A stretch of DNA of 51,652 nt from an uncultured Neglectibacter sp. (lineage in GTDB: Bacteria > Bacillota > Clostridia > Oscillospirales > Acutalibacteraceae): contig CAJFSY010000013.1 of assembly GCA_904419785.1 (NCBI GenBank), forward strand, positions 1-51,652. The letters run 5' to 3'. A program made the position numbers and the translations under genes. The notes beneath the pieces were generated by a model, which was not told the DNA's origin, did no database searches, and saw nothing but the letters and a program-made list of their open reading frames with translations. Below, one piece after another: positions 1 to 51,652 of this stretch. Each line of letters opens with the position of its first letter. The stretch's first letter is position 1.

Positions 1-1
1 G

Positions 2-529
2 AGTGTCAAGAAGGGCCAGCAGATCGGGAACATGGGCAACACAGGCAACAGCTACGGAAGCCACCTTCATTTTGAGGTGCGCAACACTTCTGACACATGC
101 ATCGACCCGGCGCCCTATCTCGCGGCGGATTTGCCGGGACTTAAAACAGAAACAGAAACGGAGGAAAAGGATATGACAGAAGCGGAAGCCAGAAAGATCG
201 CCCAGAATGAGATCGCCAAGTATTTTGCCGCCCTGGAAAAGAAGCCCGTGTCCGGGTGGGCGCAGGGCCATGTGGATACCGTGAAAAAACGCGGAATCAT
301 GAATGGCGACACGGATGGTAATTTCCGCCCCCAGGATGTGATCACCCGAGAAGAGGTGGCCGCAACATTGGTAAATGCCCTGGGGATTGGCAAAGAACCC
401 TCCGATTGGGCCAAGGAAGCTTTTGAAAAAGCTACAGCGGCGGGAATCATGGACGGCACCATGCCCAGGGAAGCCCTGACCCGTGAACAGTTTGCCGTGA
501 TTTTGGACAAGCTGGGATTGATTCCCTAA
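2..529 (+). CDS. Peptidoglycan hydrolase, M23 C-terminus plus SLH-like repeats (5' partial)
   Basis: The gene begins before the window; the open frame from base 2 gives 175 residues. The first 30 or so residues end a peptidase M23 (LytM-type) fold, recognised by the GSHLHFEV metal-ligand motif. A short Glu/Lys-rich linker follows, then two S-layer-homology-like units (GWAQGHVDTVKKRGIMNG and a second around DWAKEAFEKATAAGIMDG, both with the TREE or TREQ signature). Such proteins cut peptide cross-links in peptidoglycan and hold on to the wall through the repeats. This architecture is common in lysins of prophages and phage-like elements, and the tRNA-like sequence about 110 bases downstream fits an element boundary. 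A housekeeping wall hydrolase is also possible, because the N-terminus is unseen. Confidence 0.8.
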   Translation, partial: SVKKGQQIGNMGNTGNSYGSHLHFEVRNTSDTCIDPAPYLAADLPGLKTETETEEKDMTEAEARKIAQNEIAKYFAALEKKPVSGWAQGHVDTVKKRGIMNGDTDGNFRPQDVITREEVAATLVNALGIGKEPSDWAKEAFEKATAAGIMDGTMPREALTREQFAVILDKLGLIP

Positions 530-551
530 AAATCACAGAAGTAAAAGCGAG

Positions 552-579
552 GCCCCGGCGTAAAAACCGGGGCTTTTTT
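552..579 (+). terminator. Rho-independent terminator after the lysin gene
   Basis: GCCCCGG (552-558) pairs perfectly with CCGGGGC (567-573) across an 8-base loop and is followed by six T. It lies 22 bases after the stop codon of the M23/SLH gene. Confidence 0.85.
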
Positions 580-640
580 GTTAGCTATACAACATAAAAT
601 AAAATTATCCTAGAAAACAAGCTATATTTTTAAGCGTTTA

Positions 641-673
641 AATGGGTTCGAATCCCCGCCAGCCCAGCCACCA
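641..673 (+). other. tRNA 3'-end-like sequence, possible attachment site
   Basis: GGGTTCGAATCCCC is a typical tRNA T-arm (TTCGAAT loop closed by GGG/CCC). It is followed by CCAGCCCA, which could be the 3' acceptor strand and discriminator base, and CCACCA occurs a few bases on. The 5' half of a tRNA is absent upstream (AT-rich 590-640), and the 5' side of the T-stem is incomplete. Integrases often recombine in the 3' end of a tRNA gene and leave such a copy at the far end of the element. Numbering of the 3' end is ambiguous by a few bases, so the parent tRNA cannot be named. Confidence 0.45.
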
Positions 674-966
674 GCGTGGCGCTCTATCCAGAGGGGGTTA
701 ATTCGTTACAGACCGGAAAATGGGAAGACCTTTGTCCAGGGGCTTTCTGCTGGGGAAATTTTGAAACTGGGATTGACAGAGTTTTTGTTGCGCGGTAAAA
801 TTTAACTGTAAAGTTTTATTATTATAAAAAATTTAGTGCATTTTCACATGTGCTTGATTTCGTAGAAATGGCTGTAAAACATTGTGAGTAAAGAAAAAAA
901 GTATTTTTTAATGGTGTAAGCAACGGCTGCTGGAACAATATTTCATTCCTTAGGGGAGGGAGAACC
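674..966. other. Intergenic region, no confident gene
   Basis: About 290 bases separate the tRNA-like sequence from the lipoprotein gene. A short frame open to the stop at about 804 resembles decayed coding sequence but matches nothing I recognise. The last 130 bases are AT-rich. GGGGAGGG at 953-960 is the ribosome binding site of the following gene. Confidence 0.4.
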
Positions 967-1608
967 ATGAAACGCTTTGTGGTCTGCTGGGTCCTGTCCA
1001 TCCTGCTTTTGCCGCTGTTTGGGTGTGCCCCTGAAGAAAAGCAAGCTGCTGTTAGCGCTACAGTGCTGGAGGCGTTCGCAGTGCAGGAGGAGAAAGCGGT
1101 GGAACAGCTGGGTCTTTCCAATGCTATGGTAGATGGGAGCAATCATATCTACCAGGGGAGTTCTTCCTGGTGCGGAATCGAAATGGATACGGAATTTGTC
1201 TTTAAGAAGGAAAAGCCTTATGTCTTTACCGCCGAAAAGGTCTATGACGATTCTGAAAAGACCCGGGTCTTGGCGCAGGAATGTGTGGCCCTGTTCAAAG
1301 AGCAGTTGGGCGCGCCGAATGCCTGCGAGTTCTTTAACCGGGAGACGAATAACGGAATAAGCTATGGAACCTATATTGAAGAGGGAAAAGAAGAGGAGAT
1401 CGAAGGTGAAGGCTTCAATACCATTTTTTCCGATGATCCTGTGATCGGTTACCCATTGGCTTTCCGTTTCTTTTTCCCCAGCGAGGATGAAAGCATGCAA
1501 AAGGTTTTTGTTGAGTGTTCTTTTGTCCGTATGAAAGAAAATCCGGAACAGGTCACCTTTACGTTTCAGATTCTTCCCGATATTACGAATCCTGACTATT
1601 TTGAATGA
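967..1608 (+). CDS. Hypothetical lipoprotein, 213 aa
   Basis: The protein starts with a lipoprotein signal peptide: MKR, a hydrophobic stretch (VVCWVLSILLLPLF), then the lipobox FGC with Cys20 as the probable lipidated residue. The mature part is a single soluble domain of about 190 residues rich in Glu and Lys with alternating hydrophobics (for example TRVLAQECVALFKEQLGAP), so it probably faces outward, tethered to the membrane. A strong ribosome binding site (GGGGAGGG) lies 6 bases before ATG. It is monocistronic between AT-rich spacers. I do not recognise the family. Confidence 0.7.
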   Translation: MKRFVVCWVLSILLLPLFGCAPEEKQAAVSATVLEAFAVQEEKAVEQLGLSNAMVDGSNHIYQGSSSWCGIEMDTEFVFKKEKPYVFTAEKVYDDSEKTRVLAQECVALFKEQLGAPNACEFFNRETNNGISYGTYIEEGKEEEIEGEGFNTIFSDDPVIGYPLAFRFFFPSEDESMQKVFVECSFVRMKENPEQVTFTFQILPDITNPDYFE

Positions 1609-1724
1609 TTTATAGTATCTCAAACCCAAATCCAACAAAACGGTATGCCACATCTGCGGAAGGGTACATTCTGCAATTTATCTACGGTTAAGATCCTTTT
1701 TCACGGTAAAGGAGAGATCGGCGG

Positions 1725-1802
1725 ATGATAAAGAAAGATGTGAAGGTCCTTCTAACGAAATTGCCGGAGGACTATGGGAAAGTGCTGACCGAGCGAGAAT
1801 AG
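1725..1802 (+). pseudogene. Short ORF, probable gene remnant (25 aa)
   Basis: ATG with a GGAGA ribosome-binding-like sequence 9 bases upstream opens a frame beginning MIKKDVKVLLTKLPEDYGK that stops after 25 codons. It reads like the N-terminus of a longer protein. Another piece at 1989-2105 lies in the same reading frame and reads like a C-terminus, so the two may be the ends of one interrupted gene. The family is not recognised. Confidence 0.3.
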
Positions 1803-1856
1803 TATTGTTGTTCTCCAATAAATCAAAGGGGAATTGCAACCCCCGAAAACAAAAAG

Positions 1857-1895
1857 AGAGATTGAATGCCCCAAAAGGGTTTCAATCTCTTTTTT
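1857..1895 (+). terminator. Hairpin with T-run
   Basis: AGAGATTGAA (1857-1866) pairs with TTCAATCTCT (1881-1890), followed by five T. No complete gene lies directly upstream, which fits decay of the neighbouring sequence. Confidence 0.7.
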
Positions 1896-1988
1896 GTAAG
1901 TTGAAACCCACAAGAGAGAATCCCATCAAAAAAGTATCACAAAACGAGTGGGGCTTGTACCTGAACGGTTCAGGGCATGTAGCTGTAA

Positions 1989-2105
1989 ATGAAATGTTCT
2001 AACCTATTTCCTCTGGAACCTGACGATGTTGTGTGGTATGATTATGCTGAAAATAAAAATGTGATGGAATCCTTTGGCGTAGAGGAGATTCAGCAGGATG
2101 GGTAA
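1989..2105 (+). pseudogene. Short ORF, probable C-terminal gene remnant (38 aa)
   Basis: The frame starts MKCSNLFPLEPDDVVWYDYA and ends in an acidic tail (VEEIQQDG). Composition looks like true coding sequence, but no ribosome binding site precedes the ATG. It is most simply the tail of a gene whose middle was lost between 1803 and 1988. It ends just before the GH3 gene leader. Confidence 0.3.
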
Positions 2106-2211
2106 CGCGCTTTGCCTCGTGCTGGAACATGTTTTCACCGGTATTGCTTCAAGGGCCTGCTGTGATCACGGGAAATCCGCCAGCCAAAGGGAAAATAAGG
2201 GAGGTTCATCC

Positions 2212-4470
2212 ATGTTGTATCAAGACGCGTCAAAAACGCCCCGGGAGCGGGCGGAAGATCTTCTATCCCGCCTGACATTGCGGGAAAAAGTGGGACAGCT
2301 CAACCAAAGACTGTATGGCTTTTCCGCTTACACACGAGAGGGAGAGGACATCTCTCTTTCGCAGGAATTTACCGAAGAAGTAGAACGTTACAGCGGTTTG
2401 GGAGTTCTTTATGGACTGTATCGGGCGGACCCTTGGTCTCAGAGAGACTATTCCAACGGCCTGTATGGAAAATACATGAAACGGGCCTATAACCTGGCGC
2501 AAAAATATGTTGTGGAGCATTCCCGTTTCGGCATCCCCATGCTGTTGAGTACCGAGTGCCCCCACGGCCATCAGGCTTTGGACGGCTATTTGCTGCCGGT
2601 CAACTTGGGAGTGGGCGCGGCCTGGAACCCTTCGCTTACAGAAGAGGCATATCGGGTGTGTGGAAAGCAGCTAAAGGACTTGGGCGTGCATTACGCGTTG
2701 ATCTCTATGCTGGATGTGCTGCGTGACCCCCGGTGGGGCCGCAGTGAGGAGTGCTATGGCGAAGACCCGTTCCTGGCGGCAAGTTTGGCCCGCAGCGCGG
2801 TAAAAGGCTGCCAGGAAGAAGGCGTGCCGGTGGTGGCTAAGCACTTCTGCGCCCAGGGAGAGGGTACAGGCGGCGTGAATGCCAGCGCGGCCCGCATCGG
2901 TCCCCGGGAGTTGCGGGAGATACACCTTCCCTCCATGAAAGCTTGCTGCGAAGAAGGCGTGGCAGGCGTTATGGCGGCTTATAACGAAATTGACGGCATG
3001 TACTGCCATGGCAATAAAGAACTGCTTCAAGATGTCCTGCGTGGCGAACTGGGCTTTACAGGGGCGGTCATGGCGGACGGCTGCGCCATCGACCGCTTGG
3101 ATAATTTGACCGGTTCCCCTGTGGCTTCGGGAGCCATGGCATTGGATGCGGGCGTGGACATCAGCTTGTGGGATAACGGTTTCTCCCATTTGGAAGAAGC
3201 CGTAGAACAAGGCCTTGTCTCCGAGGCTCAAGTGGACCGGGCGGCCCTGCGGGTGTTGGAGCTGAAATTCCAGCTGGGTTTGTTCGAGAACCCCTATCTC
3301 TCTGAGGATGAACCCCTTTCCTTCCCGGTGGAAGAGTACCCCCAAAGCTTGGAACTTGCCCGTCAGGGAGCGGTTCTGTTGAAAAACCAAGGGATTCTGC
3401 CTTTGCGCCCCCAGGGAAAGCGCATTGCGGTGATCGGGCCCAACGCCGACGATCTGTACCATCAGATGGGAGATTACTCGCCTGCTATGGCCCAGGGTGC
3501 CGGAGCCACTCTTTTGAAAGGCTTGCGGGAATTGCTGGGTGAGGATTCCGTCCGATATGCGCAAGGCTGTCCCATTTGCGGGCAGGAAGGCGCTGCTATT
3601 GAAGAGGCGGTGGCTCTGGCCCGGGAAAGCGATCTTGTCATTTTGGCGGTGGGCGGTTCTTCCAGCCGGTTCGCGGGAGCCAGCTTCGATATCAACGGTG
3701 CGGCTGAAACCGATGGCGCCATCATGATGGATTGCGGCGAAGGGATCGATTGTTCCACTTTGCGGCTGCCTGGGCTTCAGGACCAGCTGTGTCAGGCGGT
3801 TCTGGAGACCGGGAAGCCTGTGGTGGCGGTGGTCATCGGCGGGCGGCCCTATGCCATCCCAGAGCTGTGCGAAGCTGCTCAGGGCGTGATCTATTCTTTC
3901 TATCCCGGCCCTTGGGGAGGAAGGGCTTTGGCGGAAATCCTTCTGGGGAAGGTTTCGCCTTCCGGCAGGCTGCCGGCTTCTTTGCCCCGCAGCGTGGGAC
4001 AGCTGCCTTGCTATTACAATCCCAAGTCCTCTTACCGGCCTACGCACTATTGCGATCAGGAAGATGGGGCGCTTTATCCTTTTGGGTATGGTCTTTCTTA
4101 TACGGAATTTGCCATAGAAGATGTGCGCTTCCCGGAGAAAGTTTCCTTAAAAGAGCTGGAAGCAGGCGCCCGGGTCAAGGTGCGGTTTGTGCTGAAAAAT
4201 TTGGGGGATATGGATGCTTGGGCAGTCCCTCAGCTGTTTATTCATGATGTGCAGGCCAGCACTGTGCGGCGCGTGCGGGAACTGAAAGCCTTTGATAAAG
4301 TGTTTTTGAAATCCGGCCAGGGGGAAGAATGGGAGCTGTCGCTGGGTGCGGCGGAGCTTTCCCTTTGGGACCCTGCGATGCGTTTCGTGGTAGAGCCCGG
4401 CGACTTTGCGCTTTCTCTGGAAGAAGGCGGAAAAGTATACGCTACCGGGACTTTGACAGTGACTCCCTGA
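2212..4470 (+). CDS. Glycoside hydrolase family 3 beta-glycosidase
   Basis: A 752-residue cytoplasmic GH3 enzyme (no signal peptide), expected to release terminal beta-linked sugars such as glucose or xylose from oligosaccharides. Order of parts: GH3 N-terminal TIM barrel (about 1-330) with the conserved KHF substrate-binding motif and the nucleophile Asp289 in the sequence TGAVMADG; GH3 C-terminal alpha/beta domain (about 345-590) beginning GAVLLKNQGILPL; and a fibronectin-III-like domain (about 650-752). The start at 2212 is preferred over an in-frame ATG at 2098 because GGGAGG sits 7 bases before it and GH3 homology begins there. The gene is monocistronic and ends in a strong terminator. 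Exact sugar preference cannot be read from the sequence. Confidence 0.92.
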   Translation: MLYQDASKTPRERAEDLLSRLTLREKVGQLNQRLYGFSAYTREGEDISLSQEFTEEVERYSGLGVLYGLYRADPWSQRDYSNGLYGKYMKRAYNLAQKYVVEHSRFGIPMLLSTECPHGHQALDGYLLPVNLGVGAAWNPSLTEEAYRVCGKQLKDLGVHYALISMLDVLRDPRWGRSEECYGEDPFLAASLARSAVKGCQEEGVPVVAKHFCAQGEGTGGVNASAARIGPRELREIHLPSMKACCEEGVAGVMAAYNEIDGMYCHGNKELLQDVLRGELGFTGAVMADGCAIDRLDNLTGSPVASGAMALDAGVDISLWDNGFSHLEEAVEQGLVSEAQVDRAALRVLELKFQLGLFENPYLSEDEPLSFPVEEYPQSLELARQGAVLLKNQGILPLRPQGKRIAVIGPNADDLYHQMGDYSPAMAQGAGATLLKGLRELLGEDSVRYAQGCPICGQEGAAIEEAVALARESDLVILAVGGSSSRFAGASFDINGAAETDGAIMMDCGEGIDCSTLRLPGLQDQLCQAVLETGKPVVAVVIGGRPYAIPELCEAAQGVIYSFYPGPWGGRALAEILLGKVSPSGRLPASLPRSVGQLPCYYNPKSSYRPTHYCDQEDGALYPFGYGLSYTEFAIEDVRFPEKVSLKELEAGARVKVRFVLKNLGDMDAWAVPQLFIHDVQASTVRRVRELKAFDKVFLKSGQGEEWELSLGAAELSLWDPAMRFVVEPGDFALSLEEGGKVYATGTLTVTP

Positions 4471-4493
4471 TTTTGGGAAAATGAAAATAAAGG

Positions 4494-4548
4494 CCCCCGT
4501 GGGGGAACGTCCGTGTTTTGCGAACAGTTCCCCCACGGGGGTTTTTTT
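4494..4548. terminator. Bidirectional terminator between convergent genes
   Basis: A perfect 15-base stem (4494-4508 with 4527-4541) is followed by seven T on the plus strand. On the minus strand the flank is also T-rich (complement of AAAATAAAGG), so it can end both the GH3 gene and the anti-sigma gene. Confidence 0.92.
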
Positions 4549-4549
4549 G

Positions 4550-6199
4550 TTATTGCAGCTGTTCCCAATCCCTCCATATCAGGCGGATGGTGCGCTGGTA
4601 CACAGTTTCTCCCGAATCCGGGTCGGTGAGGGTAACGGTGACAAAATCCATAAGCTGCAAGTCCTTCACCTCAGAGGCGTCCAGTGTGGTTCCCCACTCA
4701 TAATAAGCGTCGCCTCCCGCGGAAGTTTCTTCCGCACTGGCTGCGGAAAGGCTGCCTTGGGCCAGGTTGTTCCCATCTTGGTCGGTTATGGCCACAGAAA
4801 GGTCCTTTTCCGGAGCAGGGCCGTCCGTTACAAAATGAAGCTGGAACTGGCCTTGCACCTTGTTGTATTGGAACGACCACAAACTGTTGCCGTTTTGGAA
4901 CAGTTCCGGAATGGCGATAACATTCTTCCAGGCAGTTTGCCCCAGCTGGGCCATATCCGGGTCGTTTATATACATGAACCACTGGAGAATTTCGAACCGC
5001 TGCCGGTAATCATCGGCATAGTGCATCCCCGCGTCCAGATAGGTCTGACTGGATCGGGCTTCGCCGGTATCCAGGTCGATGGTAGATTCAGCCAACACCC
5101 GCACTTCATACTCTTTCCCGGAAGGAGGATAGAACATGGGTGCTTCTCCGGGCTGGGGCTGGTCGATCTGCTCTTCAAAAAACCGCAGAACCACTTCTTC
5201 CGTACTGCTGGGCAGGCTGTCAAAACAAGCTGTGGCGGTGATAGTCTCCGTATCCTCAGAAACGTCTTCATGCAAAACCAGGTCGCTCAGTTCCATGTTC
5301 ATCTGGATGTTGGTGCCGTCGGTGAGATACAGCTGGGGGAAGTTTACCGGCATGGTGCTGATCCCCCAGAAGGGAATGGTATAGTTGATCTTGGTGTAAG
5401 AAGGCGTTGCTTCCACCCAGTTGATCTGGATATCCCCGTTGTTCTCGAACTGGTTTAACGTCTTGTTGTGGCTGGTATCCACAGTTACAGATACTTGTCC
5501 CTGGAAAGCCCCTGGTAGTTCTTCGTGGTCTCCGCCGTTGTTAAAGCATCGGGAAATCTCGCTGACCTGGTACGATAGATTCAGTGTTTCCCCATCGCTT
5601 ACATTGTCCTTCAAGGGGAGGGAGAGAGCTCCCAGCAGAGTATCCCCCTCGGGGTAAAGGAGCAAATAAGTCTCGTCCAGTTCTTGCCCGTTGGCGGTGG
5701 CGTTCACTTTGCCGGCTACATAATACAAGTCCTCCAAGACCTGCTGGGAAGCCCCTTCCATGGTGAAGGTCAGGTGGACGTATTCCCCGTCGCTGTATGA
5801 TTCGTTCAGGACCAAGGAAAGCCCCTGGGTGCTCTCCGGGGTGGCTTGGGCGTTGACTTCCGCCACTCCGTCGTAGGTGCCCACATAGGTGCCTACCATG
5901 GTTTTCTTATCCCCGTTGTAGAACCGGAAGGCTTTCCCGATCAGAGGGATGCTTTCCGCGAATACGGGGTTTACGGCGTTCACGCCGCACAAGAGTACGA
6001 AAGCCGCCGTGACTGTGGCGAAAGCCACGCCAAACCCTTTCCACCAATAGCGGCGCCTTGCTGTAGGCATCTTTTCCTCCTGGGGGCGTTCCTCCAAACA
6101 GCGGCAGGTTTCTTCCAGCCTGTGGTGGAGGGCATCCGGCACTTCTTCTTTTGCAAAATAGGCGTAGATTTTGCCCTGATAGTCTTGGTTATTTTTCAT
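4550..6199 (-). CDS. DUF4179 anti-sigma factor, membrane-anchored
   Basis: A 549-residue protein with an N-terminal cytoplasmic segment (about 1-52) that would hold the sigma factor, one membrane span (about 53-76, VAFATVTAAFVLLCGV), then the DUF4179 domain starting NPVFAESIPLIGKAFRFYNG and a long beta-rich extracytoplasmic region. Families of this shape keep an ECF sigma factor inactive until an envelope signal arrives. It overlaps the sigma gene by 11 bases, which indicates translational coupling. The roughly 470-residue outer part is long for the family and probably does the sensing. The signal itself is unknown. Confidence 0.85.
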   Translation of the reverse strand: MKNNQDYQGKIYAYFAKEEVPDALHHRLEETCRCLEERPQEEKMPTARRRYWWKGFGVAFATVTAAFVLLCGVNAVNPVFAESIPLIGKAFRFYNGDKKTMVGTYVGTYDGVAEVNAQATPESTQGLSLVLNESYSDGEYVHLTFTMEGASQQVLEDLYYVAGKVNATANGQELDETYLLLYPEGDTLLGALSLPLKDNVSDGETLNLSYQVSEISRCFNNGGDHEELPGAFQGQVSVTVDTSHNKTLNQFENNGDIQINWVEATPSYTKINYTIPFWGISTMPVNFPQLYLTDGTNIQMNMELSDLVLHEDVSEDTETITATACFDSLPSSTEEVVLRFFEEQIDQPQPGEAPMFYPPSGKEYEVRVLAESTIDLDTGEARSSQTYLDAGMHYADDYRQRFEILQWFMYINDPDMAQLGQTAWKNVIAIPELFQNGNSLWSFQYNKVQGQFQLHFVTDGPAPEKDLSVAITDQDGNNLAQGSLSAASAEETSAGGDAYYEWGTTLDASEVKDLQLMDFVTVTLTDPDSGETVYQRTIRLIWRDWEQLQ

Positions 6200-6725
6200 G
6201 GCAAAGCTCCTCCTTTTCTGTGTAAGCGGCTTGGAACCGTTTTCTGCCTCGGTGCAGGCGTTGCCTGACGCAATCCTCGCTTAAGCTTAGCGCTTTGGAA
6301 ATCTCTTTTGTGGAAAGCCCATCGTAATAGAACAGCCCCAGTATCAGCCGGTCCTCTTCTTTCAAGCTTTGCAAAGCGGCGTTCACATCCATGGTTTGAT
6401 CCCAATCCGGCAGTTCGCTGGTGTCGGGGACTTCTTCCAGCTGGCTGTGGCTGTATTTGCTTTGCTGAGAACCGATGCGGTAGCATTTGTTCATCAGTAT
6501 TCGCACAAGCCAGGTTTTGAAGTGTTTTGCCTGCCGGAGCTTTCCTATACTTTGCCAGGCGTCTAAAACGGCGTCCTGCACAGCGTCTGCGGCATCTTCG
6601 GGATTTTTCAAAATGGTCATGGCTACACGGGCCAACATTTGCTCATTGCCCAGTATAAGCTGGGTAAACGCTTTGCGGTCCCCTTTGCGCGCCAGCTTTA
6701 CCAGACGCAGAGTTTCTTGTTCCAT
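6189..6725 (-). CDS. ECF-type RNA polymerase sigma factor
   Basis: A 178-residue sigma-70 family protein. Region 2 lies in the first half (AVQDAVLDAWQSIGKL, then FKTWLVRILMNKCY) and region 4 in the second (LILGLFYYDGLSTKEIS with a helix-turn-helix in ALSLSEDCVRQRLHRGRK). It directs RNA polymerase to a stress regulon under control of the downstream DUF4179 protein. ATG at 6725 is chosen because AAAGGAGG lies 7-8 bases upstream and the sequence before it is not conserved-looking. I do not see a confident self-recognition promoter in the 110 bases upstream. Confidence 0.93.
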   Translation of the reverse strand: MEQETLRLVKLARKGDRKAFTQLILGNEQMLARVAMTILKNPEDAADAVQDAVLDAWQSIGKLRQAKHFKTWLVRILMNKCYRIGSQQSKYSHSQLEEVPDTSELPDWDQTMDVNAALQSLKEEDRLILGLFYYDGLSTKEISKALSLSEDCVRQRLHRGRKRFQAAYTEKEELCHEK

Positions 6726-6852
6726 TCCGCAGCCTCCTTTTTCTTCCTTTTGTACCGGTACACCTGTTAGAGCGTTTCCTGGGCTGGAAAGTGACACTTG
6801 TTTCTACAGAAATTTTACAAGATAGATATCCTGTTGCATAGTGTTTAAAAGC

Positions 6853-6898
6853 AAAAAGCAGCGCTTTCCCAAAGTTGAGCTGGAAAGCGCTGCTTTTT
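6853..6898 (-). terminator. Terminator of the aldo/keto reductase gene
   Basis: A stem of at least 13 pairs (6857-6869 with 6882-6894, AGCAGCGCTTTCC) is followed on the minus strand by TTTTTGCTTTT. It lies between the reductase stop and the sigma gene promoter region. Confidence 0.88.
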
Positions 6899-6933
6899 AT
6901 AAAAATGTGGTGTTAGGAGAGATGTTTGCTGGT

Positions 6934-8052
6934 TTATTTATCATACCGTTGGGAAACTTTTTTCAAAGTCTCTACGATAGGCAGATGCTGGGGACATACG
7001 CCTTCGCACTGGCCGCACTCCACACAGTCGCCGGCCCGGCCAAAGTTTTTGGCAAGGGCTTCATAGTTGGTGAAGTTGATAGTCCATCCTTTGGATTCCA
7101 CTTCCCGCATATCCTCGTTGTACAAGGAAAAATACTGGGGGATAGCGATGTGCATGGGACAGCCTTCTGTGCAGTAAGAGCAGCCTGTGCAGGGAATGGC
7201 GATTTGGCTGTTGATGATTTTGGCTGCCTGGAAAGTCAGGTCTTGCTCTTCTTGGGTGAGGGGCACAAAGTTCTCCATAAAACTCAGGTTGTCCTGCATT
7301 TGAGCCATATCGCTCATGCCGGAAAGAACCATCATCACATTGGGCAGGGAGGCGGCGAACCGGATAGCCCAGGAAGCGGCGGACATGCCGGGCGCCCGGG
7401 ACTGTAAAAGCTGTTCCGCCTCTTGGGGGAGATGGGCTAAAGTGCCGCCTTTTACCGGTTCCATAACGATGATGGGGATGTTGTGCTTGCAAGCCACCTC
7501 GTAACATCCTTTAGACTGAATCCAGGGGCTTTCCCAGTCCAGATAATTGATTTGAAGCTGGACGAACTCCATCTCGGGATGTTTTGTCAAGATTTCATCC
7601 AAAAGCTCTGGGTTGTCGTGATAGGAGAAACCGGCGTGTTTTACCAAGCCCTTGGCCTTTTTGTCCAGCAGCCAGTTAAAGCAGTCGAACTGCTCATATT
7701 TTGGATAGCTCCCGGCCTCGATGCCGTGAAGCAGGTAATAATCGAAATACCCGGCGCCGGTCTTTTCCAGCTGGGCCTGGAAAATCTTATCCCGGTCCTC
7801 GAAGGAATTGAAAAAACCGGAATGGAGTTTCGTGGCCAACGTAAAGCTTTCACGGGGATGCCGGTCTACCAAAGCCGCTTTTGTAGCCTTCTCGCTGGCA
7901 AAGGCGTTGTACATCCAGGCGGTGTCAAAATAGGTGAAGCCTTTCTCTAAAAACAAGTCTACCATTTGTTTTAGAAGCTCCAAATCCACCGTGCTGGCGT
8001 CATTGGCGTCTAAGAGGGGCAGACGCATTAAACCGAATCCGAGTTTTTTCAT
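6934..8052 (-). CDS. Aldo/keto reductase with C-terminal 4Fe-4S dicluster domain
   Basis: A 372-residue cytoplasmic oxidoreductase. Residues 1 to about 270 form an aldo/keto reductase barrel with the catalytic tetrad visible in order (FDTAWMY, TLATKLHS, YYLLHGIE). The C-terminus carries two ferredoxin-type cysteine clusters (CTGCSYCTEGCP and CVECGQCEGVCP). Such fusions are common in Clostridia and are assumed to couple carbonyl reduction to iron-sulfur electron transfer. ATG at 8052 is chosen over one at 8085: the upstream codon overlaps the -10 box at 8084-8089, and GGAAAGGAAG sits 8 bases before 8052. The gene is divergent from a TetR regulator and has a 19-base-spacer promoter, so it is probably inducible. 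Confidence 0.92.
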   Translation of the reverse strand: MKKLGFGLMRLPLLDANDASTVDLELLKQMVDLFLEKGFTYFDTAWMYNAFASEKATKAALVDRHPRESFTLATKLHSGFFNSFEDRDKIFQAQLEKTGAGYFDYYLLHGIEAGSYPKYEQFDCFNWLLDKKAKGLVKHAGFSYHDNPELLDEILTKHPEMEFVQLQINYLDWESPWIQSKGCYEVACKHNIPIIVMEPVKGGTLAHLPQEAEQLLQSRAPGMSAASWAIRFAASLPNVMMVLSGMSDMAQMQDNLSFMENFVPLTQEEQDLTFQAAKIINSQIAIPCTGCSYCTEGCPMHIAIPQYFSLYNEDMREVESKGWTINFTNYEALAKNFGRAGDCVECGQCEGVCPQHLPIVETLKKVSQRYDK

Positions 8053-8083
8053 GGGGGATACTTCCTTTCCTGAAATTTCTTTC

Positions 8084-8114
8084 ATTATAAAGGTTGAAGT
8101 TTACCTTAAGTCAA
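8084..8114 (-). promoter_or_regulatory. Promoter with 19-bp spacer, MerR-operator-like
   Basis: On the minus strand TTGACT (8114-8109) and TATAAT (8089-8084) are separated by 19 bases. The spacer contains AAGGTAAACTT, an imperfect dyad. Long spacers with a central dyad are typical of promoters untwisted by MerR-family activators, and the sequence resembles operators I recall for the AdhR-type MerR branch. No MerR gene lies in the window. Confidence 0.6.
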
Positions 8115-8224
8115 GGGTTTAATAGAAAAAAATGAAAAAACTTTTGGAGAAGGCCCCTGCAAGCGTTTTTCTGTTCCGTGGGGAAAAGGGCTGGAAGCAT
8201 CCCTCGATTTGTGGTGGAAAGTTT

Positions 8225-8244
8225 AGGATGTGTTTGCACATCCT
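8225..8244. promoter_or_regulatory. Perfect dyad, candidate TetR operator
   Basis: AGGATGTG and CACATCCT form an 8-4-8 inverted repeat in the divergent region between the reductase and the TetR gene. It ends one base before a TTGAAA that could be the -35 of the TetR gene (with TAATAT at 8270-8275, 19-base spacer), so binding there would give autorepression. Confidence 0.55.
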
Positions 8245-8315
8245 TTGAAAATATGATAAAACATAAGCTTAATATAAGTCTTTAAGTCTTTGATATATGA
8301 GGTGTGTCCCTAGAT

Positions 8316-8858
8316 ATGCCAGTTGATATGAAAGCTGTTATTGCCGAAGCGTTAAAAAAGATGATGCTGCAAAAGAGCATTGATAAAATCACGGTAAAAG
8401 CACTTATCGATGAGCGCCACATTTCCCGCCAAACTTTTTATTACCATTTTCAAGACATTATGGATGTGATGGAATGGTCGATCAAAAAGGAAACACAACG
8501 TCTGGTGGAGCAAAGCCTGAAAATGGAGGATATGCGATCGGCTTTGCGGATTTTTATCGCTTTTACTGTAGAGCATTTTTTCATACTGCAAAGGCTTATG
8601 GATTCTCAAAGACATGCTGAGTTCCAGAGGTTTATGGTGGAGTCTTTAGAAAATTATCTGAGCCAATTACTTCGCTATAATGATCGGGCTCTTTCCATAG
8701 ATTATGAGGACAGCAGGCTCTTGCTTCGCTATAGCGCTTGCGGGTTGGCTGGGGTATTGTTGGCCAGCGGCGGGAACCCTGATCTCGATCCAGACCAACT
8801 GGCCCTGCGGTTGGAACGCATTTTGTCCAGCGAAATTTCAGAATGGGCTAAAACATAA
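8316..8858 (+). CDS. TetR/AcrR family transcriptional regulator
   Basis: A 180-residue regulator with an N-terminal TetR helix-turn-helix (about 8-50: IDKITVKALIDERHISRQTFYYHFQDI) and a helical C-terminal ligand domain of the dihydroxyacetone-kinase-regulator (DhaS-like) type. The HISRQTFYYHF segment is the diagnostic recognition helix. It is divergent from the aldo/keto reductase, and a perfect dyad lies between them, so control of that gene and of itself is likely. The start is uncertain: GAGG at 8299-8302 is 13 bases from ATG 8316 and only 1 base from an in-frame GTG at 8304. Confidence 0.88.
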   Translation: MPVDMKAVIAEALKKMMLQKSIDKITVKALIDERHISRQTFYYHFQDIMDVMEWSIKKETQRLVEQSLKMEDMRSALRIFIAFTVEHFFILQRLMDSQRHAEFQRFMVESLENYLSQLLRYNDRALSIDYEDSRLLLRYSACGLAGVLLASGGNPDLDPDQLALRLERILSSEISEWAKT

Positions 8859-8901
8859 ATCATCTGTGAAGCATTATTTTATTTAACGAAAGTTTATTCA
8901 G

Positions 8902-8937
8902 AAAGTGACGCGTGATGAATAGCGCGTCACTTTTTTT
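8902..8937 (+). terminator. Terminator of the TetR gene
   Basis: AAAGTGACGCG (8902-8912) pairs with CGCGTCACTTT (8923-8933), followed by a T-run. Confidence 0.88.
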
Positions 8938-9182
8938 ATCCCCTGACCGAATGGTTTTTAATATGTATACGAAGGAGCGCGTCTCTTTCTTTTATAAAAT
9001 AAGAGATGTGTCAGGATTTTTGACACTTTTTAAATTGTGTAAGGACAAAAATGCCAATTTATCAGTGGCGGATAAACAAAATAGATGGTATAAAACAAGG
9101 GGGAAATCTACGCATTTCAAATGATGAGGTTGGTGTGCGTTGGTGATTTAATGATACTCCCAGTAGAAAGGAGCTTGTCAAT
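8938..9182. other. AT-rich intergenic region, no gene seen
   Basis: A 70-codon open frame crosses this stretch but starts inside the terminator hairpin, lacks a ribosome binding site and has no recognisable motif. AAAGGAG at 9168-9174 is the retained ribosome binding site of the ftsH relic. Confidence 0.4.
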
Positions 9183-9539
9183 ATGCAAGAAGTGCGAAAG
9201 CCGAAAAAGCCTTTGATCTTCTACTATGGAATAGTGATTTTAGGTGGGTGCTGCCGATCGTGGTGTTTATTGCCATTGGACAGTATATGTCTAAGAAATT
9301 GATGGAACGTGCCGGCGGGCCAAACGCCATGGCCTTTGGCAAATGATACAAGCTTGGCCTGTTCTGCGGAAACACAAACGCAGATCGATAAGCAGGTGGT
9401 AACGCTCATTAAACAGCAGTATCATAAAGCGGAAAAGATTCTGGAAAACAACCGCCAAAAGCTGGATGAGATCGCCCAATTCTTATATGAGAAAGAAACG
9501 ATTACCGGGGAAGAGTTCATGAAGATTTTAAACCAGTAA
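9183..9539 (+). pseudogene. ftsH: ftsH pseudogene, both ends kept and the middle deleted
   Basis: FtsH is a membrane-anchored AAA+ zinc protease of about 600-650 residues. Here only about 119 codons remain, in more than one frame. The start (RKPKKPLIFYY, first transmembrane segment) follows a good ribosome binding site. After a frame change comes LPIVVFIAIGQYMSKKLMER with GGPNAMAFGK, the second transmembrane segment and the linker to the AAA domain, ending in a stop. A further frame then gives AETQTQIDKQVVTLIKQQYH and ends EKETITGEEFMKIL, the last part of the M41 peptidase domain. The periplasmic domain, Walker motifs and HEXXH zinc site are all missing, so it cannot work. A functional copy is presumably elsewhere. 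Confidence 0.85.
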
Positions 9540-9623
9540 TCACGATAGCGCTTAAAAATCTAGCTGATAAAAGCAAGCGGCAAACGTTTTGAAAAAGGAT
9601 AGTAAGGGGTATAAAGTGTTTTG

Positions 9624-9662
9624 AGGAAAGCAGATGCTAACCAGCGTTTGCTTTCCTTTTTA
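9624..9662 (+). terminator. Terminator after the ftsH relic
   Basis: AGGAAAGCA (9624-9632) pairs with TGCTTTCCT (9649-9657), followed by a T-run. It has outlived the gene it served. Confidence 0.8.
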
Positions 9663-9760
9663 CTTAGAGGAAGCCTCTCAAAACGCGACCCTTTTCGGAC
9701 GGCAAAGAAGCTTGGAATAAAACGTTGATAGAAAAATATTGCTGGTTTTGGCCGAAAGAA

Positions 9761-9799
9761 AAGATACCTCTTGTATCTTTCCCCGGCCCGTGATATCAT
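9761..9799 (+). promoter_or_regulatory. deoB promoter with overlapping dyad
   Basis: TTGTAT (9771-9776) and TATCAT (9794-9799) are 17 bases apart, about 110 bases before deoB. A perfect 7-5-7 dyad, AAGATAC-CTCTT-GTATCTT (9761-9779), covers the -35 box, and outer arms GGCCG (9750-9754) and CGGCC (9784-9788) extend the symmetry. It is a plausible repressor site in DNA; because it lies upstream of the start point it would not be transcribed from this promoter. Confidence 0.6.
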
Positions 9800-9910
9800 G
9801 CCTTTAAAGATATTTTTAGCTATGATTATGGCAAAGGCTTTAGCGAAGGATATGGATGTTTTAAAGTCCGAAAAATAGGTCTGTAAAATTGCAGCAAAGG
9901 AGAACTGTTT

Positions 9911-11104
9911 ATGAAATCGAAATATTCCAGGATATTTCTCGTGGTACTGGATTCTTTGGGGGTCGGCGCCATGCCCGACGCCGCCAATTTTGGGGACGAA
10001 GGGACGGACACTCTGGGGCATTTGGCCCAGGCCGCCGGTTCGTTAGAGATACCCCATCTGCGTTCGTTGGGTCTGGCGAACCTTCATCCGGTCCCACATG
10101 TGCCGCCGGCAGAGCAAACCAAAGGATATCGATGCTATTTGCGGGAAGCCAGTAACGGCAAAGATACCATGACTGGCCATTGGGAAATGATGGGTTTGAA
10201 AATTACGAAGCCCTTCCAAGTGTTTACGGATACCGGCTTTCCGCAAGAGTTGATTCAGCAGTTGGAGCAGCGTACTGGGCGGAAAGTGATCGGCAATAAA
10301 AGTGCCAGCGGTACGGAGATCTTAGACGAACTGGGGGAAGAGCAGCTGAAAAGCGGCGCGCTGATCGTCTACACCTCAGCAGATTCTGTTTTGCAGATCG
10401 CGGCCAGTGAAGAGACCATCGGGCTGGAAGAACTGTACCGCTGCTGTGAGATCGCCAGGGAGCTGACTTTAGAGGACCGCTGGAAAGTGGGGAGGGTGAT
10501 TGCTCGCCCATATGTTGGAAAAGCAAAAGGCTCTTTCCGCCGGACGCCTCACCGCAAGGATTATGCCCTGGCCCCTTTTGAGCCAACGGATCTGGAGGTT
10601 TTAAAGGATAGCGGGAAAGATGTGATCGGTGTTGGGAAGATCGGGGATATTTTCTCGGGACAAGGCTTGACAGAGTCCCTTCATTCGGACAGTTCTGTGC
10701 AGGGGATGGAACAGACCAGGGAACTTTTGAAGAAGGATTTTTCCGGGCTGTGTTTTACCAATCTGGTGGATTTTGACGCCTTGTGGGGTCACAGACGGAA
10801 CCCTGTAGGTTACGCCAAAGAGTTGGAAAAGTTCGATGTGCAGCTGGGGATGTTTCTGGCTTCTATGGGTGATGACGACTTGCTGATGATCACGGCGGAC
10901 CATGGGAACGACCCCACACACAAGGGGACGGACCATACGCGGGAACAGGTATTTCTGCTAGCGTATTCCCCGTCTATGGAGGATACGGGGCTTCTTCACG
11001 TTCAGGACAGCTTCGCCGGAATCGGCGCCACGATCTTGGACAATTTTCACTTGTCTGTCCCGCAGCACTGCATCGGCCGTTCTTTGCTGGCAGAGCTGCG
11101 CTGA
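9911..11104 (+). CDS. deoB: Phosphopentomutase
   Basis: A 397-residue cytoplasmic enzyme that interconverts (deoxy)ribose 1-phosphate and 5-phosphate, linking nucleoside breakdown to the pentose phosphate pathway. It belongs to the alkaline-phosphatase superfamily. Visible signatures are the N-terminal metal site [14 protein letters not shown], the substrate loop [13 protein letters not shown] (the phosphorylated Thr lies in KDTMTGH), and C-terminal metal ligands in [19 protein letters not shown]. Length is normal for the family. AAAGGAG lies 9 bases before ATG. No nucleoside phosphorylase gene is adjacent; a nucleoside hydrolase lies about 36 kb away in the window. Confidence 0.97.
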
Positions 11105-11356
11105 GTTTTGCGCCTTGGGAACAGGACGATGTAAGCCCTAAAAACAGGACAGCATGATTGTACGATAATATGGATAGTTATTTTTGGTATCGCGGTGGCT
11201 CTCGCTATTTTGGGCGGCAAAATAGTAATTGTCAATTCTCTGCGGGTGTGGTACCATTTTTAAGCTTGTGAAACTGGTTTCAAAGCGAAGCCAGATAAGG
11301 TTTTCTATAAAGATGGATATTTGAAAACATATAGCCAGAAAGGAGATGACCTATAA

Positions 11357-13564
11357 ATGGATCAGTTGATAGGGATTTTAGCGCAGGAGTTCCATGTGCG
11401 TCCGGAACATGCCCAGGCAGTGGTGGAATTGTTGGATGAAGGCAACACGGTGCCCTTTATCGCCCGGTACCGAAAGGAACGCCATGGCGCTATGGACGAC
11501 CAGACCATCCGGGAGCTGGCGGACCGGTTGAGTTATTTGCGCGGGTTGGAGCAGCGGCGCACGGAAGTAAAAGCCGCGGTAGAGGAGCAAGGCAAGCTGA
11601 CACCCGAATTGGTGGAGGCTTTGGAGCGGGCTTCCACTTTGGCGGAAGTGGAGGACTTGTACCGCCCATACCGCCCCAAGCGCAGGACCCGGGCGGGCAT
11701 CGCCCGTGAAAAAGGGTTGGAGCCGTTGGCGCAGCTGCTTGTCACTGGAAAAGACCCCCAAGGAAAGACGTTGCGTCAAACTTCGGAAGAGTTGGCGGCA
11801 TCTTATGTGGATGCGGAAAAAGGCGTGGAAACTCCGGAAGAAGCCTTGCAAGGGGCTATGGATATTTTGGCTGAGGACTTTTCCGACGATGCGGCTATCC
11901 GCAAGAGGCTGCGGGCCATGTTGCAGAAGAACGGCCTGCTCCGGTCTGTAGCCGCCGGGTCTGAAGATTCGGTGTATCAGCTGTACTACGATTTCTCCGA
12001 GCCGCTGAAACGGCTGCAGAGCCACCGGGTATTGGCGATCAACCGGGGAGAGAAGGAAGGCTTTTTGAAAGTTTCCGTTCAGCCGGGGGAGGAGAGCCCA
12101 GTCCCTGGAATTTTGCAGGAAGTGTTGACCAAAGGGCATCCTTTCCCGGATTTGCTGCGGCAGGTCGCGGAGGATGCCTGGTCCCGGCTGTTGTTCCCCT
12201 CTTTAGAGCGTGAAATCCGCAACGACCTGACGGAAATGGCCGACGAACAGGCCATCCACACATTCGCCCTGAATCTCCATCCCTTGTTGATGCAGCCGCC
12301 GGTAAAGAACCAGGTGGTCCTGGGCTTTGACCCTGCTTATCGCACCGGATGCAAGCTGGCAGTGGTGGACGGCACGGGGAAAGTGCTGGAGACAGGCGTG
12401 ATCTATCCCACGAAACCCCATAACAAGGTGGAAGAGGCGAAAAAAGTTCTCCGGCGGTTGTGTGACAAGCACGGGATCACTTGCGTCGCTATTGGGAACG
12501 GTACTGCCAGCCGGGAATCGGAAGTGTTTGTCAGCGAGTTTATTAAGGAGTATGACAAACCCCTTTCCTATATGGTGGTCAGCGAGGCAGGGGCATCTGT
12601 GTATTCCGCTTCTAAGCTTGGGGCGGAGGAGTTCCCGGATTTTGATGTGTCCCTGCGTTCGGCGGTGAGCATTGCCCGGCGGCTTCAAGACCCCTTGGCG
12701 GAATTGGTGAAGATCGACCCCAAAGCCATCGGGGTTGGGCAGTATCAGCACGATATGCCCCAGGCCCGTCTTTCTCAGGCGCTGGATGGCGTAGTGGAGG
12801 ACTGTGTCAACGGTGTGGGCGTGGATTTGAACACGGCTTCGCCTTCCCTTTTGAAACGGGTGGCGGGCATCACTCCGGCGGTTTCACAAAATGTGGTCTC
12901 TTACCGGGAAGAGCATGGAGGGTTCCAAAGCCGGAAGGAATTGCTGAAAGTGCCAAAGCTGGGTCCCAAGGCTTTCGAGCAGTGCGCAGGCTTTTTGCGG
13001 GTGATGGAAAGCCCCAATGTCCTGGACCATACCGCGGTCCACCCGGAGTCCTATCCGGCGGCGGAACGTCTGCTTGCGCTGTGCGGGTATTCTTTGGAGG
13101 ATGTGGGGAAACTCTCGGAACTTCCCAAACGGCTGGAACACATCGGGGAAAAGAAAGCGGCAGAAGAGTGCGGCGTAGGGATTCCCACATTGCGGGATAT
13201 CGTAAGCGAGCTGCAAAAGCCCGGCCGTGACCCCCGAGACCAGCTGCCTCCGCCTTTGCTGCGCACAGATGTGATGGAGATGTCCGATTTGAAGCCGGGG
13301 ATGAAACTTTCCGGGACCGTGCGCAATGTGGTGGATTTTGGGGCGTTCGTCGATATCGGTGTGCATCAGGATGGTTTGGTGCATGTCTCCCAGATAACCA
13401 ATCGGTATATCCGCCATCCCTCGGAGATGCTCTCGGTAGGGGATATTGTGGAAGTGACGGTGCTTTCGGTAGACCAGGAGAAAAAACGGATTTCCCTCAC
13501 TATGCGGGAGCAGGAGCGTTCTCAGCCTCAAAAGGCGGAAGAGAGCGTTTCCCAGCGGGTATGA
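11357..13564 (+). CDS. tex: Tex-family S1 RNA-binding protein
   Basis: A 735-residue nucleic-acid-binding protein with full Tex architecture: N-terminal helical domain (VPFIARYRKERHGAMDDQ is the hallmark near residue 35), a YqgF/RuvX-like RNase-H fold (VLGFDPAYRTGCKLAVVDG), helix-hairpin-helix motifs (VDLNTASPSLLKRVAGI) and a C-terminal S1 domain (about 645-715, GTVRNVVDFGAFVDIGVHQDG). Homologues act around transcription and RNA surveillance; the exact task is not settled. AAAGGAG precedes the ATG, and a hairpin terminator follows. It appears monocistronic. Confidence 0.96.
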   Translation: MDQLIGILAQEFHVRPEHAQAVVELLDEGNTVPFIARYRKERHGAMDDQTIRELADRLSYLRGLEQRRTEVKAAVEEQGKLTPELVEALERASTLAEVEDLYRPYRPKRRTRAGIAREKGLEPLAQLLVTGKDPQGKTLRQTSEELAASYVDAEKGVETPEEALQGAMDILAEDFSDDAAIRKRLRAMLQKNGLLRSVAAGSEDSVYQLYYDFSEPLKRLQSHRVLAINRGEKEGFLKVSVQPGEESPVPGILQEVLTKGHPFPDLLRQVAEDAWSRLLFPSLEREIRNDLTEMADEQAIHTFALNLHPLLMQPPVKNQVVLGFDPAYRTGCKLAVVDGTGKVLETGVIYPTKPHNKVEEAKKVLRRLCDKHGITCVAIGNGTASRESEVFVSEFIKEYDKPLSYMVVSEAGASVYSASKLGAEEFPDFDVSLRSAVSIARRLQDPLAELVKIDPKAIGVGQYQHDMPQARLSQALDGVVEDCVNGVGVDLNTASPSLLKRVAGITPAVSQNVVSYREEHGGFQSRKELLKVPKLGPKAFEQCAGFLRVMESPNVLDHTAVHPESYPAAERLLALCGYSLEDVGKLSELPKRLEHIGEKKAAEECGVGIPTLRDIVSELQKPGRDPRDQLPPPLLRTDVMEMSDLKPGMKLSGTVRNVVDFGAFVDIGVHQDGLVHVSQITNRYIRHPSEMLSVGDIVEVTVLSVDQEKKRISLTMREQERSQPQKAEESVSQRV

Positions 13565-13599
13565 ACTAAATAAAAGCGGGATAAACGTCCCAAACAAGG

Positions 13600-13633
13600 A
13601 AAGAGCAGTGGCTATTCGGCAACTGCTCTTTTT
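13600..13633 (+). terminator. Terminator of tex
   Basis: AAGAGCAGT (13601-13609) pairs with ACTGCTCTT (13622-13630), followed by TTT. Confidence 0.85.
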
Positions 13634-13732
13634 ACTAAATAAAATGAAATAAATGAAAGATCCAAGTGCTGCCTGTGGAGTGCGGATCGTCAACCTCAGA
13701 GGCGGCAGGGACGGCGGGATTCACACTTGGAT

Positions 13733-13768
13733 AAAAGAAAAAGTCTGGATACAAATTGCATCCAGACT
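13733..13768 (-). terminator. Terminator of the tRNA operon
   Basis: AGTCTGGAT (13742-13750) pairs with ATCCAGACT (13760-13768). On the minus strand the hairpin is followed by TTTTTCTTTT. It lies 7 bases beyond the 3' end of tRNA-Tyr. Confidence 0.9.
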
Positions 13769-13774
13769 CTAACT

Positions 13775-13859
13775 TGGTGGGAGAGAGTGGATTCGAACCA
13801 CTGAAGTCGAAGACAACAGATTTACAGTCTGCCCCCTTTGGCCACTCGGGAACTCTCCC
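13775..13859 (-). tRNA. tRNA-Tyr (GTA)
   Basis: The 85-base class II tRNA has a 7-pair acceptor stem (GGGAGAG / CTCTCCC), a long variable arm, T-loop GGTTCGAATCC and an encoded CCA. The anticodon loop CTGTAAA places GTA as the anticodon, giving tyrosine. Confidence 0.97.
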
Positions 13860-13912
13860 ATATAAGCCCCTGCCCTTTTCAGGAAGGGTATGTAAAAGCG
13901 CATAATTGCTAG

Positions 13913-13988
13913 TGGAGCTGGTGAACGGACTCGAACCCCTGACCTGCTGATTACAAATCAGCTGCTCTACCAACTGAGCTACACCAGC
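13913..13988 (-). tRNA. tRNA-Thr (TGT)
   Basis: The 76-base tRNA has acceptor stem GCTGGTG / CACCAGC, D-arm GCTCAGTTGGTAGAGC, anticodon loop TTTGTAA with anticodon TGT (threonine), T-arm GGGGTTCGAGTCC and encoded CCA. It precedes tRNA-Tyr in one transcript with a 53-base gap. Confidence 0.97.
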
Positions 13989-14009
13989 GGATTTCTTTAG
14001 CGCTCGATT

Positions 14010-14038
14010 ATTATAGCTTACCTTTTATGGAAAGTCAA
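14010..14038 (-). promoter_or_regulatory. tRNA operon promoter
   Basis: TTGACT (14038-14033) and TATAAT (14015-14010) on the minus strand are separated by exactly 17 bases, about 20 bases upstream of tRNA-Thr. Confidence 0.9.
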
Positions 14039-14131
14039 GGGTAAAAATAGATTTTTTTGAAATTTTTTAAGTTGTCTTTTATCCGGGAGTTTCAGCTGTG
14101 GGACGAATCCGTGAAAAAGGCAAAAAAACTT

Positions 14132-14160
14132 GTGGACTTTTCCAAGGATTATGATACAAT
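14132..14160 (+). promoter_or_regulatory. Extended -10 promoter of the SH3 lipoprotein gene
   Basis: TACAAT (14155-14160) is preceded by TGA, giving an extended -10. A weak -35 (GTGGAC, 14132-14137) lies 17 bases upstream. It is 42 bases before the ATG. Confidence 0.6.
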
Positions 14161-14202
14161 AAACTTAAAATACCGGTTTGGGGAAAAGGAGTGTGGTCGA
14201 GG

Positions 14203-14727
14203 ATGAAAAAGATTGCGTATTTAACGGTGTTTCTGTGTTTGATAGCTTTGCTGTTTAGCGGCTGTGGCGGTGATAAGGGGGAGAAGGATACGTCCAGCGT
14301 TGTGTCCGGGACTCCGGCCACGGTAAGCCCTTCGCCTACTCCGGCGCCCCAAAAGGCAAAAGCGCTGCGGGTTACGGCAGATTCTGGTTTGAATGTGCGG
14401 GCGGAAGCTTCTACCGACAGTGAAATTTTAGGGCTTACGGAAAACGGTGACCGCCTGGCGCTGATGCTGGAAGATGAACAGAACGGCTGGTATCAGGTGC
14501 GCTATCAGGGCAAAACCGGGTATGTGTCCGCGGACTATGTGGAAGTTATTGAGGTTACTTTGGAAGAATACAATCAGCTTAGCGGAAATTCTGAGAGCAG
14601 CGAAAGTTCCGGCAGCAGCACTTCCTCTGAGGATTCTTCTTCGTCTTCCGGGTCCTCTTCCGGCGGGGAGAGTTCCGGCGAAACGAGTTCCTCAACCAGT
14701 TCAGCAGATGAAGAGGACGGCGAATAA
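14203..14727 (+). CDS. Lipoprotein with bacterial SH3 domain
   Basis: A 174-residue secreted lipoprotein: signal peptide, lipobox FSGC (Cys near residue 20), a short Ser/Pro/Thr linker, one SH3_3 domain (about 60-125, GLNVRAEASTDSEILGLTE to GKTGYVSADYVEV), then a long Ser/Glu-rich low-complexity tail. Bacterial SH3 domains commonly bind peptidoglycan peptides, so a wall-associated role is likely. ATG 14203 is preferred because it gives a classical MKK signal start; an in-frame GTG at 14191 overlaps the AAGGAG sequence. The stop codon lies in the loop of the terminator hairpin. Confidence 0.85.
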   Translation: MKKIAYLTVFLCLIALLFSGCGGDKGEKDTSSVVSGTPATVSPSPTPAPQKAKALRVTADSGLNVRAEASTDSEILGLTENGDRLALMLEDEQNGWYQVRYQGKTGYVSADYVEVIEVTLEEYNQLSGNSESSESSGSSTSSEDSSSSSGSSSGGESSGETSSSTSSADEEDGE

Positions 14728-14743
14728 CGCCGTTCTCTTTTTC
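14713..14743 (+). terminator. Terminator overlapping the stop codon
   Basis: GAGGACGGCG (14713-14722) pairs with CGCCGTTCTC (14728-14737, one G-T pair) across the loop AATAA that contains the stop codon, followed by TTTTT. Confidence 0.8.
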
Positions 14744-14839
14744 CTAAACTAGATGCTGGATCGTGTTTTCGTCTATAATCTTTTGGGGCAAATTGCGGAT
14801 TTTGCCGTGAATTGTGAATGGGGAAAGGACAAATCAAAC

Positions 14840-15463
14840 ATGAATATTATGATTGTTGGCGGTGGGCTCTTAGGCCGTAAAACCGCGGAAATGCTGGACG
14901 AAGCGGGCCATGACGTGGTGCTGATCGACGCCAGCCAGGAAAACCTCGCCCAGCTCAGCCCGGATTTCAGCGGCGTTACAGCGGTAGGGTTCCCGATGGA
15001 CATCAAAAGCTTGCGGTCTGCGGGTATTGAAGGCTGTGACGCTGTGGCGGTCACCACGCCGGACGATAATTTAAACATCACTGTGGGCCAGATCGCCAAA
15101 AATGTCTTTGGCATCCCCAAAGTGGTGGCGCGTATCTCTGACCCTTATCGTGAGAACATCTTTGAGAGCTTCGGTTTGCAGACGGTTTGCCCCACCAATA
15201 TGGCTGGGGATAAGCTGGTGACGGCGTTGACCAGTCCTTGGCAAAGCCGCCAGATCACTTTTGGAACGGCTACGGTTTCTTTGGTCGTGCTTCCGGTGGA
15301 ACATCGCTACTATGGGCACACCACCGGCAGTGTGGAACTGCGGCCGGGAGAAGGCCTTTTTGGAGTTATAAAAGAGGATGGCCAGTTTTTGCTGAAAAGC
15401 CTGCGTGAAGAGATCCCGCTGGAACAAGGAGACTATTTGGTGTGCAGTCGGAAGATCGACTGA
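14840..15463 (+). CDS. trkA: TrkA-family potassium channel regulatory protein (first copy)
   Basis: A 207-residue cytoplasmic RCK protein. The N-terminal Rossmann fold begins MNIMIVGGGLLGRKTAEMLD (nucleotide-binding GxGxxG type) with the acidic residue ending strand 2 in VVLIDAS; the C-terminal TrkA_C-like domain lies at about 135-207. Such subunits bind NAD(H) or adenine nucleotides and gate a Trk/Ktr potassium pore. ATG 14840 has GGGAAAGGA 10 bases upstream and starts exactly at the fold. It is followed after 16 bases by a second TrkA gene. No TrkH/KtrB pore gene lies nearby, so the partner is encoded elsewhere. Confidence 0.93.
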   Translation: MNIMIVGGGLLGRKTAEMLDEAGHDVVLIDASQENLAQLSPDFSGVTAVGFPMDIKSLRSAGIEGCDAVAVTTPDDNLNITVGQIAKNVFGIPKVVARISDPYRENIFESFGLQTVCPTNMAGDKLVTALTSPWQSRQITFGTATVSLVVLPVEHRYYGHTTGSVELRPGEGLFGVIKEDGQFLLKSLREEIPLEQGDYLVCSRKID

Positions 15464-15479
15464 AAGGGGAGAGCCGAAA

Positions 15480-16142
15480 ATGAGAATGGTGGTTGTTGGC
15501 GGCGGGAAAGCCGGATGGAATTTAGCCCGCATTTTGTTAGAGCGGCGGCATATTGTAAGTTTGATCGAGAAGGACCGCCAGAAGTGCGAAAAACTGGCGG
15601 ATGATTTGGATGCCGCGATTTTTCGCGGAGACGGCACCAATGTATCGGTCTTAGAGGCCGCAGGCGCCCAGGACGCGGATTGTTTTATGTGCGTTACGGG
15701 CAGCGATCAGGATAATCTGGTTGCGTGTCAGTTGGCAAGAGACCATTTCCATGCGAAAAAAGTGATCTCCCGGGTGAACGATCCCCGCAATATCGAGACT
15801 TTCCGGGTGCTGGGCATTGAAAACACCGTAAGCAGTACAGATATCCTCACGAAAATGATCGAACAAGAAGCAGACTTGGCTCATATGCATTTGATCGCCA
15901 CACTTAATCAGGGACGGGCGGGCATCTGTTCCATGACGCTGCCGCAGAACACAGCTTTAGATGGGGTGGCGTTAAAAGATATAAGTTTTCCAAAAGGCAC
16001 CTTGGTGATTTCTTTGATTCGCCGCGGAGTGCTCACCATCCCCAATGGTTCTACTATTTTGCAAGCAGGGGATGAGCTTGTGGCCGTAAGTGAGGACAAG
16101 AGCCAGAGGGCCTTGATGCGGACTTTGGCGGAAACCCGTTAA
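15480..16142 (+). CDS. trkA: TrkA-family potassium uptake protein (second copy)
   Basis: A 220-residue RCK protein with Rossmann domain (MRMVVVGGGKAGWNLARILL, acidic strand-2 end in VSLIEKD) and C-terminal TrkA_C domain (about 140-220, including FPKGTLVISLIRRG and GDELVAVSED). It shares the fold but not close sequence with the gene just upstream, so the two probably form a heteromeric gating ring or serve a split-subunit Trk system. AAAGGGGAG lies upstream of ATG. Both genes sit in one transcript. Confidence 0.93.
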   Translation: MRMVVVGGGKAGWNLARILLERRHIVSLIEKDRQKCEKLADDLDAAIFRGDGTNVSVLEAAGAQDADCFMCVTGSDQDNLVACQLARDHFHAKKVISRVNDPRNIETFRVLGIENTVSSTDILTKMIEQEADLAHMHLIATLNQGRAGICSMTLPQNTALDGVALKDISFPKGTLVISLIRRGVLTIPNGSTILQAGDELVAVSEDKSQRALMRTLAETR

Positions 16143-16169
16143 CGAATTGTTTAAAGAAAAAATCAAAAA

Positions 16170-16214
16170 TAATAACAATTACTACTTTACAAAATCCAAA
16201 CCCTGTGCTATACT
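16170..16214 (+). promoter_or_regulatory. Promoter and dyad of the Fur-family gene
   Basis: TTTACA (16186-16191) and TATACT (16209-16214) have a 17-base spacer. Immediately upstream TAATAACAATTACTA (16170-16184) is an imperfect inverted repeat reminiscent of the AT-rich PerR/Fur box. A start codon inside the -10 (16205-16212) is thereby ruled out. Confidence 0.65.
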
Positions 16215-16294
16215 ATGGTCACAGATTGAGAAGGGCGGTTAAAAAAGCCTTTCAAAAAAATCTGAAAAAAGGCACAGAAAGGAACGAGCTGAGT

Positions 16295-16696
16295 TTGGAA
16301 AAGCGTGAGAATTTCAGCAGGAAACGGATTGCTATCCTGAACACGCTGCAAGAGACCACCGTCCATCCTACGGCAGATTGGGTCTATGCCAAGCTAAAGC
16401 CACGCTACCCCAATCTGAGCCTGGGGACCGTGTATCGGAATTTGAAAAAATTCTGTGAAACAGGCAAGGCAGTGAGTGTAGGGGTAATTAACGGGCAAGA
16501 GCATTTTGATGGCTGTGTGGAACCCCATGCGCATTTTGTTTGCAAACGCTGCGGCGCTGTGTTGGATATCCCCGAGAAATTTTTTAAACAGGACGAACTG
16601 TCTTCCATTTCCGCCCGCTTTCATTTAACGCTGGAAAGCGCTCGGGTGGTCTTTGAAGGTGTATGCCCTCAGTGTGAAAACGGGTATGTCCAATAA
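16295..16696 (+). CDS. Fur-family regulator, PerR-like
   Basis: A 133-residue metal-dependent repressor. The N-terminal winged helix includes HPTADWVYAKLKPRYPNLSLG and TVYRNLKKF; the C-terminal dimer domain has metal ligands in EHFDGCVEPHAHFVC and two CxxC pairs (CKRC, CPQC) for the structural zinc. The start is taken as TTG 16295: earlier ATGs overlap the -10 box, and AAAGGA lies 11 bases before TTG. The HPTAD motif and the rubrerythrin gene downstream favour a peroxide-sensing PerR role over iron-sensing Fur, but ligand identity cannot be settled by eye. Confidence 0.9.
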   Translation: MEKRENFSRKRIAILNTLQETTVHPTADWVYAKLKPRYPNLSLGTVYRNLKKFCETGKAVSVGVINGQEHFDGCVEPHAHFVCKRCGAVLDIPEKFFKQDELSSISARFHLTLESARVVFEGVCPQCENGYVQ

Positions 16697-16854
16697 GAAA
16701 ACCGAAGTATGAAATTGCTTTTATGGGACAGCGTGGTTTTAACAATAACAACTGGCAAGGCTGTTCTGTAAATGTAAAGAGTTTCGGTGTAGCTTGTGAT
16801 TGTAACGTTGTAAGTTAATCAAAAACAAATATATTAAAACGGAGGAATTTCATC

Positions 16855-17400
16855 ATGAAAAAATTTGTATGTACTGTTTGCGGTTATGTGTATGAAGGCG
16901 AAGCTGCTCCCGAGAAGTGCCCTGTGTGCGGTGCTCCCGCTGAGAAGTTCACTGAGCAGGCTGGCGAGATGACTTGGGCTGCTGAGCATGTAGTAGGCGT
17001 TGCTAAGGGCGTTGACGAAGAGATCCTGCAGGGTCTGCGCGAGAACTTCCAGGGCGAGTGCACCGAGGTTGGCATGTATCTGGCAATGTCCCGCGTGGCT
17101 TATCGTGAAGGCTATCCCGAGATCGGCGAGTATTGGCGCCGGGCTGCTCTGGAAGAAGCTGAGCATGCCGCTAAGTTCGCTGAGCTGCTGGGCGAGGTCG
17201 TGACCGATTCCACCAAGAAGAACCTGGAGATGCGTGTGGAAGCCGAAAACGGCGCTACCCTGGGCAAGTTCCAGCTGGCTAAGAAAGCCAAGGAGCTGAA
17301 CCTGGATGCTATCCACGACACCGTCCATGAGATGGCCCGCGACGAGGCCCGTCACGGCAAGGCTTTCGAGGGGCTGCTGAACCGCTATTTCGGTAAATAA
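16855..17400 (+). CDS. Reverse rubrerythrin (rubredoxin domain first)
   Basis: A 181-residue peroxide-scavenging protein. Residues 1-35 form a rubredoxin with two CxxC sites (CTVCGY and CPVCGA); residues about 45-181 form the ferritin-like four-helix bundle with the di-iron ligands in [29 protein letters not shown] and DEARHGKAF. Domain order is the opposite of classical rubrerythrin and matches the reverse rubrerythrins of Clostridium, which reduce hydrogen peroxide with electrons passed from NADH. GGAGG lies 9 bases before ATG. The codons are unusually uniform (GCT, CGC, CTG), which suggests high expression. It follows the Fur-family gene by 158 bases and is a likely target of it. Confidence 0.96.
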
Positions 17401-17428
17401 GATTTGAAAATACGGGAACGTATTTGAA

Positions 17429-17457
17429 AAGGAGGCAGAGTGATCTGCCTCCTTTTT
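17429..17457 (+). terminator. Terminator of the rubrerythrin gene
   Basis: AAGGAGGCAG (17429-17438) pairs with CTGCCTCCTT (17445-17454), followed by TTT. Confidence 0.9.
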
Positions 17458-17503
17458 GCATGTGAATCCGCTGTTTTGACCCTTTGAGACAGCGGACTTC
17501 TTA

Positions 17504-18598
17504 TCATTCATATAGTCCTTGAATACGAGAACGGTAGGAAACATTCTCGTAAAGGGTGGTGAAATTGGCCACCTCGCTGAGCGTGCCGATCAATGGGGCG
17601 TGGGCCAAGGGCGTATCTTTCAAGTGGGAAGCCACAATCGCAGCGATCCTATCCGGATGAATCACCTGGATATCCCGGCCGAAATAAGACTCTATCTTAT
17701 CGGGTACAGGCTCGGTGACGGACAGGCTGTTGTGGAGCTGAGCCATAAGCTGCTGGGCCAGCACGATTTGTTCTTCACGCTGGGAAATGGACGGCGCTGA
17801 GACTGCTTTATAAATAGCATCCTTTATAGTTTGCTGGATAGGCAGCCGCTGAAACGCTGTGCCAAACCATTTGCTGTAAGGGGCGTATTGCTTGCAATAC
17901 AAAAAGGCGAGACGCATCAAGCGCTCGGCTATGCGGGCACACACCAGGATGGAGCCTGTTTCATCACCGGTAGAAGCGCAGCGCTTGACGAAAGCTTGTT
18001 CTTCGGCGATCAGGGACCAGTTGGAGGCAATCAAATAGAGCCACACATTTTGGGGGTAATAGGAAATAGGGGATAGGGTATCGGCCAGGTGAAGCATGTC
18101 CACATAGAATTCCCCCACTGCCAGAGCCAGCAGGCGGTGTTCAGAAAAGGACAGCCATTCTATATCCGAAAGGTTGTCAAGCTGGTGAGTGCCCAAATAA
18201 AAGTCTAGGTATTCCTCTATGGTGTAAAGAAAGATCAACGGGTTTACTTTCCCATCCAGAGAGGGGGTGGCGTGGCGGACTCCGCCATCGTTGGGGTCGG
18301 GTGGGGAAAAGTTTACGTGGTATCCCTGGTAAGTTTCTGGAAAATGAGAGGAAAAAGCTTCCAACAGCTGAGGCTTCAAGGCTTGATCCTCTTCTTTCAG
18401 GAACAAGTAAAACCTGGAGCCCCACATGTGGTCGGTGGAAACAGGGTCATCGTAGCCCAGCACGTCAGAGCCGTAACCCAACAGCCCCGCGGAATAGACC
18501 AGCCCGGGGAATTGACGGTCTAAAATGGGCTTGGCAATTTCTGTGAAAAAGTTCCGGCACAGTTCTTTGCCTTTGATAAATTTCAGCAACAGGAACAC
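17504..18598 (-). CDS. DUF4037 nucleotidyltransferase-like protein
   Basis: A 364-residue soluble protein. Near residue 40 it has GLLGYGSDVLGYDDPVSTDH, a Gly-Ser followed by spaced acidic residues as in the polymerase-beta nucleotidyltransferase fold, and this is the feature by which I place it in DUF4037. The remaining helical region has conserved-looking Trp and His (SDIEWLSFSEHRLLAL). Homologues have been loosely compared to aminoglycoside or tRNA nucleotidyltransferases; no substrate can be stated. The GTG start at 18598 has GGGAAGAG directly upstream with almost no spacing; TTG at 18589 is an alternative. A hairpin (17468-17474 with 17489-17495) downstream may help end the transcript. 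Confidence 0.8.
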   Translation of the reverse strand: MFLLLKFIKGKELCRNFFTEIAKPILDRQFPGLVYSAGLLGYGSDVLGYDDPVSTDHMWGSRFYLFLKEEDQALKPQLLEAFSSHFPETYQGYHVNFSPPDPNDGGVRHATPSLDGKVNPLIFLYTIEEYLDFYLGTHQLDNLSDIEWLSFSEHRLLALAVGEFYVDMLHLADTLSPISYYPQNVWLYLIASNWSLIAEEQAFVKRCASTGDETGSILVCARIAERLMRLAFLYCKQYAPYSKWFGTAFQRLPIQQTIKDAIYKAVSAPSISQREEQIVLAQQLMAQLHNSLSVTEPVPDKIESYFGRDIQVIHPDRIAAIVASHLKDTPLAHAPLIGTLSEVANFTTLYENVSYRSRIQGLYE

Positions 18599-18673
18599 CT
18601 CTTCCCAAAAGATTTATTTCAAAAGCGTGGTGGCAGATTTTGCCGGAGTAGAAAATCGGAACAGAAAAAAGTG

Positions 18674-18712
18674 TAGAAAAAGGCCCCGGCGCAGTTCTTG
18701 CCGCTGGGGCCT
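18674..18712 (-). terminator. Terminator of the small Cys protein gene
   Basis: AGGCCCC (18681-18687) pairs with GGGGCCT (18706-18712) with further inner pairing (GCG/CGC). On the minus strand it is followed by TTTTTCTAC. Confidence 0.85.
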
Positions 18713-18716
18713 GGGT

Positions 18717-18950
18717 TTACAGCTGGAAATCTTCCGGACGGAATTGAGAAGCCCGCAGAGACGGAGCTACTCGTGGCTCCCGCTGCAAAGGGTCGTATTG
18801 ATATTTTTTGCAAGAGCCCGTTTCATGCCCTTGCCGCAACGCGCAGATGATCTCGCCGTTTTTCCCGCTGTTGTGCTGGCAATAGGCACAGCTTGGCTCG
18901 ATGTTTCCGCCAAACAGCGTTTGTTTTTTCTTTTTTCGGAACCAACCCAT
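18717..18950 (-). CDS. Small four-cysteine protein, 77 aa, function unknown
   Basis: The protein starts MGWFRKKKKQT, then has CAYC, a third Cys in EIICALRQG and a fourth in GSCKKYQYDP, which is a plausible zinc-binding knuckle. The tail is basic and proline-containing. It has its own promoter and terminator, so it is a real gene rather than a shadow frame. I know similar short proteins as conserved hypotheticals of Clostridia but no function for them. No signal peptide or membrane span is seen. Confidence 0.75.
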   Translation of the reverse strand: MGWFRKKKKQTLFGGNIEPSCAYCQHNSGKNGEIICALRQGHETGSCKKYQYDPLQREPRVAPSLRASQFRPEDFQL

Positions 18951-18988
18951 CCTGTTTTCCCCGCTTTTGTGTTTTCCTGATTTTCATC

Positions 18989-19018
18989 ATTATAGCACAT
19001 CTCCGGGCGTTGGCGCAA
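18989..19018 (-). promoter_or_regulatory. Promoter of the small Cys protein gene
   Basis: On the minus strand TTGCGC (19018-19013) and TATAAT (18994-18989) have an 18-base spacer, with TGC before TATAAT giving an extended -10. Confidence 0.7.
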
Positions 19019-19027
19019 GCTGAAGGT

Positions 19028-20149
19028 TTACGGCTTCTTGCTTTGGGAACGTTGTGTCACAAACAGCAGGAACGCCATACACATCAGCAGCAGAGAGAGA
19101 CCTCCCGCCGCTGTGGAAGCAGTGGTGCCATAAGACACCGGCTGGCTTGCTGCAGCCCAAACCGGCTGGCTGGAAAGAGGAAGGAACCTGCCCAGAAGAA
19201 AGCACAGCCCTGCCGAGAGAATTCCGTGCAGGAAGCGGTAGAGAAAAAATTTCCCTTTTGAAAGAGGGAACTGGGAGAAAAAGGAAAACACCTGCATGTG
19301 GACGCAAAGCCCGCCGAAAGCCAGCCCAAAAGCGTAGAGCAAGGGCCCTGAGCCAAAAAGGGCGGCGTCCCCAGTGCCGCCGGTAACTTCCAATAAAAAG
19401 GAAAGGCAGACGGCAGCTTCCCCGTAATCCAGCAGACCTGTGGAGGAGATGAGCTGGGCCAGCGTTTGGAAAATACCGCTGCCCCGCAGTATGGCTGTGA
19501 AACCGGCAAACAGCAGAATACATCCGCACATTTTTATCGTGGCGGAGGAAGCGTCGGAAATAGAGCGTATCAGCGCCTGGCCTGCTGGTTCGGGCTGGGC
19601 GGTGGAGCCTGGTTCTTCTGGAAGTGGTTTGCCCAAGCCGGTGAAAAATCCTAAAAGAAGCCCGGAGAGCGTTATGGAAAAAAATAGCAGCCATCCCATG
19701 GAAAGGCTGCCAAGTACGCCGCAGCCTAAGAAGGTCACTACAAAAGCGGCTCCCGGAGCCACACAGAAAGTCATCATGCGCCCCGCTTGTTCAGAGGTGA
19801 TCTTCCCTTCTTCCAGCAGCAGGGAAATTCCCCTGGCTCCAGCGGGGTATCCGCCGAAAAAGCTGAGAAGCAATGTGGCTCCGCAGATTTTGGGGAGCCG
19901 GAACACATAGCGTGTAACAGGTGCCATGAACTGTCCCAAAATCTCCCCAGCGCCGGAGCGCACCCCGAAACTTGCAAGCACCATGAAGGGGAACAAGGAT
20001 GGCACCAGGGAAGAGAGGCAATACAGCACACTGGCGGTAACGTTCTCCCGTATCTGAACTGGATAGCACAACAAAGCCGCCCCGAAAGTGACAAATGCCA
20101 GGGCTGATAAAATGAGGATGATTCGTTTTTGAGGGAAAAATGTTCCCAT
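19028..20149 (-). CDS. ylbJ: Sporulation integral membrane protein YlbJ
   Basis: A 373-residue polytopic protein of the nucleoside-recognition (Gate) family with about eight membrane spans, starting with a signal-anchor-like helix (ILILSALAFVTFGAALLCYP). The motif FFGGYPAGARGISLLLEEG is diagnostic for YlbJ, which is needed for proper spore formation in Bacillus. AAAGGAG lies 7 bases before ATG. The upstream region carries a sigma-E-like promoter pointing this way, facing the yqfC promoter. It is monocistronic. Confidence 0.9.
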   Translation of the reverse strand: MGTFFPQKRIILILSALAFVTFGAALLCYPVQIRENVTASVLYCLSSLVPSLFPFMVLASFGVRSGAGEILGQFMAPVTRYVFRLPKICGATLLLSFFGGYPAGARGISLLLEEGKITSEQAGRMMTFCVAPGAAFVVTFLGCGVLGSLSMGWLLFFSITLSGLLLGFFTGLGKPLPEEPGSTAQPEPAGQALIRSISDASSATIKMCGCILLFAGFTAILRGSGIFQTLAQLISSTGLLDYGEAAVCLSFLLEVTGGTGDAALFGSGPLLYAFGLAFGGLCVHMQVFSFFSQFPLSKGKFFLYRFLHGILSAGLCFLLGRFLPLSSQPVWAAASQPVSYGTTASTAAGGLSLLLMCMAFLLFVTQRSQSKKP

Positions 20150-20179
20150 GGCGTCTCCTTTCCAAAGAGGTTTTCCCTT

Positions 20180-20209
20180 ATTGCTATGCCCGAGAGTGGT
20201 GATACATTC
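20180..20209 (-). promoter_or_regulatory. Sigma-E-like promoter of ylbJ
   Basis: On the minus strand GAATGTAT (20209-20202) and CATAGCAAT (20188-20180) are separated by 13 bases. This resembles the mother-cell sigma-E consensus (-10 close to CATACAAT). Confidence 0.5.
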
Positions 20210-20229
20210 CGAAATGGGCTCATATGGAT
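20201..20229 (+). promoter_or_regulatory. Sigma-E-like promoter of yqfC-yqfD
   Basis: GATACAT (20201-20207) and CATATGGAT (20221-20229) are separated by 13 bases, 28 bases before the yqfC start. Its -35 shares bases with the ylbJ -35 on the other strand. Confidence 0.5.
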
Positions 20230-20257
20230 GGGGTGAACTGAAAAAAGGAGGGAGTCC

Positions 20258-20503
20258 ATGGAAAAGCGGCAGACAGGCAGCCCATTGGTGGAACTCTCAG
20301 GTAACCGCCGGGCAGTAGTGGATGGCAGCGACGGCATTGTGGATTATAATGAAGAGCAGGTGATCCTTCGTGCCGGAAAACTGACCTTGCGCTTTGAGGG
20401 TCAGGGTCTGCGGCTGATGCGGCTGACAGAAAATTCGGCGGTGATCGAGGGGCGTATCCATCAGGTGGTATACGCATATGGGGAACGGACAGCAACGCAA
20501 TAA
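20258..20503 (+). CDS. yqfC: Sporulation protein YqfC (YabP family)
   Basis: An 81-residue protein of the YabP/YqfC family, made in the mother cell during sporulation. The segment ELSGNRRAVVDGSDGIVDYN followed by a beta-rich stretch ending RIHQVVYAYG is characteristic. GGAGGGAG lies 6 bases before ATG. It is directly followed by yqfD, the usual partner, and preceded by a sigma-E-like promoter. Its molecular role is not established. Confidence 0.92.
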   Translation: MEKRQTGSPLVELSGNRRAVVDGSDGIVDYNEEQVILRAGKLTLRFEGQGLRLMRLTENSAVIEGRIHQVVYAYGERTATQ

Positions 20504-20518
20504 GCGGGAGGGATGGGC

Positions 20519-21721
20519 ATGGTAGAGCGGTTAGCTCATTTTCTTACGGGATGGGTGGAGTTTGAGATTCGGGGGAACGGCCCCCGGTTTCTGAACGCGG
20601 CGGCAAAGACCGGCATAGAGTTTTGGGGATTTCGCAGGGAGGAAAACAGGACAGTCCTTCGAGGGAGGCCGGGGGATTACAAGCGGTCCCGTGGGCTGTT
20701 CAGGCGGTGCGAAGTCCATCCTAAATTGCGCAAAAAAGGTGGCTTCCCGTTTTTTCGAGCCAAATTGTGGAAGCATAAAGGGTTGGTAGTTGGCGCTGTA
20801 TGCGGTACTGGTGTGTATATCTTTTTGAGCGGGTTTTGCTGGGGAGTCACCATAACGGGCACAGAAACCTTGACGCACGTTCAGGTGTGGGAATCTGCCC
20901 GGCAGCATGGAGTGTACCTGGGGGCGCCCCTTCGCGATCTTGACCCTAAAGAAGCTGCGCTGGCTATGCAGATCGATCTTCCGGAAACCACTTGGCTGTC
21001 CGTAAATACGGACGGTTGTTTTTTGGAGGTGGCCTTGCGGGAAACGCTTCCGGCGCCGGAAGTGACGGACGATAAGGAATGGTCAAATATTGTGGCGGCC
21101 CGGGCGGGGACCATTGTGTCCGCCGAGGCGGAACGGGGACGGTTGGAGGTCTCTTTGGGAGAAACGGTGGAGGCCGGGCAGCTGCTGATCGCGGGGCTTT
21201 ACGAGCAGAAAGTGGACCCGTATTCCCCTCCGCCGGAGAACCCTTACCAGATTTTGGGGGCGGCCCGAGGCAGCGTGCGGGCTTTGACCTACCGGGAATT
21301 TACCGTGGAAGTCCCCCAAAAAGAAACGCGCTTTCTGCCTGAGGGGCAGCGGAGCACAGAACGATCCTTGGTGATCTTCGGGCTGCGCATCCCATTGGGT
21401 TTTTACGCTTCCCCAAAAGGGGAGTACCGGCAATGGACGGATACTGCCCAGTGGGCGCCTTTTGGAAAGGCGCTGCCCTTGGCGTTGGAGAGCACCACCT
21501 ATGAGCCCTTGCGGGAAGAAACGGTCCTGCCGCAAGAGGACGATTGGAAAAAAGCGGCTCTACTGGAACTGCGCCGTGTCCAGAAGGAAGAGCTTCCCGC
21601 AGGGAGCGAAGTGGTGGAAGAAGAATTGACTTACCGTTTCGAAAAAGGCATATGTGTGTTGAGGGCTCGGTGCCGATGTGAGGAAGAAATTGGAATGGTA
21701 AAAAAGATATCAGTTGAATAG
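20519..21721 (+). CDS. yqfD: Sporulation protein YqfD
   Basis: A 400-residue membrane protein related to stage IV sporulation factors. It has an N-terminal cytoplasmic domain (about 1-85), one membrane span (about 86-108, GLVVGAVCGTGVYIFLSGFCW), and a large outer domain including VQVWESARQHGVYLGAP-like FtsQ/POTRA-type sequence and the conserved ARAGTIV stretch. ATG 20519 is preferred to 20513 because GGGAGG lies 7 bases before it. It lies 15 bases after yqfC in the same transcript. Spore-specific function is inferred from the family and the promoter. Confidence 0.92.
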   Translation: MVERLAHFLTGWVEFEIRGNGPRFLNAAAKTGIEFWGFRREENRTVLRGRPGDYKRSRGLFRRCEVHPKLRKKGGFPFFRAKLWKHKGLVVGAVCGTGVYIFLSGFCWGVTITGTETLTHVQVWESARQHGVYLGAPLRDLDPKEAALAMQIDLPETTWLSVNTDGCFLEVALRETLPAPEVTDDKEWSNIVAARAGTIVSAEAERGRLEVSLGETVEAGQLLIAGLYEQKVDPYSPPPENPYQILGAARGSVRALTYREFTVEVPQKETRFLPEGQRSTERSLVIFGLRIPLGFYASPKGEYRQWTDTAQWAPFGKALPLALESTTYEPLREETVLPQEDDWKKAALLELRRVQKEELPAGSEVVEEELTYRFEKGICVLRARCRCEEEIGMVKKISVE

Positions 21722-21767
21722 TACAGGGATGGTAATAAATTTTGGTAAATATTCATAGTGTTTTCCC

Positions 21768-21797
21768 TTGAAGAAATGGGTTTCCGTGTGTTATAAT
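21768..21797 (+). promoter_or_regulatory. phoH operon promoter
   Basis: TTGAAG (21768-21773) and TATAAT (21792-21797) have an 18-base spacer, with TGT before TATAAT (extended -10). This gives the phoH-to-recO block a vegetative promoter separate from yqfCD and rules out a start codon at 21768. Confidence 0.85.
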
Positions 21798-21863
21798 AGC
21801 CAGAGACAACGTAACGTGGCAATTTGTACGTTCAAAAAATTTTTAAGAAACAGGAGATCTTAT

Positions 21864-22826
21864 TTGGAGCAGAAAATCAATCTTGACAGACTGGGCCAGG
21901 CAGAGGCTCTTTTTGGAAGCTTCGATGAGAATGTCCGGCTGATTGAAAAAGAGTTTGGCGTGGCCTTGATTGTGCGGGACTCGGAACTGAAAATCTCCGG
22001 GGAAGACCCGGAGGCTGTAGACAAAGCCGCCCGCACGGTGAAAAGCTTAATGACGCTGATCGGAAGCGGGGAGACTCTCACCGAGCAGAATGTGCGGTAC
22101 TGCATCCGTATGGTGGGAGAGGACAGCGAGGATAAAGTGGCCCGTCTTGCGGGGGACTGCATCTGCATTACCAGCAAGGGCAAGCCCATCAAACCCAAAA
22201 CAGTGGGACAGCGCACATATTGCGACAATATCAAAGAGAATACCATTACCATCGGCGTAGGGCCTGCCGGCACGGGCAAAACCTATCTGGCGGTGGCAAT
22301 GGCGGTCAACGCTTTCCGGGCGCAGCAGGTGAACAGGATCATCCTCACCCGCCCGGCGGTGGAAGCAGGGGAAAAGCTGGGGTTCCTTCCCGGCGATCTG
22401 CAGCAGAAGGTGGACCCTTACCTGCGTCCGCTGTATGACGCGTTGTTTGATATGCTGGGCGCAGAATCGTACCAGCGTTATGTGGAACGGGGGAACATTG
22501 AGGTGGCGCCTTTAGCTTATATGCGTGGCCGCACCTTGGACGACAGCTTCATCATTTTGGATGAGGCCCAGAACACCACCGGAGAACAAATGAAGATGTT
22601 CCTTACCCGGCTGGGGTTCAATTCAAAAATGGTCATTACCGGCGACGTGACCCAGATCGACTTGCCGGACGGCAAACGGTCCGGCTTGAAAGAGGCTGTG
22701 CGCATTTTGAAAGGCGTAGACGACATCGCTATTTTCCGGTTTACGGAAAAAGACGTGGTGCGCCACAAGCTTGTGCAGGATATTATCAGAGCTTATGAGA
22801 AGGCCAGCCGGACTTCCAATAGATAG
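21864..22826 (+). CDS. phoH: PhoH-family ATPase
   Basis: A 320-residue PhoH-like protein. An N-terminal KH-like domain (about 1-105) precedes a P-loop ATPase with Walker [12 protein letters not shown], the HRPAV-type motif [18 protein letters not shown], Walker B IILDEAQN and [11 protein letters not shown]. Homologues are linked to RNA processing, consistent with ybeY directly downstream. The start is TTG 21864, with CAGGAG 7 bases upstream; earlier starts overlap the promoter. Confidence 0.94.
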
Positions 22827-22920
22827 GAATGAAATGATACAAAGCCATCCGCATGGGTATGGGATGGCAGATCGGGTGAAAATTTCGGGGAAGCTCCCAC
22901 AGAAAGGAACGGTGCAGAGA

Positions 22921-23427
22921 ATGGAAAAAATCAGAGTTATTATTTCAAATCAGCAAAAGGCGGTGAAGATCCCAACTGGTATCCGCATGCTCATCCGCCG
23001 TTGCTGTCACGCGGTGCTCCAATTAGAGGGCTTTAAGGATTTCGCCGAGATCAGTGTTTCATTTGTGGACAACGATCAGATTCAAGAAATGAACCGCCAG
23101 TATCGGAATATCGACGCTCCCACCGATGTGCTTTCTTTCCCAATGGGGGAAAATGGGAATTATGACGTGAACCACGAGACAGGCGCAAAGATTTTGGGAG
23201 ATATCGTCATTTCGGTGCCCAAGGCCATGGAACAGGCAAAGACCTATGGCCACAGCTTCGAGCGGGAAATGGGATTTTTAACCGCCCATTCCATGCTGCA
23301 CCTCTTGGGCTATGACCATGAGGCCGGCGGTCTCGCGCGGGTGCGTATGCGTGAGAAAGAGGAGCAGGTCATGCGGGAGCTGGGTCTGCCCGCCAGCGCC
23401 AGCTATGCTACGACCCTTCGTGAATAA
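22921..23427 (+). CDS. ybeY: Endoribonuclease YbeY
   Basis: A 168-residue single-domain zinc metalloprotein used in 16S rRNA maturation and ribosome quality control. The zinc site HSMLHLLGYDHE gives the canonical three histidines, and the preceding PTDVLSFPM motif is also conserved. AAAGGA lies about 11 bases before ATG 22921; the frame is open upstream but that extension has no family likeness. The next gene, dgkA, starts inside its 3' end (23-base overlap). Confidence 0.95.
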   Translation: MEKIRVIISNQQKAVKIPTGIRMLIRRCCHAVLQLEGFKDFAEISVSFVDNDQIQEMNRQYRNIDAPTDVLSFPMGENGNYDVNHETGAKILGDIVISVPKAMEQAKTYGHSFEREMGFLTAHSMLHLLGYDHEAGGLARVRMREKEEQVMRELGLPASASYATTLRE

Positions 23428-23935
23428 TAACAACTCGCCGCGAAAAAGGCGGCCGATATGGCGCAGCTTTGGCGACGCTTTCCGGGGGATCGGCGCGTGT
23501 ATCAAATCGGAGCGGAACATGCGCATTCATCTGGTGATGTGCGCCTATGTGCTGTTTTTCGCTTCACAGCTTTCCCTGAGCCGGGGCGAACTTGCCTGTT
23601 TGCTTTTGGCTATCGGCGGGGTACTGACAACAGAGACCATGAATACTGCTGTGGAGAAGCTGTGTGATTTCAACCAGAAGAACTTGAACCGCTATATCCG
23701 GGTCATTAAAGATATGGCTGCCGGGGCGGTGCTGCTTTGTGCCATTGCCGCGCTGCTGGTTGGGGTGGTCATTTTCTTCCGCCCGGAACTTTGGCGGCTG
23801 CTGTGGGGGATCGTCGCGCACCCAGTGAAGCTTGGGCTGCTGGCGGTTTCACTGCTCGCTGCATTGGGATTTATCCTCTTGGGCCCCCTTTGGGTGGAAG
23901 AGCGCTTGGAAAGGCTTCGCAGAAAAAGCAAATAG
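23405..23935 (+). CDS. dgkA: Diacylglycerol/undecaprenol kinase, extended form
   Basis: A 176-residue membrane kinase of the DgkA family, which in Firmicutes phosphorylates undecaprenol for cell wall lipid carrier recycling. Core motifs are FGDAFRGIGACIKSERNMRIH, the active-site loop GGVLTTETMNTAVEKLCDF and IKDMAAGAVLL. The first three spans match the usual enzyme of about 125 residues; an extra C-terminal hydrophobic segment (LGLLAVSLLAALGFILLGPL) and a basic tail are added. ATG 23405 overlaps ybeY by 23 bases and has no clear ribosome binding site, so translational coupling is likely. Confidence 0.9.
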   Translation: MLRPFVNNNNSPRKRRPIWRSFGDAFRGIGACIKSERNMRIHLVMCAYVLFFASQLSLSRGELACLLLAIGGVLTTETMNTAVEKLCDFNQKNLNRYIRVIKDMAAGAVLLCAIAALLVGVVIFFRPELWRLLWGIVAHPVKLGLLAVSLLAALGFILLGPLWVEERLERLRRKSK

Positions 23936-24025
23936 AAGAAAGGGGTTGCGGCAGAGTCCGCGCCCAGTGGGAGGCGCCGCGTATTCGTGGTGCCCTCTTG
24001 TGTTGCACGGAAAGGAATATGGTTT

Positions 24026-24940
24026 ATGGAAAATATGACCCAGGAACGTTCGGCGTTCATCGCCATTGTGGGAAGGCCCAATGTGGGAAAATCCTCAGTG
24101 CTCAATCGGCTTATCGGGCAAAAGATCGCCATTGTGTCCCGTAAGCCCCAGACGACACGCACCCGCATTATGGGCGTTGTCACCAAGGGCGAGGACCAAC
24201 TGGTGTTTTTGGATACTCCCGGCTTGATCAAGCCTAAAAACTCCCTGGGGGACTATATGGTGAAATCCGTTACCAATACAGTAGACGGGGTGGATGCCTG
24301 CCTGCTGGTGGTAGAGGCAGGGGCGAAAATCTCGAAAGCGGATGAGGAACTGATAAAGCGGTTCCGCACAGGAAAGGTGCCGGCGGTGCTGGCCATCAAC
24401 AAGGTGGACTTGCTGGAGGACAAAAGCCCCATCATGGAGCAGATCGCCCAGTATTCCCAGCTGTATGACTTCCAGGCGGTAGTGCCTGTTTCCGCCAAGG
24501 ACGGCAGCGGCATGGATGACCTGATGGAAGAACTGAAAGCCCTTTGCCTGCCGGGAGGGCATCTTTTCCCGGAAGACACTTTGACAGACCAGCCGGAAAG
24601 AGTGATCGCGTCGGAGATCGTGCGGGAAAAGGTGCTGCGGCTGTTGGATAAAGAAGTGCCCCATGGCGTGGCGGCTGTCACCGAGCGGATGAAAGACCGG
24701 GATGGGATTCTGGATATCGACGTGACCATTTACTGTGAGAAAAGCGGTCATAAGGGCATTTTGATCGGCAAAGGCGGCGCTATGCTGAAAAAGATCGGTA
24801 CAGCGGCCCGGCAGGATATGGAGCGCTTTTTCGATTGCAAAGTGAATTTGCAGCTTTGGGTAAAGGTGAAAGAGGATTGGCGTCAACGGCCTGAAACCTT
24901 ACAAAGCCTTGGTTTTTCCCAGAAGGATTTGGAGCTTTAA
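24026..24940 (+). CDS. era: GTPase Era
   Basis: A 304-residue ribosome assembly GTPase acting on the 16S rRNA 3' end. Visible motifs: G1 GRPNVGKSS, G2 region PQTTRTR, G3 DTPG, G4 NKVD, G5 SAKDG, then a C-terminal type-II KH domain with GKGGAMLKKIG. AAAGGA lies 9 bases before ATG 24026. The neighbours phoH, ybeY and recO match the conserved Firmicutes order, but the cdd gene often found between dgkA and era is missing. Confidence 0.97.
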   Translation: MENMTQERSAFIAIVGRPNVGKSSVLNRLIGQKIAIVSRKPQTTRTRIMGVVTKGEDQLVFLDTPGLIKPKNSLGDYMVKSVTNTVDGVDACLLVVEAGAKISKADEELIKRFRTGKVPAVLAINKVDLLEDKSPIMEQIAQYSQLYDFQAVVPVSAKDGSGMDDLMEELKALCLPGGHLFPEDTLTDQPERVIASEIVREKVLRLLDKEVPHGVAAVTERMKDRDGILDIDVTIYCEKSGHKGILIGKGGAMLKKIGTAARQDMERFFDCKVNLQLWVKVKEDWRQRPETLQSLGFSQKDLEL

Positions 24941-25092
24941 AGCGCTTTTTTCGGGGGCATAAGCACAAACGAGCCGAGAATTGTGGCGGAACGTGTCGAA
25001 CAAACAAAACTTTTCCTGTCATAGCTTGGGAAGATTCGCAAATACTCTTCTATAGACGGGGCGAACTGCCCTTGTTAAAGGGGGAAAGTTTT

Positions 25093-25293
25093 GTGGATGT
25101 GAAACAAGCTTGGGAAAGTTTTTACCGGACAGGCCGCATAGAGGATTACATCAAATATTCGCAGTTGAGAAACAGCGCGGAGAACCGGGCTGTGGGAGAG
25201 ATGCAGGGTGCAGGTACAGACCCAGGGGCTTATTATCAAGGAACAGACGGTGGGCGAGAGCGACCGGCTGGTAACGGTTCTTACCAAAGATGA
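25093..25293 (+). CDS. yqzL: YqzL-like small protein
   Basis: The N-terminal half (KQAWESFYRTGRIEDYIKYS) matches the short YqzL family found between era and recO in Firmicutes. GTG 25093 has AAAGGGGG about 9 bases upstream. Bacillus YqzL is about 47 residues, whereas this frame runs to 66 because its last 29 codons read through the start of recO in another frame (86-base overlap). The tail (GTDPGAYYQGTDGGRERPAG) is low in complexity and probably just the by-product of overlap. Function is unknown. Confidence 0.75.
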   Translation: MDVKQAWESFYRTGRIEDYIKYSQLRNSAENRAVGEMQGAGTDPGAYYQGTDGGRERPAGNGSYQR

Positions 25294-25951
25294 AGGAGTG
25301 GTGCGGGCGTTCGCCCGGCGCGCCAAGAATCTAAAGGATAGCAAAAACGCGGCGACCGGCCTTCTTTGCTATTCCCGCTTAAAACTCTCCAAAGGGAAGG
25401 AAGCCTACAATATCAACGAGGCGTTCCCTTTGGAGGTGTTTTTCGATTTGCGCAAAGATGTGGCCAGCCTGGCTTTAGCACAGTATTTTTGCCAGCTGGC
25501 GGTGGAACTGGTGCCGGAAGGGGTGGAGTCGGAAGAATATCTCCGCCTGGTGCTGAATGCCCTGCATTTTCTCTGTAAGGGCACCAGGCCCCAGCCGGTG
25601 CTGAAAGCCATTGTGGAACTGCGTATGCTTTCAGAGGCGGGATATATGCCGAACCTGGCATATTGTGCCCAGTGTGGGGCGTATGAGTCGGAGCGCATGT
25701 ACTTTAAGATCAACCGTGGGACTTTGTATTGCAAAGACTGCTACCTGGACAACGGGGACCTTTGCGCGCCCTTGTCGCTGGCGGCGTTGACGGCTATGCG
25801 TCATATTGTATACGCCGATTTCGACCGGATATTCTCATTTTCCGTGTCCCCCGGCGCGCAGAAGGAGCTTTCTGCGGCGGCGGAAGCTTACACTGTGAAC
25901 ATTTTGCAAAAGCGCCCTAAAACGCTGGAGTTCTATTATAGCTTGCTGTAA
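25208..25951 (+). CDS. recO: DNA repair protein RecO
   Basis: A 247-residue recombination mediator that loads RecA onto SSB-coated single strands with RecF and RecR. The N-terminal OB fold (TQGLIIKEQTVGESDRLVTV) is followed by a helical domain and a zinc finger with CAQCGAYE and CKDCY. The GTG start at 25208 lies inside yqzL with GGGAGAG upstream. Length is normal. Confidence 0.95.
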   Translation: MQVQTQGLIIKEQTVGESDRLVTVLTKDEGVVRAFARRAKNLKDSKNAATGLLCYSRLKLSKGKEAYNINEAFPLEVFFDLRKDVASLALAQYFCQLAVELVPEGVESEEYLRLVLNALHFLCKGTRPQPVLKAIVELRMLSEAGYMPNLAYCAQCGAYESERMYFKINRGTLYCKDCYLDNGDLCAPLSLAALTAMRHIVYADFDRIFSFSVSPGAQKELSAAAEAYTVNILQKRPKTLEFYYSLL

Positions 25952-26097
25952 TGGAAAGTTTGATGTAAAGCGTTTGGATTTTTTTGAATGCTTTTGCCAC
26001 AGTTCGTGCAATCCCTAAAAATTTTTCGGCGTGAAAAGTTAACTAGCTTTACATAGTCTTGCTTTGAGAACACGAGTAAAATATGAGGAAACATATT

Positions 26098-28452
26098 ATG
26101 GAAAAACATTACCGAGCTTTAGAGCTGGATAAAATTTTAGAGATGGTGGCCCAAGAGGCGTCCAGCGCGGATGGAGCGGAACTGGCCAGAAAGCTGGAGC
26201 CCGTCCACACCGCGGCGGAAGCCCAATGGCTTTTGCAGGAGACAGACGCCGCCTTCGTGGCAATGGCGAAATTTGGGGCGCCGTCTTTTTATGGCATGAA
26301 AAATGTGACCAACCCTCTGCGCCGGGCTCAGGCGGGAGGTGGTCTCGGCCTGCGGGAACTGCTGGACATTGGCGCTACCCTGCGGACCATCCGTGGCCTT
26401 ACCCAATGGTGGGGAAAAAGCGAAAGCGTCCGTACCGCTTTGACCGGGCGTTTTGAGGTGCTTTCCCCGAATAAATATTTAGAAGAGAAAATATTCACCT
26501 GCATCGTCAGCGAAGAAGAGGTAGCGGACAACGCTTCCCCGGCGCTGGCGAATATCCGCCGGAAGATCCGGGCAGCGTCCCAGCGGGTGCGCGACCAGTT
26601 GGACAAGCTGATCCACTCCCCGGCCCACCAGCGGCATTTGCAGGAAAGCATCGTCACCCAGCGGGGCGGACGGTATGTGGTGCCGGTAAAAGCGGAATTC
26701 CGCGGAGAGGTGCCGGGCCTGGTCCACGATACTTCTTCCAGCGGCGCCACGGTGTTTGTGGAACCCATGAGCGTTGTGGAGGCCAACAACGAGATTCGGG
26801 TGCTTCGTTCAGATGAACAGGAGGAAATCTCCCGGATTTTGCTAGAGCTTTCTGACGAGGCCGGTTCCTTCGCGGATTCCATCATTGAAAGCTATAAGTA
26901 CGCTGTGGAATTGGACTTGATCTTTGCCAAAGCGCAGATCGCCTACCGGATGAAAGCGGTAGTTCCCCAGGTGGGGGAGGACGGCAAGATCGTCCTTCAC
27001 AGTGCCCGCCACCCACTGATCCCCAAAGAGCAGGTTGTGGCTACGGACATCACTTTGGGTGTGGATTTCGATACTTTGATCATCACCGGCCCCAATACGG
27101 GCGGTAAAACAGTGGCCCTTAAGACCATCGGCTTGTTGACGCTGATGGCCATGTGCGGCCTGATGCTGCCGGTAGGGGAAGGGAGCCGGGTTTCGGTGTT
27201 CCGTCATATTTTGGCGGATATCGGGGACGAGCAAAGCATCGAGCAATCCTTATCCACATTTTCTTCCCATATGGTGAATATCATCCGCATTTTTGAAACG
27301 GCGGATAACAGCAGCCTGATTCTTTTGGATGAATTGGGCGCCGGCACTGACCCTGTAGAGGGCGCGGCTTTGGCGGAGGCCATCATTGAAGAGCTGCGTG
27401 GAAAGGGCGTGCGGTTGGCGTGTACCACCCATTACGCGGAACTGAAAGCCTACGCCATCCAAACGGCAGGAGTGGAGAACGGCAGCTGTGAGTTCGATGT
27501 GACCACGCTACGGCCCACATACCGGCTGTTGATCGGCGTGCCTGGAAAATCCAACGCGTTTGCCATTTCAAAGCGGCTGGGTATTTCTGACCACATTGTG
27601 GAACGGGCCCAAGAACTGGTCAGCCAGGAGAGCAACGCCTTTGAGCAGGTTGTGGGAAGGCTGGAAGAGGACCGCCGGAAAATGGAGGACGAACTGGAAA
27701 CCCTGCGCGCTTCTGCGGCCCAGGCGAAACAGAGCGCTCAAGAGGCGGAACGCCTAAAGGAAGAAGCAGAACGCCAGGCCAAGAAAGAAGTGGAACGGGC
27801 CCGGCAGGAAGCCGCTCAGATCGTCCAGAAAACCAGGGCCAGAGCGGACGCTTTGGTAAACGAACTGGAAGAAATGCGCCGCCAAAAGAACAAACAGCTT
27901 TCCGCTGAGCAGAAAGCCCGGCTGCGTTCGGGCATGAAAGAGTTGGAAGGTATCTCCGACCCTGTGCGGGAACGTCGGGACGATAACTACGTGCTGCCCC
28001 GGCCTTTGGTGCCTGGAGACGATGTGTTGATCTACGATATCGACAAGGACGCCACTGTGCTGGAGGCTCCCAAAGATGGATTTGTGCTGGTGCAGGCGGG
28101 GATCATCAAGACCCGTGTTCCGTTGTCGAATATCCGCCTGCTTTCCAAACGGCAGCTGAAAAAGAAACAGCCGGGCCGCACTGTGACGAAATCTGTCTCC
28201 ACGCCTGAAGCGGCTTCCAGCTTGGATTTGCGGGGCCAGACCGTGGAAGAGGCGCTGATGGAAGTGGACGCTTTTTTGGACCGTGCTTCCCGGATGAACC
28301 TGCCGCAAGTGACGATTATCCACGGCAAAGGGACAGGCGCTTTGCGCACAGCGGTGCAGCAGCATCTGCGGCGGTGCGCTCAAGTGAAAAGCTACCGCCT
28401 GGGCACCTATGGCGAAGGCGAAAGCGGCGTCACCATTGCGGAGTTGAAATAA
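26098..28452 (+). CDS. mutS2: Endonuclease MutS2
   Basis: A 784-residue DNA-binding ATPase. After the core and clamp helices comes the ABC-type ATPase with Walker A GPNTGGKT (near residue 331), STFSSHM and Walker B LLDELGAGTDPVEG. A Glu/Arg/Lys-rich coiled coil follows (about 520-640), then an Smr nuclease domain at the C-terminus (LDLRGQTVEEAL to IIHGKGTGALR). It lacks the mismatch-recognition domain of MutS1. In Firmicutes it has been linked to blocking recombination and to rescuing collided ribosomes. ATG 26098 has GAGGA 8 bases upstream. Confidence 0.96.
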   Translation: MEKHYRALELDKILEMVAQEASSADGAELARKLEPVHTAAEAQWLLQETDAAFVAMAKFGAPSFYGMKNVTNPLRRAQAGGGLGLRELLDIGATLRTIRGLTQWWGKSESVRTALTGRFEVLSPNKYLEEKIFTCIVSEEEVADNASPALANIRRKIRAASQRVRDQLDKLIHSPAHQRHLQESIVTQRGGRYVVPVKAEFRGEVPGLVHDTSSSGATVFVEPMSVVEANNEIRVLRSDEQEEISRILLELSDEAGSFADSIIESYKYAVELDLIFAKAQIAYRMKAVVPQVGEDGKIVLHSARHPLIPKEQVVATDITLGVDFDTLIITGPNTGGKTVALKTIGLLTLMAMCGLMLPVGEGSRVSVFRHILADIGDEQSIEQSLSTFSSHMVNIIRIFETADNSSLILLDELGAGTDPVEGAALAEAIIEELRGKGVRLACTTHYAELKAYAIQTAGVENGSCEFDVTTLRPTYRLLIGVPGKSNAFAISKRLGISDHIVERAQELVSQESNAFEQVVGRLEEDRRKMEDELETLRASAAQAKQSAQEAERLKEEAERQAKKEVERARQEAAQIVQKTRARADALVNELEEMRRQKNKQLSAEQKARLRSGMKELEGISDPVRERRDDNYVLPRPLVPGDDVLIYDIDKDATVLEAPKDGFVLVQAGIIKTRVPLSNIRLLSKRQLKKKQPGRTVTKSVSTPEAASSLDLRGQTVEEALMEVDAFLDRASRMNLPQVTIIHGKGTGALRTAVQQHLRRCAQVKSYRLGTYGEGESGVTIAELK

Positions 28453-28489
28453 TCTGTCGGGAATATTGCCAAATTGTAAAGAAACTAGG

Positions 28490-28515
28490 ACCGCCCTTGC
28501 AACAAGGGCGGTTTT
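28490..28515 (+). terminator. Terminator of mutS2
   Basis: ACCGCCCTTG (28490-28499) pairs with CAAGGGCGGT (28503-28512) across a 3-base loop, followed by TTT. Confidence 0.85.
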
Positions 28516-28566
28516 GTACTAAAATGGACCTTAGTTCTGGAAGTGTTTGAAAAGGGAGGAATCCTG

Positions 28567-28884
28567 GTGGATGGGAATACCACAATAAAGTACTTGCAAA
28601 GCTACTTGAAGCAGAAGGACTTTGTTCCCGGCAGAGAGCGGGAATATTTTCTCAAGCTGGTGGAAGAGGTGGGAGAAGTGGCCCGGGCCATGTTCCACGG
28701 CAATACCCGCCAACCGGGAGAACCCATTAAAGGCACGCTGGATGAGGAACTTTGGGACGTGATGTATTTCACCTTGTGTTTGGCCAATCTCTACGGCATC
28801 GATATGGAAGAGGCCATTCGGGAGAAAGAAGAGCTGAACAATCAGCGCTGGCACGACCAGTATCCCTTTGAAACAGGCCGGTAA
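28567..28884 (+). CDS. MazG-like nucleotide pyrophosphohydrolase
   Basis: A 105-residue all-helical protein. The metal-binding signature LVEEVGEVARAM followed by DEELWDVMYFTLCLANLYG is the MazG/dUTPase-like EExxE...ExxD pattern, so it probably hydrolyses a nucleoside triphosphate to the monophosphate and pyrophosphate, a house-cleaning role. GTG 28567 has GGGAGGA 6 bases upstream. It ends 71 bases before htpG and may share its transcript. Confidence 0.88.
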   Translation: MDGNTTIKYLQSYLKQKDFVPGREREYFLKLVEEVGEVARAMFHGNTRQPGEPIKGTLDEELWDVMYFTLCLANLYGIDMEEAIREKEELNNQRWHDQYPFETGR

Positions 28885-28955
28885 GCGGCCCCTGGTTTGT
28901 TTGCGCACAGCCTTTGGGCTGTTTGTTTATAATCGAAAGGAAGTTAGAATCGAGT

Positions 28956-32994
<4,039 letters not shown>

Positions 32995-32996
<2 letters not shown>

Positions 32997-33029
32997 AAAG
33001 AGGGAGAGAAGCAATTCTCTCCCTTTTTT
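32995..33029. terminator. Bidirectional terminator, tadA and thioesterase
   Basis: AGGGAGAGAA (33001-33010) pairs with TTCTCTCCCT (33015-33024) with T-runs on both strands. Confidence 0.9.
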
Positions 33030-33033
33030 ATAG

Positions 33034-33522
33034 TTAGTTGTATGCTTGCTCAGCGGCTTTTTCAGCGCGGCGCCGTTCTTTGCGGTAGTTATAACGATCT
33101 CTGGCGGCTTCCCATTCCCGTTTTTCCTCTTCAGTAGCCAGTACCAATCTGGGCACTTCCACAGGGCGTTCATTTTCGTCCAGGGCCACCATAACCAGGT
33201 AGGCTACGTTGATCAAACGCTTGTTGCCGCTGAGTTCTTCCACGTAGGTGCGCACACATACTTCCATAGAGGTTCTTCCCGTATAGGTGATATATCCGCA
33301 CAATACGATGGTATCATTGCCGTAAGCGGGGCCTTCGAACCGCAGATTGTCCACCGAGGCGGTAGTTACGTTGCAGTTGGAATGACGGCGGGCCACCACA
33401 CCGGCCACTACGTCGATCCATTCCATCAGTCTGCCGCCAAATAATCTTTTGTAGCCATTCAGGCTGGATTGGGACAAAATCTGTACCTGTTCGGTATAAG
33501 AGTCCCTCACATATTTTTCCAT
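33034..33522 (-). CDS. Acyl-CoA thioesterase, hotdog fold
   Basis: A 162-residue acyl-CoA hydrolase of the YciA/BACH type. Motifs: GGRLMEWIDVVAGVVARRHS with the catalytic acid in the helix, then TASVDNLRFEGPAYGNDTI. It probably releases free fatty acid and CoA from acyl-CoA. The basic C-terminal tail (YNYRKERRRAEKAA) is longer than usual. AAGGGAG lies 6 bases before ATG. It has its own promoter. Confidence 0.92.
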   Translation of the reverse strand: MEKYVRDSYTEQVQILSQSSLNGYKRLFGGRLMEWIDVVAGVVARRHSNCNVTTASVDNLRFEGPAYGNDTIVLCGYITYTGRTSMEVCVRTYVEELSGNKRLINVAYLVMVALDENERPVEVPRLVLATEEEKREWEAARDRYNYRKERRRAEKAAEQAYN

Positions 33523-33569
33523 AAGCGTCTCCCTTCTGCAGCTCTTACAAATGCTGTTTCTTGGTCCTT

Positions 33570-33598
33570 ATTATACCCCATGGGTATGCAGGATTCAA
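33570..33598 (-). promoter_or_regulatory. Thioesterase promoter with dyad
   Basis: Minus-strand TTGAAT (33598-33593) and TATAAT (33575-33570) are 17 bases apart. ATACCC-CAT-GGGTAT (33573-33587 region) is a 6-3-6 palindrome overlapping the -10 and spacer, a possible operator. Confidence 0.75.
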
Positions 33599-33628
33599 CG
33601 GGGCGGTCTTGCAGGAGCGCTGTGGGAG

Positions 33629-33661
33629 AAAAAAGAGAGGGCCGTTTTTACGGTCCTCTCT
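33629..33661 (-). terminator. Terminator of the redox fusion gene
   Basis: AGAGAGGGCCG (33634-33644) pairs with CGGTCCTCTCT (33651-33661, one wobble) and is followed on the minus strand by TTTTTTCTCC. Confidence 0.85.
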
Positions 33662-33736
33662 CGTTTGCTATAAATATACCAGGCAGCAGACTTTCTGTTT
33701 TTAAAACCTAAAGCTTTAAGCGCGGTGACGCATGGC

Positions 33737-36313
33737 TTAGCAGGTAGCGCCGCCCTTTACGTCCAGCTGCAGGTTCTCTTCTTTGCGGGCCAGAAGATCG
33801 TTGGAAAGCAGCTGCTCTTGGACATTTTCAAATCCCAGACGCTCTACGGTGTCGGCAAAGCGTTCGCCGGTAAGTCCCTGCTCCCGGAACAGAAGGATGG
33901 CTTTTTCGATGATTTGCATCACTTCTTCTTTGTCGGTAAAGACTTTCTCCAGATAGCGGCCCCGGGCAACTTTTTTGCCCCAACGTCCGCCGATATAGAC
34001 ACGGTAACCGCTGGTGTACCCTTCCAGCGCTTTGAAGGGGCACTTGCCTACGCAGCGTCCGCAGTGGTTGCAGGCGCTGTCGTCGATCACCACTTTGCCG
34101 TCTTTTACTACAGGCACTTTGATGGGGCAGGCGTTGACGACCTGGCATACCTTGCAGCCACGGCACTTATCCAGGTTGATCTGGGGCACTTTCTGGCCGA
34201 TCACACCCAGGTCGTTCAGGTCGGGCTTGACGCAGTTGTTGGGGCAGCCGCCTACAGCGATTTTGAATTTATGGGGCAGCTTTACATCGCTGTAGCCGTG
34301 GAAGAACCGCTCGTGGATTTCCTCGCTGATGGCGAAGGTATCGATCAGGCCGTATTGGCAGGTAGTGCCCTTGCAGGAGACCACCGGCCGCACCTTGGAG
34401 CCGGTACCGCCGGTTTCCAGGCCGCTTTGGGCCAGAAGTTCCCGGAGAGGCTCGATATTGTCGAAGGGAACATGCTGGATCTCCAGGGTCAAGCGGGAGG
34501 TCATAGCTACTTGGCCGTTGCCGAAGCGTTCCGCCGCTTCTGTGATGGCGCGCATTTCCTCAGCGGTGATTTTGCCGTTGCGGGTGATCACGCGGCCATT
34601 GAAGCAATCAGGGGTGGTTTTGTCCCACAGGAAGCCCAGGGCTTTCACACGGGTGACTTCTTCCGGGGGCACAGAAGCGCCCGGCGCTTTGACCCGCACT
34701 TCGGTGAAAGCGGTAGAGCCTTCCAACACCAAAGTGTTTTCATAGCCGAAGAAGCGCAGCCGGTTTTGCAGGAAATAGGCACGTTTGCCCCGGGCGCAAA
34801 CAAGCAGAAGTTTCTCGTCTTTGCCAATGCCTTCCAAGGGGCCGTTGACTTTGGAAAGGTCCACAAATACGGCGCCGCGGATAGTGGGCTGGGGATTTAC
34901 GTCGATGACTTTATAGCCTTCCGCTTCCCCGGCAGCATATTGGGCGGGAGTCATACTCTGCATAGCTCCGGAGAGCTTGTTCTCCAGAATATACACAGCC
35001 TGCACAAAAGGATGGATGGCAGTAGAGAAGGGAGGAGCGTAAGCAAAATCCAGATTCTCAAAATCTTCCAACTTGGCGTTCATGGAGATGCCCATCACAG
35101 CGATATCCACCATTTTGTCCACTGCTCCGGGACCCAGTACCTGGATGCCCAATAACTGGTGGGTATCTTTGTCGGCAATGAGCTTGGTGGCAAAGAAAGC
35201 GGCTCCGGGATAATAATGGGCTTTGTCGTCAGTAACAGCCAGAACGGTTTCTACGTTGTAGCCGGCTTCCCGGGCGGCGGCTTCTGTCAAGCCGGTACGG
35301 CCGCAGTTCAGGCCGGGGAGTTTTACCACGCCAGTGCCCAGCACGCCGGGGTATTTTTTGTTCTCACCGTTCAAATCCTGGGCCAGAGTGCGTCCTTCCA
35401 AGTTGGCGGAAGAGCCCATGGGGGACCACTGGGCCTTGCCGGTTAAGCGGTTCTTCACCATGGCGCAGTCGCCGGCAGAATATACGTCTGCAATGCTGGT
35501 GCGCAGCTGCTCGTCCACCAAGATCGTTCCCTTGAACATCTCGATTCCGGTATCGTTCAAGAAAGCGGTGTTGGGACGGATGCCCGCAGACAAAGCCACC
35601 ACGCCGCAGGGCAGCAGGCCGCTTTCTGTCTGAACACCGGTAACGCCGTTTTGTCCAAGGATCGCCTGGGCTTTAGTGCCGGTGAGCACCCGCACGCCCT
35701 TTTGCTGCAAATGCCGCTTGGCGTAATTGGCCATTTCGGGGTCCAGCACGCCGGGCATCAGCTGAGAAGCCACTTCCACCACTGTGACGGAAACACCCCG
35801 GTCCAGCAGGTTTTCCGCCAGTTCCAGGCCGATAAAGCCGCCGCCGATGACCACAGCCTTTTTTACATCGTTTTGTGTCAGATAATCCCGCATAGCGATG
35901 GCGTCTTCAGGAGCGCGCATGGGGAATACGCCGGGCAGGTCCACACCCTCGATGGGAGGTTTGACTGCGGAGGCGCCGGTGGCGATGATCAGTTTATCAT
36001 AGCTGTAGGTTTCCTCTTCGCCGTTTTCCAAGTTTTTAACGGTGACTTTCTTTGCCACGGGGTCTACGTGGGTAGCTTCCCGCAGAGTGTGGACTTCCAC
36101 ACCGGTAAGCCCCTGGTATTTCTGAGGAGTGTTCACGATCAGCTCGGCCTTGTCCTGGATAGAGCCGCCTACATAATAGGGCAATCCGCAGCCTGCGTAA
36201 GAGATATCCGCGCCTTTGGTGATGATCACCACCTCATCGGCCCGGTTTTCCCGCTTACATTTGGCGGCAGCTTTCGTACCAGCGGCCACGCCGCCAATCA
36301 CCAGAATTTTCAT
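33737..36313 (-). CDS. CoA-disulfide reductase / rhodanese / siroheme sulfite reductase-like / ferredoxin fusion
   Basis: An 858-residue cytoplasmic redox enzyme. Parts in order: FAD/NAD(P)H disulfide reductase (about 1-445) with VIGGVAAG, Cys42 in the CoA-disulfide-reductase motif YAGCGLPYY and the GDCAMV FAD motif; rhodanese-like domain (about 455-545) with active-site Cys506 in LLVCARGKRAY; a sulfite/nitrite reductase half domain (about 560-700) with cysteines C647, C652, C690 and C694 (CKGTTC, CPNNC) for siroheme/4Fe-4S; and an 8-Cys ferredoxin domain (CRGCKVCQVVNACP, CNHCGRCVGKCP). The first two parts match NAD(P)H-dependent persulfide reductases. The whole suggests reduction of persulfide, polysulfide or sulfite to sulfide in one chain. 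It follows a DUF134 gene by one base. Confidence 0.9.
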   Translation of the reverse strand: MKILVIGGVAAGTKAAAKCKRENRADEVVIITKGADISYAGCGLPYYVGGSIQDKAELIVNTPQKYQGLTGVEVHTLREATHVDPVAKKVTVKNLENGEEETYSYDKLIIATGASAVKPPIEGVDLPGVFPMRAPEDAIAMRDYLTQNDVKKAVVIGGGFIGLELAENLLDRGVSVTVVEVASQLMPGVLDPEMANYAKRHLQQKGVRVLTGTKAQAILGQNGVTGVQTESGLLPCGVVALSAGIRPNTAFLNDTGIEMFKGTILVDEQLRTSIADVYSAGDCAMVKNRLTGKAQWSPMGSSANLEGRTLAQDLNGENKKYPGVLGTGVVKLPGLNCGRTGLTEAAAREAGYNVETVLAVTDDKAHYYPGAAFFATKLIADKDTHQLLGIQVLGPGAVDKMVDIAVMGISMNAKLEDFENLDFAYAPPFSTAIHPFVQAVYILENKLSGAMQSMTPAQYAAGEAEGYKVIDVNPQPTIRGAVFVDLSKVNGPLEGIGKDEKLLLVCARGKRAYFLQNRLRFFGYENTLVLEGSTAFTEVRVKAPGASVPPEEVTRVKALGFLWDKTTPDCFNGRVITRNGKITAEEMRAITEAAERFGNGQVAMTSRLTLEIQHVPFDNIEPLRELLAQSGLETGGTGSKVRPVVSCKGTTCQYGLIDTFAISEEIHERFFHGYSDVKLPHKFKIAVGGCPNNCVKPDLNDLGVIGQKVPQINLDKCRGCKVCQVVNACPIKVPVVKDGKVVIDDSACNHCGRCVGKCPFKALEGYTSGYRVYIGGRWGKKVARGRYLEKVFTDKEEVMQIIEKAILLFREQGLTGERFADTVERLGFENVQEQLLSNDLLARKEENLQLDVKGGATC

Positions 36314-36314
36314 A

Positions 36315-36668
36315 TCAGTTTTCCTTTCCCTGCCTATGGCAGCAATGGGTTTCCCCGGCGCATTCCGGCCGAGGTGCGGCGCAAACCATCACATCCCCGC
36401 CCTCAATTACCAAACGCCGGCCTTCTACAAGGGCCTGGGCCACTTTTCGGCGGCCTTCCTCATAGATCCGTGTCACAGTGGTGCGGGAAATGTTCATCCT
36501 TACCGCGCATTGTTCCTGGGTAAGGTGCTTATAGTCCAAAAGCCGGATGACTTCAAAAGCGTCTACTCCCAGCACCACGGGTTCACTGATGGAAGAGGTT
36601 TTTTTAGGAATGAATTCCGTTACCTGGGGCATAGAACAGATACACCGGCATTTATTGGGCCTGGCCAA
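36315..36668 (-). CDS. DUF134 / UPF0251 putative DNA-binding protein
   Basis: A 117-residue protein recognised by its start ARPNKCRCICSMP and by a helix-turn-helix LTQEQCAVRMNISRTTVTRIYEE. DUF134 proteins are presumed transcription factors, often beside redox or iron-sulfur genes. Extra cysteines (Cys at about 8, 10 and a C-terminal CAGETHCCH) could bind metal or sense redox state. TTG 36668 is the start: GGAGGG lies 6 bases upstream and homology begins there. It is first in the operon with the redox fusion, so it probably controls it. Confidence 0.9.
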   Translation of the reverse strand: MARPNKCRCICSMPQVTEFIPKKTSSISEPVVLGVDAFEVIRLLDYKHLTQEQCAVRMNISRTTVTRIYEEGRRKVAQALVEGRRLVIEGGDVMVCAAPRPECAGETHCCHRQGKEN

Positions 36669-36702
36669 ACAAATCCCTCCTTTCACCCTTTCTGTTGCTT
36701 TT

Positions 36703-36731
36703 ATTTTACTCCAATTACGGACATATGTCAA
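36703..36731 (-). promoter_or_regulatory. Promoter of the DUF134/redox operon
   Basis: Minus-strand TTGACA (36731-36726) and TAAAAT (36708-36703), exact 17-base spacer, 35 bases before the TTG start. Confidence 0.85.
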
Positions 36732-36802
36732 TAAAGGAGAGTTAGTCATAATCTTATTTATATAGAGATCACACTATTGCATCAAACTAAAAAAGCATAG
36801 GA

Positions 36803-36826
36803 AAAGGGAGGGGTTTCCCTCCCTTT
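36803..36826 (-). terminator. Terminator of the TetM-like GTPase gene
   Basis: AAAGGGAGGG pairs with CCCTCCCTTT around a short loop at about 36814-36817, just past the stop codon at 36830. The minus-strand tail is TTTTCCTATGCTTTTT. Confidence 0.75.
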
Positions 36827-36829
36827 ATT

Positions 36830-38791
36830 CTATACGGTTTCCACGGGCAAATGCATGGCGCCAGGCGCGTCGTACCATTTTACAGGGTACCCGGCTCCAT
36901 GGGAGCAAAACACGGAATCTCCCGTGTTTTCCACGTCACGGTCAGCCTCATAACCGATTGCTTCCACGATCTCTTTTTGGTCTTGGCAGGGTTCATACCC
37001 GTCAAAGCGGAAGGTCATCCGTCCACGGCCCTTGGTAAAGGCCATCAGCTCTTTGGGATAATCCATCAAAGTGCGGACAGGCCCCCGGCCTTCCAGACGA
37101 AGCCTGCCCCCTGATTCAACAGGCGCGCCGCATTGCCCTTCCAGCCGCAGAATATCCGATTGCACCCTGCCCATTTCTGAAAGTTCCACTTCTACGGAAA
37201 AGGCGTAATACGGTTCCAGCAGCAGGCTTTCTCCCGACATGAGCCCTTGGCGTATGGCACGGTAAACAGCTTCCCGAAAGTCGCCGCCTTCGGTGTGTTT
37301 TAAGTGGGCCCGTCCAGAAAGCAGCGTCACTTCCACGTCGGTGAGGGGTGAGCCGGTGAGCACGCCTAAATGCTGCTTTTCTAATACATGGGTCTCTATC
37401 AGGCGCTGCCAGTTCAGGGAAAGATCGTCCAGCGGGCAGGCGCTTTGAAAAGTGATGCCGCTACCCCTTGGCCCTGGGGAAAGCCGCAGATGGACTTCGG
37501 CATAATGGCGGAGGGGCTCGAAATGCCCTACTCCCACCACTGGTTTGGCAAGAGTCTCCCGGTAGAGAACAGAGCAGGGACCAAAAGCCACTTCTACTCC
37601 CCAACGTTCCCGGCACAGATCGGTAAGCACTTCCAGCTGGATTTCCCCCATGATCCGAACTTCCAGCTGTTGGGTCTGTTCCCGCCAGGCTACGTTTAAA
37701 AGAGGTTCTTCGTCTTCCAGCTCCCGGAACCGTTGAAGCATGGCAGGGGCCGGGAATTTATCACGGTCGAAGAGCACCTGGGAGGAAAGCAGCGGGCGCA
37801 GGGAAGCATCCAGACCCCGCCGGGGCGCCGACCCGATCCAGTCTCCTGCTTTTGCGCCGGATAGTCCGGTTACGCCGCAGAGGGTTCCCGGCCCGGCTTG
37901 GGACACTGCTTGGTATTTTTCCCCCTGATAGACCCGGACCTCATTGCATTTTTCAGGACCTTCCGGAGTGTCCACCATGGTTTTGGGGCAAAGGGAGCCG
38001 GCTTCCACTTTTAAGAATACCACCCGGCCGCCTTTATCGTGACGCACCTTGTATACCCGGCCGGAAAAATCCTGGTTTGCGTCGCCCTGGGCAGAAGGAG
38101 CCAGCAGTTCCAGACCACGCAAAAGAGGGTCCACACCCTCCCCGCGGAGAGCGCTTCCAGAGAACACAGGGAACAGCCGGCGCTTTGCCAGCAGTTTCCC
38201 GGCAGCGGGCACCCAATCTTTTGGGAGAGCGCCTGTTTCCAAATATGTTTCCAGCAGATCGTCATCCAGTTCCGAAAGAGCTTCTTGGGCATCTACGGGG
38301 AGGACGTCCTCGAATTTTTCAGGGAAAGGTACAAACCCAGCGCCTCCCAAACGGTTCAGCTCTCCCAATACTCTGGAGAGGTCCGCGCCTTCCCGGTCGG
38401 TTTTGTTGACAAATAGCAGCGTGGGGACGGCTTTTTCTTCTAACAGCCGCCAAAGAGTCTCCGTGTGGGCTTGAACGCCTTCCACTGCGCTGATTACCAG
38501 CACGGCGCAGTCCAAAACAGAAAGACAACGTTCCATTTCCCCAGAGAAATCTACGTGGCCGGGGGTGTCCAACAGATAGAAGGAACGGTCCCCCGCCGTG
38601 AAGCAGGCTTGTCCCGTAAAGATCGTGATGCCCCGCTGGCGTTCCAACGGGTTGTCATCTAAAAAAGCGTTTTGTTGGTCTACGCGTCCCAGAGAGCGCA
38701 ATACGCCCCGGCGGTATAATATCTGTTCTGATAAGGTAGTTTTTCCCGCGTCTACATGGGCCAAGACGCCTATGACCGTTCCCTGTTCCAA
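36830..38791 (-). CDS. TetM-like translation factor GTPase (EF-G paralogue)
   Basis: A 653-residue protein with EF-G/TetM architecture. G1 AHVDAGKTTLSEQ, G2 RQRGITIF, G3 DTPGHVDF and G4 NKTD are intact; then domain II, domain III (LNVAWREQTQQLEVRIMGEIQLEVL), domain IV and a C-terminal domain ending VKWYDAPGAMHLP. Tet(M)-type proteins remove tetracycline from the ribosome, but Clostridia often carry chromosomal paralogues of this size with no proven resistance role. The domain IV tip cannot be compared here, so I call it TetM-like only. It has its own promoter and is not beside mobile genes or a tet(M) leader peptide. Confidence 0.85.
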   Translation of the reverse strand: MEQGTVIGVLAHVDAGKTTLSEQILYRRGVLRSLGRVDQQNAFLDDNPLERQRGITIFTGQACFTAGDRSFYLLDTPGHVDFSGEMERCLSVLDCAVLVISAVEGVQAHTETLWRLLEEKAVPTLLFVNKTDREGADLSRVLGELNRLGGAGFVPFPEKFEDVLPVDAQEALSELDDDLLETYLETGALPKDWVPAAGKLLAKRRLFPVFSGSALRGEGVDPLLRGLELLAPSAQGDANQDFSGRVYKVRHDKGGRVVFLKVEAGSLCPKTMVDTPEGPEKCNEVRVYQGEKYQAVSQAGPGTLCGVTGLSGAKAGDWIGSAPRRGLDASLRPLLSSQVLFDRDKFPAPAMLQRFRELEDEEPLLNVAWREQTQQLEVRIMGEIQLEVLTDLCRERWGVEVAFGPCSVLYRETLAKPVVGVGHFEPLRHYAEVHLRLSPGPRGSGITFQSACPLDDLSLNWQRLIETHVLEKQHLGVLTGSPLTDVEVTLLSGRAHLKHTEGGDFREAVYRAIRQGLMSGESLLLEPYYAFSVEVELSEMGRVQSDILRLEGQCGAPVESGGRLRLEGRGPVRTLMDYPKELMAFTKGRGRMTFRFDGYEPCQDQKEIVEAIGYEADRDVENTGDSVFCSHGAGYPVKWYDAPGAMHLPVETV

Positions 38792-38823
38792 AAGGCTCTC
38801 CTCTTTTCCTGGGGTTTTGTACC

Positions 38824-38852
38824 ATTATACTGGCAGAAAGGGAAAAACTCAA
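38824..38852 (-). promoter_or_regulatory. Promoter of the TetM-like gene
   Basis: Minus-strand TTGAGT (38852-38847) and TATAAT (38829-38824), 17-base spacer. Confidence 0.85.
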
Positions 38853-38922
38853 CGGGGATGGGCGAGATTTTCCATCTTGCCCAAACTGTCACATTTTTTA
38901 TCCCTGGGGAATAAAGTAGCGT

Positions 38923-38941
38923 AAAGGGGAATTTCCCCTTT
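38923..38941. promoter_or_regulatory. Perfect 9-1-9 palindrome upstream of feoA
   Basis: AAAGGGGAATTTCCCCTTT is perfectly symmetric and ends 19 bases before the feoA ATG. It is not the usual Fur box (TGATAATNATTATCA). It could bind a DtxR-like or other regulator, or form a hairpin in the feoA leader. Confidence 0.55.
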
Positions 38942-38960
38942 CCAGCGGGGAGGGAAGAAA

Positions 38961-39197
38961 ATGGAGGAAGAAACAAGCCTTAATAAGTTGTTTCCCGGAG
39001 GCAGAGCCTTGGTGGGGGAAGTTTCCGCCCAGGGCGCCATGCGCCGCCGGCTTCAAGATTTGGGATTTGTCCCGGGAGCCCAAGTGGAATGTTTGGGAAA
39101 AAGCCCTTTGGGGGACCCAAGCGCTTACCGGGTGAGAGGGGCCGTAGTAGCCCTAAGGGGACGCGACGCCCGTTTGATCGGGGTGCGCCCTCTTTAA
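38961..39197 (+). CDS. feoA: Ferrous iron transport protein FeoA
   Basis: A 78-residue SH3-like cytoplasmic protein that assists FeoB. Family features: GAMRRRLQDLGFVPGAQVEC and the beta-rich end YRVRGAVVALRGRDARLIGV. GGGGAGGGAAG lies 6 bases before ATG. feoB follows after 73 bases, and no feoC is seen. Confidence 0.93.
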   Translation: MEEETSLNKLFPGGRALVGEVSAQGAMRRRLQDLGFVPGAQVECLGKSPLGDPSAYRVRGAVVALRGRDARLIGVRPL

Positions 39198-39270
39198 AAG
39201 GAAAGCGTCCGGTTTCGGAAAACCCGTGGCCGGACGATTTCTTTCAGAAATGTAGTGGGAGGGTGATCGT

Positions 39271-41304
39271 GTGGGGGATTCTAAAGAGCCCAGCGGGCGG
39301 ATTATCGCTTTGGCAGGCAATCCGAACGTGGGAAAAAGCACCGTGTTCAACGCTTTGACAGGGCTGCGTCAACATACGGGCAACTGGGCGGGCAAAACTG
39401 TGACCAACGCTCAAGGAACGTGCCGTTTTCAGGGAAAAGACTATCTGCTGATGGATTTGCCGGGGTGCATTTCTCTTTTGTCCCGTACCGCGGAAGAGAG
39501 GGCTGCCCAGGAATTCCTTTGCTCGGGGAAAGCCGACGCGGTCATCGTGGTGTGCGACGCCACTTCTTTAGAGAGGAGCCTTTCCCTGGTGCTTCAAGTT
39601 TTGGAGATCACCTCCAAAACGGTGGTGTGCGTCAACCTGTTGGATGAGGCCCAACGTAAGGGAGTACAGGTGGATTTAGAGCGGCTTTCCCAAATCTTGG
39701 GGGTGCCGGTAGTAGGCTGTGCCGCCCGCAGTGGAAAAGGGCTTTCAGAATTGATGAGCGCCGCCACGGAAGAGTGGGATGGAGATGCGGCACTCCCCAT
39801 ACGGTATCCTCAGGAGGTGGAAAGCGCGGTGGACCGTTTGCTGCCTTTGGTACGCCAGCAAAAAGGGGAGCTTTCTGCCCGGTGGGTGTGCCTGCGGCTT
39901 TTGGAGGGGGAAAAAGTCCTGCCAGAGCCTGACAGCCGGGTTGAATCCCTTTTGGAGGAAATCTGGAAGGAGCGCTCTCCCCAGGATTTTTCCGACGCCA
40001 TCGCGGCGGCCTTGGCTGAACGGGCTCGGGATTTGGCCAGGAGGAACGTTACTGGCCTGGAACACGGATACAGTGCCCGAGACAGGCGGCTGGACCGGAT
40101 ATTCACCGGCAAGTGGACCGCGTTCCCAGTTATGGGGGTGCTGCTGCTTTTGATCTTGTGGCTGACGATGGTAGGGGCCAACGTGCCTTCTCAGCTTTTG
40201 AGCCAGGGCTTTTCCTGGCTGGGAGAAGAGCTGAGAGATCTGTTTGCCGCTGGGAACGTCCCTACCTGGCTTACCGGTATCGTGCTCGACGGGGCTTATA
40301 CCACCCTTTCCTGGGTGGTGGCGGTGATGCTGCCGCCTATGGCCATCTTTTTTCCGCTGTTCACGTTGCTGGAAGACTTGGGGTATTTGCCCAGAATGGC
40401 GTATAATCTGGACCGGTGTTTTCAAAGCTGTGGAGCCTGCGGTAAACAGGCGCTGACTACCTGCATGGGTTTCGGGTGCAACGCCGCTGGAGTAGTGGGG
40501 TGCCGTATTATCGATTCCCCACGGGAACGGCTTATCGCGCTGCTGACCAATAGTTTCACACCCTGCAACGGAAGGCTGCCGCTGCTGGTCACCATGATCG
40601 CTTTGTTTTTTGGAGCAGCCGGCGCAGCGGGAGGCGCCCTGGAAGCTTTGTTTTTGGCAGGGCTGATGGTCCTTTCCTTTGGTATGACGCTGACCGCTTC
40701 CCGTATATTATCCAAGACGCTGCTGCGGGGGATTCCTTCCTCTTTCGCGCTGGAGCTTCCCCCATACCGGCGGCCCCAGGTGGGAAAGGTGCTGGCACGC
40801 TCGGTGCTGGACCGTACTTTGTATGTGCTGGGAAGGGCGGCGGCAGTGGCGGCTCCGGCGGGTGTGGTCATTTGGTGCATGGGCAATCTGATGTGGGAAG
40901 GGGAGAGCATGCTGGCTCATTGTTCCGGCTTTTTAGACCCCTTTGCCCGTTTGTTTGGTCTGGATGGCGTGATTTTGCTGGCGTTCCTTTTGGCGCTGCC
41001 TGCCAACGAACTGGTGCTGCCCTTGCTGCTGATGACTTATTTAGCCCAAGGTTCCCTGGTGGAAATGAATGACCTTACAGCCCTTTATGCTCTTTTGACC
41101 CAAAATGGCTGGACCTGGGTAACGGCCTTGTGTGTCATGGTGTTCTCCATGTTCCATTGGCCATGTTCCACCACCTGCTGGACCATTTGGAAAGAAACGA
41201 AAAGTCTGCGGTGGACTGTGCTTTCATTTTTCCTGCCCACAGTTTTTGGGCTGGGGATATGTTTCCTCATTGCCACAGCGGCCCGGTGGTTTGGCGTTGG
41301 CTGA
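39271..41304 (+). CDS. feoB: Ferrous iron transporter FeoB
   Basis: A 677-residue inner-membrane iron(II) importer. The N-terminal G domain has G1 GNPNVGKSTVFN, the TGNWAGKTV switch-I region and G3 DLPGCISL. A helical linker follows, then about ten membrane spans with two gate domains (GYLPRMAYNLDRCFQSCGACG and the conserved CNAAGVVGCRIIDSPRERL). GTG 39271 has GGGAGG 8 bases upstream. Length is in the normal range for shorter clostridial FeoB. Confidence 0.96.
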   Translation: MGDSKEPSGRIIALAGNPNVGKSTVFNALTGLRQHTGNWAGKTVTNAQGTCRFQGKDYLLMDLPGCISLLSRTAEERAAQEFLCSGKADAVIVVCDATSLERSLSLVLQVLEITSKTVVCVNLLDEAQRKGVQVDLERLSQILGVPVVGCAARSGKGLSELMSAATEEWDGDAALPIRYPQEVESAVDRLLPLVRQQKGELSARWVCLRLLEGEKVLPEPDSRVESLLEEIWKERSPQDFSDAIAAALAERARDLARRNVTGLEHGYSARDRRLDRIFTGKWTAFPVMGVLLLLILWLTMVGANVPSQLLSQGFSWLGEELRDLFAAGNVPTWLTGIVLDGAYTTLSWVVAVMLPPMAIFFPLFTLLEDLGYLPRMAYNLDRCFQSCGACGKQALTTCMGFGCNAAGVVGCRIIDSPRERLIALLTNSFTPCNGRLPLLVTMIALFFGAAGAAGGALEALFLAGLMVLSFGMTLTASRILSKTLLRGIPSSFALELPPYRRPQVGKVLARSVLDRTLYVLGRAAAVAAPAGVVIWCMGNLMWEGESMLAHCSGFLDPFARLFGLDGVILLAFLLALPANELVLPLLLMTYLAQGSLVEMNDLTALYALLTQNGWTWVTALCVMVFSMFHWPCSTTCWTIWKETKSLRWTVLSFFLPTVFGLGICFLIATAARWFGVG

Positions 41305-41327
41305 GCCGGTACCAGAAGGCGCTGCGA

Positions 41328-41356
41328 TTGACAAACGGGGAAGAGTGGGGTATGAT
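41328..41356 (+). promoter_or_regulatory. Promoter of the cobalamin riboswitch transcript
   Basis: TTGACA (41328-41333) and TATGAT (41351-41356), 17-base spacer, just before the riboswitch. Confidence 0.85.
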
Positions 41357-41365
41357 AAGCCCCGT

Positions 41366-41580
41366 TGGGACTCCGGGTGTTCGCGGATAGGCTCCGCGGC
41401 CGAACATAGGAACGGGGTGAGATTCCCCGGCGAACCCGTCGCCGTGATGGCAGAGGGGCGCTTCCGGAAGCTGGGACATGGCCTTCCAGCTTCTTTGCGG
41501 CCACTGGCCCTTTGGGCCGGGAAGGCGAAGCGCCCCGTTTGTATGCCTCAGCCGGAAGACTTGCCCGGATAGGCCGTATC
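41366..41580 (+). ncRNA. Cobalamin (B12) riboswitch
   Basis: The leader carries the class landmarks in order: GAACGGGGTGAGATTCCCC (the P4 region with the GTGA-type core), CGAACCCGTCGCCGTGATGG (matching the ACCCGCCACTG-type region), a variable hairpin-rich insert, and the B12 box GCCGGAAGACTTGCC near 41550. It lies between a promoter and the DUF4430/ECF genes, so high cobalamin should switch these genes off. Ends are approximate. Confidence 0.85.
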
Positions 41581-41608
41581 AAAGCCACGGGTTCTTGGCA
41601 ATGATACA

Positions 41609-41653
41609 GGAAAGGCTGGGCGTTCCCGGCCTTCTTTTCCTGCCCGGCTTTCC
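41609..41653 (+). terminator. Riboswitch expression platform with competing hairpins
   Basis: AAGGCTGGG (41612-41620) can pair with CCCGGCCTT (41625-41633) ahead of CTTTTCC, a terminator-like hairpin. The same 5' arm, GGAAAGGCTGGGC (41609-41621), can instead pair with GCCCGGCTTTCC (41642-41653). The two folds exclude each other. Confidence 0.5.
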
Positions 41654-41730
41654 GGATGCGCGCGCCAGCGTGTCGGGCGTAGTCGGGCGCCGTCCCTCAA
41701 ATCTAATTTTTAGAAATGAGGTAACATATC

Positions 41731-42243
41731 ATGAAGCACACATCCTTTTTCCGCCGGGGCGCTGGGCTGGTTTTAGCTCTTGCTCTGGTGTTGTCCACCC
41801 TGGCTGGCTGCTCTAACGCCGGCAATTCCTCCTCTTCGGAATCCAGCGGTTCTGCCAGCAGCACCGTCTCCCAGGTTCAGGAAAGCAGTTCGGATATTAG
41901 CAGCGCTTCGGAAGTTTCCGGCACGGTCAGCGAGACTTCCCAGGTGGAATCCGCCATTGAAATCACTCTGAAAGTGGTCCATGGCGACGGCAGCGAAAAA
42001 GAATTCCCCATTTCCACCAGCGCTGCCAACCTCCGGGAAGCCCTGGAAGCAGAGGGATTGATCGAGGGCGAAGAAAGCAGCTATGGCTTGTTTGTCAAAA
42101 ACGTGGACGGCGAGACCGCGGACGACAGCAAGGAACAATGGTGGTGCCTGACTAAGGGCGGCGAGATGTGGAACTATGGCGTGGATGATACAGAGATCAG
42201 CGACGGGGACACATTTGAATTTACCCTGACAGAAGGATACTGA
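41731..42243 (+). CDS. DUF4430 lipoprotein, probable corrinoid-binding
   Basis: A 170-residue surface lipoprotein: signal peptide, lipobox LAGC (Cys near 27), a Ser-rich linker (about 30-75), then one DUF4430 domain (about 76-170: LREALEAEGLIEGEE, QWWCLTKGGEMWNYGVDDTE, SDGDTFEFTL). DUF4430 resembles the C-terminal domain of intrinsic factor and transcobalamin, which holds one face of cobalamin. Position directly behind a B12 riboswitch and 1-base overlap with an ECF S component make a corrinoid-capture role the best guess. GAGGT lies 9 bases before ATG. Confidence 0.85.
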   Translation: MKHTSFFRRGAGLVLALALVLSTLAGCSNAGNSSSSESSGSASSTVSQVQESSSDISSASEVSGTVSETSQVESAIEITLKVVHGDGSEKEFPISTSAANLREALEAEGLIEGEESSYGLFVKNVDGETADDSKEQWWCLTKGGEMWNYGVDDTEISDGDTFEFTLTEGY

Positions 42244-42755
42244 TGAAAAGCCGTCTTACCAGTCTGTGCCTGATGGCCATGATGGGCACGGTGATGGTAG
42301 TTTCGAAAGAGGCTCTGGCTTTTTTGCCCAATGTGGAACTGGTGAGCCTGCTGACCATCTTATTCACGCTGGTGTTCCGGCGGAAAGTGATAGGGGGCCT
42401 GGCGGTATTCCTTTTGCTGGAGGGCGTCCTTTACGGCTTCGGGACTTGGTGGCCGATGTATCTTTACATTTGGCCGTTGCTGGCGGGGCTCACTTGGCTG
42501 CTGAGATGGATGAAACGCTCTTGGCAGTGGGCAATTTTTTCAGGGCTTTATGGGCTGGCTTTCGGTACGCTTTGCGCCCTTGTGTATCTGCCCATGGGAG
42601 GCATTCCTATGGTGATCGCGTGGATCATCAGTGGGTTTACCTTTGATCTCATCCATGCGGGGGGGAATTTTTTACTGGCGCTGATTTTATATCATCCCCT
42701 GCGCAAAGCGCTGGACCAGTTGGAACAAAGACTGCCTAAAGAGGCGCGAACATAA
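42243..42755 (+). CDS. ECF transporter S component, probable cobalamin specificity subunit
   Basis: A 170-residue protein with about six membrane spans (for example FLPNVELVSLLTILFTLVFR, GGLAVFLLLEGVLYGFG), the size and shape of energy-coupling-factor S components. S components bind the vitamin and dock on a shared EcfA-EcfA'-EcfT module, none of which is in the window. The cobalamin riboswitch and the upstream DUF4430 partner point to cobalamin or a related corrinoid. AGAAGGA precedes ATG, which overlaps the preceding stop by one base (TGATG). Confidence 0.85.
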   Translation: MKSRLTSLCLMAMMGTVMVVSKEALAFLPNVELVSLLTILFTLVFRRKVIGGLAVFLLLEGVLYGFGTWWPMYLYIWPLLAGLTWLLRWMKRSWQWAIFSGLYGLAFGTLCALVYLPMGGIPMVIAWIISGFTFDLIHAGGNFLLALILYHPLRKALDQLEQRLPKEART

Positions 42756-42800
42756 AAAGAGATTCGCTGTGCAAACGTTCTTGTACAGCGAATCTTTTTT
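42756..42800. terminator. Bidirectional terminator, ECF gene and tspO
   Basis: AGATTCGCTGT (42760-42770) pairs with ACAGCGAATCT (42784-42794) with additional inner CAA/TTG pairing; T-runs are present on both strands. Confidence 0.9.
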
Positions 42801-43264
42801 CATGCGTTTAACAGCCACACCCCGGCGTTCAAGTATCCGGCGAAAGCCACCCATATAAGATAGGGGACCATCAGCCAGCCGGCCGCAGGCGTCTCTTTGA
42901 AAAAGCGCAGGGTAGTAAGCAAAATCAATAACCACAAAGCCGCAAGCCAGAAAAACGCCAGGGCATAGTTTTGCAGATTGAAGAAAATTAACGACCAGAA
43001 AAAGTTGAACACCAGTTGGAGAGCATACAGTGCCAAAGCGCCGTTTCGCCCGGTGCTGTCACGCATCCATACCAAATAGGCGGCAATGCCCATAAGGGCG
43101 AACAGTATGGTCCATACCACAGGGAATACCCATCCGGGAGGGGAGAGAGGCGGCTGATTCAAACTGCCATATAACTCCATAGAGTTTCGCGTAAGCAGTG
43201 CGGAGAGCCCTCCCACCCCTAGGCTGATCACCAGGTTAACGAGCAGTGGTTTCAACTTGATCAT
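42800..43264 (-). CDS. tspO: TspO/MBR tryptophan-rich sensory protein
   Basis: A 154-residue five-span membrane protein. Diagnostic sequence: LYGSLNQPPLSPPGWVFPVVW, then ALQLVFNFFWSLIFF and a C-terminal YLIWVAFAGYLNAGVWLLN. TspO binds porphyrins and related ligands. It lies tail-to-tail with the B12-uptake genes, so tetrapyrrole context is suggestive but not proof of a link. AAAGGA lies 10 bases before ATG 43264. Confidence 0.93.
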   Translation of the reverse strand: MIKLKPLLVNLVISLGVGGLSALLTRNSMELYGSLNQPPLSPPGWVFPVVWTILFALMGIAAYLVWMRDSTGRNGALALYALQLVFNFFWSLIFFNLQNYALAFFWLAALWLLILLTTLRFFKETPAAGWLMVPYLIWVAFAGYLNAGVWLLNA

Positions 43265-43344
43265 GGTCCCCATCCTTTCAGGCTGCAGCCAAGGTTCTTC
43301 TGCCGTCAGTATATGCGGTCCCAACAGAAAACATACGGCGGCCG

Positions 43345-43779
43345 TCAAAGATAGGATTGCATATTTTGGGCCAGGTCAGATTCCAGGCCAATCAGGCGTT
43401 TTGCGATATCTTTGGCTTGTTCCTCAGCGGCTTCATATTGGTTCAAATAGCGGTTCAGGGATTTTACCCCCATATTGCAGCCATCGGTGATCAAGTCCGC
43501 CACAGTTTGGTCGCTTTCTTCCAAACTCAGCATTACGTTGGTTTTTACCCAGGACATGCCTTTTGCCACAGGACTGGGTTCTTTGCCCTCATCGCCGTAG
43601 CGGGCCAGCATGGCGTGGGTTTCGTCCCCCAACTTGCCGTGGGCCGAGCGGCATTTCTCCAAGGACCCCCGAAGATCACTGCTTTTTACTTTGGGAAGGA
43701 CCTCGTCGATAGAGCTCACGCCCATTTTGATGCCCGCGTTGCATTCCCGCAAGAGTTTGATAGTATCTTCTTCGATCAT
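43345..43779 (-). CDS. Four-helix-bundle protein, 144 aa, function unknown
   Basis: A soluble, mostly helical protein (IKLLRECNAGIKMGVSSIDE, RGSLEKCRSAHGKLGDETHA, then LSLEESDQTVADLITDGCN and YLNQYEAAEEQAKDIAKRL). The spaced Glu and His recall ferritin-like or DUF2383-type bundles, but a di-iron site is not convincing. AAAGGGGG lies 8 bases before ATG 43779. It lies between tspO and the phosphate symporter on the same strand. I do not assign a function. Confidence 0.75.
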   Translation of the reverse strand: MIEEDTIKLLRECNAGIKMGVSSIDEVLPKVKSSDLRGSLEKCRSAHGKLGDETHAMLARYGDEGKEPSPVAKGMSWVKTNVMLSLEESDQTVADLITDGCNMGVKSLNRYLNQYEAAEEQAKDIAKRLIGLESDLAQNMQSYL

Positions 43780-43842
43780 GATGAATCCCCCTTTGCAAAG
43801 CTGTTTCGCAGCTAGTATGCCCGGAATCTTTTCCTTCATTCT

Positions 43843-43880
43843 AAAACAAAACGCCCTTCCGGAAAATCCCGGAAGGGCGT
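43843..43880 (-). terminator. Terminator of the Na/Pi symporter gene
   Basis: ACGCCCTTCCGG (43851-43862) pairs with CCGGAAGGGCGT (43869-43880); the minus-strand tail is TTTTGTTTTAG. Confidence 0.88.
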
Positions 43881-43886
43881 TGGTAT

Positions 43887-45542
43887 TTACGCTTTTAACG
43901 CAGCAGCTTCTTTGGAGCTCAATTCCTGGCCGATGTTCAAAATGTGGTCGCCGATACGTTCGAAGTCTGTAAGCATTTCCGAATAAAGCGTGCATGCTTC
44001 GTCGGAACAGGTGCCTTCCCGCAGGCGCACCATTTGGTTCTGCCGGTATTCCAGCGTCATATCGTCCATCTTTTGCTCCAGGTCCTCAATATCCTTTAAA
44101 GCTTCCGGGGGAAGTAAACTCATATCCCCCAGCGTGCGGATAGCCTGCAAGCTGGTGTCCCGCATAGCCTCAATTTCCTCTTTCGCCTTTTGAGAGAAGC
44201 CGATATGCTTTTGCTGCAGCAGCTGGGTGTATTCGCAAATATTCACCGCATGGTCGCCAATACGTTCCAGGTTGCTGGAAATCTTGAAGAAAGCGCTTAC
44301 TTGCTCTGAGTCGCGCTCGTTTGTCTCATAAACGATGATATGGGAGATATACCGGGATATCTGCTGGTTTAGATAGTCGATATATTCTTCGGTTTCTTCC
44401 ACCTGCTCCAGTCTGGAGGGAGTACCTTCCAAAACGGCCTGGAAGCTTGCGTCCACATTTTTCAGAACCATTTCCGCCATTCGGGCAAGCTCATGCTGTA
44501 CGCCGTTAAGCACAATAGCGGAAGTACCTACGTGATGTTCCGAAGAAAGGTCCACCGGCTTGATATAGAGCAGCTGGTGCTCGCCGCTTTCCGCAGCCTC
44601 GGTGGCCTTTTCGGGCAGGATGCGGGTGGCCAGTTTGGCAAGATATCCGCCAAAGGGCAGCAGGAGCAGCGTTGTGACAATGTTAAACAAGGTGTGCATA
44701 TTGGCGATCTGGGCCGAGGGGTTGTCCGGAGTCCAGCCGCTCACGAAAGAGGTGAGGGGTGTAAACATGCAAACCAAGGTAAACAAAATGGTACCGATCA
44801 CGTTGAACATCAAGTGGATGATGGTAGTACGCTTGGCGTTGCGGCTTGTACCGATAGAAGCCAGGATCGCGGTGATGCAGGTGCCGATGTTCTGGCCGAA
44901 CAGCACATAAACCGCGCTGGGCAGGCCAATGACTCCGCTGGTAGCCAACGCCTGCAAAATGCCCACCGAGGCCGAAGAGGACTGGATGATCGCCGTAAAC
45001 ACCGTACCTACCAGAATGCCCAGCAGAGGATTGCTGAACTGGGTCAGGAGATTGACGAACGTTTCCGATTCCCGCAGCGGCGCCATGGAAGAACTCATCA
45101 TATCCATGCCGATAAACAAGATGCCCAAACCGGCAATGATCTGTCCATAATAGCGGACAATAGCTTTCTTGGTGAACATGACCAGGACCACGCCGCAAAA
45201 GGCGAACAGGGGAGCGATGGCCCCAATGTCCAAAGCGATCAGCTGTCCGGTGATGGTGGTGCCGATATTGGCACCCATGATCACCCACACTGCCTGGCGC
45301 AGCGTCATCATGCGGGAGTTTACAAATCCCACCACCATAACCGTGATCGCGGAGGAGGACTGCACTACCGCGGTAATGCCGGCGCCTACGATCACACCCA
45401 AAATCGGGTTGGATGTAAGACGTTCCAAAATGCGTTTCATTCGGTTGCCGGCAGCGGCTTCCAAACCAGAACCCATCATCTGCATACCATACAGGAAGAG
45501 TCCTAAACCGCCCAGCAGCATCAATACGTTTGCGATTGACAT
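43887..45542 (-). CDS. Na+/phosphate symporter with C-terminal PhoU-like domain (NptA type)
   Basis: A 551-residue membrane protein. Two inverted repeats each hold the QSSSA motif (AVVQSSSAITVMVVGFVN near 60-77 and AIIQSSSASVGILQA near 190), as in NptA/SLC34 phosphate symporters, with eight or so spans up to about residue 310. The cytoplasmic C-terminus (about 340-551) is a helical PhoU-like domain (FFKISSNLERIGDHAVNICEY and SEMLTDFERIGDHILNIG). It imports phosphate with sodium, and the PhoU part probably regulates activity. The transcript starts about 225 bases upstream and has a short ORF and a terminator hairpin before the gene. Confidence 0.94.
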   Translation of the reverse strand: MSIANVLMLLGGLGLFLYGMQMMGSGLEAAAGNRMKRILERLTSNPILGVIVGAGITAVVQSSSAITVMVVGFVNSRMMTLRQAVWVIMGANIGTTITGQLIALDIGAIAPLFAFCGVVLVMFTKKAIVRYYGQIIAGLGILFIGMDMMSSSMAPLRESETFVNLLTQFSNPLLGILVGTVFTAIIQSSSASVGILQALATSGVIGLPSAVYVLFGQNIGTCITAILASIGTSRNAKRTTIIHLMFNVIGTILFTLVCMFTPLTSFVSGWTPDNPSAQIANMHTLFNIVTTLLLLPFGGYLAKLATRILPEKATEAAESGEHQLLYIKPVDLSSEHHVGTSAIVLNGVQHELARMAEMVLKNVDASFQAVLEGTPSRLEQVEETEEYIDYLNQQISRYISHIIVYETNERDSEQVSAFFKISSNLERIGDHAVNICEYTQLLQQKHIGFSQKAKEEIEAMRDTSLQAIRTLGDMSLLPPEALKDIEDLEQKMDDMTLEYRQNQMVRLREGTCSDEACTLYSEMLTDFERIGDHILNIGQELSSKEAAALKA

Positions 45543-45603
45543 ACCTCAATTTCCCCTTCTTTCTCAAGACTTTACCGGAAAGTGCCTTTCCCATGAGGCG
45601 GAT

Positions 45604-45659
45604 AAAAAAGAAAAGCACGACCGGCACCTGCTGCAAAAAGCAGCGGCGCTGGGCCGTGC
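45604..45659 (-). terminator. Leader terminator/attenuator before the Na/Pi symporter gene
   Basis: Minus-strand GCACGGCC pairs with GGTCGTGC (arms 45652-45659 and 45615-45622), with an inner GCTGC-TTTTT-GCAGC hairpin. It is followed by TTTTCTTTTTT (45614-45604). It lies 5 bases after the stop of the short ORF and about 60 bases before the symporter start. Confidence 0.8.
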
Positions 45660-45663
45660 AATG

Positions 45664-45729
45664 TTAATTTTTTATAAAGCCCCGTTGAGGGAGTCTGACC
45701 GCGGCGGTGCCTTTTCCGGCGTGATCCAT
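45664..45729 (-). CDS. 21-codon ORF, possible leader peptide
   Basis: ATG 45729 has AAGGAG 7 bases upstream and encodes a basic peptide beginning MDHAGKGTAAVRLPQ and ending GFIKN. An ATG six bases earlier (45735) has too short a spacing. The ORF lies between a strong promoter and a terminator hairpin in the leader of the phosphate symporter gene. This is the layout of an attenuation leader or of a small independent gene. No run of a single regulatory amino acid is present, so a classical amino-acid attenuator is unlikely. Confidence 0.5.
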   Translation of the reverse strand: MDHAGKGTAAVRLPQRGFIKN

Positions 45730-45774
45730 GACCATTCTCCTTGCATTTTTCCACATTTTTATTCCTATAGAACC

Positions 45775-45803
45775 ATTATACGGGGGAGTTGAAAAAATCA
45801 CAA
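45775..45803 (-). promoter_or_regulatory. Promoter of the leader ORF and Na/Pi symporter gene
   Basis: Minus-strand TTGTGA (45803-45798) and TATAAT (45780-45775), 17-base spacer. I see no clear Pho box. Confidence 0.85.
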
Positions 45804-45882
45804 GTTCTTTTTCTTTGATTTTACAAAGATTTAACGCAATCGATTTTACAGCCCGTTTTATAGGACTCTAAAGGATGAGAGG

Positions 45883-47013
45883 TCACAAAATGCCGTTGAG
45901 AACCGCGTATTCTGCCAGCAGCAGCGCCAACAACAGGATATTGCTGATTGTGAACCAAAGAAAGTATGTCCGACGTTTTTCAGGATATTCACGGGTCACC
46001 TGCTTATAGGAAATCAGGCTGGCCATAGAAGCAATCAGCGTTCCCAGCCCTCCGATATTGCAGCCGATGAGCAGGGCGTCCCATTCCTGGGTGAAACCAG
46101 AGAGCAGCAAGGCAGCCGGTACATTGCTGATTACCTGGCTTGCCAGCACAGATACAGCCGCCACCCTTCCTTCCAAAACAGAAACAAGGAAATTCTGAAA
46201 ACCGGAAATAGCGGATAAATTCCCAATAAACACAAAGAAAGCCACAAAGGTGCCCAACAGGGAATAATCCACTTTCCGCAGCAGTTTCCGGTCGCGGATG
46301 AAAAAGACCAGGAATACAGCCGCCGCGATAGCCAGGGGAGGGATGACGCTGAAGATTCCCAAAAGGCACAAGGCGAAACCTCCGGCACACCATCCCAGGT
46401 TCGCGGCGCTGCCCAGTTCCGCTTTGATGGGAAGCCGCTGTATAGAGCGGGAAGCTCTCAAAAATAGCATCCCCGTCAAGCACACCGCGGAAAGGGCCAC
46501 GTAGGGCAGCATAACACCGCAAAGTTGGAGAAACCCCATGCCGGAACGGGAATAAAGGTAAAGGTTCTGCGGATTGCCCATAGGGGTGAGCATGCTTCCA
46601 AGGTTGGCGGCCAAGGTCTGCATGGCAACCATGGGAACCACCAGTTCCTCTTGCTGGGCCAGTTTCAGCACAGCGATCCCAAAGGGGACAAAGGTGATCA
46701 GAGACACGTCGTTGGTAATGACCATACTGCACAGGAAAGGCAGGAACACCAGCACGGCAAGCATGGCCCTGCTGCCAGTGATCCTTTTCAGCAGAGCGCT
46801 TCCCATAAACTCGAAAAGGCCCTCCTTTTGAAAACCTTTCATGACCACCATCAACGCGAACAGCAGTGCTAACGTGTCCCAGTCGATATAGGAAAGATAA
46901 TCCGGGCTGGGTGGGACAAAAAACGCGGACACCACTGCCAAGCAAATGGCTACCGAAAGCACAACTTCCCCTTTGATGAAGCGTCCGGCCCGGCCTGCCA
47001 GTTGCCGTATCAC
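45883..47013 (-). CDS. SLC13/ArsB-type anion permease
   Basis: A 376-residue transporter with about ten membrane spans. DWDTLALLFALMVVMKGFQK, the NDVSLITFVPF loop and ANLGSMLTPMGNPQNLYLY are typical of the ion transporter superfamily that includes ArsB and citrate/dicarboxylate carriers; the paired NDV and GNPQN hairpins form the usual anion site. The GTG start overlaps the nucleoside hydrolase stop by 4 bases (GTGA). Cargo is not readable. The operon partner suggests an anion linked to nucleoside or ribose use, but arsenite, sulfate or dicarboxylate are alternatives. Length is somewhat below the family's usual 400-430. Confidence 0.85.
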   Translation of the reverse strand: MIRQLAGRAGRFIKGEVVLSVAICLAVVSAFFVPPSPDYLSYIDWDTLALLFALMVVMKGFQKEGLFEFMGSALLKRITGSRAMLAVLVFLPFLCSMVITNDVSLITFVPFGIAVLKLAQQEELVVPMVAMQTLAANLGSMLTPMGNPQNLYLYSRSGMGFLQLCGVMLPYVALSAVCLTGMLFLRASRSIQRLPIKAELGSAANLGWCAGGFALCLLGIFSVIPPLAIAAAVFLVFFIRDRKLLRKVDYSLLGTFVAFFVFIGNLSAISGFQNFLVSVLEGRVAAVSVLASQVISNVPAALLLSGFTQEWDALLIGCNIGGLGTLIASMASLISYKQVTREYPEKRRTYFLWFTISNILLLALLLAEYAVLNGIL

Positions 47014-47954
47014 TGCTTGTCCCCTCCCAAGGAGGTGATTTTCTGGAACAAATCTTCGAACAGCTCGTCACGGTTGATGTGGTATACATATTTGATGGGA
47101 TGCCGTGTCTTGTCAAAGCTGTAATGGTGGTCATATTGGAAGATGGGGCTGGGCTCTAAACGGTCCGCCATAAAGCGTCCGCCCATCAGCCAGGCAACGG
47201 CGGTCACGTCCCAGATGGGACGGCTCCAGCAAGGGCCGGCGCCCCATGCTTCTTGTGATTCCTCCACTAAAGTGACCAGATAGTCGCACAAAGGGCTTTT
47301 GCCCCATAAGTACAGCCGAAGTTCAGGGTCGCTGACCCGGAAAGCGGAAACCACCCCTTGGCAGGGAAGCTGAACGATGGCGGCGCCGCTGTCGAAAAGC
47401 ACCCTGTCGGCGGCCACGTCCTGCTGGGCGTTGAACTCCCGATTGTCGGGCCAATCCCAAGCGTTGCCGCCCAGCCATACCAGCACGATCTTGTCAGCGA
47501 TGGAAGGTTCCAGCAGCAAGGCAGAGGCGATGTTGGTGAGAGCTCCAATGGCAACCACATATAAAGGATTTTCCGGGGAGTAGTCCAAAGCGCGCTTGGC
47601 TAAATCTTCCGCGGCAGGAGAGCGAACAGGCGTTGTTTCGTTGGGAAGATAGTCGGGAGAGCCTTGAAACACTACCTCTTTATAGTGGGAGAGCTGGGCG
47701 AGCTCCAGCAGTTTCAAAATCTCTTCATAGCTTTTTTGCATACCGTCCGCAGGGCCGGTAGAGTTCTCGTTAAAGAAGGGCGCGGCGTAAATGGCTTTTA
47801 CCCGCAAGTTTTCGGTGGAGGCCAGCAGATAGGCCAGGGCGAACTGATCGTCCACCTCGTTGGCGGTATCCGTATCCAAGACCACATCTACGGGCCTTTT
47901 TGGGGCTTCCAGCTTTTTCAGCAGGGAAGCCAAATCATAGGTTTTCTGAGACAT
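47010..47954 (-). CDS. Nucleoside hydrolase (inosine-uridine type)
   Basis: A 314-residue enzyme that splits N-glycosidic bonds of ribonucleosides to base and ribose. The calcium/ribose site appears as VVLDTDTANEVDDQFALAYL, the family signature with spaced aspartates. ALTNIASALLLEP and DVTAVAWLMG follow as in IU-nucleoside hydrolases, with the C-terminal catalytic Asp region WDVTAV. ATG 47954 has AGGAG 7 bases upstream; an earlier in-frame ATG at 47984 lacks one. It is first in an operon with the permease downstream. Confidence 0.92.
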   Translation of the reverse strand: MSQKTYDLASLLKKLEAPKRPVDVVLDTDTANEVDDQFALAYLLASTENLRVKAIYAAPFFNENSTGPADGMQKSYEEILKLLELAQLSHYKEVVFQGSPDYLPNETTPVRSPAAEDLAKRALDYSPENPLYVVAIGALTNIASALLLEPSIADKIVLVWLGGNAWDWPDNREFNAQQDVAADRVLFDSGAAIVQLPCQGVVSAFRVSDPELRLYLWGKSPLCDYLVTLVEESQEAWGAGPCWSRPIWDVTAVAWLMGGRFMADRLEPSPIFQYDHHYSFDKTRHPIKYVYHINRDELFEDLFQKITSLGGDKQ

Positions 47955-47984
47955 TGCGAATCTCCTCTCAAGATATTCCCTCAT

Positions 47985-48197
47985 TCAGGGTATTGCGCTG
48001 TAAACCTGCGTAATGGTACCTGTTAAGTGTTTCGGCATCCAACAGGTTGTTTCTTCGAACATTGTACCACGGCTGTATTGTTCCGTCTACTGCCGTGAAA
48101 TGAAAACATGGAAAAAGCCGGCTGACCTTTTCTTTGCCGTACAAAGAAAGTGCCACGGGGAAAACCCGTGGCACGCTGCGATCAAATGATGTGTTTC
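47985..48197 (-). other. Leader of the nucleoside hydrolase operon plus hairpin
   Basis: On the minus strand TACAAT preceded by TGG (extended -10, near 48060-48070) probably starts the transcript, giving a leader of about 100 bases with the 7-pair stem ACCTGTT/AACAGGT. I cannot match it to a known riboswitch. Further up, TGCCACGGG (48151-48159) pairs with CCCGTGGCA (48165-48173), a terminator-like hairpin for the 47-aa ORF with only a weak T-run. Confidence 0.45.
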
Positions 48198-48341
48198 TTA
48201 CAGGTGATATTCCATTGGATAGGTGAGATAGCAATGGGGCTCCAGCTGGTCGCAAGTCACATAACCGGCAGGAGCTGTGAGCAACGTGGGAATGCGGTTG
48301 ACAATGGTAGCGCAGGTGTGCTCTACCTTGATTTTTTCCAT
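48198..48341 (-). CDS. 47-aa ORF resembling the C-terminus of DapB-like dehydrogenases
   Basis: ATG 48341 has a near-perfect AAAGGAGG 9 bases upstream. The peptide starts [18 protein letters not shown], continues [15 protein letters not shown] and ends YPMEYHL. The segment [15 protein letters not shown] resembles the C-terminal strand-turn of dihydrodipicolinate-reductase-like and diaminopentanoate-dehydrogenase-like proteins (NxIPxxxxAxPG). Three cysteines are present. It stands alone, with a hairpin after it. It is either a genuine small protein, because the ribosome binding site is so good, or a trimmed relic that kept its signal. Confidence 0.6.
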
Positions 48342-48388
48342 TTAGAAATCCTCCTTTATTATATTCGAGAGTTACTGTTTACCATTCG

Positions 48389-48404
48389 AAGGGAACCTTC
48401 CCTT
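48389..48404. promoter_or_regulatory. 7-2-7 palindrome upstream of the 47-aa ORF
   Basis: AAGGGAACCTTCCCTT is perfectly symmetric and lies about 48 bases before the ATG. It is a candidate operator. Confidence 0.4.
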
Positions 48405-48462
48405 TTCTTTCGCGCAAACTCAGTGTAACCCCCCGTAGAGGAAAGATAAAACCTGTAAACTT

Positions 48463-48501
48463 AAAAAAGCAAAACCACTGTGCAGAAGCGGTTTTGCTTT
48501 T
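48463..48501. terminator. Bidirectional terminator of the ABC operon
   Basis: AAAAGCAAAACC (to 48476) pairs with GGTTTTGCTTTT (from 48490); both strands have T-rich tails. Confidence 0.88.
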
Positions 48502-48550
48502 CCTGGCTTATAGGGATATTTGGAAATTCAAATAGGATGCAGATGACAAT

Positions 48551-49336
48551 TTATTTCAGAAGCATTTCATAGGTAAAACGGCCCATGGATTTTTTCAGCA
48601 GGAGCCCTGCCAAAACAGCGCATAGCCCTCCTAAGCCAAGCAGAATCCAAAGGTTCAGCAGAAGGATTCCGGAAAACTGCCCCACGATCAAAAGCAGGAT
48701 GGGGATGATGAGATAAACAGCGGCCTGTTGTGATTCTTCCACACTTTTGGCTTTGGCGGACCCTTTGACGATCAGCGTTACTGCGATAAGGGAAATGGCG
48801 GGGGACACCAGCAGCATAATGATCACCCAGTTGACGCTTGGCAGTATAAACTGCCCCATCAGGAAAAAGAGTTCCGCTTCTAAAACCAGCAGCATGGAAC
48901 AGAAGGAAATAAAAGAAACCAGCATGCTTAAAAGAAACGCGGATAAAACTTTTGCTTGAAAAATCTGCTTGAGGGTAAGAGGGCAATAGAGAAGCGTTTC
49001 CAAAGTATGGCGTTCCTTTTCTCCTACAAAGGCGCTGGCGGCCATGATGGAGGCGGTCATAATGGGGATCATGAGAAAAAATATCGGCATAATGTAGTTC
49101 AATACCAGATTTATAACGGTGAGTTCCAAGCTTTCCCACCGTGCGGAAGGAGGCAGCAGTTCCAGAAGTTTTACAACATCGGGGTCGTCTGGCACAAAAT
49201 GGACGCAGACCACAAAAATGCTGGGAAACACCATGGTGAGAATGATTGGCACAATCAAGATGGCTGAAAAGTACCGTTTGTTAGTTACGATACTGCGAAA
49301 ATCCTTTTGGATAATGGCGCACATAGCGGGCTTCAT
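48551..49336 (-). CDS. ABC-2 type permease subunit
   Basis: A 261-residue membrane protein with six spans. The N-terminal start (MKPAMCAIIQKDFRSIVTNKR) is the usual cytoplasmic lead-in of ABC-2 permeases, followed by a first span, an outer loop, and the conserved AASAFVGEKERHTLETLLYCP coupling region. It pairs with the ATPase directly upstream, which it overlaps by 4 bases. NatB-like sodium or drug exporters and peptide exporters share this shape, so cargo is unknown. Confidence 0.9.
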   Translation of the reverse strand: MKPAMCAIIQKDFRSIVTNKRYFSAILIVPIILTMVFPSIFVVCVHFVPDDPDVVKLLELLPPSARWESLELTVINLVLNYIMPIFFLMIPIMTASIMAASAFVGEKERHTLETLLYCPLTLKQIFQAKVLSAFLLSMLVSFISFCSMLLVLEAELFFLMGQFILPSVNWVIIMLLVSPAISLIAVTLIVKGSAKAKSVEESQQAAVYLIIPILLLIVGQFSGILLLNLWILLGLGGLCAVLAGLLLKKSMGRFTYEMLLK

Positions 49337-50247
49337 TTTACCTCCTCCTTCCCTTTGGAGGTAAGCGCGAAATAAATTTCCTCCAAGCTGGGGTCTATGG
49401 TGTTTACGGCGTAGATATCCCCGCCGGATGCGGCGATTTCCCGTATCAACTGGGGAATCTCCTGCTCCGATTGAATTTGTGTTTCAAATATGCCGGCTTC
49501 TGTTTGGCGGAAGGGAAGCCCTTCGGGCAGGCCGGCTGCCCGTATGCGGAGGATAGTGGAAGAAAACACTTTTCTCCGTAACTCTTCCAGTGTCCCGGAA
49601 GCTAAAAGGTAGCCTTCCTCCAAGAGGCCGTAGCGGGTACAGATTTCTTGGGCGTACCTCAGCTGGTGCGTGCATAAGAACACGGTGATGCCTTCTTGCT
49701 TTGCCAGATTGTGAATCATTTGGTTGACGTTTTGGGCGCTTTCCGGGTCCAGGCCGGAAGTGGGTTCGTCCAAAAAAAGAATCCTTGGGCGATGGAGCAA
49801 CGCCCGCGCCAGAGAAAGACGCTGCCGCATACCGGTGGAGTATGCTGCCAGCTTCCTGTCTTTCGCTTCTTCAAGCCCCAGCTGATTCAGCAAGGTTTCA
49901 GCCCGATGGATGCTTTCTGTACGGTTCAGTCCGAAAAGAGAAGCGTAAAACAGCAGGTTTTCCAGGCCGGTCAGCTGGTCGTACATTTGCGCGTGTTCCG
50001 TCACAATTCCAGAAAGGGCATGGGTTTTTTCAGGTTCCGTCTGAGGATTTGTGTCAAAAACGGCGCAGGTGCCGCCGGATGGCGTAAGCACCCCGGTGAG
50101 AAGCTTTACCGTGGTAGTCTTTCCGGCGCCGTTGGGTCCTAAAAAGCCGAATACTTCTCCGGGGGCCAGGGAAAGTGAGATTCTTTTCAAAGCTTCTTTC
50201 CCGCCTGGATATGTTTTGGACAGTTTTTGAATAGAAACCGCTTGCAT
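49333..50247 (-). CDS. ABC transporter ATP-binding protein
   Basis: A 304-residue ATPase. Walker A GPNGAGKTTTVKL, Q-loop region GIVTEHAQMYDQLTG, signature YSTGMRQRLSLARAL, Walker B ILFLDEPTSGLD and switch His in FLCTHQLRYA are all present. The C-terminal extension (about 215-304) is typical of DrrA/NatA-type exporters. AAGGAGG lies within the end of the 33-aa ORF. It powers the downstream ABC-2 permease. Confidence 0.95.
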   Translation of the reverse strand: MQAVSIQKLSKTYPGGKEALKRISLSLAPGEVFGFLGPNGAGKTTTVKLLTGVLTPSGGTCAVFDTNPQTEPEKTHALSGIVTEHAQMYDQLTGLENLLFYASLFGLNRTESIHRAETLLNQLGLEEAKDRKLAAYSTGMRQRLSLARALLHRPRILFLDEPTSGLDPESAQNVNQMIHNLAKQEGITVFLCTHQLRYAQEICTRYGLLEEGYLLASGTLEELRRKVFSSTILRIRAAGLPEGLPFRQTEAGIFETQIQSEQEIPQLIREIAASGGDIYAVNTIDPSLEEIYFALTSKGKEEVK

Positions 50248-50349
50248 TTAATTTTCCTCCTTGGCAGCTTTTGTTTGGCCGGCCATGGAGCAACCGCGAA
50301 AAAATCCCGTCAAAAGCTCCAAAACAGCATTTTGATATACATCCTTCAT
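50248..50349 (-). CDS. 33-aa ORF heading the ABC exporter operon
   Basis: ATG 50349 has GAGGTGA 6 bases upstream and lies 21 bases after the -10 box. The peptide begins MKDVYQNAVLELLTGFFR, has one Cys in GCSMAGQ and ends KAAKEEN. The stop codon is immediately followed by the ATPase ATG. It could be a short amphipathic peptide exported by, or immune-regulated through, the transporter, or a coupling ORF that controls ATPase translation. No double-glycine leader is seen. Family not recognised. Confidence 0.6.
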   Translation of the reverse strand: MKDVYQNAVLELLTGFFRGCSMAGQTKAAKEEN

Positions 50350-50369
50350 AATGTTCACCTCGTGCTTGT

Positions 50370-50401
50370 ATTATACGGAAATCCACTGGTAAACACAATG
50401 G
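50370..50401 (-). promoter_or_regulatory. Promoter and dyad of the ABC operon
   Basis: Minus-strand TTGTGT (50398-50393) and TATAAT (50375-50370), 17-base spacer. CCACTG (50383-50388) and CAATGG (50396-50401) form an inverted repeat over the -35 and spacer, a likely operator. Confidence 0.75.
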
Positions 50402-50732
50402 ATAAGTAATCGGCTTTTAATAAATAAATTTGCTCACATGAAATCTCTTTTTATAGGATTTAAGAAGTAAAATAAAACTTTTATTTCGCAAATTCATCAA
50501 AATAAAATTAAAAGTGACAACTTCTATTTCCTATGGTATAATTTATGAAATTTAGCCATGAATTTTCGCGCGAAAGGGACTAGAGCTGTTCAACCATATC
50601 ATTGGAGCGTAACAATCAGCAGTTTGCGGTCACGCAAACTTACCTGTCCCCCTATGGGAGTTCGGGCATAGGGGGAATGAAAGGAATGACGGAATGGTAC
50701 ACAGATAAAAGATAGTCACGCTATGAATTTCA
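50402..50732 (+). other. AT-rich region with a promoter and two strong RNA hairpins
   Basis: GTGACA and TATAAT (about 50513-50541, 17-base spacer) could start a transcript running right. It would contain AGTTTGCG-GTCA-CGCAAACT (50621-50640) and CCCCCTATG / CATAGGGGG (50648-50656 with 50667-50675), both perfect stems. No T-run or ORF follows. It could be a small RNA, a leader or part of a mobile element. I cannot match a known family. Confidence 0.4.
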
Positions 50733-50761
50733 TTGAATGGTTGAATTTCAACTGATATAAT
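50733..50761 (+). promoter_or_regulatory. Promoter of the AT-rich CPBP gene with central palindrome
   Basis: TTGAAT (50733-50738) and TATAAT (50756-50761), 17-base spacer. GTTGAA-T-TTCAAC (50740-50752) is a perfect 6-1-6 palindrome in the spacer, a likely repressor site. Confidence 0.75.
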
Positions 50762-50810
50762 GTGAGTATAGAAATCGACAAATTAGAATTTGAAAAGGAG
50801 ATATACTGAA

Positions 50811-51548
50811 TTGGATACTAAACGGTTAGCAAAATTTCTTATAATTACATTTGTTATTACAGGGATAGCCTGGTCTGGACTTGCTGTGTTAACAAGTTTA
50901 AATATTATCCCATTTTCGCATCCTTTAGGCACTATTTTACATATTATAGGAGGATTCGGACCGACAATAGCAACTTTCTTTGTCTTAGAAGAAAAAAACA
51001 CGGTTAAATCTATATTACATTTTATTTTTGGCTACAGAAAGAAATCATTGATTTTTTTGTTTTTATTTTCTATTTTTGAAATACTGACAATAGGTTTATC
51101 GTCAAGGGAATTTAATTCCGCATTACCATGGTATTTGATGCCTTTAATCTTTCTTCAAGCAACATTTATATATGGCGGCGAAGAAGAATTAGGTTGGAGA
51201 GGTGTTATGCAGCCTTTATTAGAGGAAAAATTGAATTTCCCTATAGCCACAATCATTACGGGTGTTGTGTGGGGAATTTGGCATATTCCCCTTTGGTTTG
51301 TAAATGGCTCATCGCAACAAAATATGCCATTTCTCTTTTTCTTAGCGTTAGCTGTTATACTGAGCTTTTGGCTGGCGACAATTTACAAAAAAACGAAATG
51401 TGTTTTTGCTTGTAGTGTTTTTCATGGATTGACAAATACTCTTTTGTCTGTATTTATAATTAAAGTGAATGTTCTATTGGTAATAGGACTGATTGCTATG
51501 CTTGTATATTCAATATATTTATGGTATTGTGGAGAAGCAAAACAATAA
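50811..51548 (+). CDS. CPBP intramembrane metalloprotease, low-GC
   Basis: A 245-residue protein with about seven membrane spans and the CPBP motifs GGEEELGWRGVMQPLL (two Glu and Arg), WGIWHIPLWF (zinc His) and FHGLTN. TTG 50811 is the start with AAAGGAG 10 bases upstream. Codons are strongly A/T-biased, unlike every gene up to 50.3 kb including the other CPBP gene in the window, so it is probably horizontally acquired. CPBP proteins of this class are often linked to bacteriocin self-immunity or peptide processing. The target is unknown. Confidence 0.9.
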   Translation: MDTKRLAKFLIITFVITGIAWSGLAVLTSLNIIPFSHPLGTILHIIGGFGPTIATFFVLEEKNTVKSILHFIFGYRKKSLIFLFLFSIFEILTIGLSSREFNSALPWYLMPLIFLQATFIYGGEEELGWRGVMQPLLEEKLNFPIATIITGVVWGIWHIPLWFVNGSSQQNMPFLFFLALAVILSFWLATIYKKTKCVFACSVFHGLTNTLLSVFIIKVNVLLVIGLIAMLVYSIYLWYCGEAKQ

Positions 51549-51572
51549 ATTCTAATTTGATGAGGTGTAATT

Positions 51573-51652
51573 ATGGTAAGAATTGCAACAGTAAATGATG
51601 CAGAGCAATTAAACATCTTAAATGATGAATTTAATGGTGAGAGCGAAACAAG
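51573..51652 (+). CDS. GNAT N-acetyltransferase, N-terminus only (3' partial)
   Basis: Only 26 codons lie in the window. MVRIATVNDAEQLNILNDEF matches the first strand and helix of GNAT acetyltransferases (RxAtxxDaexLxxL). GAGGTG lies 7 bases before ATG. It shares the low-GC codon use of the CPBP gene 25 bases upstream and is probably in the same transcript. Confidence 0.65.
   Translation, partial: MVRIATVNDAEQLNILNDEFNGESET

Follow-up and report, generated by a model that had tools for sequence, protein, structure and literature searches.

The window analysed here is a stretch of 51,652 nucleotides from an uncultured Neglectibacter sp., and it contains a promoter, a cobalamin riboswitch and two overlapping genes, the first for a lipoprotein with a DUF4430 domain and the second for a probable ECF S component (Table 1). 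The first-pass annotation of this DNA had placed all four in one unit, and this arrangement is confirmed by the score of the riboswitch aptamer and by the one-base overlap of the genes. The aptamer covers positions 1-189 of the RF00174 model and far exceeds the gathering cut-off of 31.5 bits; a search of the whole 2.23-Mb genome found no second RF00174 match, and a scan for the other cobalamin riboswitch families covered the window. Although the promoter is the sole candidate found by a promoter scan in 41200-42900, it has no significance by itself because shuffled regions give a mean of 1.0 hits at the looser threshold of the scan.

Table 1. Features of the riboswitch-led gene pair and its borders, in window coordinates.
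Feature	Position	Strand	Details
Sigma-70-type promoter, TTGACA-17-TATGAT	41328..41356	+	11/12 consensus positions
Cobalamin riboswitch aptamer, RF00174	41358..41582	+	73.6 bits, E 2.4e-16
Terminator-like hairpin 3' of the aptamer	41612..41633	+	AAGGCTGGG-CGTT-CCCGGCCTT, then CTTTTCC; 9 bp, loop CGTT
DUF4430 lipoprotein ORF, 170 aa	41731..42243	+	signal peptide, lipobox, Ser-rich linker, transcobalamin-beta-like domain
Probable ECF S component, CbrT-related, 170 aa	42243..42755	+	shares one base with the lipoprotein stop (TGATG)
Terminator-like hairpin 3' of the S gene, before convergent tspO	42756..42802 (about)	+	42750-42805 folds at -29.7 kcal/mol, z -9.1

The hairpin that follows the aptamer is an addition to what had been observed before. 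Its call rests on fold and place, since the scan for terminator-like sites returned 2 against 2.1 in shuffles; the segment 41600-41645 folds with a z of -3.75, and none of 200 shuffles folds as well. An aptamer, a 9-bp hairpin with a CTTTTCC tail and a strong fold together provide the leader with the parts of a transcription-attenuation switch. As judged from these signals, 41328-42755 reads as a single transcription unit that is ended by a strong hairpin before tspO.

A role for TspO, which had been suggested from its position next door, was not supported. The gene is convergent with the pair, but TspO adjoins only 2 of 83 related rows (L057 and L058) and we rejected it as a part of the system. 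FeoAB was rejected likewise, as FeoB adjoins 2 of the 83 rows (L056 and L057) and FeoA none; this neighbour set has flanks of at most 2.5 kb and holds at least three duplicates (L003-L005 repeat named loci). Elsewhere in the window, 36830-38791 on the minus strand encodes an EF-G-like GTPase resembling tetracycline ribosomal protection proteins, which scores 390.7 bits, below the cut-off of 775, and so is not an assigned resistance gene.

The DUF4430 lipoprotein

The lipoprotein carries the lipobox LAGC (assigned by eye) and a domain at approximately residues 75-170 that scores 39.6 bits with PF14478 (DUF4430), above the cut-off of 23.8, and has the beta-domain fold. A genome-wide search found no further DUF4430 match. 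With its own sequence as query the only PDB chain matched was RUMGNA_00854 of Ruminococcus gnavus (3u7z, E 1.2e-31), its nearest solved relative, with 55% identity in the Foldseek alignment. When we searched the PDB with a profile of 31 bacterial DUF4430 domains, built without animal sequences, Transcobalamin-1 (haptocorrin, 4kki) was matched at E 3e-5. The same profile placed four chains at E 0.03-0.04 (two named TIP-alpha or TNF-alpha inducer and two uncharacterised), ranking above intrinsic factor at E 0.7; these four are taken as chance because approximately 30 residues were aligned and none of them is among the fold matches with E<=0.001. Those fold matches were obtained with a structure model of the lipoprotein (pLDDT 92.4), for which Foldseek returned 19 matches from the PDB with E<=0.001. 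Two of these are chains of 3u7z; the other 17 belong to haptocorrin, transcobalamin or intrinsic factor and include the isolated human beta domain both without and with cyanocobalamin. The earlier view that this domain is akin to the cobalamin-clasping part of intrinsic factor is thus upheld by both fold and profile. Taken together, the matches suggest that the domain is probably homologous to the transcobalamin beta domain and is a putative cobalamin binder.

The window protein shares with transcobalamin, haptocorrin and intrinsic factor the beta-domain fold and a detectable sequence kinship. It differs from them in being lipid-anchored and in having the alpha domain neither in the protein nor adjacent: it consists of a signal peptide, linker and beta domain alone, with no alpha/alpha-barrel domain. 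Passages of published work bear on how such a domain might act. Crystals of the isolated human transcobalamin beta domain show both CNCbl and cobinamide bound to it (PMC5599065, in part). In rat transcobalamin it is the beta domain that takes cobalamin first, and strands beta3' to beta7', together with the beta7'-beta8' loop, are anchored by the ligand; a beta domain alone is present in some organisms (PMC11107200, in part). DUF4430 has also been named as the C-terminal domain in transcobalamins (PMC4350170, in part). Among bacterial DUF4430 domains conservation is higher in the half aligning with haptocorrin, with a mean column entropy of 1.60 bits at positions 41-92 versus 2.06 bits at positions 5-40.

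The S component and its conserved partner

No Pfam or NCBIfam family reached its cut-off on the window S component. A phmmer search of the PDB with the single sequence (limit E 1) matched only 6fnp_A, at E 8.6e-11, and a 28-row profile (limit E 5) again found 6fnp_A as its sole match, at E 2.4e-20, so that the protein shows homology to CbrT and to no other solved S component. Its AF2 model has six long helices at a pLDDT of 96.3, which is a model and not a membrane test; together with the 6fnp_A match it bears out the previous description of a six-span S component. In Foldseek S components occupied ranks 1, 3, 4 and 5 for this model, the best being RibU at an E of 0.76 that is not significant, and 6fnp was absent from the 50 matches listed. 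Eight residues are invariant across the 28 rows (Pro29, Trp69, Tyr73, Tyr75, Trp77, Asp135, His138 and Asn142); in the profile alignment the Pro, Trp69 and an FDxxHxxGN motif are common to the window group and CbrT, whereas CbrT lacks Tyr73, Tyr75 and Trp77. We conclude that the window protein is probably a CbrT-related ECF S component and a putative cobalamin importer.

A tree of 43 S rows, which holds no other S families and carries a long-branch warning, resolves three groups: the window group, two Lactobacillaceae rows and the rows with the larger layout described below. The window S is nearest the two Lactobacillaceae rows yet forms a separate group (supports 100/99 and 93/89), and each of the three groups has members found with DUF4430. 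Rows L026 and L028, flagged for an internal stop, were excluded from A2 and retained in the DUF4430 counts.

The pairing itself is conserved. We found an S-like match in 82 of 150 same-family genomes, the window's own included, and DUF4430 adjoins S in 28 of the 29 best other family loci. A second, named set comprises the best 80 of 150 loci and covers Acutalibacter, Roseburia, Butyrivibrio, Pseudobutyrivibrio, Blautia, Hungatella and others; in 79 of these 80 loci S has DUF4430 upstream of it. Measured from the DUF4430 stop to the nearest ATG, 30 of these 79 pairs overlap, 44 are spaced by 0-30 bases, 3 by 41-54 bases and 2 by 265 and 360 bases, so that 74 overlap or sit no more than 30 bases apart. 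In both exceptions to the pairing, L014 and L075, the S gene lies close to a contig end (157 and 2 bases). The locus L049 has an S-like match with no DUF4430 within 10 kb, nor does its genome appear among the genomes matched by DUF4430. The window itself (L001, L002 and L136) is not counted among the relatives, and the named and family sets share at least five genomes (L065, L068, L116, L115 and L126 correspond to L003-L007). The co-occurrence across genomes that had been proposed as a check on the pair therefore holds in both sets.

Two other traits of the window locus are less uniform among relatives. RF00174 was found in 17 of the 29 family loci (11/20 and 6/9), some of which end too near to show a riboswitch, and reached its cut-off in 31 of the 80 named loci (12, 7, 5 and 7 by batch); it was below cut-off or absent in the other 49, of which 6 have little or no upstream sequence. 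Riboswitch control is therefore common and not general. As for anchoring, the window protein is a lipoprotein as first described, by its LAGC lipobox, but this does not extend to a general rule: only about 15 of the 79 named partners have a lipobox-like Cys by a rough pattern match (L071 is doubtful and L114 probably missed), while 78 of 79 have an N-terminal hydrophobic segment. Most DUF4430 partners thus look, from their sequences, membrane-anchored and not like lipoproteins, and tethering, whether by lipid or by membrane helix, is probably the conserved trait. We also looked for operon partners downstream of the pair among 10 ORFs chosen from the 48 riboswitch-less named loci with DUF4430, and rejected them: no B12 family was found, no family recurred and two ORFs had no match at all.

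The closest characterized relative of the window S is the S component of ECF-CbrT from Lactobacillus delbrueckii, whose crystal structure is 6FNP and for which ATP-dependent import of cobalamin and cobinamide through the shared ECF module has been proven (PMC5997447, in part). The window S differs in having a DUF4430 partner and a riboswitch and in falling into a separate tree group; the published CbrT complex was assayed without a partner and needs nothing beyond its ECF module to function, both in E. coli and in liposomes, and the available text of that paper uses neither the word riboswitch nor the word lipoprotein (PMC5997447). The lipoprotein should therefore be at most accessory, and its contribution should matter most at very low B12.

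These assays also favor a different view of the partner, namely that S imports B12 alone and the DUF4430 protein is a membrane-tethered helper, for example an S stabiliser or a docking guide to the ECF module, and not a B12 carrier. The near-universal N-terminal hydrophobic segment would suit such a helper as well. Against it stand the cobalamin-carrier fold of DUF4430, the better conservation of the half that aligns with haptocorrin and the alpha/alpha-toroid proteins that DUF4430 accompanies in many relatives, and we consider the helper role unlikely. We prefer to regard the pair as a capture protein and its importer.

Larger layouts and B12 links in relatives

In relatives the S component is often preceded by EcfT and by two ATPases fused into one double ATPase; this larger layout also has DUF4430 proteins nearby and, often, an alpha/alpha-toroid protein (SQHop/prenyltransferase fold). 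The S profile matched at E<=1e-8 in 39 of 199 phylum-level genomes. DUF4430 lies within 1.5 kb of S in 6 of 29 phylum loci, and 16 of the 23 loci that have no DUF4430 this close were examined over a wider stretch. By our searches, these 16 widened loci contain EcfT and the double ATPase in 14 cases, DUF4430 in 12 and the toroid in 9; L171, L173 and L179 have no DUF4430 near S, and L167 ends at the contig start. Frames of 900-1200 aa with weak S matches, which appeared to be odd fusions, were instead the fused double ATPase plus S (frames viewed, one scanned).

Some relatives join the toroid to its partners in one chain. In L043:867-2762 and L177:3-2213 the toroid is followed by DUF4430, each over its Pfam cut-off and in the same domain order as in transcobalamin, and in L166:370-2217 the two are also in one chain with the toroid just below its Pfam cut-off (phmmer E 1e-15). 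All three fusions sit beside EcfT, double ATPase and S genes. A further frame of 739 aa, L180:4116-6332 on the minus strand, combines an S component, an alpha/alpha-toroid and S-layer homology domains; as a predicted protein this fusion ties the toroid to the importer. The predicted toroid partners and the S fusion in relatives can be read as echoing both halves of transcobalamin.

An association with B12 is also seen when the riboswitch is taken as the starting point. Across 150 genomes, with the DUF4430 matches listed, a DUF4430 gene lies no more than 5 kb downstream on the same strand at 62 of 107 RF00174 rows, compared with 2 of 107 in the control orientation (upstream or opposite strand) and a rough random-placement expectation of ∼0.13; the 107 rows include 5 below the family cut-off and the DUF4430 side comprises at least 150 rows, those listed. 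Conversely, 86 of the 150 listed DUF4430 rows have no listed RF00174 row in the 5 kb that precede them, and DUF4430 alone is therefore no proof of a B12 role.

Plasmids of Lactobacillus intestinalis and Lactiplantibacillus plantarum carry DUF4430 and S next to genes annotated as nrdJ, whose product is an AdoCbl-dependent reductase, and as cob(I)yrinic acid a,c-diamide adenosyltransferase. The S proteins of these two plasmids match 6fnp at E 5.9e-63 and 4.9e-51, and the Lactobacillus and window DUF4430 proteins share only 25% identity over 48 residues. Divergent S and DUF4430 pairs were noted at L044:4988-6196 and L051:4879-5866, both on the minus strand, with an AdoCbl riboswitch of family RF01482 immediately upstream of the pair in L051. 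One relative has a tetrahydrofolate riboswitch, RF01831, just 3' of its S gene (L011:1295-1396, minus strand).

The plasmid neighbors bear on what DUF4430 binds. The deposit title of 3u7z reads 'putative metal binding', unlike the B12 reading of the window domain, and it lends itself to a view in which DUF4430 binds a metal ion or other ligand while placement behind a riboswitch reflects cobalt economy. A domain paired with a CbrT-related S in all but one of the named loci, and found with it beside nrdJ and an adenosyltransferase on two Lactobacillaceae plasmids, speaks against that view, which we regard as highly improbable. We therefore continue with cobalamin as the putative ligand.

Published annotation contains related hints. 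In a proteomics table for Lacticaseibacillus rhamnosus one protein, K8Q211, is labeled 'Additional lipoprotein component of putative cobalamin ECF transporter', and the text mentions a DUF4430 gene beside rtpR (PMC9963975, in part). The capture-lipoprotein idea thus has a forerunner in an existing annotation label, which expresses the same idea of an extra lipoprotein for a cobalamin ECF transporter and is likened to the window protein by label alone. The L. plantarum plasmid pMF1298-5 has been reported with CbrV, CbrU and CbrT (PMC6722938, in part). No paper joining DUF4430, the toroid and ECF transport was found in the literature searched, nor was a 'cobalamin ECF transporter' passage found in the available text of PMC10117117.

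Host requirements and a proposed uptake route

The host genome, which is 98.34% complete, encodes a MetH-like protein of 794 aa with homocysteine methyltransferase, pterin-binding and B12-binding domains that scores 470 bits, under the metH model cut-off of 1011; a second PF02310 match in the genome lies outside the matches listed. We found no match for CobS, MetE or an adenosyltransferase (PF01923 or PF02572) in this genome. This gut bacterium therefore probably cannot make B12 itself and, as an auxotroph, would depend on a supply of complete cobamides. Having no adenosyltransferase match, it may present the riboswitch with imported AdoCbl or with another cobalamin as ligand. A shared ECF module is available in the form of one EcfT gene beside two genes for ABC ATPases, and a pseudouridine synthase gene accompanies them.

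The absence of a CobS match also bears on which corrinoid is imported. A cobalamin riboswitch could also control genes for the uptake of B12 pieces, and CobS is needed for using cobinamide or alpha-ribazole. The pair might thus import another corrinoid or a B12 piece of this kind in a CblT-like manner and not complete cobamides, as is conceivable given that CbrT itself carries cobinamide; with no CobS match in a nearly complete genome, we hold this to be quite improbable. We know of no solved structure of CblT, and comparison with the PDB would therefore not reveal a CblT-like role. Uptake of complete cobamides remains our preferred reading.

It had also been proposed that the pair replaces the BtuF/BtuCD route. 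Neither window protein matches Peripla_BP_2 or FecCD, and the genome retains one Peripla_BP_2/FecCD/ABC system with no RF00174 match. Its binder is closest to IsdE (73.9 bits) and scores 31.7 bits against the BtuF cut-off of 234, its FecCD permease is about equally close to the BtuC and FhuB models and below cut-off for all, and the three parts lie below the BtuF, BtuC and BtuD cut-offs. The replacement proposal stands insofar as this remaining system is under the Btu cut-offs and has no riboswitch, but it is weakened by the retention of a system that, from its composition, may take part in B12 uptake.

Considering these results together, we think it likely that the pair is an uptake cassette for B12 (cobamide), in which riboswitch-controlled capture by a tethered beta domain would be followed by hand-over to a CbrT-like S component and ECF import. 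With ample cobalamin the riboswitch would favor the terminator and the genes would be shut. When B12 is short, the lipid-anchored beta-like domain on its flexible linker would catch cobalamin near the outer face of the membrane and pass it to the S component, which would then join the shared EcfA-EcfA'-EcfT module that drives import, and the imported B12 would serve the MetH-like methionine synthase. In the larger layout an alpha/alpha-toroid protein would take the role of the transcobalamin alpha domain, while at the window locus it may be the S component that covers the vitamin held by the beta domain. More tentatively, and as somewhat less likely than not, we raise the idea of a Bacillota two-part transcobalamin: tethered DUF4430 would catch B12, and a toroid, or S in the window version, would enclose the vitamin and pass it directly into the ECF importer. 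Vertebrate carriers would then share descent with these bacterial proteins, the importer-bound form being possibly the older.

We class the pair as a variant of the CbrT-type importer. Its logic resembles that of BtuFCD and of Bacteroides BtuG/BtuH, in which a binder passes B12 to an importer, but the binder folds and importers of those systems belong to families other than those of the window pair. S components are not known to require an extracellular binding protein. They are described as binding the vitamin directly (PMC5997447, in part). If the proposed route is true, S components would have an exception in this conserved, tethered partner, whose capture of B12 could account for the way in which Gram-positive bacteria of the gut compete when the vitamin is scarce. 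It would give the unnamed domain DUF4430 a testable function, and would aid the annotation of B12 uptake in gut genomes, where the identification of B12 transporters is an open problem (PMC6593275, in part). It would also connect a bacterial importer with the family of proteins on which B12 absorption in humans depends.
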